Positions 1-43,078 of a DNA stretch of 43,078 nucleotides are shown here, in pieces. How positions within the stretch are numbered: the stretch's first letter is position 1; each line of letters opens with the position of its first letter. Location of the stretch: IMG/VR virus record IMGVR_UViG_3300030061_000050, positions 1 through 43,078 of that record; one strand, 5' to 3'. Under the pieces are notes generated by a model. The model worked only from the letters and a program-made list of their open reading frames with translations. It had not been told where the DNA came from and searched no databases. Source of the DNA: a virus. The translations under genes and the position numbers were made by a program.

Positions 1-28
1 CTTTGTGTAACATAATTGCTTCAATCAT
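1..28 (-). CDS. Start of a further minus-strand gene, cut by the window edge
   Basis: Only nine codons are visible, beginning MIEAIMLHK and running off the left edge. The start is chosen because an almost full anti-Shine-Dalgarno complement (GAGGAGGTGATC) lies just upstream, about nine bases before the ATG. That ribosome site lies inside the last codons of the 100-residue gene, so the two genes overlap by eight bases in different frames. No function can be read from nine residues. Confidence 0.5.
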
Positions 29-323
29 CTTCGATCACCTCCTCAGTAAATAGTTCAGAACCTGTTATGATTTGATGTTTAATATATTCAAGGACAAATA
101 GAAGAGAGGTAGACTTGATGTTCCCTGCCATCACATCTTCAGCAAGATCACCGTCCTTGAACAAGAGCATGACCGCTCCATCTACCTCTTCGTTATCTAC
201 TCTTTGCTGTAGTAGCGTAGCACATTTCTTTAGATGCTGCAACGCTTGCTCTTTACCTTCTTTGTTTAAGCTACCGTCTGGATTGACAGTAGTTGAGTTA
301 GTAAAATTAATTACATCCCCCAT
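21..323 (-). CDS. Hypothetical phage protein, 100 aa
   Basis: This is an acidic, soluble protein of 100 residues that I do not recognise. The N-terminal third is polar. The middle (about residues 20-45) is likely helical, with a KEGKEQALQHLKK stretch, and the C-terminus ends in a run of acidic residues. No membrane segment or catalytic motif is visible. The start ATG overlaps the last 13 bases of the upstream glycosyltransferase/methyltransferase gene, which suggests translational coupling. Its own 3' end carries a very strong ribosome site for the next gene. It is the most promoter-distal complete gene of the late operon in this window. Confidence 0.75.
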   Translation of the reverse strand: MGDVINFTNSTTVNPDGSLNKEGKEQALQHLKKCATLLQQRVDNEEVDGAVMLLFKDGDLAEDVMAGNIKSTSLLFVLEYIKHQIITGSELFTEEVIEDD

Positions 324-2572
324 ACTGAATACCCCTTCATTGGTTTTGGTCCTTCTATTTCCCAGAGCTTGGCTCCCATTCCTGTTCCTTTGAACTGAAT
401 ATTAATGTCCATATCGTGGGCAGTCTTGAATAACTTTTCTAGATCCTGTCCTCCAGCTAGTAGTTCTCCAGTGGTCCAGTAGCTCTGATCTCCCACAGAT
501 ACATTGATAAACTTAGGTCTGTTCTCCTCGTCCTTGGCTTGCTGCTCTACTTCTGGCGGTGGTTCCTTGAGGCTCATGTCAAACCCATAGAGGTGAAACT
601 CTCTGAAGCCTAGCGTATGTCCAATGCCTATGGTTCTAAGACCAGCGTTGGTACCCCCCGTGATCATCAGAGCATCTTTTCCTGAACCCTCTATACCACT
701 CTTCACTGCCTCTGAGTAAGCGTGCCACCCTACAATGTGTGCATCTCTTTCCTTGAGCAGGTCTACAACAGATGGATCAGTCATAGACGCTACCCAGAAG
801 TGAGTACGTGGGCTGATGCTGTCAAACAGGGTGCTCCTGACCACACCATGAGTGGACACACCCTCCACTGGTCTAGGGTCCAGTAGTGTACACGCCCAAG
901 GGATAAGGTTCTTTTCCATAAGCATTGGCAGTGCGTGTTTAACACAGACAATCCGTACACTTCTGTTACCCTCTTCTAGCATCTCCTTGTCTTCTTTGAT
1001 CTGGTCAACGTCAAGTGATGGGCCAGCAGAAACCACAAAGATAATTTCGTTATTGACCTTGCACTTTGTGTCTATCCAGTTATCAATCTTAGGCATGTTA
1101 GCCTTGATATTATTCTGAATATCCTCCGAGGGTACGCAGTCTTGAGGACGTACAACGATAGGAACTCTGGCTTTGTACTTGGGAAGAGAGGGGTCTGTTA
1201 TCAGGGCCAGGTGTGTGATACCTCCTCCCAGCACCGGGTCATTAGAAGGAATAAGATACTTGTTAACATCTTCTCTACTGTTAACCTTCTCTTCCCATAA
1301 CTTATTGACACCTTGATGTTCTTCTGCTGGTTCCTTCTCGTCTGCGTCCTTGGTAAAGTAATCATCCAGCGCAACGATCTTGTTGTGTTTAAGTTGAGCG
1401 TAGTCATGGGAAACTGTTTTGTAAGAGTGTCCCCCGTCAATGAACACAAAGTCAGCGGTGGGTTTACCCTTCAAAGTCTTGGTTGTGTTCCCTTCGATAA
1501 GCTCAAACTCAAAAGTCTTACCACTCTTGGCCTTCTCCAAGGCATACTCTGTAAGTCTTTCTGTCACAGCCTCCACTGTATTGGTGGCCTTGGAATTAAA
1601 TTCTTTCTTGTTAAGTTCTGGAGTGGTGGTGCCAAACAGATCGTACCCTGTATAGGTTACTTTATCAGCATGAGCAAACGCTGCCTCTGCCATCTGAATA
1701 GCTCTACCCCCGTTGTATGTCCCGGTCTCTATAAAGCTAGCACACTTATAGAAGCTGATCATCTCAGAGATTTGCTTGTACCTTTGTGCCGCTTCTAGAC
1801 TTACATCTCCAGAGACACCGTGCTTCTGTGCTCCCTTGAAGTGTTGCATCTTCTGAGCCAGGACAGATGTTGCAAAGGCATTGAGATCAGTAACATCAGG
1901 CGTAAGGTTCAGAGCTTTCAACCCATGGTACTGGTGCAGCTTGAGCAAGCGTTCAAAGATAAACCCATCGTGCCACTCTCTAAACGCAGTGACCTCACAG
2001 TTATCATAAGTCTCGCGCAGATCCGCTAGGAAATCTTTGGCAGGTCTGCCCTTGAGGTTGAACGCAACAAAAGAAGTCTCACTATAGTCAGCGGCAGTAC
2101 GTCCCAGATGTATAATGTCATACTGCTCATCACAGATACTGTCAAGAAACTCACTGGTAACTTCAGAGTGTGTGGTGGTATCTGCATCTAGCCAGATGAG
2201 CCAGTCTTTCTCTTGTATGATATGTGGATCAGAAGCTGTCTCTGTCAGAGCATAGACTTTGTGACACCACTTGATAGCGTCCAGTCTCCAGTTGTATTTA
2301 ATCTTCCCACCTTCGGTACCATTGTGTGTCTCCATCTTCTCCCGGTAATCTATCATGTCCTGCACATTGTTTAGATTACAGTAGTTAACTTTCTGTGTAG
2401 GTATCTCTAGTTCATTGAACCTTAGATAGAATGGTGTGTCTCCAAAGTCATGGAACCATGCATGTAGTTTAAGGTTGTCTTCCCATTTCTCTACATAAGA
2501 GGTGAGCATGTTCCTACCGTATAGGTCCAGCCCATCAGGATTAAAAGATGTTACAATGTCGTACTTACTCAT
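311..2572 (-). CDS. Three-domain glycosyltransferase / SAM methyltransferase / DUF115 (MptE- or Maf-like) fusion
   Basis: Three modules can be read in this 753-residue protein. Residues 1-235 look like a glycosyltransferase, with a DAD motif at 129-131 inside a WLIWLDADTTTH segment that would bind a metal-nucleotide sugar. Residues about 270-410 look like a class I SAM-dependent methyltransferase: motif I is ETGTYNGG at 282-289 and FIDGGHSY is at 377-384. Residues about 505-750 match the DUF115 style (6-hydroxymethylpterin pyrophosphokinase MptE, also the core of Maf flagellin glycosylation proteins), with SAGPSLD at 515-521 and GGTNAGLRTIG near 639-649. No signal peptide is visible. The gene ends one base before the upstream glycosyltransferase starts, so the pair are likely co-translated. 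I infer that it builds or decorates a glycan on the virion or host surface; substrates are unknown. Confidence 0.8.
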   Translation of the reverse strand: MSKYDIVTSFNPDGLDLYGRNMLTSYVEKWEDNLKLHAWFHDFGDTPFYLRFNELEIPTQKVNYCNLNNVQDMIDYREKMETHNGTEGGKIKYNWRLDAIKWCHKVYALTETASDPHIIQEKDWLIWLDADTTTHSEVTSEFLDSICDEQYDIIHLGRTAADYSETSFVAFNLKGRPAKDFLADLRETYDNCEVTAFREWHDGFIFERLLKLHQYHGLKALNLTPDVTDLNAFATSVLAQKMQHFKGAQKHGVSGDVSLEAAQRYKQISEMISFYKCASFIETGTYNGGRAIQMAEAAFAHADKVTYTGYDLFGTTTPELNKKEFNSKATNTVEAVTERLTEYALEKAKSGKTFEFELIEGNTTKTLKGKPTADFVFIDGGHSYKTVSHDYAQLKHNKIVALDDYFTKDADEKEPAEEHQGVNKLWEEKVNSREDVNKYLIPSNDPVLGGGITHLALITDPSLPKYKARVPIVVRPQDCVPSEDIQNNIKANMPKIDNWIDTKCKVNNEIIFVVSAGPSLDVDQIKEDKEMLEEGNRSVRIVCVKHALPMLMEKNLIPWACTLLDPRPVEGVSTHGVVRSTLFDSISPRTHFWVASMTDPSVVDLLKERDAHIVGWHAYSEAVKSGIEGSGKDALMITGGTNAGLRTIGIGHTLGFREFHLYGFDMSLKEPPPEVEQQAKDEENRPKFINVSVGDQSYWTTGELLAGGQDLEKLFKTAHDMDINIQFKGTGMGAKLWEIEGPKPMKGYSVWGM

Positions 2573-2573
2573 A

Positions 2574-3356
2574 CTAAAATATCTCCACTATTTTTCTGAA
2601 ACTACTTAGACTAAACTCAAAGTGGTCAAGTTCTTCTTCCCACTCTTCAGCATATGCACTGTCTTGGTAACCGTCCAACCAAGGACCGCCAAGACTATAA
2701 TGAATAGCTTTAACATCATTAGTGCCAGAGCTAACACCGGGAATAAAATTCCAACCATGAGGTAAGCTACCAATCTGGTCGTCACTGTCGAGCCAGCAGA
2801 AGTTATGTAAGTTAGCACCTGTTTCACTGTTTACCATTACCTCATCTAATCTATCATTCGCGGGATGGTCCAAGTTGTAGAGGACAAAGGAGGACCAGAG
2901 CTTCTTGTTGTAATCTTGTTGTAACATCCCATCCATCTTGATGGCTTCTTCAGGATGGTAATTATGTTTGACGCACATAACCGCATAGTCATCATCACAG
3001 TAATCAAATACCTCGCATACATCAGAGAGAAAAAGATAATCACAATCACAGAAGAGCACCCACCCAGAGAGGTTGTTCCTCCTGGCTATCTCAGGCACTA
3101 GAAATCTACTGTGAGAAAATTCTGTGGAGAAAGGTTTACCATCTACCTCGTCCCAGTACTGACCGTCCTCGTCTATTTTCCAAGGGCGGTAGAACATACC
3201 AGCGTGGCGTAGGGTCTTGTGGTAAATGGGAGTTACCTCGACAGGGTACGTAGACCTGCGTGTCAAGGAGTGAGCACAGACTTTGAAAGGGATATGCTCA
3301 CGGGAGTCATAACCTGCAAAGACATGGTACGCTTTGTCTCTTAATCTTTCCATCAT
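2574..3356 (-). CDS. Glycosyltransferase, GT8-like
   Basis: This 260-residue protein has the layout of a GT-A fold transferase. The N-terminus reads YHVFAGYDSRE, followed by a donor-binding region with a DxD-type CDCDYLFLSD motif (DCD at 104-106). Near the C-terminus, IHYSLGGPW (His219) resembles the third metal ligand seen in GT8-like enzymes. No signal sequence or membrane segment is seen. Two adjacent ATG codons open the frame and no good Shine-Dalgarno sequence is visible, so the exact start is uncertain by one codon. It lies directly upstream of the fused transferase/methyltransferase gene, and the two probably act on the same glycan. The donor and acceptor cannot be told from sequence. 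Confidence 0.75.
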   Translation of the reverse strand: MMERLRDKAYHVFAGYDSREHIPFKVCAHSLTRRSTYPVEVTPIYHKTLRHAGMFYRPWKIDEDGQYWDEVDGKPFSTEFSHSRFLVPEIARRNNLSGWVLFCDCDYLFLSDVCEVFDYCDDDYAVMCVKHNYHPEEAIKMDGMLQQDYNKKLWSSFVLYNLDHPANDRLDEVMVNSETGANLHNFCWLDSDDQIGSLPHGWNFIPGVSSGTNDVKAIHYSLGGPWLDGYQDSAYAEEWEEELDHFEFSLSSFRKIVEIF

Positions 3357-3398
3357 AAAGGAAGATTAGCACCAGTCTCGTAGCTATAAAAGGAAAAA

Positions 3399-6300
3399 TT
3401 ATTTAAGTAAGTCTGCGAAAATCTCTTCACCGTATCTTTCTATCAAAGCTTTTCTTTGAGCAGCGTTAGCCATTAAGAAACGCTGTGCTAGTTCGGTGCG
3501 TCTGCCTATCTTTTTACCCAGAGGAGTTGTTCCTCCTGCTTGGTATACTGCATTCTTTAACCAGCTTCTTCTTGTTTGAGCAGAGGTGTTCAACAGGTAA
3601 CTATCATCCTTAGGATAAAGTTGCCGCATGTCCTCGTTGTATAGCTCCATTTCTTTTATGTAATCTTCTGCCTCTTTCAATTTCTTTTTGTACTTGCGTA
3701 GTAAAATAGGAGCAGGTCTACCGCTTTGAACAGTTTTATCATAAGCACGTTGAGCAACGATAGCATCTGTGTATTTACTTTTAATTAAGTTGCCATAGTT
3801 AATCTGCAGTTCACTGGTGCGCCTCTTTAAACGTCTTACATTATAAGCATACAACTGTGCCTGTGCTATATTCTCTGGTTGAAAACCTAGGATCTGAGGA
3901 ACAACTTCTCTTGCACCTACCTCTTCACCTAGTTCAATTCTATTTTGTTTAGAAGTTTTAGCCTGACCTGTCGCTCCCATCTTAACAGCTTTTGTCAAGT
4001 TATACGCTGCAGTAGGAGCCATGTTCCCGATAACTCCCAGCATGTCATCTTTGTGATAAGCTTCAAGGGCGTTAGCAATACTGCCAAAGATCATAGAACC
4101 AGCAGGGCCAGTTGTTTTTGTAAAGTCTCCACTAAAGAAACCGGGGTTTATAATCTGACCAGCACCTGTTCTACTTGTTAAAGAACTGTTGGTAATCTGA
4201 GGCAGCACGCCTCTGGTAAAGTAGCTTGGGTTTTCAAGACCTAATTCTCTAAGAGTTACATCTAGTTTAGCTTTAATCATGGGGTCAATCTTTGTCATGC
4301 TCTTGTAGATATACTCGTATAGATCCACTCCATTCTCTGCCAAGGGGAGAGACCAGAACCCACCAATCAACATCATATACAAGCCCATGTAAGCCAGAGC
4401 AGTGGCACGTTCTCCGGGGTTCTTTACCACACCACCTTCTCTAAATACCAGATCAGATATAAGCTGAAGATATCTAGTTGGAAACTGCATAAACTGTGTA
4501 AGCAAACCAAAGACAGGACCGCGCATAAACTTTGGTCTATTGTCAGCACCCATAAGAAACTGAGTTTTGTCTACAGTAAACGCAGCAAAGTATCTGGCAT
4601 CACTTGCCTGTATCCCTGCATTTTGTTGAGACAATCTAAAGTTTTGGTAGTCTGCATTATTGACCAGTTTATTTTCTATCTTATTACCTGCTGCTCTGCC
4701 TCTCCCTGCCTCATAGTTATAAACTCTATGCGCTGCTATGTAAGTTGTAAGTCGGTTAACCAACTCTACATATGTAAAGATAGCTGACGAGATACCTTCC
4801 GCTCTGTTAATAAAAGATTTAAAGTTATTGTACTGAAACTCACGTACACCACCGTAGTTAGCAATGCCAGCTTGTTCAGCAGTAACCTGCGCCATAAGTC
4901 TACCACTTAGTAAGTCAACCTTTATATCTTCCCACAGCTGTACCTGTGCGGGGCTATCTCCCAGAGGATTTTTAAGATTAATTAACTCTGCAACAGTACC
5001 TGTCCCTGTTCTTTTTAAACCTCTTACAAGCCCTGCTATTTTACCTGCATCGTTCATGGCCCTTAGTATTTCTCGTTGTGCTCTGCCAGAAGCAGTAAAT
5101 CTAGTTAACCAAGGAACACTAGCCATTGGTATCTGCGTCAAGTTAACCACAGCAGAAGACGGATTTAATCCTAGAAAATAATGAAAAGCTATTCTTCTAA
5201 GATGAAGAACATCTTGATGACCACCTACAAGGTAATCATTTAAATCAGTTGCGTACCTTACTAAGTTATTAAGGTTGTTATCTCTAAGTAATTGAATACC
5301 ATCTCTACGTTCTTTTTTTGTTTTCTGATCACCGTAGTAAGAAGCCACTCTACCAAAGTACATATTCAACGTGTCATTCATTTTCTCAATGGCAGTTTCT
5401 GGTGTAACCCATCCCGGTATATTTTTTCTTGCTTGTTGTTTCGACGGGTCTACACTAGGCTTAATACCTACAAGCTTTTCCCGTGCAGCTGTTATCATTT
5501 TACTCAGGGCAGCGTTCTCTTCAACTGTTAAAGCTGTGCTTCTAAGCTCAGTCAATGTCTGAAGAATATTATTTACTGTGTCAGGATTAGCATTGGTTAT
5601 CTCTTCTACTCCGCGACCTTCTAAGTTCTGTAATTTAACAGTGGCGTTCTCTCCGTACTCTGCCTTTAACTGCGCTCTTAGTTCTTTATACTTAACACTG
5701 TCTTCAATATTATTAAAGTCAGGGCTAAGAGAAAGTAAGTTTCTTTTAAAGTAGGAAGGCTTGTAAGTACCAAACCAAGCAGTAGTTTCACCATCACCTT
5801 CTATTGTGGTAACTCTGACACCAACATTACCAAAGCGCATATGAGGAAGATAGTTTAAGTTCTGATTAAACACAGCCACGTTGTTGCTATAGTTAGTCAA
5901 GAAGTTTACTATCTCATCTTTAGTTTTCTTCCCCTCTAAAAATTCTGAGAAGAAACTTTCAGGGTCATCTTTAATAATTACATTTGAATCATTGACGATT
6001 TGTACAGCTGTGTCTGCGTCTGCTTCTTTTAGTCGATTAGCCAGATCTAAAACTTGAGCAGGAGTTGCAGTCTCTGCTACAAAAAAGTCAGGATTAAAAG
6101 CTGTGATGATATCTGCCTTGGCGGTATTAAAAGACTGACGAATAGCAACAAGAGTATTCATTTCTTCTTGCGTTAGTTCAATGATACCTGTTCCCGGTTG
6201 AGTCAAGACTGTTCTTACATTATCACCACCGGGGTTTCTCAGAATGTATCGTTCTTTCTGTGCGTCATATTCTACTTTAGCTGGATCAAGAACACCGTCT

Positions 6301-8924
6301 GTTGTTAAGGCATTCCCCGGTGCGTTTGTTCCTTGACTTATCTGATCTAGTAATTCTAAAGCCATCATCACACTAGTTCGTGATTGGCTTACCTCAAGTT
6401 TGTTTAGCGTATCCATGAGAGGTATAAAGTAAGTTGTCATCCTATCATTGATGAGACCTTTACGAGTGCTGACGGCATTCCAGTAAGGTGCAAAGAGAGG
6501 ATATCTATGAGAAGCTACATCAGGGAAGACCCACCACTCTGCAAACTTCTTCATATCCGGTAGGTTTTTCGGAGCAGTGGTTGGCATCTGAGGAGATTTA
6601 GTTCCTGCTTCTATCTCAGCTAGTGCCTTCTTGTCTGAAGTGGGTGTGCCGTTGGCGTTTGTACTTGGCACAGCAAGCTCTCTGTTGGTTCTATCCACAG
6701 CCTTTTCAGTTGCGTTAGGATCAACAGGTGTGTTGATAGCTTCAAGGTTACCCTCACTGATAGCCATATCATTCTTATCTGATTCAGCTACTAAATATTT
6801 TATACGTTCTTTAGCTGCTTGTGCAGCTGCACCTAAGTCAAAAGAATAAGGCTCTGCTCTAGCCTTGTTATAAAGATCATTAAATAAACTATCAGATGCT
6901 TGGAGATCTATAGTCTCGTTGTTCTCAACAAACTGCTGTTCTTCTGGTGTAATAGGAGCAGTTACAAATGCGTGGTTTGGTTTCTGTTCAACAGGTACAT
7001 CTCTGGTAGTATAGCTAGATGGATCTGTAACTGTTCTGGTTTGTCTAGGAACTGTAGGGGATGCACCTTCAGCCTCGATAGTGTTCTGACGTAGGACAGC
7101 ACGTTCTTCTTCTGTGGCAAAATCAGCTATAGGTGTAGTAGAATCTGGGCGTATACCTGTTTGTGCCTCAACTGCTGCACCAAGACTAGGAGTTATTTCT
7201 GAGGCTGAACTATACTGACCAAATTCTGGATCAGTAACTTTTGCTGGTAAAGGTTGATTAGTTCCTAAAAGGTATTGAACTGTAACTTTTTGAGATCTAG
7301 AAATACCGGGATACTTAGCTTCGACTTGTGTTTCAAACGCAGTTAAAGATTCTTGAAAAGGTGCATTACTCTCTGCTCTATCTACAGTACCTTCATCTAT
7401 AAGCGTATTAAATCTATCCAGTACAACATCAAAAGATTGTCGGATGGCAGCGTCTTGATCACTCTCTTCTCTGATTATAGCTTGTGATTTAAGTTCTTCA
7501 GCGGCTACGGTTAACTCTTCAGCGGTGTACGCAGGTTGACCATCCACAGCTTGTATGGATTCACCTGTCGCTGTAACTATAAAGTCAGGGTTACTGGCAG
7601 GTTCTGCTGAACCAACGATATCATCAGTGAGAGTTTCTTCACCTGCCTCATTTGCTCTGGCTTCTTCTGCTTTTAACTCTTCTCTTCTTGCCATCTCTGT
7701 CCTGATCTGAGCAGCAGAAGCAGAGGTAAAAGTATCACTGACACCTTGTTCATTTAATTCTTTTATAATTTTATTCTGTTGGTTACCTGACATAGAACCA
7801 AATTCATTTATCTGTTCGGCAGTGTAACCTCTATCTTCTAGTGCGCGTCTAAGCTTTCGAGCACGGGTTGCTCTTGCACCTAGGGCTACCTCTGGCAGAG
7901 CAGTGGGCATTTCAAACGCCATCTCTAGTATTATGTCTCCGGGTTTATACTTACCTGTCAGAGCTTGTGCCGTTGCTTCACCACCACCTCCACCAACAGC
8001 TTGAGCAGTGGCTTCTGCTGTACCTGCGCCCACTCTTCTAAGCATAGACGCCTCTGTCGCTGCCTTGCTCAGGGGTGCACCCTTGACTAAGCTTGACAGC
8101 TTACCCGCAAAGCCTACTGTAAGAGCGTCAAAGATACCTATGGCTACACCTCTCTTGACAGCTTCATCTCTGACTTCAGCCATAGTTTCTGGATTATTAA
8201 GAGCAGCAGCAACTTGTTCATCGTTACTAAGATCAACTCCACTTTCTGAGAAAGCTTGCAAGATTGAAGAACCGTACTCTGTAGAGCCAGAACCCAGACC
8301 ACCTACAAATGCAGCGGCAAGTATTCCCGGTAGACCTGTACCACCTGTGGCAATGGCAGTTACAGCGGTGGCTGTAAGAGCAGGAGCAACTGTTCCTAAA
8401 GATTCTCCAAGGAGTGGGAGGAAAGCTGTGGGGTTGTCTGCTAGAATTGACAAGGCATCAGACACAGTTTTAGCTTTATCGTAGTTAATGAGCGTTTCTA
8501 AGTCTCGGTAGTATTCTAGCTCACCCTCTCTAACTTGTCTGCCTGTCTGAGGATCTCTGACCAGATCACCACTGGCGAAGTCTTCTCTTCTATCTTCTTC
8601 TCTGGAGTATTCACGATATCGTTCCATCTTTTCGATATCTTTTGCAGCGGTTTCTTTATCTAGAAGACCAAGTTCTGCGCCTAGTGTAGCACCGATTTGT
8701 CTAGCACTGTAGAGTCCACGCTCAAAAGGTGCTGGCACAGCGCCCATGGTAACAGGACCAAACCCCGGCTCTCTGATACCAGCCGCTATTTCAGTTTCTT
8801 CGCCATATGTCCTAGCCCACTCTAGAACTTCTTCTTGAGAGCGTTCTCCCGGTAAAGAGACATTAAACTCTACGCCGTCTTCACTGGTGTAAACAAAGTC
8901 AGTTGTTTTTTGCTGCTCTGACAT
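3399..8924 (-). CDS. Giant internal virion / DNA-ejection-type protein, 1841 aa
   Basis: This is the largest gene of the window. Residues about 160-220 form a hydrophobic Ala/Gly-rich stretch, with a second hydrophobic stretch around 250-280. A long polar Glu/Ala/Thr-rich region follows. The C-terminal third is strongly helical, with a membrane-like segment (AYMGLYMMLIGGFWSLPLAE). The segment around FGLLTQFMQFPTRYL resembles the large polyvalent protein-associated domain (LPD38-type) that I recall from giant phage proteins. No peptidase or lysozyme motif is obvious. Podovirus ejection proteins of comparable size (T7 gp16, N4 vRNAP class) leave the capsid and cross the host envelope, and I infer a similar role. 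The ATG lies four bases after the preceding gene's stop. Confidence 0.65.
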   Translation of the reverse strand: MSEQQKTTDFVYTSEDGVEFNVSLPGERSQEEVLEWARTYGEETEIAAGIREPGFGPVTMGAVPAPFERGLYSARQIGATLGAELGLLDKETAAKDIEKMERYREYSREEDRREDFASGDLVRDPQTGRQVREGELEYYRDLETLINYDKAKTVSDALSILADNPTAFLPLLGESLGTVAPALTATAVTAIATGGTGLPGILAAAFVGGLGSGSTEYGSSILQAFSESGVDLSNDEQVAAALNNPETMAEVRDEAVKRGVAIGIFDALTVGFAGKLSSLVKGAPLSKAATEASMLRRVGAGTAEATAQAVGGGGGEATAQALTGKYKPGDIILEMAFEMPTALPEVALGARATRARKLRRALEDRGYTAEQINEFGSMSGNQQNKIIKELNEQGVSDTFTSASAAQIRTEMARREELKAEEARANEAGEETLTDDIVGSAEPASNPDFIVTATGESIQAVDGQPAYTAEELTVAAEELKSQAIIREESDQDAAIRQSFDVVLDRFNTLIDEGTVDRAESNAPFQESLTAFETQVEAKYPGISRSQKVTVQYLLGTNQPLPAKVTDPEFGQYSSASEITPSLGAAVEAQTGIRPDSTTPIADFATEEERAVLRQNTIEAEGASPTVPRQTRTVTDPSSYTTRDVPVEQKPNHAFVTAPITPEEQQFVENNETIDLQASDSLFNDLYNKARAEPYSFDLGAAAQAAKERIKYLVAESDKNDMAISEGNLEAINTPVDPNATEKAVDRTNRELAVPSTNANGTPTSDKKALAEIEAGTKSPQMPTTAPKNLPDMKKFAEWWVFPDVASHRYPLFAPYWNAVSTRKGLINDRMTTYFIPLMDTLNKLEVSQSRTSVMMALELLDQISQGTNAPGNALTTDGVLDPAKVEYDAQKERYILRNPGGDNVRTVLTQPGTGIIELTQEEMNTLVAIRQSFNTAKADIITAFNPDFFVAETATPAQVLDLANRLKEADADTAVQIVNDSNVIIKDDPESFFSEFLEGKKTKDEIVNFLTNYSNNVAVFNQNLNYLPHMRFGNVGVRVTTIEGDGETTAWFGTYKPSYFKRNLLSLSPDFNNIEDSVKYKELRAQLKAEYGENATVKLQNLEGRGVEEITNANPDTVNNILQTLTELRSTALTVEENAALSKMITAAREKLVGIKPSVDPSKQQARKNIPGWVTPETAIEKMNDTLNMYFGRVASYYGDQKTKKERRDGIQLLRDNNLNNLVRYATDLNDYLVGGHQDVLHLRRIAFHYFLGLNPSSAVVNLTQIPMASVPWLTRFTASGRAQREILRAMNDAGKIAGLVRGLKRTGTGTVAELINLKNPLGDSPAQVQLWEDIKVDLLSGRLMAQVTAEQAGIANYGGVREFQYNNFKSFINRAEGISSAIFTYVELVNRLTTYIAAHRVYNYEAGRGRAAGNKIENKLVNNADYQNFRLSQQNAGIQASDARYFAAFTVDKTQFLMGADNRPKFMRGPVFGLLTQFMQFPTRYLQLISDLVFREGGVVKNPGERATALAYMGLYMMLIGGFWSLPLAENGVDLYEYIYKSMTKIDPMIKAKLDVTLRELGLENPSYFTRGVLPQITNSSLTSRTGAGQIINPGFFSGDFTKTTGPAGSMIFGSIANALEAYHKDDMLGVIGNMAPTAAYNLTKAVKMGATGQAKTSKQNRIELGEEVGAREVVPQILGFQPENIAQAQLYAYNVRRLKRRTSELQINYGNLIKSKYTDAIVAQRAYDKTVQSGRPAPILLRKYKKKLKEAEDYIKEMELYNEDMRQLYPKDDSYLLNTSAQTRRSWLKNAVYQAGGTTPLGKKIGRRTELAQRFLMANAAQRKALIERYGEEIFADLLK

Positions 8925-8928
8925 TTAT

Positions 8929-11900
8929 CTAGCCACCATCAGTATTACTACCCATTGTTACAGTAGCGCCCCCTGCTCCTGTTACATTTACCGTGGTTCC
9001 GGGTTTGGGTGGAGGAGTTGCACCAGCTGCCTTACCCAGCATTAACATAATCCGTTCTCTTGAGACAGGGTTTCCGTTTTGATCCACAAGACGACCCTCT
9101 AATCTACTAACAAGCGTAGGAAGTTCCGCATTAAAAGCGGCATTAAAACTCTCTGTTAATTTTTTGGTATCAGTCATACCTGTTACTATACTTTTAGCTC
9201 CAGTTTGTGCTGCTGTGCTAGAACGCTTTAAAACCTGTTCAATTATTTTATCTGCTTCGCCAAATGTAAGTTGTCCTTTGTTGCGTATTCTATTTTCAAA
9301 TTCTTTTTGAACCCTTTGAACTTTTCGTGTAGCATTTTCAGATATCATACGATTTTTATTTGTTTGAGCGTTTGTTGCACTAATCTTGTTAGCCTCTTCT
9401 TCTTGTCTTATTTTAGCAAGACCTGTATACATTTTTAAATCATCGCTTTTTAACTGTCGTTGGAGATCAAATCTTTTTAAGTCATCTTGATAGTCTGCTC
9501 TCTTCTGAGCATTTCTTTCTTTTCTTAATTCACTTTTAATTTTTCTTTCTTCCTTGCCGATATCTGCAAGTTCTTTCAACGCAGGTTTAGCAGCTTCACC
9601 TACACTTTGCGCCAGTGTTTTACCACCACCAGAGGCTAGAAGACCTGCACCAAAGTTTGCCAGTGCCAGCCACTTTCTTGCAGCAAAGTCTGGCTCTTCA
9701 CCTTTCTCATAGGTAGGAGCGTCACCAAGCATAGCTTTAATATCGTCAGAATAATCTTTACTTTTTATATCAGATATCTGTTTGTCGTAATCTGCTTTGT
9801 CTTGAGTAACATTAGCAGGATCAGCTGGTTTCGCAGCAGGATCAGCTGGTTTCGCAGCAGGATCAGCCTCGTCTACTTGTAAGAAGCTAAACTCTTCTGC
9901 TACACCACCGTCAGGGGTAGAGGCAATTGCGGAAACTTCTTCGTTATCAGTTATAATCTTAGGAGGTTGGGTACTGTCGCTTGCGGTATCCGTATCCGTA
10001 CCTATATCAGGAACTTCGGCTTTTACACCATATTGAGCCATTTGATCAGGAAACATACCAGTTGTAGCTAGCTCTTTAGCTTTAGCAGGATCAGGAGTGC
10101 CAGTAGATAACAACCTAAATCCTTTCCCCGGTATTGCAAGAGGATTGTACGGTGCTTTTGGAGCTAATACACCCTTAAATACAGCATCGCCTAGTATTTC
10201 TGCGCCTTCAGTGAATGTATCAGCAGTTGATACTAATCCTGAACCTATTCCAGTGCTATGGAGTAATCTCTGAACAGGATTTCTAGACTTTGCCGTTCCT
10301 ACCACTATCTGCTCCAAAGCTTTTCTGTTGTCTGGCTCCAGTCCATAAGTTGCTCCGGGTGACTCGGAAAAGATTCTAGGATCATAAGCTGCTGTTGAAC
10401 GTAAAGATGGAGCAGGGGTAGTTGACTGTAAAGGAGTAGCAGCAGGAGGAGGAGCAATAACTCTCTGCTGTGATCCTCTAGGAACAGGATCATAACTACT
10501 GCCCATCACTGTTGAAGTGGCTCCAAAGTTTGGTGGAGTGGCGGGAGGGGGAAGAGCAGGAGGAGAAGAAGGAGCAGTAACTTTCTGCGCTGATCCTCTA
10601 GGAACAGGATCATAACTACCTCCCATCACTGTTGAAGTTGGTCCAAAGTCTGCTGTAGGATCTCCTGACAGTAGTTGAGATTGAGCAGGAGGGAGACCAG
10701 TTTTTACAGTTTGAGCTTGTTCCTGCACCTGTGGTACCTTGACGCCCATCTTAGGATCTAAAGACACTGTTACTGGCTTGGCAGCACTTACGCCTCCAGC
10801 TATATCATCAGCAACACCAAACGCTTTCTGAAGAAAACTTAAATCCTTGGGATTTTTACTTCTATTTGTTGGTGGGGTGTAGCTAGCAGGTTTAGCAGAC
10901 AGAATGCCTCTATCGACAAGAGTATCCCGTCCTGTTTGAGAAGCCTTTGTAATAGCGGCTGTAGCTGCATCACCCGTTACAGGTGGAGATGTTTGTGAAG
11001 AATTTGCTTGAGCCAAAGCAAAGTTTATCGCCTCCCGTGGAAATTTACTTTGAATTTTAATTAAACCTGCTTCTCCTTCGTTTTCGAGTATCTTAAGTAT
11101 TTCTTGAGTCATCTCATAAAGAGTACCCGGAGGAATAGGGGCAACAGGACTTGTAGGTACACCACTAGCATCCTGATAAGCAACCTTTCCCATCCTTACT
11201 CTGTTAGAGGGTAGGTTCTTCTGCATCATCTCTCCTAGGCCACCACCTCCTGCTAGCTTAACGTACCCACCGTTCTTTAAACCTATGGGAGCAAGAGCAC
11301 CTACTCTACCACCTGCTTTTCCAAACGCACCAGCATTACCAGCTAGTCCAGCCAAACCCGCACCTAGACCTATCAGCTGTGTAGATAAAGGTTGTGCAGG
11401 GCTAAAGGTTGACTTGCTAACATTGGTTGTAGCAGGGAGCGGAAAGCCTCTGAGGATAGAAGAGAAATCTTGGAGGGTCTGTTGCGGGAAACCAAACTCT
11501 TCTCTGGCCTGTTGGGTGGCAATGTCCAGTGCTCTCTGTCCTTGCTGTTGTTCAGCAGCACCAATACCGGACAGTGCGCCCAGCTCTTTAAATGTCTGTG
11601 CAGGAATAGCTGTACCTAGCGAAGCCAACTGTCCAGCAGCTGAAGCTTCTCTGCCAAACTGGTTTTGTAATCTGTTCTGAGCATCATTAAAAGCAAGGGC
11701 AAGACCGCGAGTTTCAATATCACCCAACTGCGTGGCTAGATTACGCTGTCTTTCTGACTCTATGATACCTGCTCTTGATCCACCAAAGGCTCCTGCCTGT
11801 GCAGCACGCGCTGCTAGTTGTTGTTCCTGTACATCTGCAACTCTCTCTGCTTCTCTCTTCTCAGTGTCAACTACGTTTCTCAGGAAAGGGTTCATCAAGG

Positions 11901-12306
11901 CAGCTAGTTCTGCAGGATCAGTTGCTCCTCTGGCTGAACTTCTGGCTAATTCTGTGGCTTCATTAAACAGAGGACGAGTCTGCCCCACCTGCTGACGTAT
12001 TCCTTCAAAAGCTGTCTGTTGATCACCAGTAAACGGAGCCAGCTGCTGTGTAAGTTCTGGTTGAAAACCTTCTGCTTGGCGCTGTTCTTGTACAGCTTGA
12101 CTCTTCTCAAAGATATCTGAAATAAAGGGGCGTAACTCTGTGGGAAACTCACTGACCTGTGTCTGGGTAGTTACAGTGGGAGGAGGCGGTGGAGAACTAC
12201 TACCTTTACCATAACAGATGCCTTGCCCCTCCATGCACAGAAGTTCTTCCTCTGTCCACTGGTCAAAGGGGTTATCGTTCCAGACTTTGTTTAAGTTTAT
12301 CATCAT
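8929..12306 (-). CDS. Putative internal virion protein, Ala/Gly/Pro-rich with coiled coil, 1125 aa
   Basis: The first 300 residues are helical and Gln/Ala-rich, with a GAFGGSRAGIIESE segment that I recall from structural proteins of marine podoviruses. A glycine-rich hydrophobic stretch (GAGLAGLAGNAGAFG) and a GGYVKLAGGGG motif follow. The middle is a Pro/Ser/Thr-rich linker holding two kinds of internal repeat. The last 300 residues are charged and helical (KEERKIKSELRKERNAQKR), likely coiled coil. The N-terminus carries a poly-proline run after KGSSS. The ATG overlaps the TGA of the upstream GNAT-like gene (ATGATG), implying translational coupling. Size, composition and position before the giant ejection protein suggest an internal core or ejection component. 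No enzymatic motif was seen. Confidence 0.6.
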   Translation of the reverse strand: MMINLNKVWNDNPFDQWTEEELLCMEGQGICYGKGSSSPPPPPTVTTQTQVSEFPTELRPFISDIFEKSQAVQEQRQAEGFQPELTQQLAPFTGDQQTAFEGIRQQVGQTRPLFNEATELARSSARGATDPAELAALMNPFLRNVVDTEKREAERVADVQEQQLAARAAQAGAFGGSRAGIIESERQRNLATQLGDIETRGLALAFNDAQNRLQNQFGREASAAGQLASLGTAIPAQTFKELGALSGIGAAEQQQGQRALDIATQQAREEFGFPQQTLQDFSSILRGFPLPATTNVSKSTFSPAQPLSTQLIGLGAGLAGLAGNAGAFGKAGGRVGALAPIGLKNGGYVKLAGGGGLGEMMQKNLPSNRVRMGKVAYQDASGVPTSPVAPIPPGTLYEMTQEILKILENEGEAGLIKIQSKFPREAINFALAQANSSQTSPPVTGDAATAAITKASQTGRDTLVDRGILSAKPASYTPPTNRSKNPKDLSFLQKAFGVADDIAGGVSAAKPVTVSLDPKMGVKVPQVQEQAQTVKTGLPPAQSQLLSGDPTADFGPTSTVMGGSYDPVPRGSAQKVTAPSSPPALPPPATPPNFGATSTVMGSSYDPVPRGSQQRVIAPPPAATPLQSTTPAPSLRSTAAYDPRIFSESPGATYGLEPDNRKALEQIVVGTAKSRNPVQRLLHSTGIGSGLVSTADTFTEGAEILGDAVFKGVLAPKAPYNPLAIPGKGFRLLSTGTPDPAKAKELATTGMFPDQMAQYGVKAEVPDIGTDTDTASDSTQPPKIITDNEEVSAIASTPDGGVAEEFSFLQVDEADPAAKPADPAAKPADPANVTQDKADYDKQISDIKSKDYSDDIKAMLGDAPTYEKGEEPDFAARKWLALANFGAGLLASGGGKTLAQSVGEAAKPALKELADIGKEERKIKSELRKERNAQKRADYQDDLKRFDLQRQLKSDDLKMYTGLAKIRQEEEANKISATNAQTNKNRMISENATRKVQRVQKEFENRIRNKGQLTFGEADKIIEQVLKRSSTAAQTGAKSIVTGMTDTKKLTESFNAAFNAELPTLVSRLEGRLVDQNGNPVSRERIMLMLGKAAGATPPPKPGTTVNVTGAGGATVTMGSNTDGG
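9815..9868 (-). repeat. Tandem 21-bp repeat, two and a half copies
   Basis: Two identical 21-base units and a partial third encode ADPAAKP-type heptads (PADPAAKPADPAAKPADPA) inside the 1125-residue protein. The identical DNA suggests a recent slippage expansion. Confidence 0.85.
10451..10651 (-). repeat. Tandem 120-bp duplication in the 1125-aa gene
   Basis: Two roughly 81-base segments (10451-10531 and 10571-10651), offset by 120 bases, are nearly identical. They encode FGxTSTVMGxSYDPVPRGS followed by a proline-rich tail. This is an in-frame internal duplication of about 40 residues in the linker region of the putative internal virion protein. Confidence 0.85.
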
Positions 12307-12722
12307 GTCAATGGTCTTTCTATAATGCTAAATCTTTTGAGCCATCCTAGTTTTTTTACTTTACGCTCCCAACCTGCTCTACCACAGGCTTCCACAAAAT
12401 CACAGTCAAGAACTTTTGCAAACTCTACAAACTTCTTGTCTATCTCTGGCATCCACTCTGAAAAGTTATCACCAGAAAGGAATACAACAGAGAGAGCTTT
12501 CTTTCTAGGGTAGTCTAGTACCTCTGTGATAGCTGCTCCTATGTATTCTGGTCCATCACTGTACACAATCCAGAGATGAAACTTATTTGTTACGCACCCA
12601 TGAAGAACATCTATCTCTTCATACCTTCCATAGGTGTAGTCGGTTGCTTTCTTTATGTGTCTGGAAATATCTCCCCAGACATTTCTAATATCGGTAACGG
12701 GTACAAGTGAAATGTTAGCCAT
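12303..12722 (-). CDS. GNAT-like small protein (T7 gp13-like internal protein?), 139 aa
   Basis: The protein has the order of secondary structure expected of a GNAT acyltransferase fold. A beta strand LWIVYSDG is followed by YIGAAITEV, then KALSVVFLSGD, a helix, and finally CDFVEACGRAGWERKVKKLGW. The last segment has the GRxGWxrxLkxxGW look that I associate with acetyltransferase-like proteins in phage tail or internal-core modules; T7 gp13 is of similar length and has also been compared with this fold. A clear acetyl-CoA P-loop (Q/RxxGxG/A) is not visible, so catalysis is doubtful. Its TGA overlaps the start of the next gene. It lies two bases from the end of the upstream 567-residue gene. 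Confidence 0.55.
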   Translation of the reverse strand: MANISLVPVTDIRNVWGDISRHIKKATDYTYGRYEEIDVLHGCVTNKFHLWIVYSDGPEYIGAAITEVLDYPRKKALSVVFLSGDNFSEWMPEIDKKFVEFAKVLDCDFVEACGRAGWERKVKKLGWLKRFSIIERPLT

Positions 12723-12723
12723 A

Positions 12724-14427
12724 CTATCCTATACTATTTAGTCCTCTACTGGTTTCTGGTGGTTGTTCACCTCTACCGTATTTTTGCACCCTAAAGTCAT
12801 TTATGAAAGAATCAATTTTACCAGCACCTGCATCAGAGGAACCGTTACCCATCATTGATACAATGTCAGCGGGAAGAACGTACTCATCTCTGGATAGTAT
12901 AGCTGGTTGTTGTCCTTCGATGGAGAAAGGTATTGAGTCAGACATACCATCACCAGGACCATTTACTCTCCCTTCAAAGTAAGGAGACGGTGGTCCTCCC
13001 ATTTCGTAGGCTTGGATTAAGCCACCTGCTTGCGCCTCAACCGGAATACCAGAAAGAACTTGCTGCATCGTTGCTACATCTTCCATCTCTTCTAGCTCTC
13101 CCTGTGTCGGTAAAGGAGAAGGTGCTACAGGGGCGTCCATTGCACGGGCAGCGGGAGGTGGTGCTGTAGGATCTCCTCCTCCACCTAGAAATTTTTCTAG
13201 TAACGCAGGTGCTCCTGCTCCTCCTAACAGAGAAGTCATAGGAAGAGGAAGCTTGCTAATTACATCTTGGGCTTTATCAGTAGATAATAAACCACCTGTT
13301 AACATTTGTTCTAAGAAACTACCACCTTCTTGCATCTTAATTAGTCCACCTGTCTTGGCAGGGAGGGTAAACCTTTCGTCAAAGAACCTGCGTCTACCAG
13401 CTCCGGGCTGTGCAAAAGCCAGTGCTTCTTCTACGCTAGTAGGAAAAGCGCCTGTTCTCTCAGACTCAAAGCGTAGACCTTTCTTGGGAAGCGGGGATGG
13501 TCTCTCTACTTCCATAGCGTCATAGTAACTACTGTAGTCTATAGGCTCAAAGGCTCCTCTTTCCAGAGCAGCGTCTACTCCTATGCCAGCTAATCCCGCT
13601 GTCGCGGCAGGTTTAAGCTGAGTCTTTAAGAAGTCCATCTTACCTAACCCTAGTTGAGGATCATACGGTTTTACTGTGCTAAGAAAGGATGGTTTATCCA
13701 TTGCTTGAACTGCGCTAAGATTAGCCTGAGAAGGTTGAAAACCTTTCATTAAATCACTGACTGCAAAATCTTTATTTACTAAGTCCTTTGCTTGTAAAGC
13801 TTTTACATAGTCTGCACTAGGCACAGGTGGAACCAAACCTGCACCACCGGAAGCAGGTGTGGGTAAACTTGCTGGTCCAAAATTAGTACCAAAACCAACC
13901 TCTGGCAACCCTGACCCAGCTTGTTGAACACCTTGAGTAACAATTTCTGGTGTGGCCTGTCCTACAGTTTCTGACACACCCATTAAACTTTGATCACCAA
14001 ACATACCAGCGCCTAGTCCTGAGAGACCACCACTGATTAACCCACCTATGGCAGCTTCCTTTAAACTTTGTCCTCCTAGAAGACCACCACCAAAAGAACC
14101 TAGCCCTGCACCTACACCTGTTGCCAGTGCGCCTGTTCCTAGAAAAGGTAAAGCCATAGGTAAGAACATTCCACCTAATATAGCACCAGCAACTGGTAGG
14201 ATACTTTTAAGTATGTTAGCCTCTGGTAGACCTGTCTCTGGATTAACAGGTAGTCCTTGAGAATGACCAGCAGAACGTGCCAACATATTAAGATAAGGGA
14301 GTTCTGACTTGCTCATATGAACAAGAGTGTTGTCTCCTTTTCTACCCTTCATGGCCATTAGATTGGCCAGACCGCTCATGTCTGCGCCGGGAGCCGCTGC
14401 CATATATGTACTAGGACCTATTTGCAT
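12724..14427 (-). CDS. Gly-rich structural protein with tape-measure-like C-terminal motif, 567 aa
   Basis: Residues about 75-150 are a glycine-rich hydrophobic stretch (AGAILGGMFLPMALPFLGTG, then GAGLGSFGGGLLGG) that could insert into a membrane. Two GG-L-I-[KQ] motifs (KTGGLIKMQEGG, QAGGLIQAYEMGG) follow further along. Near the C-terminus, GPGDGMSDSIPFSIEG and LSRDEYVLPADIVSMMGNG match a motif I know from the ends of many phage tail tape-measure proteins (GxGtGtSDSIPAxLSxGEyVv). The protein is too short for a siphovirus tape measure and no tail-tube genes are present. I infer an internal or tail-tip protein ejected with DNA. Four bases separate it from the upstream gene. Confidence 0.6.
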   Translation of the reverse strand: MQIGPSTYMAAAPGADMSGLANLMAMKGRKGDNTLVHMSKSELPYLNMLARSAGHSQGLPVNPETGLPEANILKSILPVAGAILGGMFLPMALPFLGTGALATGVGAGLGSFGGGLLGGQSLKEAAIGGLISGGLSGLGAGMFGDQSLMGVSETVGQATPEIVTQGVQQAGSGLPEVGFGTNFGPASLPTPASGGAGLVPPVPSADYVKALQAKDLVNKDFAVSDLMKGFQPSQANLSAVQAMDKPSFLSTVKPYDPQLGLGKMDFLKTQLKPAATAGLAGIGVDAALERGAFEPIDYSSYYDAMEVERPSPLPKKGLRFESERTGAFPTSVEEALAFAQPGAGRRRFFDERFTLPAKTGGLIKMQEGGSFLEQMLTGGLLSTDKAQDVISKLPLPMTSLLGGAGAPALLEKFLGGGGDPTAPPPAARAMDAPVAPSPLPTQGELEEMEDVATMQQVLSGIPVEAQAGGLIQAYEMGGPPSPYFEGRVNGPGDGMSDSIPFSIEGQQPAILSRDEYVLPADIVSMMGNGSSDAGAGKIDSFINDFRVQKYGRGEQPPETSRGLNSIG

Positions 14428-14431
14428 TTTA

Positions 14432-15106
14432 TTATGTACCCATTGTGTAAGGTTGTATAGGCATTACTTGTTGCTGTTGTTGTCCTTGCCCAAAAGCTTG
14501 GTTCTGATTACCTGCCATTGGATTCATTGAACCCGGAGCACCACTAGGCATCATACCTGAGAGACCACCTCCTGCCCCATTATAACTAAAAACTGAAGGA
14601 TTAGCAAAGTTCTGCGCGGCTTGAAGCACCTGAGTATCAACAGGTGGACCCAACGGTATTCTTTGATTATAAGCATTTACATCTGTATAAACATTGGGCT
14701 TCATTAAATTAGATAGACCAGCAGCACTACTATAAGAATCAGCAGGGGCAGGAATAGGAGTAGAGATTAAAGGCTGAAGAGCGCCTTGTTGAAAACCTTG
14801 TTGGAACAGTTGATCATCTACCCCTCCTCCTAGCTGCATAGAAACAGCTTCTTCTGGATCTATTCCTGCTCTGAGCATAGCCTTGGTCTCAGGATTAGAA
14901 GAAGCATCTGCTCTTATATTCCGAATGGCTTGTGGATCAGATACTCCAGCTAGACCCCCTGATCCTGCTGGTAAGATACCCATCTGAGTAAACATTTGTT
15001 GTGTACCTGCAGGAGCATTTGCTACTTGAGTGCGAAAATTAGGATCTTGGTCGTACATAGCACGTATCATAGCATTCATAAAATTAGACTTATTAAATAG
15101 CGACAT
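14432..15106 (-). CDS. Hypothetical virion-associated protein, Gln/Gly/Ala-rich, 224 aa
   Basis: The N-terminus is helical (MNAMIRAMYDQDPNFRTQV). The rest is rich in Gly, Ala, Pro and Gln, and ends in a FGQGQQQQQ tract and PYTMGT. There is no enzyme motif, signal peptide or membrane segment. A good ribosome site (AGGAG, about eight bases before the ATG) supports the start. It lies five bases upstream of the tape-measure-like gene and its composition is like that of the neighbouring internal proteins, so a structural or assembly role is the best guess. The family is not recognised. Confidence 0.6.
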   Translation of the reverse strand: MSLFNKSNFMNAMIRAMYDQDPNFRTQVANAPAGTQQMFTQMGILPAGSGGLAGVSDPQAIRNIRADASSNPETKAMLRAGIDPEEAVSMQLGGGVDDQLFQQGFQQGALQPLISTPIPAPADSYSSAAGLSNLMKPNVYTDVNAYNQRIPLGPPVDTQVLQAAQNFANPSVFSYNGAGGGLSGMMPSGAPGSMNPMAGNQNQAFGQGQQQQQVMPIQPYTMGT

Positions 15107-15117
15107 AACTTAATCTC

Positions 15118-15417
15118 CTACGGAGTGAATGAATTAAAATCTGACCAACCAATGGTGGTCCCTGCTACGCTTACATAACCTCTAAACTTACCTGTTTTTC
15201 TTTCGTATATTACATCACCCGCAAGTGGTTGACCTACTACACCAGATGATACTTCTCTATTAATTCTCACAGTACCTGTTCTAATATTTTCTAGGTCTCT
15301 TCCCTCTAGTTCGTTAATCATCGAGTCTGCCCACTCTCTTATCTCTGCGTAGGCTTGTATTAATTCATCGTCTGTTAACCTGTATAGATCAGGAAGTGTA
15401 GGATAAACTGCTGCCAT
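15118..15417 (-). CDS. Hypothetical small tail-module protein, 99 aa
   Basis: The first half is acidic and helical (YRLTDDELIQAYAEIREWADSM). The second half is beta-like and ends in a short SH3-like pattern (GDVIYERKTGKFRGYVSVAGTT). There is no recognisable catalytic motif. It lies between the nozzle-like gene and the internal-protein cluster, with gaps of 6 and 11 bases, and so is part of the same transcript. A minor tail or adaptor component is plausible but unproven. Confidence 0.6.
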   Translation of the reverse strand: MAAVYPTLPDLYRLTDDELIQAYAEIREWADSMINELEGRDLENIRTGTVRINREVSSGVVGQPLAGDVIYERKTGKFRGYVSVAGTTIGWSDFNSFTP

Positions 15418-15423
15418 CTGTAC

Positions 15424-17523
15424 CTACCTGAGACCATCTTCTTGTATATCAAGTCTCATATCTCCGTATCTCCATTCAGTTCCTGTGGCATCGTTCTCTA
15501 ACCTAATTCTTGCCTGTCTGCCTCTGCTTCTAAATCTAACTGTCTGGGTATTCTGAGTAAGATTGAAAGGTCCTTTTGTTCTTAGTTGGCCGTTGGGAAA
15601 CTCTTTGGTTTGAATTGTAAAAGCAACCTGCCCGTTGTTGATTTCAAGATCAGGAATTAACCTGTCAACAAAGAGCATCTCATTACCATCACCTATGCCA
15701 AAGTCAGCACTTTCAATAAAGGAATCTATCTTCAACCCTTTCCCGGTAAAGATATTTGGTATCTCATTGTCATAGATACGAGTGACGCCTACTGATGTTC
15801 CCGTGTTAATAACATTATCAAAGACACCTCTGTCACTCCACGTAGTCCAGATAGCTTCACCGTAGACCCAGTAGTTTTCTTCCATGGACCACGAAACATA
15901 CCTGTTGCATTCGATAGAATCAGCAGATGGATAGAGCCACGTAATCTCTTTGAACTCTGAGTTAATACCTGCGTATATTTTATTCATGTGATCTCTGTTT
16001 ATATCATTAAAGACATGCCTTCTAACCGTGCAGTCTAATCTTCTTACCCTACCATCAAAAGCAAAAAAGTTATTAAAGCCCATCCAGACAGGAGTACCGT
16101 CCATATCAGTACCACCGTGCTGACTAACTCCACCACACCCTGTTCCTAGTTCAGTGAAAGAAAAGATAAAAGGAGGACCAGTGAAGCGCATACCATAGAG
16201 AACACGATCAGTAAGAATAGCAATTTGGTTTCTACTTCTGATACCCTGTACAATCTCAGTTCCACCTGACAGGGTATTTTCTCCTGATGTAGAACTTACA
16301 GAAGGCGTCCAGTTAGTGTAATCATTTTGATCTGACCACCTCACAAGTAAAGGTTCTTTTGGCCCTGCAAAAGTAGAACAACCAAAACAAATAACGTGTC
16401 TGTCGTTAGGAGAGACCACGAATGAGTTAATACTGACAGGGGCGTTGGTAACAGGAAAGGCTCTGGCCAATCCTCCTGAAGTAGGAAACCACTGGTTTAA
16501 CCCCATTCCTCTTTTGTTGGAAAGAAGTATCTCTCCAAAGGTATCTAGCTGCCAGTTAGCAGGTATGAAATCAATACCAGCTGACACAGCAGGAGAGTTC
16601 CATGTTCTGAATCCTGCTGTGGTACTAACATCTACAAGGAACTGTGCCGTGGCTAGACCTGCTCCTGCGCTTGTCGCAACTGCACTAACCAAAGAATTAA
16701 TGGTAAAGTTATTAGCATCTTCTGCTGACACCACCTGAAAGATAGGACCACCAAAGGTAGAATCTGTAAGAAGAATGTTACCTCCCACTGTTGTTGCAGT
16801 GGTGAAGTAAACAAAATCATCAATCTCTAAATTATGACTAGGACTAGTTATGCTAACAGCAACTGTGGCAGCTACCACATTGATAACACTGGTCAGAACC
16901 ACAGAGGTAAATACCTGTGCATTATAGTCTGCTGCACCGTAGCCTGTACCTGTGATCCCAACAGAAGCACCAGTTGGTATAAGGTACTGAACAGTGGCTT
17001 CTCCCGCTGCTGTTGTGTTGTCAGGTGCAGAGGTAGAGGCATCAAAAGTAAAGACGTTTGCAGTGATAACACTGACAGGGAACATAGCGTTAAAAGAAAA
17101 ATCAGTGGCAACAGAGGAAGAAGTAAACACGGCAAAGTCACCAGAAGCCAGCCCGTGTGCTGTGTCTGATACACAGACCCTTACATTGTTTGCCTGTGTG
17201 CCAAAAGCATTGGTCAGAGTTGCGCTGGCTCTGACAGGAGTGATGTTAAAAGTTCTTGTTCCTTGGTAAAGGTACAAAGCCTTGTCTGTTCCAATGGCCA
17301 TCTGTTTTTGGGTAATATTATCTTGCCATGTAAGCAGATCTCTACCTGTACCCAGAATAGAACCAGAAGTTTTAACGTCCCAGCCTCTGATATTTTCAGG
17401 TCTTTTGTCTCTGAACCTGACTCTATTACCATCATACCAAGAACCTTGCTCCGCATACTGCGTAGATTCTCTGTGTATTCCCGGCCTAAAATTAAGCTTT
17501 CTTGTTTGTGATAGTGTGGACAC
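15424..17523 (-). CDS. Tail nozzle / DNA-stabilisation-like protein (P22 gp10 or T7 gp12 class), 699 aa
   Basis: The start is read as GTG at 17523, supported by AGGAG seven bases upstream. The opening (FRPGIHRESTQYAEQGSWYDGNRVRFRDKRPE) is a hallmark I recall from structural proteins of marine podoviruses. The body is nearly all beta: repeated strands with WxG and VLYGMRFTGPP segments, then WLYPSADSIECNRYVSWSMEENYW, consistent with a propeller such as the T7 gp12 nozzle or the P22 gp10 hub. The C-terminus (RSRGRQARIRLENDATGTEWRYGDMRLDIQ) is basic. It lies between the fibre genes and the internal proteins. I infer that it forms the lower tail and holds in the packaged DNA; the exact homologue is uncertain. 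Confidence 0.65.
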   Translation of the reverse strand: MSTLSQTRKLNFRPGIHRESTQYAEQGSWYDGNRVRFRDKRPENIRGWDVKTSGSILGTGRDLLTWQDNITQKQMAIGTDKALYLYQGTRTFNITPVRASATLTNAFGTQANNVRVCVSDTAHGLASGDFAVFTSSSVATDFSFNAMFPVSVITANVFTFDASTSAPDNTTAAGEATVQYLIPTGASVGITGTGYGAADYNAQVFTSVVLTSVINVVAATVAVSITSPSHNLEIDDFVYFTTATTVGGNILLTDSTFGGPIFQVVSAEDANNFTINSLVSAVATSAGAGLATAQFLVDVSTTAGFRTWNSPAVSAGIDFIPANWQLDTFGEILLSNKRGMGLNQWFPTSGGLARAFPVTNAPVSINSFVVSPNDRHVICFGCSTFAGPKEPLLVRWSDQNDYTNWTPSVSSTSGENTLSGGTEIVQGIRSRNQIAILTDRVLYGMRFTGPPFIFSFTELGTGCGGVSQHGGTDMDGTPVWMGFNNFFAFDGRVRRLDCTVRRHVFNDINRDHMNKIYAGINSEFKEITWLYPSADSIECNRYVSWSMEENYWVYGEAIWTTWSDRGVFDNVINTGTSVGVTRIYDNEIPNIFTGKGLKIDSFIESADFGIGDGNEMLFVDRLIPDLEINNGQVAFTIQTKEFPNGQLRTKGPFNLTQNTQTVRFRSRGRQARIRLENDATGTEWRYGDMRLDIQEDGLR

Positions 17524-17532
17524 TTATAACTC

Positions 17533-18423
17533 CTACGGTGCAGTAGCCAAAGCTTTAATAACTAGAGTAGATATAGCAGTGGTAGTTCTTGCATTATAAA
17601 CCAGAAGATCAACAGCGTTTGCTCCTGTGCTCATGGTGGGAGCAGTACCGCTTACAAAAACATAGGCAGTGGCGAAGGCAAGAGTTCTACTCCCTGTGCC
17701 GTCTTGCGCCACGTAGATATAACCTGTCTGTCCCGGTGTTACACCAGCAGGTGCACCCAGTGTTCTGTTACCTGCCAGTGTTATGGCAAAGTTATTTCCC
17801 AGAGCCATGTTGACAGCTATAGAAGCAGCGTCTGTAAGAGAGACAACTGGTCCAACCACTGGACCTGTAAAGGTGGTGGCGCTGGTAAAGGTTTTTGCTG
17901 ATGGGATTGTAGAGGAGACAGAGGTTCTAACATACCTAATATCTGCAGTGGACACTGGAATAAGGTCTGCATCTGCAGTTCCAATGTTTAAGTTTGAAGC
18001 AGTGCCTAGTCCTAGACCAGTGGCATTGGGCTGATGAACAGACACCCCATCACAAACAAACCATCCATCTGAACTGACCCCCACAGTTGCACCCTGACCT
18101 GCCAGAGTTTTAATCTTTGTAGTTTCAGTTCCTGATAGAACGGTTTGGTTTCTGATAAAGTAGCCTTTAGACTGTTGAGGGATGACGAGATTAACATCAC
18201 TGGTTAAGGTTCCTTGTAATTCAAGAAAAGCACTTCTGGCTTGATCAGTTGTGCCATCAAGATTGGTTAAGGTTACATCTACAGAAGACAGGGATACTGT
18301 GACGTAGGCAGCTATGGCGTCATCAACAAGATCAATGACGTTGTTGTTAAGCACAGTTCCCCAAGAGTTAGGGTTAGCCCCGTCTGCTTGCTTTTCTAAT
18401 CGTATTCTAGTGGTAAACGCCAT
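17533..18423 (-). CDS. Tail fibre-like protein, 296 aa
   Basis: The N-terminus (RLEKQADGANPNSWGTVLNNNVIDLVDDAI) is a conserved virion-attachment-type opening seen in many phage fibre and structural proteins. A beta-rich Ser/Thr/Gly/Val body follows, with LNIGTADADLIPVSTADIRYV and repeats of short strands, typical of trimeric fibres. There is no enzymatic motif. A ribosome site (AAGGAAG) precedes the ATG, and the nozzle-like gene starts nine bases after this gene's stop. A receptor-binding or short tail-fibre role is inferred from composition and position. Confidence 0.65.
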   Translation of the reverse strand: MAFTTRIRLEKQADGANPNSWGTVLNNNVIDLVDDAIAAYVTVSLSSVDVTLTNLDGTTDQARSAFLELQGTLTSDVNLVIPQQSKGYFIRNQTVLSGTETTKIKTLAGQGATVGVSSDGWFVCDGVSVHQPNATGLGLGTASNLNIGTADADLIPVSTADIRYVRTSVSSTIPSAKTFTSATTFTGPVVGPVVSLTDAASIAVNMALGNNFAITLAGNRTLGAPAGVTPGQTGYIYVAQDGTGSRTLAFATAYVFVSGTAPTMSTGANAVDLLVYNARTTTAISTLVIKALATAP

Positions 18424-18441
18424 GGTACTATCTTCCTTACT

Positions 18442-18648
18442 TTAATACGTGAATACCTTCTGTATAATAGCAGACATAGCTGCTCCTAAACCAGAGGCTA
18501 CTATGAACACTCCTAGGAGAACTCCTTTGCCTTTGTCAAGTTGACTTTCAAGTTGGTCAAGCCTATTGGTTAACCTGTCAACTTCTTTACTCAACTGATC
18601 TACAGCTTGTAACATCTTCCCTATCTCTACATCAGTTAAGTCTGGCAT
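18442..18648 (-). CDS. Holin-like or XhlA-like coiled-coil membrane peptide, 68 aa
   Basis: Residues about 10-42 form a heptad coiled coil (VDQLSKEVDRLTNRLDQLESQL). A single membrane segment follows at about 45-64 (GVLLGVFIVASGLGAAMSAII), with a short basic tail. This order, helix then one C-terminal membrane span, resembles XhlA/hemolysin-type proteins that accompany holins. It lies two bases from the end of the gene for an exported protein, so the two may act together in lysis or at the envelope. A virion role cannot be excluded, since the lysozyme is far away beside the portal. Confidence 0.6.
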   Translation of the reverse strand: MPDLTDVEIGKMLQAVDQLSKEVDRLTNRLDQLESQLDKGKGVLLGVFIVASGLGAAMSAIIQKVFTY

Positions 18649-18650
18649 CT

Positions 18651-19022
18651 TTAGATTCCTTTACTGGGGATACCTGCAGCTACAACGTAACCTGCAACAT
18701 CAGCACCTTTTTTTCTTATTTTTAGTATACAAGTAGGTATATCTTTATAGTCGTTATAAGTTGAGATAACCTCCTCAACTCTAAACATCTGTGGAGGAGA
18801 AAGCCTAAAACAGCGTTGAGCAATACTTTTACCTAGTAACTGTTCAGCGTAGGAATTCATATCTCTACTGTCTGCCAGAGCTACGTCCATTATATCTTTC
18901 TCTGATAAGCACATAAAGAAAGTAGCTATTGAATCTCCTTTAGCCCATGTCTCTTGAGCCAATGCAGAGACAGGAGCCAGTAGAAGACAAACAACAAGTA
19001 GTAATTTAGCCAGTACTTTCAT
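18651..19022 (-). CDS. Exported (periplasmic) protein with signal peptide, 123 aa
   Basis: Residues 1-22 form a clear Sec signal peptide: KVLAK, a hydrophobic core LLLVVCLLLAPVS, then ALA followed by Q as a typical cleavage site. The mature part is about 100 residues with three cysteines (38, 71, 98), so one disulfide is possible in the periplasm. Cys12 lies inside the hydrophobic core and is not in a good lipobox position, so a lipoprotein is unlikely. No catalytic motif is seen. It is directly upstream of the holin-like peptide. A periplasmic lysis accessory or a superinfection factor acting in the envelope are both possible; the family is unknown to me. Confidence 0.65.
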   Translation of the reverse strand: MKVLAKLLLVVCLLLAPVSALAQETWAKGDSIATFFMCLSEKDIMDVALADSRDMNSYAEQLLGKSIAQRCFRLSPPQMFRVEEVISTYNDYKDIPTCILKIRKKGADVAGYVVAAGIPSKGI

Positions 19023-19037
19023 GTATTATACACTACC

Positions 19038-19586
19038 TTATTTTGGTTTAACAGGCCAGTCATTAATTTCTGCTACAGCTTCTATATCATCCTCTAACAT
19101 CTCAGGTGTTACAATGGTCATGGCTTCTAGCCCTGCTATGTTACCTTTACTATCTATATCACCTTCGAGCACCAATGCTCTGGCTCTGAGATCGTTCCTC
19201 CACTTGACAATATTAGCAGGAACTTCTTTGCCTGTGTCTAACTTTCTGATAAAGTACCAGTCGGTTTCTCCAAACCACGCAGCAAGAACAGCGTTAATCT
19301 GACTTTTCATTGTAGCTTTAATATCAGCTAGTTCTATAGGCGTTGTAGTTCTGATCACAGTTACTTTATCTTCCAGTACAACAGGAGGACCTTCAGATGT
19401 TTTGTAGAACATAGTATTTACCATATTACCTATATACTTATAAGGTACTACACCTATGTTCTTTCTTTCTTCGTCTGTCCAAGCGTCAGTAAAGATAGTC
19501 TTAGGGTATTGAACCCCATTAATCTTCATACCTTTAGGCACTCGGATAATCTCTAACACTTGATTACCTGATATTCTTGCCCACAT
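19038..19586 (-). CDS. Tail-fibre assembly chaperone-like protein, 182 aa
   Basis: The N-terminal half (WARISGNQVLEIIRVPKGMKINGVQYPKTIFTDAW) is the 'what is displayed' type domain found at the start of many fibre-assembly proteins. The C-terminal half has a helix followed by GETDWYFIRKLDTGKEVPANIVKWRNDLR and ends INDWPVKPK. The TDW...YR..LR...WPxKP pattern is shared with two smaller proteins at 24461-24745 and 25769-26062. These match the phage tail assembly chaperone style (PF16778/DUF4376-like, from memory). It lies downstream of the 780-residue repeat protein and the lectin-type fibre, consistent with serving one of them. Confidence 0.6.
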   Translation of the reverse strand: MWARISGNQVLEIIRVPKGMKINGVQYPKTIFTDAWTDEERKNIGVVPYKYIGNMVNTMFYKTSEGPPVVLEDKVTVIRTTTPIELADIKATMKSQINAVLAAWFGETDWYFIRKLDTGKEVPANIVKWRNDLRARALVLEGDIDSKGNIAGLEAMTIVTPEMLEDDIEAVAEINDWPVKPK

Positions 19587-19589
19587 TGT

Positions 19590-21932
19590 TTAGTTTCCTT
19601 TCCTTGTAAGCCCTACTAGACCACCTCTAGCCCTACCAATTCCCAGTTGTTTTAAAATTTCTGCAAACGTACCCCTACCCGTTCCTCGGTTTGATTCTGG
19701 TAGTCGGCCTGTATTAGGGGGTTGAGTAGCTCCTCCTCCTTGGCCAGCTGCTTGTCGATTTAACGCTGCTTGCTGTGCTTCAAACTGTGCAGCTGCTGCC
19801 GCCCTGTCAAATGCAGGAGGAGGAAGCTGTGTTGTAACAGAAGGTGTTCTCCCAAAGAAACTGTTTAGTCTGTCAAGAATGCTACGATCTGCTTCTGCTT
19901 TTAGTCCACCTTTTCCATCTGGTGCTGCTAACGCCCTTATTACTTCTTGAGAAGAAGGGACAAGTGTACCCTGTCTACCTGCACCTCCTACCTGAACATT
20001 CGGAACTGTTGGTCCGAAAACTCCCCCGGATACTGGGTTAGTTAGTGCAGCTGCTTTCTGTGCGCGTTGCAGCCCTGCCGGAGGTATACCTTGGCGCCGC
20101 CTAGCCGCCGCTTCCTCTGCGCGTCTTCGTGACTGATCTAATCTATTCTCTGGTGTGAAAAAATCTAGAATATCACCTAGACCTGCGACTTGAACACCTG
20201 TCTCTAGACCCCTGTTGCCAGCTTCCCGTTCTCTAGTATTACGATCAAAGCTCTCTCTTAAAACTTGTCCAGCACTTCTTACCCTTTCTCTTCCTAAACT
20301 ACCGGGGTTCTGTGCTTCCACCGCTTGAGTAATATTAGCTGCTTTTACTTGCCGTTCCGCTTCTTCTGGATTGCGTGACAAGGCAGGAGTAGGAGGATCA
20401 AAAGCATCAAAGGTTGTATCTGGCGCAGGTGGATCAAAAGCATCGAAGACAGGATCATTAGCAAGAGGAAGGGGTGGAGCAAGCCGAAACTGTTCTGGTA
20501 TATTACTAATATTGTCAAAGCTAAATGTACCGGGTCTGGATACAGGAGCAAAGTCATTAGGATTAAAAGCATCAAAGACAGGATCATCTCCTAGATCAGG
20601 ATTAAAAGCATCAAATACTTCAAAGGTAGTATCTGGTGAAGAAGCAAGCTCTAGGTTATCAAATGGATCAAACCTGGGATCAGTAGGTGGATCAAAAGCA
20701 TCGAAGACAGGATCACCAGAACCACTTGCTTTAAAGTCTGGATTTATAGTCTGTAGAAAAGCTTCTTCACGGGAACCGGGTGCTGCTGTATCTGGATCAA
20801 AAGGAAGACCGCCTTCAAAATCCTGAAACCCAAAACTAGTCAGACCATCTGACCTACCTTCAAAACCTTGGAAATTTTTAAAATCAGAAAAATCGTCAGT
20901 AATACCTGCGTCTAACTCACCTTGTCCTCTGGGTATCTGACCTTCTAACTCATTATCTTCAAACTCGTCAAGGGTTCCTTCATCTATACTTGAAAGGGTT
21001 CTCTGTAGCTCGTTAGATCCTTGAATAGATTCACCAGCGTTTAGCTCATCTTGACTTGTTAAGTTGGCAAACTGCGTTTCAACATTGTCTCCTCCTAATC
21101 CAAAAGGAAGTAGACTACTAACTGCTTCTCCTTTGTCTATAGACCCTCTCTGGCTTTCTGGTAGATTAAGAAATTGACCAGCTTGTACTGCTAGATTAGC
21201 AGCTGGCCCTAAGCCTGGTAAACCTAAACCCAAAGCTGTGTCAGCAATATTCGCTATTCCACCTACTGTTTCAGCAGTGCCGCCAAATGGAGAAGGAAGA
21301 GAAAAACCCTCACCAGAGGGAGCAAGCCTACGGGGAGCAGGGCTAACAGTAGGCTGCTGGTTACTGGATGGCCTTGCGTCTAACTCATCTTGTCCTGTGG
21401 GAGAAGGAGGAGGAGGAGTGAAAGCATCAAAGACTGGATCTGATTGAGAAGAACCAGAACCTGATCGTGAGCCAGAACTTGAACCAGAGCTTGACCCTAA
21501 TCCAAAACGTCCTAATCTTCTTGCTATTGCACCTTCACCAAAACCTTGCTCTCTGAGAGACTCTTCAAATTCTCCCGGTCCAAACGGTACAAACTTAACA
21601 CGGATAAAGAGAGGACCAGTTCCTGCTCTAGACCTTGCAAGACGTTCTTGAAAAGTAGCATCTTCACTTACAAATCTACCGGGAGGACGATCAGGACCAG
21701 GTGGAGGAATAGGTTGATCAAAGGGATCACCGGGTATACCTGATGCAGGAAAGTCGGGTGTACCTGCGCCCCCCTGACCACCGGACAGGGGATTAAAAGT
21801 ATCAAAGACTGGAGCTGCAGGAGCAGGAGCTGGGGCAGGGGGATTGAAGGCGTCGAAAGTTGCGTCTGGTGTAGGCGCAGGAGCAGATTGAGGCGCAGGT
21901 GCTCCTTGTGATACTGGTGAACCGCTACCCAT
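19590..21932 (-). CDS. Disordered repeat protein with FDAF motifs, 780 aa
   Basis: The protein is unusually low in complexity: Pro, Gly, Ser, Asp and Phe dominate and no globular domain stands out. It contains about eight copies of a short motif of the form D-x-[VT]-F-[DE]-[AT]-F-[NDT]-P (TFDAFNPP, VFDTFNPL, VFDAFTPP, VFDAFDPP twice, VFDAFNPD, VFDAFNPN, TFDAFDPP) plus a variant, FDPFDN. A second motif, Q-[DG]-E-L-[DN]-A, occurs three times. The C-terminus ends RGGLVGLTRKGN. A GAGGGAG ribosome site precedes the ATG. It lies between a lectin-fold fibre and a fibre chaperone, so it is probably a tail or fibre-associated protein. The function is unknown. Confidence 0.7.
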   Translation of the reverse strand: MGSGSPVSQGAPAPQSAPAPTPDATFDAFNPPAPAPAPAAPVFDTFNPLSGGQGGAGTPDFPASGIPGDPFDQPIPPPGPDRPPGRFVSEDATFQERLARSRAGTGPLFIRVKFVPFGPGEFEESLREQGFGEGAIARRLGRFGLGSSSGSSSGSRSGSGSSQSDPVFDAFTPPPPSPTGQDELDARPSSNQQPTVSPAPRRLAPSGEGFSLPSPFGGTAETVGGIANIADTALGLGLPGLGPAANLAVQAGQFLNLPESQRGSIDKGEAVSSLLPFGLGGDNVETQFANLTSQDELNAGESIQGSNELQRTLSSIDEGTLDEFEDNELEGQIPRGQGELDAGITDDFSDFKNFQGFEGRSDGLTSFGFQDFEGGLPFDPDTAAPGSREEAFLQTINPDFKASGSGDPVFDAFDPPTDPRFDPFDNLELASSPDTTFEVFDAFNPDLGDDPVFDAFNPNDFAPVSRPGTFSFDNISNIPEQFRLAPPLPLANDPVFDAFDPPAPDTTFDAFDPPTPALSRNPEEAERQVKAANITQAVEAQNPGSLGRERVRSAGQVLRESFDRNTREREAGNRGLETGVQVAGLGDILDFFTPENRLDQSRRRAEEAAARRRQGIPPAGLQRAQKAAALTNPVSGGVFGPTVPNVQVGGAGRQGTLVPSSQEVIRALAAPDGKGGLKAEADRSILDRLNSFFGRTPSVTTQLPPPAFDRAAAAAQFEAQQAALNRQAAGQGGGATQPPNTGRLPESNRGTGRGTFAEILKQLGIGRARGGLVGLTRKGN
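20391..21880 (-). repeat. Dispersed DNA repeats encoding FDAF motifs
   Basis: Segments of about 20-27 bases encoding [V/T]FDAF are repeated near 20398, 20440, 20562, 20603, 20692, 21418, 21790 and 21842 (plus-strand look: GGATcAAAAGCATCaAAGAC). They are imperfect and unevenly spaced, unlike the neat tandem repeats in the fibre genes. Confidence 0.75.
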
Positions 21933-21951
21933 TTTGATTCTCCCTCATAAT

Positions 21952-24453
21952 CTATATCCCGTATATTGGTGGGAGTGTACCATGGCCACCTATGTCTGCC
22001 ATGGCAATATAAACAAAGTTACCTAGTGATCCATTCCCTGCACTTGTTATACTGTTAAACTTAATACCATTGGCAAGAAAGTCAACAGACCCTAGTGTTC
22101 CTGATGTATCTATATCTGTTGTATTAGGACGTAAGACTAGCGGATTAGTAGTGGTATTAAAGGGATTCCTCGCCATGTCTATGATACACCAAGGATCTCC
22201 TCCGCTGTCAGCACGCCTTATTAAAACCCAACGTGGTTTAAACTCAAAGTTTACCCAAGGACCATTAGTTGTTCCATTACCCGTGTACGATCCTACTTTA
22301 CAGACACCGGGGATAGATCTAAAAGCCATAAAAGACATAGTTTGACCGGACTGATTTGTTTGGCTACTGCTACCCACGGTAAAGACTGTAGAGGTAGGTG
22401 CTTGACTTTGCCATACTGTAGCATTAGCAGTTGCCACTATAGTAGTGTTTAATTCTAGAACATTATTCTCAGGATTTCCATTTATACCTGTGATGTTCTT
22501 TATATATACTGCCCAGTCAGTTGAACCAGTGGTGGCGTTCTTTACAAAGATAGCGTCTGGCACACCTCCTAGTGAGTGACCCACTGTTGTAAAACTGCCT
22601 GTTCCAGTAAATGTACCCACTGAAAAGTTTTGAGCCACGGATGTAACAAGGGTACTGTTAGTAGAACCTGTGGTATTAGTTATACCGCCAGTTGCAGAGC
22701 TACCTGCTAACCACTGCCAGAGAACAAAGGTACCAGTGTTAAGGTTTACCTGTGAATCTGCACCTAGCTCCCCACCCCTTTGTAAAAAGCTTGTCAGAGT
22801 ATCTGCGTCAAATACTTCAGCATCTGCAGTGTTAGAATGTAAGTCCCGTGCCACTCCCCTTACCCTGTCGTAGAGCATATTACTAGAGGTGGCACTTCTA
22901 CTTTTTATCCAAGCAGAGGCTGTAAACTTAGAATCACTCCCGCCGCCTACAATCTGAGTAGCACTGTTACCTGTGTAAAGCGTAGCGTCAAAGAAGTCTT
23001 TACCTTGGAAACTTGGAGTAGCTAAGTCTGCTGTGTTAATTGTTTTGTTACCGCTTCCTATGGTGTGTGGAAAGTCTGCTTCGTCAAAATGAAAGGTACA
23101 ATCATAGTTATTAAAACGAGCAACTGCAGCATAGTATGTAAGCCCTGCAACTGTAGACACCGTTGTTCCTTGAGCTACATTATTCTTTAAAAAATTTAAC
23201 TCATTAGCAGTGGCATTATATCTAACAGTTATAACATCATTAGTAGTCCAAGCACCTCCAAAAGCAGTTGTTGTCTGAGAACTTTGAGTTCTCTCTCTTA
23301 ATGTTCCAGGCTGGTCATAAGAATACGCTGCATTAAAGCCTACAGCTGAACCACCAAACGTATTGTTTGAGGGCAACGCCGCTGCTGCTAGACAGTTCTC
23401 ATAACAACAAATGCCTACTCTACCAGCACCGTTATTAGTAGTCATCTGAAATTCTGTGGTGCCTGTGGTAGGTAAGGGAAGAGTAGAGAATGTCCCACTA
23501 TCTCCTCCAGCTGTTCCAGTAACTCTTCTGTTTCCTTCCGCAAATGTTACTGTGCCAGCATCTCCAGAGATTAACATATTCATTGTAGAGTACATCTTAG
23601 AAGGAGTATTACCAGTTGCATTTGCACTGGTCATACCCGTAGGGGTAAAGTCATTGTTGTTAGAACTAGCATCATTACCCAAAGCTCCAGAGTTAGAAAA
23701 GTCTAGAGAGAATGAATTACCTCCTGCGTTACTGGCCAGAAGAGCTACATTTGCATCACTGTTAGGAATAACCTGTGATCCATTTGTTCCAAAAGTATGT
23801 GTACCTAAAAAGTCTGAGATAGTTGCGCTCCCACTTTGAATGGATCTACCTACTAAAAAAGTATACTGAGAAAAATAACCTTTCCAAGGAAACAAATCAG
23901 TGACTGCGTTATTGTACTTACCTATGAAATGGAGCGCACTCCCGTTACCCCATGAGTTAAGGCTACCTGTAAAGTCAGAACCAACTATTTTAGTAAGAGC
24001 AACTTCATCACCATTGACAAATATTTTAACTGTGTCAGAACCAGAGGCAGTCCCATCAATTGATAAGAGAATATGATACCAACCTATATCTCTAAAGACT
24101 CTATCTGATTCGTACTGCGTTGTTGTGGATGAGCCGCTTTCAGTGTGTACTTTTAGTTTATCTGCAGCTGTTATTGTTAGTCTATTGGAAGAAGTAGATA
24201 TAACACCTCCTAGTGAAGCAAGAATAGCTTGCTCTGATCCTAGCGCACACCGTTGAATCCACGTACTAACAATAACCTGTGATGGAGAAGTTCCACTAGA
24301 AAAAGTTTTTGATAGGAAGTCAGAAGTATCTTCTAGCCAAACAGAACCAGTGACTAGTGAAGGGGAAAATGGATCACTACCTCCACCACCACCACCCCCA
24401 GATTCAGCGGTAGCTTCTGCACCCATTAAAAGAAGATTATTAAAAGTACTCAT
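21952..24453 (-). CDS. Large tail fibre with lectin-like (LamG/SPRY) domains, 833 aa
   Basis: After a Gly-rich N-terminus, residues about 35-215 look like a concanavalin/LamG jelly roll (VIVSTWIQRCALGSEQAILASLGG; GWYHILLSIDGTASGSDTVKIFVNGDEV). Residues about 325-460 look SPRY-like (FQMTTNNGAGRVGICCYEN; NDVITVRYNATANELNFLKNN). The C-terminal part (FVLWQWLAGSSATGG; TGTGSFTTVGHSLGGVPDAIFVKN; DWAVYIKN; VNFEFKPRWVLIRRAD) matches a domain I recall from marine phage fibres (DUF7483-like). The architecture is that of a carbohydrate-binding adhesin. A chaperone gene ends seven bases upstream of it. I infer host surface binding. Confidence 0.75.
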   Translation of the reverse strand: MSTFNNLLLMGAEATAESGGGGGGGSDPFSPSLVTGSVWLEDTSDFLSKTFSSGTSPSQVIVSTWIQRCALGSEQAILASLGGVISTSSNRLTITAADKLKVHTESGSSTTTQYESDRVFRDIGWYHILLSIDGTASGSDTVKIFVNGDEVALTKIVGSDFTGSLNSWGNGSALHFIGKYNNAVTDLFPWKGYFSQYTFLVGRSIQSGSATISDFLGTHTFGTNGSQVIPNSDANVALLASNAGGNSFSLDFSNSGALGNDASSNNNDFTPTGMTSANATGNTPSKMYSTMNMLISGDAGTVTFAEGNRRVTGTAGGDSGTFSTLPLPTTGTTEFQMTTNNGAGRVGICCYENCLAAAALPSNNTFGGSAVGFNAAYSYDQPGTLRERTQSSQTTTAFGGAWTTNDVITVRYNATANELNFLKNNVAQGTTVSTVAGLTYYAAVARFNNYDCTFHFDEADFPHTIGSGNKTINTADLATPSFQGKDFFDATLYTGNSATQIVGGGSDSKFTASAWIKSRSATSSNMLYDRVRGVARDLHSNTADAEVFDADTLTSFLQRGGELGADSQVNLNTGTFVLWQWLAGSSATGGITNTTGSTNSTLVTSVAQNFSVGTFTGTGSFTTVGHSLGGVPDAIFVKNATTGSTDWAVYIKNITGINGNPENNVLELNTTIVATANATVWQSQAPTSTVFTVGSSSQTNQSGQTMSFMAFRSIPGVCKVGSYTGNGTTNGPWVNFEFKPRWVLIRRADSGGDPWCIIDMARNPFNTTTNPLVLRPNTTDIDTSGTLGSVDFLANGIKFNSITSAGNGSLGNFVYIAMADIGGHGTLPPIYGI

Positions 24454-24460
24454 GTTTCAA

Positions 24461-24745
24461 TTACTCAGGCTTAGTTGGCCAGACAATATTATTAACATCT
24501 ACCACTGACGGAAAATCTCTAAGGTCCTGACGATACTGAGTTTGTGCTTCAGACATTGTAGGAGAGTCCGGCATTGCCCACCAGTCTGTCTCAGATAGTT
24601 TCGCATCACGCTCTTCTCTTACTTGTTTCCAAACAGCTGCTATTTTTCCTGTAGCTTCCCACTCGGCATCTGCCGCATCCATAGCAGCACTTTCTTCAGC
24701 ACTAAGAGGTACAAGCTCCCCATTCACCATTCTATTGCGCGACAT
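24461..24745 (-). CDS. Tail-fibre assembly chaperone, 94 aa
   Basis: The protein has a charged helical N-terminal half, then LSETDWWAMPDSPTMSEAQ, YRQDLRDFPS and a terminal VWPTKPE. This ladder (R..kL..tDW......a..YR..lRd.p.......WP.kP) is the signature of phage tail assembly chaperones (PF16778-type, from memory). Its start codon overlaps the stop of the upstream 336-residue fibre by one base (TAATG), a strong sign of coupling. It is a paralogue of the 97-residue protein at 25769-26062. By position it should fold or attach the fibre encoded just upstream. Confidence 0.8.
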   Translation of the reverse strand: MSRNRMVNGELVPLSAEESAAMDAADAEWEATGKIAAVWKQVREERDAKLSETDWWAMPDSPTMSEAQTQYRQDLRDFPSVVDVNNIVWPTKPE

Positions 24746-25755
24746 TATATTGTCTCCTTCAAACCGTAGACCCGAAAATTACCGTTTTCTATATTGCCAG
24801 AAGATGACTGAAATCTTAATGAAATGGTGGGAAGACTTCCTACTCCGTCATGGAATCCAGCCAGTGTTCCGGTAGCAAGCGAAGCATCACCATGTTTAGC
24901 CACGCAATAGTTACCGTGCACGATTGTATTGTAAGTTGCGTTGGAGGGACCCATTCCCGACCAGTACGTTACAAATTGAGAACGGTTACGGGTAGAGCTA
25001 GAAATGTTATTGCCAAGTTGAATATCTGCTGTAATACCTTGGGTGTTGAGATATCCATTGTGATTACTTTGTGTGCGTTGGAGGTGTTGAAAGTAACCAC
25101 TGGTAAAATAAGCCACTGATCCCGCTGAATCATCAAATCCGATAAGACACTGTAATTCTGTGTTACTTGTTGAGTTTCTAAACCCATCAATCGTTATACA
25201 ATATATTTCAAAACCATCATCAAATGGCGTGTTTCCTATGGCACCTATATCTACCGTTGCAACAGCACTACTTACCTCTGTAACGTGTAAAAGCTCCCAA
25301 GAACCTCCTCCAGCAGCGGCGGCACTTGTCCAAGCTCCAGAGGCCGCTGTTAGCACGTTCCCGTCTGATCCCGGTGCTGGAAAACTTTGAAGGTTTGCTG
25401 GTAGACGTGCATCAGGGACAGAACCAGTACCTAGATTAGTAGCGTTTAAAGCAGTAAGGTTAACTCCACTAGCTGCTGGGAGAGTAGCTGGTAGAGCAGT
25501 TAAGTTTACACCGCTGGTAGCTGGCAGGGTAGCGGGAAACCTAGCATCTGGAACAGTTCCACTACCTAAATTAGAGGCGTTAAGATCTGTAATACTACCA
25601 CCATTAACTGCAGGAAGTGTTCCCGTGATCTGGGCAGCAGGTATAGCTGTTAAATTAGCAGCAGATCCGTTAGGAGCCAATACATCTGTTCCTATTGCTA
25701 GTCCTAGATCAGATCTAGTCTGAGTTAAATTCCCTGCGTCTAAGCGTATGGTCAT
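24745..25755 (-). CDS. Tail fibre with collagen-like 30-residue repeats and variable tip, 336 aa
   Basis: Residues about 1-130 contain repeats of the form NLGSGTVPDARFPATLP and SGVNLTALNA, shared with the 351-residue fibre upstream. A conserved joint follows (LQSFPAPGSDGNVLTAASGA, then WTSAAAAGG). After the joint the C-terminal domain (WELLHVTEVSSAVATVDIG to the end) is unlike that of the other fibre. This suggests a common shaft with a different tip. A good AAGGAG site precedes the ATG, and the stop overlaps the start of a chaperone gene. There is no enzymatic motif. A receptor-binding role is inferred from architecture and from the paired chaperone. Confidence 0.75.
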   Translation of the reverse strand: MTIRLDAGNLTQTRSDLGLAIGTDVLAPNGSAANLTAIPAAQITGTLPAVNGGSITDLNASNLGSGTVPDARFPATLPATSGVNLTALPATLPAASGVNLTALNATNLGTGSVPDARLPANLQSFPAPGSDGNVLTAASGAWTSAAAAGGGSWELLHVTEVSSAVATVDIGAIGNTPFDDGFEIYCITIDGFRNSTSNTELQCLIGFDDSAGSVAYFTSGYFQHLQRTQSNHNGYLNTQGITADIQLGNNISSSTRNRSQFVTYWSGMGPSNATYNTIVHGNYCVAKHGDASLATGTLAGFHDGVGSLPTISLRFQSSSGNIENGNFRVYGLKETI

Positions 25756-25768
25756 AGTTGCTCCTTAA

Positions 25769-26062
25769 CTAAGGTTTTGTAGGCCAGTTTGGACTTTCTG
25801 GGTCTGACGTATTAGCGGGTAAATCCCGTAATTCCTGACGGTACGATTTTTGAGCATCCGACATTGTTACATCAGAATTCGCCATCCAATCAGTTTCGGC
25901 TAGAAGCTTGGCTCTTTTAACGCGCAATGCAAACCAAGCGCGGTCTTCTGCACCGTCATCAAATGCTTTTTGTCTGGCATCTATTTCTTTCTGTTCTTCA
26001 GCGGTAAACTCCATAATGACTGAAGTTTTCTTGTCACAATCGACGTAATTATATTTATCCAT
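25769..26062 (-). CDS. Tail-fibre assembly chaperone, 97 aa
   Basis: The N-terminus begins MDKYNYVDCDKKTSV. A charged helix with EEQKEIDARQKAF follows, then KLLAETDWMANSDVTMSDAQ, YRQELRDLPA and a terminal NWPTKP. It shares the TDW, YR..LRD and WPTKP landmarks with the 94-residue chaperone and, more weakly, the 182-residue one. A purine-rich GAGAGAG site precedes the ATG. It lies 16 bases after the end of the 351-residue fibre, forming a fibre-plus-chaperone cassette. Confidence 0.8.
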   Translation of the reverse strand: MDKYNYVDCDKKTSVIMEFTAEEQKEIDARQKAFDDGAEDRAWFALRVKRAKLLAETDWMANSDVTMSDAQKSYRQELRDLPANTSDPESPNWPTKP

Positions 26063-26078
26063 TTTCTCTCTCTCTTTA

Positions 26079-27134
26079 TTAATATGTCATACGAAGAACT
26101 AGGAATCTATCGGTTGCCTGTAGTTGCGTGAATTTCAGTCGGTTTACCGCTGAAGCCGTATTGTATCTCACATGGCCTTGGATGGTATCGTAGCCACCTC
26201 GACTGGAAAACGTACCAGAAGTTTCAAATCGTGCCATGATAGGAGCCGTAGCTTGTTCTGGTCGGAAAATCGTGTAATCCATTACGCCTGTATATAGCCC
26301 CCCCGAAGGTGCACTGTTAAATCCAGCCGATCCACTCGTCCATTCAGTTGACGTATAAGCATCGTCAGCACTAACTTCTAATCCCGACGTTAAAAATGAG
26401 CTACCACCATCTATAGAGTATTCTACAACCATGTTTCCACTACCGGAATATTTATTGATGATGACTCTGGTCGTCTTGCTCAAACTTCCAAGAATTAATG
26501 TGGTCCCACCTACAACATTATTCTGGACAACTTCCCAAGCACCACCAGCTGCTGCCGCAGCACTAGTCCACGCTCCCGAAGCTGCAGTTAAAATATTTCC
26601 ATCTGATCCCGGCGCTGGAAAACTTTGAAGGTTTGCTGGAAACCTTCCATTAGGGACCGTCCCACTACCTAAGTTAGTTGCGTTTAACGCTGTAAGATTA
26701 ACGCCACTGGCAGCTGGAAGTGTGGCCGGAAACCTTGCATCCGGGACGGTCCCGCTACCCAGGTTAGTTGCATTTAACGCAGTTAGGTTAACACCACTAG
26801 CAGCTGGCAACGTAGCGGGAAATCGTGCATCAGGAACAGTACCGCTGCCTAAATTGTCTGCATTTAAAGCAGTAAGGTTAACGCCACTAGCAGCTGGGAG
26901 GGTAGCAGGGAATCTTGCGTTAGGCACGGTGCCACTGGCTAGGTTAGAAGCGTTAAGATCTGTAAGACCAGAACCAGAACCACTACCGCCAGAGGCTATG
27001 AATGTAGAAGTCAGAGCAGTGCCGTTTAACTCAGTTCCCGTTGCTAAGTTTACATTACCTGTCCCATTACCACTAAGATTAAGATCACCATTATTAGAGG
27101 TGGCTGTAATAGTATCTGCTTTTAATGTACTCAT
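26079..27134 (-). CDS. Tail fibre with tandem 30-residue repeats, 351 aa
   Basis: The N-terminus (MSTLKADTITATSNNGDLNLSGNGTG) is a typical beta-helical fibre start. Residues about 60-165 carry three and a half copies of a 30-residue unit (NLGSGTVPDARFPATLPAAS plus GVNLTALNAT). The joint LQSFPAPGSDGN and WTSAAAAAGG follows, then a tip domain beginning WEVVQNNVVGGTTLILG and ending FLVLRMTY. The shaft and joint are shared with the fibre at 24745-25755, but the tip differs. An AGAGGA site precedes the ATG, and a chaperone gene follows. I infer that it is a receptor-binding fibre. Confidence 0.75.
   Translation of the reverse strand: MSTLKADTITATSNNGDLNLSGNGTGNVNLATGTELNGTALTSTFIASGGSGSGSGLTDLNASNLASGTVPNARFPATLPAASGVNLTALNADNLGSGTVPDARFPATLPAASGVNLTALNATNLGSGTVPDARFPATLPAASGVNLTALNATNLGSGTVPNGRFPANLQSFPAPGSDGNILTAASGAWTSAAAAAGGAWEVVQNNVVGGTTLILGSLSKTTRVIINKYSGSGNMVVEYSIDGGSSFLTSGLEVSADDAYTSTEWTSGSAGFNSAPSGGLYTGVMDYTIFRPEQATAPIMARFETSGTFSSRGGYDTIQGHVRYNTASAVNRLKFTQLQATDRFLVLRMTY
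26641..26955 (-). repeat. Tandem 90-bp repeats in the fibre gene, about 3.5 copies
   Basis: Units begin at 26641, 26731, 26821 and 26911, exactly 90 bases apart. Each encodes one 30-residue shaft repeat. Most differences between units fall at third codon positions, so protein repeats are conserved better than DNA. The array is therefore older than a simple slippage product. Confidence 0.9.
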
Positions 27135-27146
27135 TATTTAATCCTC

Positions 27147-27815
27147 TTAGATTATTGTAAGATTACCATTAATAGTCAAAGTAGTTCCAGAGGCTATGGT
27201 TATAGGACCTGCTCCTGAAGCATTTTCTATAGTGGTAATAACTGTAGTTGTATTTAACTCTTGTTCGTTGATACGGAAAATATCTCCGGGTCCTGTGCTT
27301 GCGTCACCTGTGCTTCCGTTATCCCCTTTAAAGAAACCACCTCCCGGTGATGTATCCGCAAAACTTAATGTATCAGTTCCATTGGTTTGTAGAACTTGTC
27401 CATTATTACCAGCGGAAGTAGGATAAGTTAAGCCAGCAGCTGTTAAGTTAGTAGTTGTTAAATCTGTAAGACTAAGAGAAGGGTTGATCCTAGCTGTAAC
27501 ACTGGTGGTGGCAGTGCTAACAGAGGTACCCTCCTCTGTCAGGAGGATTGTACCGTCATTGGCAGTAAAAGCAGAAAAACCGCCAAGGGCTAAAGTATTA
27601 AGCTGATCTGCTGTGGCAGTGAGGACTGTACCCCGGAGAGCAAACTGGCCTGTGACATTTAACTGTGCCGTACTCATAGAGATAGGGCCAGCAGTTCCTC
27701 CACCGTCTTGAATAGTCCTGACTGTACCGTCTAGACCATCATTAGGATTAGCTGCGTTAACTTGTAGCAGATCCTTATAAGTGTTAGCTATCAGTTGATT
27801 TGTTAGATCAGACAT
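27147..27815 (-). CDS. Fibre-base or short fibre protein, 222 aa
   Basis: The N-terminus (MSDLTNQLIANTYKDLLQVNAANPNDGLDG) resembles virion-anchoring starts of phage fibres. The rest is Thr/Ser/Gly-rich beta (ARINPSLSLTDLTTTNLTAAG; GNNGQVLQTNGTDTLSF) with a C-terminal INGNLTII. There is no tip domain comparable to the two repeat fibres. It is the first gene of the fibre cluster, 12 bases before the repeat fibre. It could be the adaptor that joins fibres to the tail or a short fibre itself. Confidence 0.65.
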   Translation of the reverse strand: MSDLTNQLIANTYKDLLQVNAANPNDGLDGTVRTIQDGGGTAGPISMSTAQLNVTGQFALRGTVLTATADQLNTLALGGFSAFTANDGTILLTEEGTSVSTATTSVTARINPSLSLTDLTTTNLTAAGLTYPTSAGNNGQVLQTNGTDTLSFADTSPGGGFFKGDNGSTGDASTGPGDIFRINEQELNTTTVITTIENASGAGPITIASGTTLTINGNLTII

Positions 27816-27833
27816 AATAAGTTATTCCTTTAC

Positions 27834-28082
27834 TCAGGCAGAACGCTTTTTCCTTTTCAAACCAAAGACAGCACTTCTTCCTTCTTTCTTACTGCTCTTC
27901 TTTTTTCTGGCTCCTTGAGCTTCGTCACGCCTAGACTTCAAGCTTTGACTCTTCTTTCCTCTACGTGCTGAAAGGCTTTCATCTTCTCTGTCCTTGTAAC
28001 CTTGACGCTTGGCGGTCTTCTTCTTAGCTGTCTTCTTTGTCTTCTTCTCGTCTTTCTTTGCATTGAAATAAGCTCTGGCCAT
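27834..28082 (-). CDS. Small lysine/arginine-rich protein, 82 aa
   Basis: About 40 per cent of residues are Lys or Arg (DEKKTKKTAKKKTAKRQGYK; GARKKKSSKKEGR), with no hydrophobic core visible. It is likely disordered and nucleic-acid binding. AGGAG stands nine bases before the ATG. It is one of several tiny basic genes between the adaptors and the fibres. A role in binding packaged DNA or RNA is plausible but not shown. Confidence 0.65.
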   Translation of the reverse strand: MARAYFNAKKDEKKTKKTAKKKTAKRQGYKDREDESLSARRGKKSQSLKSRRDEAQGARKKKSSKKEGRSAVFGLKRKKRSA

Positions 28083-28094
28083 TGTTCTTAACTC

Positions 28095-28367
28095 CTATGT
28101 AAAGTTCCATTTCGTGGTGGTATCTTCCCATTTAGTTGTAATACCATTCCAAGATTTATTTAGATCAGCATTACTAGGCGGTCTTGCGTCTTTAATAATC
28201 TGTTTGTCTCTGTAGAATTTTACCTTATTAAGTGGGTCAGTTACAAGGTTATAAATACCATCGCTCTCACTCTTAGCAACGATAAACCCTGTTCCCGGTT
28301 CTTTGGTTCTTTGATCAAGCCTGTATCTAAATCCAGACCTGTCACTTATAAAAAATCCTTTTTGCAT
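28095..28367 (-). CDS. Hypothetical small protein, 90 aa
   Basis: The protein opens MQKGFFISDRSGFRYRLDQRTKEPGTGFIVAK, a beta-rich segment. A second half follows with DPLNKVKFYRDKQIIKDARPP and a Trp-rich end (WNGITTKWEDTTTKWNFT). It has mixed charge, no signal peptide and no membrane segment. It directly follows the 98-residue basic protein, whose stop abuts its ATG. The family is not recognised; position suggests a minor virion component. Confidence 0.6.
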   Translation of the reverse strand: MQKGFFISDRSGFRYRLDQRTKEPGTGFIVAKSESDGIYNLVTDPLNKVKFYRDKQIIKDARPPSNADLNKSWNGITTKWEDTTTKWNFT

Positions 28368-28664
28368 TTAGCACTTCCACCTTTTTCTAGCTTGTCTTAG
28401 TCTTGAGTTAGGATTCTTTGCGGCTTTAGGAAACTTCTTCATTTGACCTGCTGATCTGGCGCAGTAGCTCTTACGCCTGTTTGCATCCTTGCTACCCTTC
28501 TTAACAGATCCTGTAACAGCTGTCTTGAGCTTACTACCGGGGTTGTCCCTCCGGTATTTTGCTACACCTTTCTTGGTCATCCCTGCACCAGATTTGGTAG
28601 GTCTCTTCTGCCCACCGCTGATGCTGTGACCTTTCATAGTACCTTTTCTTTTCTTAGCTGCCAT
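28368..28664 (-). CDS. Small basic phage protein of the GaGMTkkGvakYRrdNPGSKL family (DUF6321-like), 98 aa
   Basis: The core GAGMTKKGVAKYRRDNPGSKL, then TAVTG, KKGSKDANRRKSYCARSAGQ and RLRQARKRWKC, is a pattern I know as recurring in marine phages (recalled as DUF6321). It has two cysteines, one in SYCARS and one at the very C-terminus, and a strong positive charge. Its ATG shares one base with the stop of the 55-residue gene (TAATG). The function is not known; DNA binding or virion packing is a reasonable inference from charge and from its place among structural genes. Confidence 0.7.
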   Translation of the reverse strand: MAAKKRKGTMKGHSISGGQKRPTKSGAGMTKKGVAKYRRDNPGSKLKTAVTGSVKKGSKDANRRKSYCARSAGQMKKFPKAAKNPNSRLRQARKRWKC

Positions 28665-28831
28665 TACTTTCCAACTTTTTTCATAGCATCTTTATGTGCT
28701 TGAGTAAATGTTTTACCCTCTTTCATGTCCTTAACCATTACTTTCATATGTTTAGCAGTGTGATGCTTACTATGTTTTTTTAGTGTAGCTAGTTGTCTAG
28801 GAGTTAATTTTTTATTTTTCTTAGCTGCCAT
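28664..28831 (-). CDS. Small basic phage protein, 55 aa
   Basis: The translation begins MAAKKNKKLTPRQLATLKKH and ends DAMKKVGK. The middle SKHHTAKHMKVMVKDM and GKTFTQAHKDAM give it a helical, His/Lys-rich character. The LTPRQLATLKKHSKHHT..HM pattern is one I recall from many short marine phage proteins. Start and stop are both shared with neighbours by TAATG overlaps, so it is embedded in a chain of coupled mini-genes. The function is unknown. Confidence 0.7.
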   Translation of the reverse strand: MAAKKNKKLTPRQLATLKKHSKHHTAKHMKVMVKDMKEGKTFTQAHKDAMKKVGK

Positions 28832-28977
28832 TACTTTTTTTTCTTCTTCTTCTTAGGGAAGCCAGCCTTCATGTTAGCATAAGCTTTATCTGTTATTGTG
28901 CTTTTCTTTTTAGATCTGCTAATTCTTTTTTTCTTTCTTGCGTTTATATTTGCATACAATCCTTTTGGTTTAGCCAT
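28831..28977 (-). CDS. Small basic phage protein of the MAKPKGLYANINARKKR type, 48 aa
   Basis: The protein starts MAKPKGLYANINARKKKRIS and ends with a run of Lys (GFPKKKKKKK). The MAKPKGLYANI opening recurs in small phage proteins near adaptor genes, from memory. The ATG begins one base after the stop of the 229-residue adaptor, and its own stop overlaps the next ATG. Very high charge suggests nucleic-acid contact. The function is unknown. Confidence 0.7.
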   Translation of the reverse strand: MAKPKGLYANINARKKKRISRSKKKSTITDKAYANMKAGFPKKKKKKK

Positions 28978-28978
28978 G

Positions 28979-29668
28979 TTAAACTACCTGTAGTTGTGGG
29001 GTTATGAAGAGGTTCACTCTTTCTTTATCTGACTCTAGTGCAGTTCTGAGCAAAGCTTCGTATTTATCTTTAAGCATTGTTATTCGTTCTGTAGGAACTG
29101 CAGGTCTTTTATAACTGAGATAATAGGCCAGCCCACAGGTAAGTGCAGGTAGAAACCGGAAAGGAACATCTGCATTCTGAAGTGCACTCTTGGTAACATC
29201 CTTCAGACGTTTCATTCTGTAGTTTCTAAAGGTGTAAGTGTTTGCTGTATCTGGTGTGGGAAAGAAGTGCACTGTGACAAGATCTCTTCCTTTCAGAGTT
29301 GCAAACTGTGTAGGTCTACCGCTGGTGGCTTTGTTTGTGATACCCTCGTATTCTTCGTAACCTATACGGGTCATCTGAAAATCAGTCGAGTTAGATCCTA
29401 ATCTTATATAACCAGAGAGAACATCTATGGTATCTGCGTCTAGTTCATAAGCGGCAGTCCCGGCAACAAGAGTAGTGGTTGCAAGATCTGTTCCCCAGAG
29501 AAGAACGCCCCTGTTCTGCCAGTCAGTGAGTAGAAGATTAAGAGATCTCCTTGCAGTGATACCATCATTACCTAGTTCAGCTTGTCCACCTATCATAGCA
29601 TAGGCTTCTTCTATTACCTCGTCTATAAAGAAGGTAGTGTTGAAGTCTGATGTTGTTGCAACTGCCAT
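28979..29668 (-). CDS. Head-tail adaptor / tail accessory factor-like protein (P22 gp4 or T7 gp11 class), 229 aa
   Basis: The protein is helical at the start (FFIDEVIEEAYAMIGGQ; RRSLNLLLTDWQNRGVLLW) and has a beta middle (TATLV, AAYELDADTIDVLSGYIRL). The end (TFRNYRMKRLKDVTKSALQNADVPFRFLPALTCGLAYYLS, then RITMLKDKYEALLRTA and DKERVNLFITPQ) matches the style of portal-adaptor proteins of podoviruses that I recall as GP4-like tail accessory factors. It probably forms a ring under the portal. A second, more distant adaptor-like gene lies at 30468-31121. Confidence 0.65.
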   Translation of the reverse strand: MAVATTSDFNTTFFIDEVIEEAYAMIGGQAELGNDGITARRSLNLLLTDWQNRGVLLWGTDLATTTLVAGTAAYELDADTIDVLSGYIRLGSNSTDFQMTRIGYEEYEGITNKATSGRPTQFATLKGRDLVTVHFFPTPDTANTYTFRNYRMKRLKDVTKSALQNADVPFRFLPALTCGLAYYLSYKRPAVPTERITMLKDKYEALLRTALESDKERVNLFITPQLQVV

Positions 29669-29677
29669 ATCAGTTCC

Positions 29678-29914
29678 TTATCTATTTCTCATCCACGCTG
29701 GTTTAGTAGGACCACCTACAGCGTACTTGATAGGACCACCCTTCTTCATTCCTTTTTCAGCTTTGTTTAAAAAGTTTTCAGCTTTGTCAATCTGTACAGA
29801 AGAAGCATTTTTAAGAATTTTATTCATTGCTTTTTTTTCTTTAGGATTAGTAGTTTTATCCCGATAAACAGCTATTGCATCATTAACATCAGCTTGAGAA
29901 GGTTTATTAGTCAT
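29678..29914 (-). CDS. Hypothetical small protein with GGPIKYAVGG motif, 78 aa
   Basis: The first 55 residues are helical and Lys/Asn/Ala-rich. The C-terminus reads KKGGPIKYAVGGPTKPAWMRN. The GG-P-I-K...GG element resembles the GGLIKMQEGG and GGYVKLAGGG elements in the large internal proteins. The start ATG overlaps the stop of the upstream membrane protein by one base. There is no signal peptide or catalytic motif. A virion or assembly role is a guess from this shared element and from location. Confidence 0.6.
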   Translation of the reverse strand: MTNKPSQADVNDAIAVYRDKTTNPKEKKAMNKILKNASSVQIDKAENFLNKAEKGMKKGGPIKYAVGGPTKPAWMRNR

Positions 29915-30207
29915 TAGTAAGTATCCTCTGATTTGTCTCTGTCTCCTTTAAGCAAAGGACTAGAGCGTTTCTGTAACAGGGTATCTAACTTTGAATCCAT
30001 TCTTTGAATTATAATCTCTAGCCTAGCAGTCTTATCAATTAAATCTATGATAATTGAATCTTGTTTCTTTAGGCTAATGATAACATCTTTTAGTAAAAAG
30101 TGTAAGAGTTTCCACGCAGCAACGCCAGCCCCAACGCAACCAACAATTGCTAGACCATAATCTGAAATCGCTTGCATAAAATTCATGTCCATGGGGGGAG
30201 TACTCAC
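29914..30207 (-). CDS. Membrane protein with coiled coil, possible holin or virion membrane protein, 97 aa
   Basis: The start is GTG at 30207, which overlaps the TGA of the cysteine-rich gene (GTGA). Residues about 17-36 form one membrane segment (LAIVGCVGAGVAAWKLLHFL). An amphipathic and coiled-coil region follows at 40-75 (LKKQDSIIIDLIDKTARLEIIIQRMDSKL), with a charged tail. The order is the reverse of the 68-residue protein at 18442-18648. Small proteins of this plan can be holins or holin partners, and a membrane-anchored virion factor is equally possible. Confidence 0.55.
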   Translation of the reverse strand: MSTPPMDMNFMQAISDYGLAIVGCVGAGVAAWKLLHFLLKDVIISLKKQDSIIIDLIDKTARLEIIIQRMDSKLDTLLQKRSSPLLKGDRDKSEDTY

Positions 30208-30320
30208 TCTTCTGTAACATTTCTACAATCACAAGTCTCCGTATTACAAGGTTCAGAACAAGAACAATCCTCGCAACCAGTACAGCTGCACTGAGGATTT
30301 TGACAATTTTTATCCGACAA
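30204..30320 (-). CDS. Cysteine-rich mini-protein, metallothionein-like, 38 aa
   Basis: The frame starts at TTG 30320 with an AAGGGA site about eight bases upstream and ends in TGA. It encodes 38 residues with nine cysteines, at 6, 11, 13, 16, 19, 21, 25, 30 and 32, spaced as CxC and CxxC pairs, with many Asp, Glu and Ser and almost no hydrophobic residues. This is the composition of a metal-binding peptide. The frame overlaps its upstream neighbour by 11 bases and the next gene by GTGA. It fits the dense coupling seen all along the operon, which argues that it is translated. Zinc or copper binding is inferred only. Confidence 0.6.
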   Translation of the reverse strand: MSDKNCQNPQCSCTGCEDCSCSEPCNTETCDCRNVTEE

Positions 30321-30465
30321 CGCTAGGTCCCTTTCTTGCTGCGCCAAAACCTTGGCCTGTTGGTTTACCGTTGATCTCTGCTAATCTTTTTGTAGCAGTG
30401 GGTGGGTTCTTATCAGGAATAGGATAGAACTGCTCGGATGTTTTCTTCTTTGCTTTCTTTGCCAT
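30310..30465 (-). CDS. Small basic phage protein, 51 aa
   Basis: The translation starts MAKKAKKKTSEQFYPIPDKN and ends AARKGPSVVG. The middle has KRLAEINGKPTGQGFGAARKGP, a Gly/Lys-rich pattern. The ATG lies two bases after the stop of the 217-residue adaptor-like gene, whose own stop TAA is next to it. It is likely co-translated with its neighbours. It belongs with the other tiny basic proteins of this region; the function is unknown. Confidence 0.65.
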   Translation of the reverse strand: MAKKAKKKTSEQFYPIPDKNPPTATKRLAEINGKPTGQGFGAARKGPSVVG

Positions 30466-30467
30466 AA

Positions 30468-31121
30468 TTAATCGCTCCCTTTAACCAGTGTATTAGGTCC
30501 TCCAGCAGGACTAAAGTTTGTCTGCATATCGTCTTGTCTGCTTCTTCTGGCTCTGTTTCTTAACCGTTCTATCTCACCTGCGTATTCCTGTTGCCATGCC
30601 TGAGTCGTGTTAAAGCTTTTCATAAAGAGAGAAGCCTCTATCATGGTGGCAAAGAACAGGGCGTTTTCGCAGTGAGTGGTAAAGTAATTAGTAGGACTTG
30701 CAGAGGTAATTGTTGTTATCTGTGCAATGAACCCTATCTGAGAATCTATTGTACCAGAAGGTGTAGGGGCTACCCGAATCTCTGTGTTTGTTTTAAATCC
30801 ATAGTATCTGGGTGTAGCTGTCGAAGCCGAAACTGGCCAATAATCTAAAAGATACTCATAAGGTCTGTGTTTCAATTGAGTTCTGGCACCACTAACTTCT
30901 ATGGTAAAAGTTTTAATAATCTCTCCACCAGTAGGTACAGATACTTCTGCAGTACCGGAAGACACGGCGACACTGGCATAAGCGACAAGACCTTGATCAT
31001 CAAGATCATTCATCATCTTATCCTGTGCTCTCTGTATCATATTAGGAAGAGCACCTAGAAACTCTGAGCCATCATTCTCAGTGGTCTCTACAATTGCGCT
31101 GACAAGAGAGTTAAAGTCCAT
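30468..31121 (-). CDS. Second head-tail adaptor-like protein, 217 aa
   Basis: The protein opens MDFNSLVSAIVETTENDGSEFLGALPNMIQRAQDKMMNDL, the helical start common to tail-tube A or gp4-type adaptors. Beta strands follow, with PRYYGFKTNTEIRVAPTPSG. A helical C-terminal part (NYFTTHCENALFFATMIEASLFM; WQQEYAGEIERLRNRARRSR) comes next, ending in a polar tail. The design parallels the 229-residue protein at 28979-29668. Having two such genes is consistent with stacked rings below the portal (for example adaptor and gatekeeper). Assignment is by pattern recall, not by alignment. Confidence 0.6.
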   Translation of the reverse strand: MDFNSLVSAIVETTENDGSEFLGALPNMIQRAQDKMMNDLDDQGLVAYASVAVSSGTAEVSVPTGGEIIKTFTIEVSGARTQLKHRPYEYLLDYWPVSASTATPRYYGFKTNTEIRVAPTPSGTIDSQIGFIAQITTITSASPTNYFTTHCENALFFATMIEASLFMKSFNTTQAWQQEYAGEIERLRNRARRSRQDDMQTNFSPAGGPNTLVKGSD

Positions 31122-31126
31122 CTGGG

Positions 31127-31426
31127 TTAGCCATAGTAAACAAAGAAACGGCCAGCATCACTTAACCCAGTAACAGAGACTGTTCCTTCACACCGTATAC
31201 CCAAGTCTTGCATATAAACACTATCTGAGTCATTGGCAGTAATTGCAAAGTGTCTAATTTTAATACCTTTTGAATCACTCATGGTAATGGAAGCAACAGT
31301 AGATACAGCATAGAAGTACTGTCTAATACGAGTATCAGCAACAGTTACACTACTAATCACGTCTACTAGAACCCCGTTACCTTCACCGCCTCCAGCTACT
31401 TGAGCCAGTCTAATATTGGTTGTCAT
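31127..31426 (-). CDS. Small beta-rich virion-type protein, 99 aa
   Basis: This 99-residue protein alternates short strands (VLVDVISSVTVADTRIRQYFYAV; KGIKIRHFAIT; CEGTVSVTG) and ends GRFFVYYG. A Gly-rich loop GGGEGNG lies near the start. It has no enzyme motif. Its ribosome site (AGGAG) sits in the U-rich tail of the terminator just upstream. A minor head, decoration or fibre component is likely from composition and position, but I do not recognise the family. Confidence 0.55.
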   Translation of the reverse strand: MTTNIRLAQVAGGGEGNGVLVDVISSVTVADTRIRQYFYAVSTVASITMSDSKGIKIRHFAITANDSDSVYMQDLGIRCEGTVSVTGLSDAGRFFVYYG

Positions 31427-31436
31427 TTATTCTTCT

Positions 31437-31475
31437 CCTAAAAGAAAGGGGAGAACCTTCTCCTGATCCTCCCCT
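31437..31475 (-). terminator. Intrinsic terminator-like hairpin between head genes
   Basis: On the minus strand, AGGGGAG pairs with CTCCCCT across a 15-base loop and is followed at once by TTCTTTT. It lies 39 bases after the 237-residue gene and overlaps the ribosome site of the next gene, so it probably attenuates rather than stops transcription. Confidence 0.65.
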
Positions 31476-31513
31476 ATTATAAATCAAAGCTGTTATCTTT
31501 CCAAGGTGGCGGC

Positions 31514-32227
31514 TTATCTTTCCACCGCTGCAAGAATAAAGTCAATGGTTAAGGTTTTAGCCACTGCTTCACCATTTTGAATACCGAAGGAGAGCGTGAG
31601 TTCCTGATCATCAGGTGCATTTGTGGTGCTGGTAACTTCACCAACTTGTACATCATCCTGATAAACTCTAAAGACAGAACCACCTGTGGCAACGTCCAAA
31701 GGATCATACTCAAAGGAGAGGGTGACAAACGTATCATCTACCATTGCATCCATCTGAACTACACTCAGTGAAGAATCGTTATCTTTCTCCACAATAAAAT
31801 CAGGTGTGTTATCACCGTCAAGTTTGAGGAAGTAGATACCGTCATCAACATCAAGTGGGGATGCGTCTGTGACTTGAAGACCCATTACAATGTCAGTTTG
31901 AGTAACATCATTGGTCTTAAATTTAGCCGTAAAGAACATCCTCTTAGAAGCGTTCCATTTAAAAGACTCACCTTTTAGCTGAAGGAAATCTAGATCATTA
32001 TCTCCGGCAGCATTGGTGATTAGGAGTTGACCGCCTTCACCATCTGTGATCGCCTCTGTGGCACTTCCTGTGCCAAGTTCAACAGTGGTGATTGTGTAGA
32101 TACCAGCATGAAACTCAAAGCAGTCATCAAAGTAGGTGTAAAATTTCGTAGGGTCCATATAAGGATAATTAAAAAGAGGATGACCCTTTGTCCTGTTAGA
32201 AATACCGTGGGGGAAATGTGTAGCCAT
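31514..32227 (-). CDS. Lectin-fold head or decoration protein, 237 aa
   Basis: The protein begins MATHFPHGISNRTKGHPLFNYPYMDPTKFYTYFDDCFEF. It continues as a nearly all-beta chain with concanavalin/LamG-like alternation (KWNASKRMFFTAKFKTND; GIYFLKLDGDNTPDFIVEK; DTFVTLSFEYDP; GSVFRVYQDDVQVGEV). The jelly-roll order and the position just after the major capsid gene suggest a capsid decoration or head fibre protein. It is flanked by terminator-like hairpins on both sides, so its level may be set separately from the capsid protein. No signal peptide is present. Confidence 0.6.
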   Translation of the reverse strand: MATHFPHGISNRTKGHPLFNYPYMDPTKFYTYFDDCFEFHAGIYTITTVELGTGSATEAITDGEGGQLLITNAAGDNDLDFLQLKGESFKWNASKRMFFTAKFKTNDVTQTDIVMGLQVTDASPLDVDDGIYFLKLDGDNTPDFIVEKDNDSSLSVVQMDAMVDDTFVTLSFEYDPLDVATGGSVFRVYQDDVQVGEVTSTTNAPDDQELTLSFGIQNGEAVAKTLTIDFILAAVER

Positions 32228-32281
32228 AATGAACAGTCCTTTCCTAGACCAGCACCCGAAGTGCCATTCAAGTATGTTAAA

Positions 32282-32320
32282 GAAAAAAGAAGTGGAGAGG
32301 CGTATTTCAGCCCCTCCACT
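32282..32320 (-). terminator. Intrinsic terminator after the major capsid gene
   Basis: On the minus strand, AGTGGAGGGG and CCTCTCCACT form a roughly 10-bp stem with one wobble or mismatch around a 10-base loop. TCTTTTTTCTTT follows. It begins nine bases after the capsid stop codon. This is the strongest terminator in the late operon and should make the capsid mRNA end here for much of the transcript. Confidence 0.8.
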
Positions 32321-32329
32321 ATAAAATAC

Positions 32330-33247
32330 TTAGGCTCCTTGAGAACCGAAGTAACCTCTCCAGTCAGACCAACCGAAGCTGTAGCGTTCTCTGGCTTTGA
32401 AACGGAGGTTACCCGTGTCGAAGTCAGGCTCCATCTTCGTGGCAAGAGGCGCTCTTACAAACATCTTTGCTCCGTTAGGAACATCGGTTTTGATAAAGAA
32501 CGCATCCGGGTCACTGAAACGCTTATTCACCGAATAACCTTGCGGGATCATACCCTGGTGGTTAATGGCGTTGATGTTGTTATCAGCCGTGTTAGGTTGA
32601 TAAGGGCTATTCAGCACACGGTCTGCCGTGAACTGGTTGCTCGGTGCAACGTGCAGGGATACCGCACCACCACCGACCAGAATGCCTCTATCGTCTTTCA
32701 ACGTCTGAATACTGATCAAAGCAGTTTCCAAAGCAGCTTCTGAAAGATCAACCGTTCCAGCTGATCCAATCAAGTTGCTCTGGTTCCCATCGCCAACCGT
32801 TGGATGACTGGCACTGAACATTGGTTGTCCGTCGCCACCAGTGATCGCAACATTAAAGCCTTGGTTGAACGTCTGAGCAGCTTTAGTCTGCTTTGTACTT
32901 GCCATGGAACGAGCAAGCCCTCTGGCACGCAGCTTGGCAAACGTGTCATAGAGATTGTCTTCCATTGCCTCTTCCGTAACTGAGAAGGCAAGTGCTATGG
33001 TTTCAGCCGTATATCTGGCTGTGAAGCTTTCTTGTGCATCGTCATACTGAACAGCAGCGCCCTCACCCTTGACAGGTGCCTCGCCAAATCCAGTGAAGAG
33101 AACCTCTTCTTCAAATGCACGGTCAGAGTTCTCTACTTCATAAAGAACACTGTATTCATCAGCAACTTCTCCATACTCAATGCCAAAGACAGCATTAAGT
33201 CCCGGTAGAAGCTGCTTGGCAATACTAGCTCTGTTTATAGCAGCCAT
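32330..33247 (-). CDS. Major capsid protein, HK97 fold (Mu gpT-like), 305 aa
   Basis: The 305 residues read as an HK97-fold shell protein. An N-terminal arm is followed by YGEVADEYSVLYEVENSDRAFEEEVLF and the long helix ARGLARSMASTKQTKAAQTFNQGFN. Then come the conserved GGDGQPMFSASHPTVG loop, LSEAALETAL, and strands with LHVAPSNQFTADRVLN. The FxxAF..GGDGxxlFsxxHP landmark is the one I associate with Mu gpT-type capsid proteins in marine phages. There is no N-terminal delta domain, and a separate scaffold gene lies upstream. A strong AAAGGAG ribosome site and a terminator immediately downstream point to high expression. Confidence 0.85.
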   Translation of the reverse strand: MAAINRASIAKQLLPGLNAVFGIEYGEVADEYSVLYEVENSDRAFEEEVLFTGFGEAPVKGEGAAVQYDDAQESFTARYTAETIALAFSVTEEAMEDNLYDTFAKLRARGLARSMASTKQTKAAQTFNQGFNVAITGGDGQPMFSASHPTVGDGNQSNLIGSAGTVDLSEAALETALISIQTLKDDRGILVGGGAVSLHVAPSNQFTADRVLNSPYQPNTADNNINAINHQGMIPQGYSVNKRFSDPDAFFIKTDVPNGAKMFVRAPLATKMEPDFDTGNLRFKARERYSFGWSDWRGYFGSQGA

Positions 33248-33266
33248 TGTCTAAGCTCCTTTCGGG

Positions 33267-33857
33267 TTAGGTTGGGTTACCAGAAGACACGCGAGTCAAC
33301 TGGTGTTGGATAAGTTGAACTTCGCAGATTGGGAAGGCACGCTCTGCTGAAACGTCAATGTCGTTACCAGGGGTATCGATAAAGTCGATGATGCGTACCA
33401 AAGCTGCTGTACCAGAAGTTCTGGTAGCAACCTCTAGACCCATGCCAGAACGACCAGTGAAGGTAGAACCTGCACCAGCGGTTACTTCAAAGTTAGTCTG
33501 CATGATATCACCAACCGTGCAGCTAGCATCAGCTTGTAGTTCAAAAGTAGCTTGCGGATCATCACAAACAATCGCGTAGGCATTGCTAGCAGAAGTGTTA
33601 GCTGGCCAATGTTTACTAAACGTCGGCACGCCGTCTGCTTCAAAGTAGCAACCCATGAAAACTCCAATAGGAACTTCATCCCCATTGGTCAGACCGATTA
33701 CTGAGACTGTACCTAAGTTTAGGTGTACCAAATCACCCGTGAAGATGTTTGACGCAGCGCCAGATGCAATCCGATAGTTTCTTGTCTGCAGTGTGTTAGC
33801 ACCAGCAGAGTATCTACGCGAAGGAGTGAAACCGTTTAGGGCTTTCGTAGTAGTCAT
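33267..33857 (-). CDS. Capsid decoration / head stabilisation-type protein, 196 aa
   Basis: This is a beta-rich protein with a Ser/Arg-rich start (GFTPSRRYSAGANTLQTRNYRI). VHLNLGTVSVIG and GVFMGCYFEADGVPTFSKHWPA follow, then AIVCDDPQATFELQADASCTVGDI. The VxxDDPxxxFxvQAD element is common in head proteins of marine phages that lie beside the capsid gene. Cys residues are scattered. An AAAAGGAG ribosome site precedes the ATG. Its location just upstream of the major capsid gene fits a decoration protein. Confidence 0.65.
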   Translation of the reverse strand: MTTTKALNGFTPSRRYSAGANTLQTRNYRIASGAASNIFTGDLVHLNLGTVSVIGLTNGDEVPIGVFMGCYFEADGVPTFSKHWPANTSASNAYAIVCDDPQATFELQADASCTVGDIMQTNFEVTAGAGSTFTGRSGMGLEVATRTSGTAALVRIIDFIDTPGNDIDVSAERAFPICEVQLIQHQLTRVSSGNPT

Positions 33858-33902
33858 ACTACATTCTCCTTTTAAAGATGAGTAGAATAAGTGGTAGGCG
33901 TT

Positions 33903-34385
33903 TTAAGCCTGAAACTGTGGCATTCTACCCTTGGTTACAGTTGAAGTGCTATTATTTGAAATGGGCATTTTCGAGGTAGAAGCAGACATCAGTTGCTGAT
34001 TTACAGCATCCATCAAGTCGTTTGCTTTACCTTCGTAATAATCATTTCTGGCGACTGACTTTCCACGGGGCATTTTGGCTAGAGCGACATCCCCCCGTAC
34101 AACACAATCGGTATAGCGTCCCGTGTCTAAAACAGTTGAAGAGTGTAACATCTCAGGAACTTCTTCAGGAGTTACAAATACCCAACCTTGAGTCATTTTG
34201 TTACCTACGTTCTTGTAGTCATCATCACCTTTGAGGGAGATGCGTATCCAACGGAGAACCATGTCTTCATTGGCGAATCTGTCTACAACAGGGTCGGGAA
34301 CATCTAAGAAATTAGGTTCTTGGTATGTGTACTCTTTAGTTGCAGTTTCCCTTGTGCTAGTTGCTCTACTACTTGTTTTACTCAT
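33903..34385 (-). CDS. Hypothetical head-module protein, 160 aa
   Basis: The start is Ser/Thr-rich and disordered (SKTSSRATSTRETATKEYT). The middle is folded, with VLRWIRISLKGDDDYKNVGNKMTQGWVFVTPEEVPEM and CVVRGDVALAKMPRGKSVARNDYYEGKANDLMDAVNQQLM. The end is polar again. It lies between scaffold and decoration genes with an AAGGAG ribosome site. I have seen comparable proteins next to scaffolds in marine phages, but know no function. An assembly or minor capsid role is inferred. Confidence 0.6.
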   Translation of the reverse strand: MSKTSSRATSTRETATKEYTYQEPNFLDVPDPVVDRFANEDMVLRWIRISLKGDDDYKNVGNKMTQGWVFVTPEEVPEMLHSSTVLDTGRYTDCVVRGDVALAKMPRGKSVARNDYYEGKANDLMDAVNQQLMSASTSKMPISNNSTSTVTKGRMPQFQA

Positions 34386-34424
34386 CTTTAAACGCTCCTT
34401 CTTTTTTTGTTACGCGCAATGTGG

Positions 34425-35432
34425 TTAAGCAATTGGAACATATTCACCAGCTGCACGATCTGCCCGTGCCTTCTCAGCGGCATATTTCTCAAGAGGAATA
34501 TTCCACTTCTGAGCTAGTCTTACGTCTTCTTGAGTAAGCTTAACCTTACCTTTACTTCCGGTGGTAGAACTGCGCGACTGTCCTGCAACCACCTGTTGTG
34601 TAGGCTGTGATCCTACCGCTGCACTCTTCTCTCCGCTAAATTTGTGCGGAAACTCTGTCTTCATTCTCCGGTCTACCTCTTGGTAAAACTCTGGACTAGA
34701 AGAATCATAACCTTCTTGTTTCAGTGTTGCATCAATTGTAAGTGCTGCCACTGTCATAATCTGGTCTTGGTTGAACCAAGAATTTTCAGGCTTTTGACTC
34801 CATTCAACTGCAAGTTCATCGTACTGTTGTGCTTGCTGCTGTTGCTGTTGGACTTGCGGTTGTTGTGCCTGTACCTGTTCTCTCTGCGCCAGCTGCGCCT
34901 CGTACTGTTCAATAGCCTGTCGCTGCTGACTTAATGTTGAAAGGTCTACTTGACCTTTGTTCATTACTTCTTGTGCTTCTAGCATCTTCTCCTTTTCGCC
35001 TAGGTCATAAGCGTCAAGGTATGCTTTCTTAGCCATCTCAATTTGTTTCTGTAGAAGCTTCTCGCTAGTCTCTGTGTTAGACTTACTACTCTCTACAGTA
35101 TATTTATCTCGCTGATTGAGCTGTCTTAAAAGATCTTGCTTTTCTTGTTCAGCTTGGGCAAGAAGATTAGCCTGTTCTTTTTTCTGTTGAACAAGCTGTC
35201 GTATACGCTTCTCAGCACCTTTTGTTTCTATTCCTTCTAACTCTGGAACATCTTTATCAGGTGCTCCTGCTTCTACAGGCGCTGCTTGCTCTTCTTCACC
35301 TTCTACTTCAAACTCTACTTTTTCTTTGGTAGGAGTAGATGAAACATCAATCTCGTTCCAATCGGTGAGTTCTTCGGCTACATTTTCTTTTGCTTCTACT
35401 GCTTGTTCTTCAGACATTTTTATTAGCTCCAT
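34425..35432 (-). CDS. Scaffolding protein, 335 aa (start probably five codons later)
   Basis: The protein is acidic at the N-terminus and then has a long Gln/Glu/Lys coiled coil (about residues 75-220), including a QVQAQQPQVQQQQQQAQQ tract. A helical and basic C-terminus (GKVKLTQEDVRLAQKWNIPLEKYA) would bind the capsid protein. This composition and its place before the capsid gene are typical of phage scaffolds such as T7 gp9. The ATG at 35432 has no ribosome site, whereas the ATG at 35417 (MSEEQAVEAKEN) has GGAG nine bases upstream, so the true product is probably 330 residues. Confidence 0.75.
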   Translation of the reverse strand: MELIKMSEEQAVEAKENVAEELTDWNEIDVSSTPTKEKVEFEVEGEEEQAAPVEAGAPDKDVPELEGIETKGAEKRIRQLVQQKKEQANLLAQAEQEKQDLLRQLNQRDKYTVESSKSNTETSEKLLQKQIEMAKKAYLDAYDLGEKEKMLEAQEVMNKGQVDLSTLSQQRQAIEQYEAQLAQREQVQAQQPQVQQQQQQAQQYDELAVEWSQKPENSWFNQDQIMTVAALTIDATLKQEGYDSSSPEFYQEVDRRMKTEFPHKFSGEKSAAVGSQPTQQVVAGQSRSSTTGSKGKVKLTQEDVRLAQKWNIPLEKYAAEKARADRAAGEYVPIA

Positions 35433-35477
35433 AGTTTGCGAGGACTAAGATTACGCATAATTTAATTAGTAACATAT

Positions 35478-35894
35478 TTAATTACCTAATACAAGGGTAG
35501 TGTCTAGATCTTCTGGGTCACTGATTCTCATTAGGATCTGATCGTCAAAGAGAAGGAGAAGCTTTACACCTTTATAAACAAACTTGGTACCTGAAAGTTT
35601 CTGGTAACAAACGTAATCACCCTCTCTACACCAAGCTCCTGCAAGGAACTTATCTTTATCTTCGTAAGCCAGGGTACCTACTTTAAGAACTCTGCCAACC
35701 GTGGTGAGATAAGCAATGTCGTCCCGTGCTCTCTCTGGTAAAAGAATACCTCCCTTTGTTTTTTCCTTGATAGAGGTTGGTCTGATAAGCACATGATAAC
35801 CGGGAAGGTCTGGAAGAACTTCTGGGTCCGGTATACCATTCTCTGTAATCCACGCATCGTTAGCAATTGCCCCGCCAAGTGAAGGATTAATCAT
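35478..35894 (-). CDS. GroES-like co-chaperonin (gp31-type), 138 aa
   Basis: Residues about 30-125 follow the GroES chain: LPGYHVLIRPTSIKEKTKGGILLPE, then TTVGRVLKVGTLAYED, AGAWCREGDYVCYQKL, and FVYKGVKLLLLFDDQILMRI. GGILL at 48-52 corresponds to the hydrophobic GGIVL of the GroES mobile loop that docks on GroEL. A 28-residue N-terminal and a short acidic C-terminal extension are extra. Phage co-chaperonins (T4 gp31) replace host GroES to fold the capsid protein in a larger cage. Position next to scaffold and capsid genes fits that role. Its start overlaps the upstream 65-residue gene by eight bases. Confidence 0.85.
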   Translation of the reverse strand: MINPSLGGAIANDAWITENGIPDPEVLPDLPGYHVLIRPTSIKEKTKGGILLPERARDDIAYLTTVGRVLKVGTLAYEDKDKFLAGAWCREGDYVCYQKLSGTKFVYKGVKLLLLFDDQILMRISDPEDLDTTLVLGN

Positions 35895-36084
35895 CGTCGT
35901 TATCTCGCTCCATTCTTCTATTTACAATATCAGTTAACTTTGAGTAAGACCACTCTATTCCTGTAAGCGTTCCTACTACTTGCCTATAATGGTTATAGTC
36001 CTCTACGTGACCCTTCGCAAGGAAATCTTTTAAGGTATCTTCTTCCTCTTTAAAAACTTGTCGTATCTCATCAAAGATATCCAT
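35887..36084 (-). CDS. Hypothetical small acidic protein, 65 aa
   Basis: The protein is helical and acidic (MDIFDEIRQVFKEEEDTLKDFLAKGHVEDYNHYRQVVGTL), with a GIEWSYSKLTDIVNRRMERDNDDD end. There is no hydrophobic segment. Its 3' end overlaps the co-chaperonin start by eight bases. Small acidic helical proteins are often found between portal and scaffold genes; no function is established here. Confidence 0.6.
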   Translation of the reverse strand: MDIFDEIRQVFKEEEDTLKDFLAKGHVEDYNHYRQVVGTLTGIEWSYSKLTDIVNRRMERDNDDD

Positions 36085-36086
36085 GA

Positions 36087-36251
36087 CTACTTTTTACGTG
36101 CTAACCTTTTTCTTTTCTTGGAGGGATACTTTGGTTTCTTAGAAGTAGACATAGCAATGGCCACAGCTTGCTTCTGAGAGTAGCCTTCTTCTCGTAGCTT
36201 CTTAATATTGTCTGAGATTGTCTTAGGCGACTTCCCTGGTTTAAGTGGCAT
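36087..36251 (-). CDS. Small protein of the SPxxisxNIxkLrxEGyxqkQAvAIA family, 54 aa
   Basis: The translation begins MPLKPGKSPKTISDNIKKLR, continues EEGYSQKQAVAIAMSTSKKP and ends in a basic stretch (SKKRKRLARKK). The core motif is one I recall as widespread in small phage and bacterial proteins, usually of unknown function (DUF6496-like). The ATG overlaps the end of the lysozyme gene by 11 bases. Its basic tail resembles those of the other mini-proteins. Confidence 0.7.
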   Translation of the reverse strand: MPLKPGKSPKTISDNIKKLREEGYSQKQAVAIAMSTSKKPKYPSKKRKRLARKK

Positions 36252-36678
36252 GGCGCTGTACTTTTCTCATGCTATCGGAAAGACTACGTGCTCTTGAGTA
36301 GGTTTGCTCTGCCCACCGTGAATCCATCATCTGATCTGCTGCTTCTCCGTAGTCTTTAGGTTCTTGTCGTAGAGCTTTAAACATTTTCTTAAACTTAGAA
36401 ACTCCTTTCTCTCCCATTTGATATACCATTTCTATTATAATCTCATGGGCTTCACAAGGTAAATTTTCTATCTTATTTTTTTCTATTAGTCTAGCCGCTC
36501 CATCTCTAGCTTTTTCCAGATCCTCTTGAAAAAGTTTTTCCCAACCTTCTTGATCTGTGGGAACTTCTTCTCCTTCAAGGATTTTATGTCCATAACCTCC
36601 TGTAAGAAACCCAAGCGTGTCAGTATAGGGTTCGACCATATATCCTTCATGTTTTTTAATCCGTTCTTCTAAAGTCAC
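36241..36678 (-). CDS. T4-type lysozyme (GH24 endolysin), 145 aa
   Basis: The reading starts at GTG 36678, with GGAGAAG about seven bases upstream. The N-terminus aligns exactly with the T4 lysozyme catalytic triad: Glu11 (HEG), Asp20 (PYTDTLG) and Thr26 (FLTGGYGH). The remainder is the helical lobe, with MVYQMGEKGVSKFKKMFKAL and RWAEQTYSRARSL. It hydrolyses the bond between N-acetylmuramic acid and N-acetylglucosamine of peptidoglycan. There is no signal peptide, so release needs a holin or it is carried in the virion. Its position between portal and small head genes, away from the two membrane-peptide genes, is notable. Confidence 0.9.
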   Translation of the reverse strand: MTLEERIKKHEGYMVEPYTDTLGFLTGGYGHKILEGEEVPTDQEGWEKLFQEDLEKARDGAARLIEKNKIENLPCEAHEIIIEMVYQMGEKGVSKFKKMFKALRQEPKDYGEAADQMMDSRWAEQTYSRARSLSDSMRKVQRHAT

Positions 36679-36680
36679 AC

Positions 36681-39137
36681 TTACTTCTCCAGCTTTGCCA
36701 TATTAACCAAAGTATCTAGAGCAGTTTTATTTCTTTTAAGTTCTTTGTCACCGCCAGCTTTCTCAGACTCGATTGAGAGTTTAGCAGCTGCTTCCAGAGC
36801 TTTGTTGGCATCTCGATCAGATTCTAAGGAAAGCTTACTGATATCAATCAGAGCATCTAGCTGAACTTTCTTATCAGAGCTTTCGTGTTCTTTGCTCCTG
36901 ACTTCTAGATCAGCTGCTTTCTCTAGCGCGTCCATTTGCATTTTCTGTTGATCAAGCTGTAGTCTCTGTTGCTCAATGTTCATCATCTGTTGCTCTGGAC
37001 TCTGGGCAATACCTAGTGCAGCGTTGGCGTTGGCCACTGCTTCTGCTGCTTGTGACATCACCATCTCACTTGTCTGAGGATCATCAGCAACTCCAGTGAC
37101 CATGCCGCCTATCTGTTCTTGGTACTTCATAAGCATGTGGTCTCTGATGTTGGCGTTGATTATAGGAACAATCTGCTGCATCATTGGATTAGCACCGTTA
37201 CCTGGGTCTTTTAGGAAAGCAGTTTTAAACTGAATATGTGCATCGTGGTTCTGCCCTGGAAAAGCTGCAATGGGTTGTCCTTTGGACGCTGCCAGGATAT
37301 CTGCCAGAGGGTCTCTTGGTTCTGGCTTTTGTTCCGGTGGTAGTATCTCGTCTAGGTTAGGAAAGTTTGCAGCGGAGAGGACTTCTCTGTACAGGGCTGG
37401 CATATTAAACGTACCGGGAGGTGTTTGGCTAGCAAGTTGAATAGCCATTTGACCCAGTGCCAGTCTGTGAGCAGAGGACGGGATATTAGGATCAGATACA
37501 GGAACGATATCAACTCTCCCGTCAAAGTCCTGTTTAAATACTTTCTGATCTCCACCTACAACTTCATACGGGTAATCGTCGGGGAGGAAGTCATAGTTAA
37601 TTCTGGCTAGAATGTCAAACTCTTCTCTCTGAGCTTTGTGCATTCTTTTGTGTATGGCAGTGGAAAACTTAGACGATGCGTCTAGGAGTGCCATAGTCGT
37701 TCCCACTGGGCCATAGTTAGCAGAGTCTGCTATCACCTGCTCTGTGGAATCTGCAAACTTCTGACCTGCTCCTACAACAAACTGGAGCATCTGGAGCAGT
37801 GTGCCAGACGGTTCCTTGTAAGGGAGCGGGACGATTGCCTTGGTCAGATCAATGCCTGTGCTCTCCACCTCCTTAAACTCACCGGGAGATATGGGGTCAT
37901 TGTCGCCTACAAGCCTTACACCTCTGGCCTTGAACCCTCCGGGTAGGTTGGCAAACTGGCCAGCGTCTACCAAAGAACGCATGGCAGTTGTTGCTGTCAT
38001 GGTCAGGTTACCTAGGAAGTGGATCAAGCCTAGACCATAGAAAGCAAAACCCGGAACGTACCTGTAGTGTGTAAAGTGTAGTATCCTTTCCTTGATAGGA
38101 TCGTTCTCTTTATAGTTACGTTTGATACACAGAACTTTTTTAGAATGTACATCAACCGTGACAACGTAAGGTCGGGCTATCCCGTCAGGGTCTGCGTAAG
38201 GTTCTGGCAGGTCTAGGTAACAGTGCTGCTCTAGAAGAACGTACTGAGGATCTTCCTCTGCTGTGGCAGCTATGCCCATGATGTTGTCTATCTTCTGTCC
38301 CATGGACGTTGTATCTGGTGCTTCCGGTTCTCCTACGTCTGCGTCCCTGTACATTCCAGAGACAACATCTTTCTTAAAATCGTTGGGAGAGCGATAGATC
38401 AGGTGTGTGTACCGCTCCGCTGTTCTGAGATCAGTGGCGTAGTAGGACACATAGAAATGATCAACCGGGACAAACTCTGAGACAGGTCTCTGGAGGATCT
38501 CGTCAAAGTAAATCTTTTTAAACGCAGAGCCTACCAAGGGCAGGTGGAAAAGCATACGCTCAAACTCGTCAAAGTATTCTGGCATCTGCTGCGTCAGTTG
38601 GTAGTTCATAAATTGTTTTACGCGCTGTGCCTGTTGTTCTCTGGGAACTGTGTTTGCTCCTATCACCTGTGCTCTGACAGGACCAGCAGGGGGAAAGAGT
38701 TCTTGAGATGCTCTGCTCTGAAACTTAACCGCTGATTCTATCAAGAGTGGATGAACTGCTGTGCACGCACCGTCGAATGGCTCTGTTGTATCTTGTAGCT
38801 TTAGACCAAGAAGGTCAAACCCGTGCTCAAAGATTTGTTCCCATTCTTCTCTGGATTCTTTATCTGTCTCGTACCCGTCGATGACTGTGTGAGAAATGTC
38901 CATCAAGTCATCTTCGTCTATCTCTTCTGCTAAGTTTGCGTAGTGGTCTTGTTCCATACCCATCATGGATATAGCTTCCATATCACCAAACTCTACCTCT
39001 ACACCACCGTCCTCGGTGGGACTAAACTGTACCGACTCTTCCTCTTCTGTGTCCTCTACTAGATTTAAAGAAGGAGACTCTCTTCTTAATTCTTTTACTT
39101 CTTCCATTTCTAAGAAAGGATTCTGTTCAATCGCCAT
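36681..39137 (-). CDS. Portal protein (P22 gp1-like), 818 aa
   Basis: The protein forms the dodecameric ring through which DNA enters and leaves the capsid. Visible landmarks are an acidic N-terminus, then EPFDGACTAVHPLLIESAVKFQSRASQELFPPAGPV and VGSAFKKIYFDEILQRPVSEFVPVDHFYV. HYRYVPGFAFYGLGLIHFLGNLTMTATTAMRSLVD (the wing and stem region) and QFVVGAGQKFADSTEQVIADSANYGPVGTTMALLD follow. The last about 150 residues are a long coiled coil rich in Gln, Lys and Ala, as in the P22 portal barrel. A GGGAGGGG ribosome site precedes the ATG. Confidence 0.85.
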   Translation of the reverse strand: MAIEQNPFLEMEEVKELRRESPSLNLVEDTEEEESVQFSPTEDGGVEVEFGDMEAISMMGMEQDHYANLAEEIDEDDLMDISHTVIDGYETDKESREEWEQIFEHGFDLLGLKLQDTTEPFDGACTAVHPLLIESAVKFQSRASQELFPPAGPVRAQVIGANTVPREQQAQRVKQFMNYQLTQQMPEYFDEFERMLFHLPLVGSAFKKIYFDEILQRPVSEFVPVDHFYVSYYATDLRTAERYTHLIYRSPNDFKKDVVSGMYRDADVGEPEAPDTTSMGQKIDNIMGIAATAEEDPQYVLLEQHCYLDLPEPYADPDGIARPYVVTVDVHSKKVLCIKRNYKENDPIKERILHFTHYRYVPGFAFYGLGLIHFLGNLTMTATTAMRSLVDAGQFANLPGGFKARGVRLVGDNDPISPGEFKEVESTGIDLTKAIVPLPYKEPSGTLLQMLQFVVGAGQKFADSTEQVIADSANYGPVGTTMALLDASSKFSTAIHKRMHKAQREEFDILARINYDFLPDDYPYEVVGGDQKVFKQDFDGRVDIVPVSDPNIPSSAHRLALGQMAIQLASQTPPGTFNMPALYREVLSAANFPNLDEILPPEQKPEPRDPLADILAASKGQPIAAFPGQNHDAHIQFKTAFLKDPGNGANPMMQQIVPIINANIRDHMLMKYQEQIGGMVTGVADDPQTSEMVMSQAAEAVANANAALGIAQSPEQQMMNIEQQRLQLDQQKMQMDALEKAADLEVRSKEHESSDKKVQLDALIDISKLSLESDRDANKALEAAAKLSIESEKAGGDKELKRNKTALDTLVNMAKLEK

Positions 39138-39140
39138 TGT

Positions 39141-39392
39141 CTATCCCCTCCCCCTCTTCTTTCTACCCTTGGCTGAGAGCTTTGCCATCGTCGTGTTCCC
39201 GTACTTCTTCCTACCTATGCTGGCAGCTATGGCATCTGCATCTTTTTTATTTTTACCGCTCTTTTGAATCTTGGAGGAGAGGGATTTAAAACGTGAGCCA
39301 CTCCCTAGTTTGCCGCCAGTCTTTTTCTTTGTCACCTTGCGTCCTCCTTTAAGTTCTCTGGGGATACTTGCTCTGGATATCGCCATGATCAT
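39141..39392 (-). CDS. Small basic phage protein with IGRKKYG motif, 83 aa
   Basis: The protein is rich in Lys, Arg, Ser and Gly. It contains SRFKSLSSKIQKSGKNKKDADAIAASIGRKKYGNTTMAKLSAKGRKKR, a pattern known to me from short proteins next to terminase and portal genes in marine phages. Two candidate starts exist: ATG at 39392 and an in-frame ATG two codons later (MAISRASIP). Neither has a clear ribosome site. It lies between portal and TerL. A DNA-binding role in packaging is an inference from charge and place. Confidence 0.65.
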   Translation of the reverse strand: MIMAISRASIPRELKGGRKVTKKKTGGKLGSGSRFKSLSSKIQKSGKNKKDADAIAASIGRKKYGNTTMAKLSAKGRKKRGRG

Positions 39393-40925
39393 CTAGTTCC
39401 AATTCCAGTAAGTTTTTTTCTTGGGCTTCTCTTCGTCTTCGTATTCAGGATCATCTGGGTGAGATAAATGCCATGACTCTTTGAGGTAGTGTACTGCCAT
39501 TGCCATTGCATCTACCTGATCATCATGTCGGGCAAAAGGAAATTGTATAGCCTCTGCATATAAATCTTCTGCCCACTCTTTGCCTCTGGGGAGCCATACT
39601 CGGCCAGCCTCTAGTAAAGGTGTAATTACGTGTACTCTAGACACTTTATCACGGTCTGGGAGGTAATCCAACACAGGAAGACCTGCTCTTCGCATATCTT
39701 GTATAAGGCTCTGCCCGGATGCTTTCTTCTCAATGATACACACATCTGGTTGGTATTCGTCGTAGAGATCTTGCGCTGTCCTGCGTAGCTCTGGATACTC
39801 TAATCTTTCTCTGACATTACCTAGCAGAATAAGGTTTGGCGCTAGAAATTCTCTACCCACTGAGTCTGTATAGGGGTAGTCGAACACACCCCATGTTTGT
39901 ATCACTGAGTAGTCTGCTGTGCTCCGGGTGGAGAAGGCAGTGTCGTAAGTTTGTATTATCAAGTCACACTCTGGCGGTTCTTCGTCTGTCCAGTTTTTAA
40001 ACCAGTCAGCTTTTATAGTAGATCCCTCGTCAGGTGTAGGGTTCTGCATATAGAGTGCTTGCCAGTACTTGGCTCCGTTGTTGGCTCGAATCTCTGCCTC
40101 GTCTAGCCTGAGTAGCTCATCAGGTTTCCACTCAGGAAAATAGGACCTACCTTCTGGGAGATTAAGAAGCTTTGATGATTCCTCGTCTAGCCACGCAGGT
40201 ATGGACACAACATCCCACGGTATTGTATCTTCTGTTTCGTTACCAAGGAGCCAGCCACAGAGATCGTCTTCGTGGTACCTTGTGTTAATAATAATCACAG
40301 AACCGTTGGGCATCAGGCGTGTCCTGAGACCTGATGGGTACCACTCCTTGATGTACCTACGACCTGCTTCTGAGAAAGCGTCCTCCTCTGACATGGCATC
40401 GTCTATCAATGCAATGTGTGCACCGCGCCCAGCTATCTGTGAGCGTACACCTGCTGCGTAGTAGATACCGTTCTGCTTGGTCTTCCACTTACCCGCTGCT
40501 CTTACGTCCTCTCTGAGCGTGGCTCCGGGGAAGATCTCTTGGTACAGGGGCATCTTCAGGATATCCCTGACAGTTCTGCCGAAGTCTGAGGCTAGCTGGT
40601 CAGAGTGAGAGATACTCATTATTTCGTGAGAAGGGAAGTTTCCTATGTACCACGCAGGGAACAGCTGCGAACAGAGCAGACTCTTGGAGGAACGTGGGGG
40701 GAGGAACACCATAAGTCTCTGAGGATCAGGTGAATCCACCACTGTCTGTAGTTTACTGGAGAGAACCTCTATGTGTTTTCCTACTTTAAAATCAGGGACC
40801 AGTTGCGGTGCAATGAACCTGACAAAGGAGAAGAACTCCATTCTGGCATTGTTCACTGCCTTGAGATAGAGATTGTTCCTGAGTTGTTCTTTTGAAGTGA
40901 TAGCGTCAGTGGTAGGTTCTATCAT
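39393..40925 (-). CDS. terL: Terminase large subunit
   Basis: This is the ATP-driven DNA packaging motor and nuclease. The ATPase shows a Walker A region FLPPRSSKSLL (PPRSSKS at 76-82), Walker B IALIDDA at 171-177 and a coupling motif IIINTRYHEDD at about 211-221. The nuclease domain shows Asp328 in QTYDTAFS, Glu399 in CIIEKK and Asp469/Asp472 in HDDQVDA, the usual acidic cluster of RNase H-fold terminases. The Walker A differs from GxxxxGK[ST] in having Ser for the second Gly. Length (510) is normal. The start overlaps the upstream 87-residue gene by 20 bases, and the C-terminus is basic (KPKKKTYWNWN). Confidence 0.95.
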   Translation of the reverse strand: MIEPTTDAITSKEQLRNNLYLKAVNNARMEFFSFVRFIAPQLVPDFKVGKHIEVLSSKLQTVVDSPDPQRLMVFLPPRSSKSLLCSQLFPAWYIGNFPSHEIMSISHSDQLASDFGRTVRDILKMPLYQEIFPGATLREDVRAAGKWKTKQNGIYYAAGVRSQIAGRGAHIALIDDAMSEEDAFSEAGRRYIKEWYPSGLRTRLMPNGSVIIINTRYHEDDLCGWLLGNETEDTIPWDVVSIPAWLDEESSKLLNLPEGRSYFPEWKPDELLRLDEAEIRANNGAKYWQALYMQNPTPDEGSTIKADWFKNWTDEEPPECDLIIQTYDTAFSTRSTADYSVIQTWGVFDYPYTDSVGREFLAPNLILLGNVRERLEYPELRRTAQDLYDEYQPDVCIIEKKASGQSLIQDMRRAGLPVLDYLPDRDKVSRVHVITPLLEAGRVWLPRGKEWAEDLYAEAIQFPFARHDDQVDAMAMAVHYLKESWHLSHPDDPEYEDEEKPKKKTYWNWN

Positions 40926-41169
40926 GGTTTTCTAAACTATCGCCACCCTTCTCTCCGTAGTACTCTGTCATCTCGTCTGACATGAGATAGATTAACTGAA
41001 GTACTTGGGCAAACATATGCCTGAGTTTCTGTACCCTGAAGTCTTCGTTCTCTGGATCGTTCATGGGAAAAGAGAACGCAACTGTTTGTAGCTTGGTAAA
41101 CATATCTTGGAGTGAGTCTATCTGCTCTGGGAGCGAAAGATTCACACCTACCATTTTATTCTTTGCCAC
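40906..41169 (-). CDS. Hypothetical small protein between terminase subunits, 87 aa
   Basis: This helical protein (LPEQIDSLQDMFTKLQTVAFSF; VQKLRHMFAQVLQLIYLMSDEMTEYYG) has no membrane segment long enough to be convincing. The full frame uses GTG at 41169 and overlaps TerS by 14 bases. An in-frame ATG five codons later (MVGVNLSLPE) is an alternative, and neither has a good ribosome site. It overlaps TerL by 20 bases, so it is inside the terminase module. A packaging accessory is possible; the family is not recognised. Confidence 0.6.
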   Translation of the reverse strand: MAKNKMVGVNLSLPEQIDSLQDMFTKLQTVAFSFPMNDPENEDFRVQKLRHMFAQVLQLIYLMSDEMTEYYGEKGGDSLENHDRTYH

Positions 41170-41710
41170 CGTCTACCACCTTTAAGCCCATGTCGTACCC
41201 AGATATAGCCGCTAGGTTCTTGATATCTGCGTCTAGGTCAGCGGTAAATGTAGAGTCAGCGCCGTGAAAGTGAGTGTTCTGTTTGATTTCTTTCTTGTCA
41301 ATGAACATGCCCAGGTGCTTGCCCATGTTCTCCAGAGATCTATTGGCGTTTGTGTAGTCCTCTGCCTCTGTGGCTCGCATATAAGTCTGGTACATTTTGT
41401 CTAGAACTTTCTGCGCGTCCCACGAAACTTTCTCTACTACATCGTCACGGAGTATTTCTATATAAGCTCTTAGCTTTGGGTTTGCCAGGTACTGTTGCGC
41501 TCTTCTTGCTGTTCTCGTTTTGTCTAGGTCACCGTCAGCTTTCTTGACAGGGGCATACCCAGCTTCTAGCAGAGCGTGGGTGGCATCGTTGGTTGCTATG
41601 TATTCCTCTGCAAAGCGTATTTGTTTTCTGGTTAGACCATAGTCTTCTGACCTGGCACTGCCTGGTGTGTCGTACTGATCCTTGAGCTTTTCTTTCTCAG
41701 TATCTTCCAA
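41156..41710 (-). CDS. terS: Terminase small subunit
   Basis: TerS recognises viral DNA and recruits TerL. Residues about 25-80 contain LTRKQIRFAEEYIATNDATHALLEAGYAP, then RTARRAQQYLANPKLRAYIEILR. This is the helix-turn-helix of the Terminase_2 family, with its typical LTxKQxxFaeeYi..ndAt.Al..AGY and A..yLaNPk.r.yI landmarks. A central oligomerisation helix (KVLDKMYQTYMRATEAED) and a polar C-terminus follow. The start is TTG at 41710, chosen because a perfect GAAGGAG site stands nine bases upstream and a sigma70-like promoter precedes it. It is the first gene of the late operon. Confidence 0.85.
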   Translation of the reverse strand: MEDTEKEKLKDQYDTPGSARSEDYGLTRKQIRFAEEYIATNDATHALLEAGYAPVKKADGDLDKTRTARRAQQYLANPKLRAYIEILRDDVVEKVSWDAQKVLDKMYQTYMRATEAEDYTNANRSLENMGKHLGMFIDKKEIKQNTHFHGADSTFTADLDADIKNLAAISGYDMGLKVVDGGKE

Positions 41711-41731
41711 AATAGAGTACTCCTTCTTTTA

Positions 41732-41767
41732 TAAATATATTATACATAGACCCGGAGGGGAACACAA
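41732..41767 (-). promoter_or_regulatory. Sigma70-like promoter of the terS-late operon
   Basis: On the minus strand a TTGTGT -35 box (41762-41767) is followed by exactly 17 bases and a perfect TATAAT -10 box (41739-41744). Predicted transcription would begin near 41732, about 22 bases upstream of the TTG start of terS and just before its ribosome site. Confidence 0.65.
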
Positions 41768-41840
41768 GGAGAAAGAAACACAAAAAGAAGGGTCTTGCAA
41801 AGGTTTGGAAAGCGTGATAACCTGCTGTTTAAGCGACGGG

Positions 41841-41943
41841 GGTAAATATATAATAGATATATAATAAGTTATTAATAAAAATTATATAGATATATATATA
41901 TATATAAATATTTAATAGATTAATATTAATATTATTAATAAAG
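41841..41943. promoter_or_regulatory. Extreme AT-rich block, possible unwinding element
   Basis: About 100 bases are almost entirely A and T, with alternating TATATATATA and repeated TTAATA and TAATATTAA palindromes. The block lies between the divergent late operon and the plus-strand gene. Low duplex stability fits a replication origin or a strong promoter region. Nothing coding is seen here. The rest of the 41711-42294 gap holds the repeats listed separately. Confidence 0.5.
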
Positions 41944-41980
41944 ACCCGCGCCGAATCCCATTTTATAAAAATTGCTCCGC

Positions 41981-42087
41981 TAGTGGGGGTACCATAATAT
42001 ATATAGAGAACCTCTAGGTTTTTTGGGACCCCCTAGGCAATAGTTGCCGGGCAGATTTTGCCTAGTAGGCAGTAATTGCCTAGCAAC
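41981..42087. promoter_or_regulatory. Cluster of inverted repeats (TTGCC/GGCAA type), operator- or origin-like
   Basis: Several overlapping inverted repeats stand together. GGGGGT at 41985-41990 pairs with ACCCCC at 42028-42033, around AACCT-CT-AGGTT followed by T residues. GGCAATAGTTGCC is at 42036-42048, GCCTAGTAGGC at 42060-42070 and TTGCCTAGCAA at 42077-42087. The repeated TTGCCTAG/CTAGGCAA words look like tandem protein-binding sites; the protein is unknown. Confidence 0.5.
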
Positions 42088-42131
42088 GAAACTGGCACAA
42101 ATACTGCATGTAATCTGATAGGGTAATAATG

Positions 42132-42157
42132 TTGCGTGAAAGAATGTAACAACGCAA
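42132..42157. promoter_or_regulatory. Spaced inverted repeat TTGCGT / ACGCAA
   Basis: Perfect 6-base arms (42132-42137 and 42152-42157) are separated by 14 bases, so the arm centres are 20 bases (about two helical turns) apart. It could bind a dimeric regulator upstream of the plus-strand gene. Confidence 0.35.
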
Positions 42158-42179
42158 TAAACTAATGCACTTTTTTATA

Positions 42180-42229
42180 TACATCCTTTTGGATATCTGC
42201 TCTACTGATAATTAGAGGCTCTGGATGTA
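42180..42229 (+). promoter_or_regulatory. Possible structured leader of the plus-strand gene
   Basis: On the plus strand, TACATCC at 42180-42186 pairs with GGATGTA at 42223-42229. Inside it CTCTA at 42200-42204 pairs with TAGAG at 42213-42217. The nested helices precede the 113-residue gene by about 65 bases. No known riboswitch is recognised. Confidence 0.3.
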
Positions 42230-42294
42230 GGTAACAAGATTACCCCGCCACCCTAGAGCTTCTATTACCTTCAAACAAACTAAGGACTAAATCA

Positions 42295-42636
42295 ATGGCA
42301 TGGTTAAATGCATTGAAGAAATACGATGGTGTCGAAAAGATCTACCATAATGGTAAACAGATTTACCGACATCGTAAGTATACAACTAAAAAGAGTGACA
42401 CGCATATCTCTTTTAAGTTTCGGGACAAGACACTTTCCCCGCTCTTGAGGGAGCTTCTGAGGAAAGTCGATAGCCACCAGAAAAGCGAGCTAGTGTTTGG
42501 CGATAACTTTACTGAATGGCGTAGCCGGAAACTTACTGAGGCTAAACGAATAGCCAAGGATGGTGAGATTGGTATCACCCACCAAGAGCTAATGGAGGAT
42601 ACTCTAATCCATTGGCTGGCTAACATCGACAAGTAG
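42295..42636 (+). CDS. Hypothetical plus-strand protein, 113 aa
   Basis: This is the only convincing sizeable plus-strand gene. The protein is basic, with a Lys/Arg/Tyr-rich N-terminal half (YHNGKQIYRHRKYTTKKSDTHISFKFRDKT) and a helical C-terminal half (LSPLLRELLRKVDSHQ; TEWRSRKLTEAKRIAKDGEIG; ELMEDTLIHWLANIDK). AAGGA stands about eight bases before the ATG. There is no signal or membrane segment. It is transcribed away from the late operon next to repeat clusters, so it may be an early or regulatory gene. DNA binding is possible from its charge, but no helix-turn-helix is evident. Confidence 0.65.
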   Translation: MAWLNALKKYDGVEKIYHNGKQIYRHRKYTTKKSDTHISFKFRDKTLSPLLRELLRKVDSHQKSELVFGDNFTEWRSRKLTEAKRIAKDGEIGITHQELMEDTLIHWLANIDK

Positions 42637-42694
42637 AGCTTGAAGGGGCGAGGCGGGGGGATCAGCGCAAAGGTCTCCCCAATTCGTTTATCAT

Positions 42695-42784
42695 ATGCGA
42701 ATAGTAATTATCTGTATGTTTCTGGCGAGCTACGCTTTCGCTAGCTTTGCCATAGTCCAAATGGCTTGGACGTTAGCGCAATAA
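42695..42784 (+). CDS. Possible 29-aa membrane mini-protein
   Basis: An ATG at 42695 opens a frame for MRIVIICMFLASYAFASFAI followed by VQMAWTLAQ, ending in TAA. Residues 3-26 are one hydrophobic helix with a single Arg at the N-terminus. A strong plus-strand terminator begins seven bases after the stop, where a last gene of a transcript should end. No Shine-Dalgarno is visible, which is the main reason for doubt. If real it could be a membrane toxin, a small holin or an exclusion peptide. Confidence 0.35.
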   Translation: MRIVIICMFLASYAFASFAIVQMAWTLAQ

Positions 42785-42786
42785 CA

Positions 42787-42825
42787 AGGGAAAGGGACAG
42801 GCTAATAACCTGTTCCCCTTTTGTT
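42787..42825 (+). terminator. Intrinsic terminator, plus strand
   Basis: AAAGGGACAGG at 42791-42801 pairs with CCTGTTCCCCTTT across a seven-base loop (one bulged base), followed by TTTTGTT. It closes the plus-strand unit that contains the 113-residue gene and the possible mini-protein. Confidence 0.75.
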
Positions 42826-42843
42826 CCTGGTGTGTTCTGTATT

Positions 42844-42924
42844 TCATGACTGCAACAGTTAGGTCATGACTGCAATAGTTAGAACAAAACATATACATAT
42901 ATAGAACATGACTGCAATAGTTAG
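42844..42924. repeat. Three copies of an ATGACTGCAAYAGTTAG iteron
   Basis: Copies start at about 42844, 42864 and 42907. The first two are 20 bases apart and the third 43 bases further. Two are identical and one differs by one base. Between the second and third copies lies an AT-rich stretch (CATATACATATATAG). The core GCAATAGTT also occurs at 42037-42045. Likely binding sites for a repressor or replication initiator. Confidence 0.75.
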
Positions 42925-42985
42925 TAGAACAAATCATGAACACAACATATGGTGTGTCTACTCCTTTAGGGACAAGATATGGGTC

Positions 42986-43042
42986 AAGGGATTTCTCCCT
43001 TAAATTACAATACCTTCCCCCATATATCCCTTGTATAAGGGA
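42986..43042. repeat. Two AAGGGA/TCCCTT hairpins at the right edge
   Basis: AAGGGA-TTTC-TCCCTT (42986-43001) and TCCCTT-GTAT-AAGGGA (43027-43042) are two perfect 6-bp hairpins with the same arms in opposite order. Neither is followed by a clear U-run, so they look like binding sites rather than terminators. Confidence 0.55.
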
Positions 43043-43077
43043 AAAGATAAGAATACTCTTTCTTTCTCTTATACAAG
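43030..43077. repeat. Perfect 10-bp inverted repeat CTTGTATAAG / CTTATACAAG
   Basis: CTTGTATAAG at 43030-43039 and its exact reverse complement CTTATACAAG at 43068-43077 are 38 bases apart. Each is itself nearly palindromic. The second sits at the window edge, so further copies may follow outside. This pattern suggests paired operator sites. Confidence 0.6.
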
Positions 43078-43078
43078 T

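Follow-up and report, generated by a model that had tools for sequence, protein, structure and literature searches.

A putative glycan-assembly module of aquatic phages pairs a GT8-type glycosyltransferase with a glycosyltransferase–methyltransferase–DUF115 fusion protein

Two neighbouring phage genes encode a probable GT8-family glycosyltransferase and a single 753-residue polypeptide that joins a GT-A glycosyltransferase domain, an O-methyltransferase domain and a DUF115 domain. The evidence set out below comprises the three domain folds, the conservation of catalytic-type motifs, the linkage of the genes in an operon, the conservation of the module among phages and the modularity of its methyltransferase. 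We propose, giving the idea about an even chance, that the two proteins constitute a soluble cytosolic module that assembles a glycan and transfers it in the manner of Maf, most likely to a virion protein.

Results

Organisation of the module

The sequence studied (hereafter the window, 43,078 nucleotides) is a whole virus record. The features of interest are as follows.

21..323, minus strand: 100-aa protein of unknown function, overlapping the end of the fusion gene (ORF and neighbour clustering)
311..2572, minus strand: three-domain fusion GT-A / O-methyltransferase / DUF115, 753 aa (ORF, profiles, model, conservation)
347..1150, minus strand: domain 3 of the fusion, residues 475–742, DUF115/MptE-like (PF01973, 8sd5, 5mu5, NCBIfam PseD)
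1187..1816, minus strand: domain 2, residues 253–462, class I SAM O-methyltransferase of Methyltransf_24/TylF type (PF13578, TylF PF05711, structural matches)
1823..2572, minus strand: domain 1, residues 1–250, predicted GT-A glycosyltransferase (AlphaFold2, structural matches, conservation)
2574..3356, minus strand: probable GT8-family glycosyltransferase, 260 aa (PHROG_28018, 8e-75; PF01501 matches of relatives; motif conservation)
3399..8924, minus strand: 1841-aa large virion-type protein directly upstream of the module (phrog_11358, 1.5e-29, unknown function)

The original prediction of two open reading frames one base apart is correct, the GT8 stop codon and the ATG of the fusion being separated by base 2573 only. 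A GGAG lies within the 3' end of the GT8 ORF, ∼10 nt before the fusion ATG, and the 21–323 gene and the end of the fusion gene overlap, so translation of all three genes appears to be linked. Both module genes belong to the 3' end of a block on the minus strand. This block opens with TerS (∼41.7 kb), continues with TerL, portal, MCP and virion genes and ends at position 21. Homologues of the 21–323 protein (neighbour cluster 9) occur at 10 loci, in nine of them at position +1, and a homologue of the 3399–8924 protein (neighbour cluster 6) occupies the equivalent position in 15 of 46 representative loci. Among cultured phages, TerL, MCP and portal place the window closest to podovirus-like ones such as HTVC023P, HTVC027P, DSL-LC04 and CRP-901/902. 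None of the window's genes was recognised as serving sugar-nucleotide synthesis, and a PADLOC search for defence systems gave no match.

The GT8 gene

Pfam does not match the 260-residue protein of the window itself, and PDB profile matches to it are weak (WbbM 6u4b, E 0.023; GT8 5gvv, E 0.29). Six of its 11 homologues, however, match PF01501 (best 4.9e-9). The protein carries the motifs DCD (104–106) and HYSLGGPW (219–226), and all of 190 family members retain D104, D106, H219, G223 and P225, the pattern to be expected of the DxD and C-terminal His motif of GT8 enzymes. The GT8-like character originally predicted for this gene is thus supported by way of its relatives.

Domain folds of the fusion

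An AlphaFold2 model of the fusion, built on an alignment of 80 homologues, has a mean pLDDT of 91.2 and a pTM of 0.56, so that the individual domains are reliable and their relative placement is not. VIA-align gave Z scores of 14–16 for each domain. The motifs originally reported, DAD (129–131), ETGTYNGG (282–289), FIDGGHSY (377–384) and SAGPSLD (515–521), are all present at those positions. Methyltransf_24 (PF13578, 3.7e-8, residues 281–395) and MptE-like/DUF115 (PF01973, 6.8e-15, residues 488–669) both exceed their curated Pfam cut-offs; the motifs are not chance resemblances. With these two profiles and a GT-A fold in the model, the predicted fusion stands, and ORF 311–2572 is a genuine three-domain protein. 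A sequence-profile search with the fusion agreed with the model: its four matches include MptE (E 0.09), Maf (0.61) and, at 0.2, an O-methyltransferase, all weak alone. A single-sequence PDB search gave a chance match only. The top rows of a Foldseek search (LARGE1) had an rmsd near 20 Å and reflected separate domain matches, and so were not counted in favour of a LARGE-like enzyme.

In the model, where pLDDT is above 90 over most of its length, domain 1 clearly adopts a GT-A fold. Its Pfam match, to Glycos_transf_2, falls below the cut-off (E 0.019). Among the structural matches listed are 2p72, a domain of PBCV-1 A64R (Z 14.5, rmsd 2.9, 178 residues), 6eql (Z 14.5) and 4cjb (Z 14.4); the A64R domain, glycogenin (Z 14.5) and BoGT6a are tied. 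Residues D129, D131 and H244 are each kept in 139 of 142 non-redundant homologues, the set used for both GT-A and DUF115 conservation.

Domain 2 is a class I O-methyltransferase of COMT/TylF type. SafC, COMT, MycF (Z 15.4), SpnH (14.7) and CalS11 (14.7) are its best structural matches, with near-equal scores, and because MycF, SpnH and CalS11 tie with COMT and SafC the modelled fold points to no single substrate class. TylF (PF05711) is matched by six of 46 family members. Among 108 long methyltransferase-bearing members, the SAM-motif residues E282 and G284 are universal, while D379 is found in 77, D403 in 104 and D404 in 75. All three aspartates are present in the window protein, whose D-DD metal motif is thus intact; they are candidate metal ligands, which we take to be equivalent to those of MycF.

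In domain 3 the DUF115 motifs are SAGPSLD (515–521), VKH (544–546), LDPR (564–567), STHG (573–576), GG (639–640) and GFD (663–665). G517, V544-K545-H546, L564-D565-P566-R567, G639-G640, R646 and G655 are invariant in the 142 homologues, and PF01973 is found in 46 of 46 family members.

Relationship of the DUF115 region to Maf, PseD and MptE

The suspected link of the DUF115 domain to Maf and MptE is borne out by structure. The domain aligns with archaeal MptE (8SD5) at Z 15.5 over 196 residues, and fusion residues 253–742 align with residues 47–502 of Maf (5MU5) in a single alignment of 344 residues (Z 19.5). The rmsd of the latter is 13.7, presumably reflecting different placement of the methyltransferase and DUF115 domains. 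NCBIfam PseD is matched by 30 of 46 members (best 4.1e-9), though at 0.01 the window protein itself is not among them. PseD, like Maf, is a flagellin modification protein.

Maf/PseD and the phage protein share, at 13% identity, a Rossmann methyltransferase-like domain followed by DUF115, and the motifs GPS(L/I)D and LGFRE..L.G.D are common to the phage protein and Maf. The Maf N-terminal domain has been characterised as a Rossmann fold that is degenerate but carries methyltransferase motifs, and its DUF115 domain as resembling the sialyltransferase Cst-II (PMC11339370), whereas the methyltransferase of the phage protein is apparently complete. The phage protein also has an extra N-terminal GT-A domain and lacks the C-terminal helical-bundle domain of Maf: the alignment stops at residue 742 of 753, after which only short helices follow. 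Its neighbours, unlike those of a flagellar or nonulosonate cluster, are late, ribonucleotide reductase (RNR), holin and TerS genes. MptE shares its fold with the phage domain but is a stand-alone pterin enzyme (6-hydroxymethyl-7,8-dihydropterin pyrophosphokinase), while in the phage protein the domain is joined to both a glycosyltransferase and a methyltransferase.

The methyltransferase is modular

The DGGHS metal-site motif is missing from 31 of 109 methyltransferase-bearing members (GGGNS, for example), and such members may carry out a different methylation or no equivalent one. Methylation therefore appears, from these sequences, to be dispensable for the module. Several lineages have no methyltransferase domain. 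On a DUF115 tree, which is a quick tree with some open forks, the state of the methyltransferase (intact motif, changed motif, truncated or absent) changes at least nine times. Loci L083 and L077 have almost identical DUF115 domains and ∼80% identity in the glycosyltransferase, figures read off the alignment part by part, yet L083 has no methyltransferase; this pattern points to recent exchange within the gene. Between members with similar glycosyltransferase and DUF115 parts but different methyltransferase classes, the median methyltransferase identity is 0.32, against 0.59 within a class. The methyltransferase is thus a modular part of the protein.

Distribution and genomic settings

The fusion is no oddity of a single phage and is far more widespread than the window alone could reveal. 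Scans of viral contigs found at least 401 DUF115 relatives and at least 525 of the GT-DUF type, and in each set the best 80 were inspected. Uncultured phages of marine and fresh waters commonly carry the module, down to ∼40% identity. At 100 loci picked through the fusion rather than through GT8, the GT8 gene lies within 60 bp upstream of the fusion in 89 and within 2.6 kb in 10 more, and is absent from one. The GT8 family is broader than the fusion and is often found without it.

A search of 50,697 phage records found no full-length fusion, only distant homologues of its GT domain, in MW202713 and Pelagibacter phage Mosig. In Mosig EXVC030M the GT-A domain and GT8 each have a homologue encoded by its own gene; the two genes adjoin and lie beside two annotated methyltransferases. 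In cyanophage S-SCSM2R a GT8 homologue lies near genes annotated KdsA and KdsB. A0A6J7X5Q0, from an uncultured Caudovirales phage (BFVD), matches the fusion over its full length at 30% identity and very likely represents an already deposited protein of the same architecture; its record is named only 'Methyltransferase domain containing protein', a name that gives no function. No description of a phage DUF115 fusion was found in the literature searched.

Six matches, two of them with the fusion, came from a scan of bacterial genomes. Phage genes are present on contigs L185, L186 and L188, and contig L190 looks phage-like; on L187 the GT and GT8 genes are unfused. With the examined bacterial matches on phage or phage-like contigs and the DUF115 part absent from the plasmids searched, we rule out a host housekeeping enzyme, as had been expected.

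Neighbouring genes of the relatives, whose names were read from the sequences rather than from profile searches, define two main settings. In one, that of the window, the module follows the gene of a large virion protein; in the other, seen in many relatives, it lies between RNR/DUF3310 genes and holin/TerS. In a freshwater type it immediately precedes the portal gene. The predicted expression with virion genes accordingly holds for the window, where the module sits in the late block, but is not universal.

Discussion

Our proposal is that the module builds a methylated glycan stepwise in the cytosol and attaches it by a Maf-type transfer, and we make it because the module combines features of Maf with those of PBCV-1 A064R. 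The activities, their order, the donors and the acceptor would be as follows. The GT8 enzyme and the N-terminal GT-A domain would each use a nucleotide-sugar donor to add a sugar; O-methylation of a sugar would fall to the middle domain; and the DUF115 domain would make a further transfer, either linking the glycan to protein or capping it, perhaps from a host CMP-activated acid sugar. The acceptor would most likely be a virion protein that receives its glycan in the cytoplasm, either ahead of assembly or in the course of it. Maf modifies flagellin ahead of chaperone binding and export (PMC4065374) and uses CMP-activated acid sugars as donors (PMC11339370, PMC4065374).

In A064R two glycosyltransferase domains are followed by a methyltransferase, and the enzyme both constructs and methylates the terminal part of the capsid glycan (PMC9614988). 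Like the phage protein it is viral and soluble, unites three enzymes in one polypeptide, starts with a GT-A domain, contains a sugar O-methyltransferase and has no membrane anchors; its GT domain ranks with the best structural matches to phage domain 1. It differs in domain order, in having another GT as its second domain, in lacking DUF115 and in belonging to an algal virus; the resemblance is one of fold only and does not imply a common origin of the fusions. Cluster O mycobacteriophages (Corndog) have an O-methyltransferase gene and several GT genes among their virion structural genes, in the interval from portal to protease, and capsid modification has been proposed as their role (PMC4351075). 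There the genes are separate, and the passages on them mention no DUF115.

The position of the module among late genes in the window, and before the portal gene in the freshwater type, suggests virion modification, and the lack of transmembrane-like segments in the fusion (top 19-residue Kyte-Doolittle mean 0.98) suggests a soluble module. Against a virion acceptor, many relatives carry the module beside ribonucleotide reductase rather than virion genes, and the window has no recognised genes to make sugar-nucleotides. The members that lack DGGHS likewise speak against methylation as an essential step of the module.

In the main rival reading the target is a glycan of the host surface (LPS core, O-antigen or capsule precursor), altered by the module within the infected cell; this could stop progeny or rival phage from adsorbing to the cell or to debris. 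The GT8 family includes LPS-core transferases, which work without a transmembrane anchor, so the anatomy of the module would suit a host-surface target as well. Maf-type enzymes, moreover, accept CMP-Kdo (PMC11339370), the S-SCSM2R homologue of GT8 has its KdsA/KdsB-annotated neighbours, and cyanophage glycosyltransferase clusters have been proposed to diversify outer polysaccharides (PMC7824862). We nevertheless consider this unlikely, though worth serious attention: the module has no recognised membrane anchor, flippase or acyltransferase, a place beside late, holin, TerS or portal genes is late for blocking superinfection, and both the closest methyltransferase-plus-DUF115 relative (Maf) and the closest functional parallel (A064R) modify proteins.

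It is very improbable that the domains are partly decayed and serve mainly structural or binding roles. The loss or degeneration of the methyltransferase in several lineages, and the degenerate Rossmann fold described for Maf (PMC11339370), would be in keeping with decay, but every motif residue is intact in the window protein, the GT DxD and H244 are kept in 139 of 142 homologues and the DUF115 motif residues in nearly all 142. We regard as highly improbable a fusion that makes a small molecule rather than a glycan, with DUF115 acting as a pterin or nucleotide pyrophosphokinase. MptE is a strong structural match and the best sequence-profile match, but the Maf alignment spans both DUF115 and the methyltransferase, most members match PseD, the partners are two glycosyltransferases and an O-methyltransferase, and no folate-pathway neighbour was recognised. 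Least credible of all is glycosylation of modified DNA bases, as in T4-type hypermodification: phage glycosyltransferases can act on DNA and the module lies near ribonucleotide reductase in some relatives, but the genes recognised beside the module include no base hydroxymethylase or similar base-modifying partner, the folds are those of enzymes that act on proteins and sugars, and the methyltransferase is of the small-molecule O-methyltransferase type.

Returning to virion modification, we put forward a bolder version that we ourselves find rather doubtful. Phages would have recruited a Maf-type cytosolic protein O-glycosylation enzyme, joined a glycosyltransferase and a sugar methyltransferase to it and used the fusion to place a methylated, possibly CMP-sugar-derived glycan on their virions. 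Intragenic recombination that swaps or deletes the glycosyltransferase/methyltransferase half and keeps DUF115 would then amount to viral surface-antigen switching.

Dissection of the domains, the natural deletions and the parallels with Maf and A064R open the way to direct biochemistry. Phage-encoded virion glycosylation is known from few systems. That this module is common in uncultured aquatic phages, with no full-length fusion in the 50,697 phage records searched, suggests that self-made methylated virion glycans may be widespread among phages and may have been overlooked because phages in culture do without the module.

Variation in the fusion gene and its neighbours

Comparison of the fusion genes L083:5173-6882 and L077:4588-6882, from two other contigs, reveals a nearly identical DUF115 domain joined to a glycosyltransferase half of ∼80% identity, with the methyltransferase absent from L083. 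Given this pattern, the two genes appear to differ by a recent intragenic swap. In freshwater proteins carrying glycosyltransferase and DUF115 domains, the methyltransferase is replaced by a middle segment of 100-120 residues:

L198, L199, L212, L153 and related loci: segment between glycosyltransferase and DUF115, motif VVLDCDM...YSxDxxGxHxDT...GGGFIHLAV

The methyltransferase itself is altered in 31 of the 109 members that bear one, including L221, L232 and their relatives, in that the metal-site motif DGGHS is changed (for example to GGGNS) and DD becomes DN. These substitutions suggest a form that is possibly inactive or metal-independent.

DUF115 genes also occur alone, on contigs binned in archaeal and deltaproteobacterial MAGs. 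A glycosyltransferase gene is annotated in HTVC027P, a cultured pelagiphage related to the window virus through its capsid genes:

L188:3591-4358 and L190:8085-8867: stand-alone DUF115 genes, phage or phage-like contigs
L272:33266-34213 (MN698241.1, HTVC027P gp80): annotated glycosyltransferase, within the structural gene block

Within the window, three further genes deserve mention:

21-323 (-): 100-aa protein of no assigned function, overlapping the fusion gene end
24745-25755 (-) and 26079-27134 (-): two Ser/Thr-rich, tail-fibre-like proteins

The first is kept at the same place in ∼10 loci. The two tail-fibre-like proteins have repeats in common that contain NLT/NAT tripeptides (e.g. SGVNLTALNATNLGSGTVPDARFPATLPAA), and both are possible candidate glycan acceptors.
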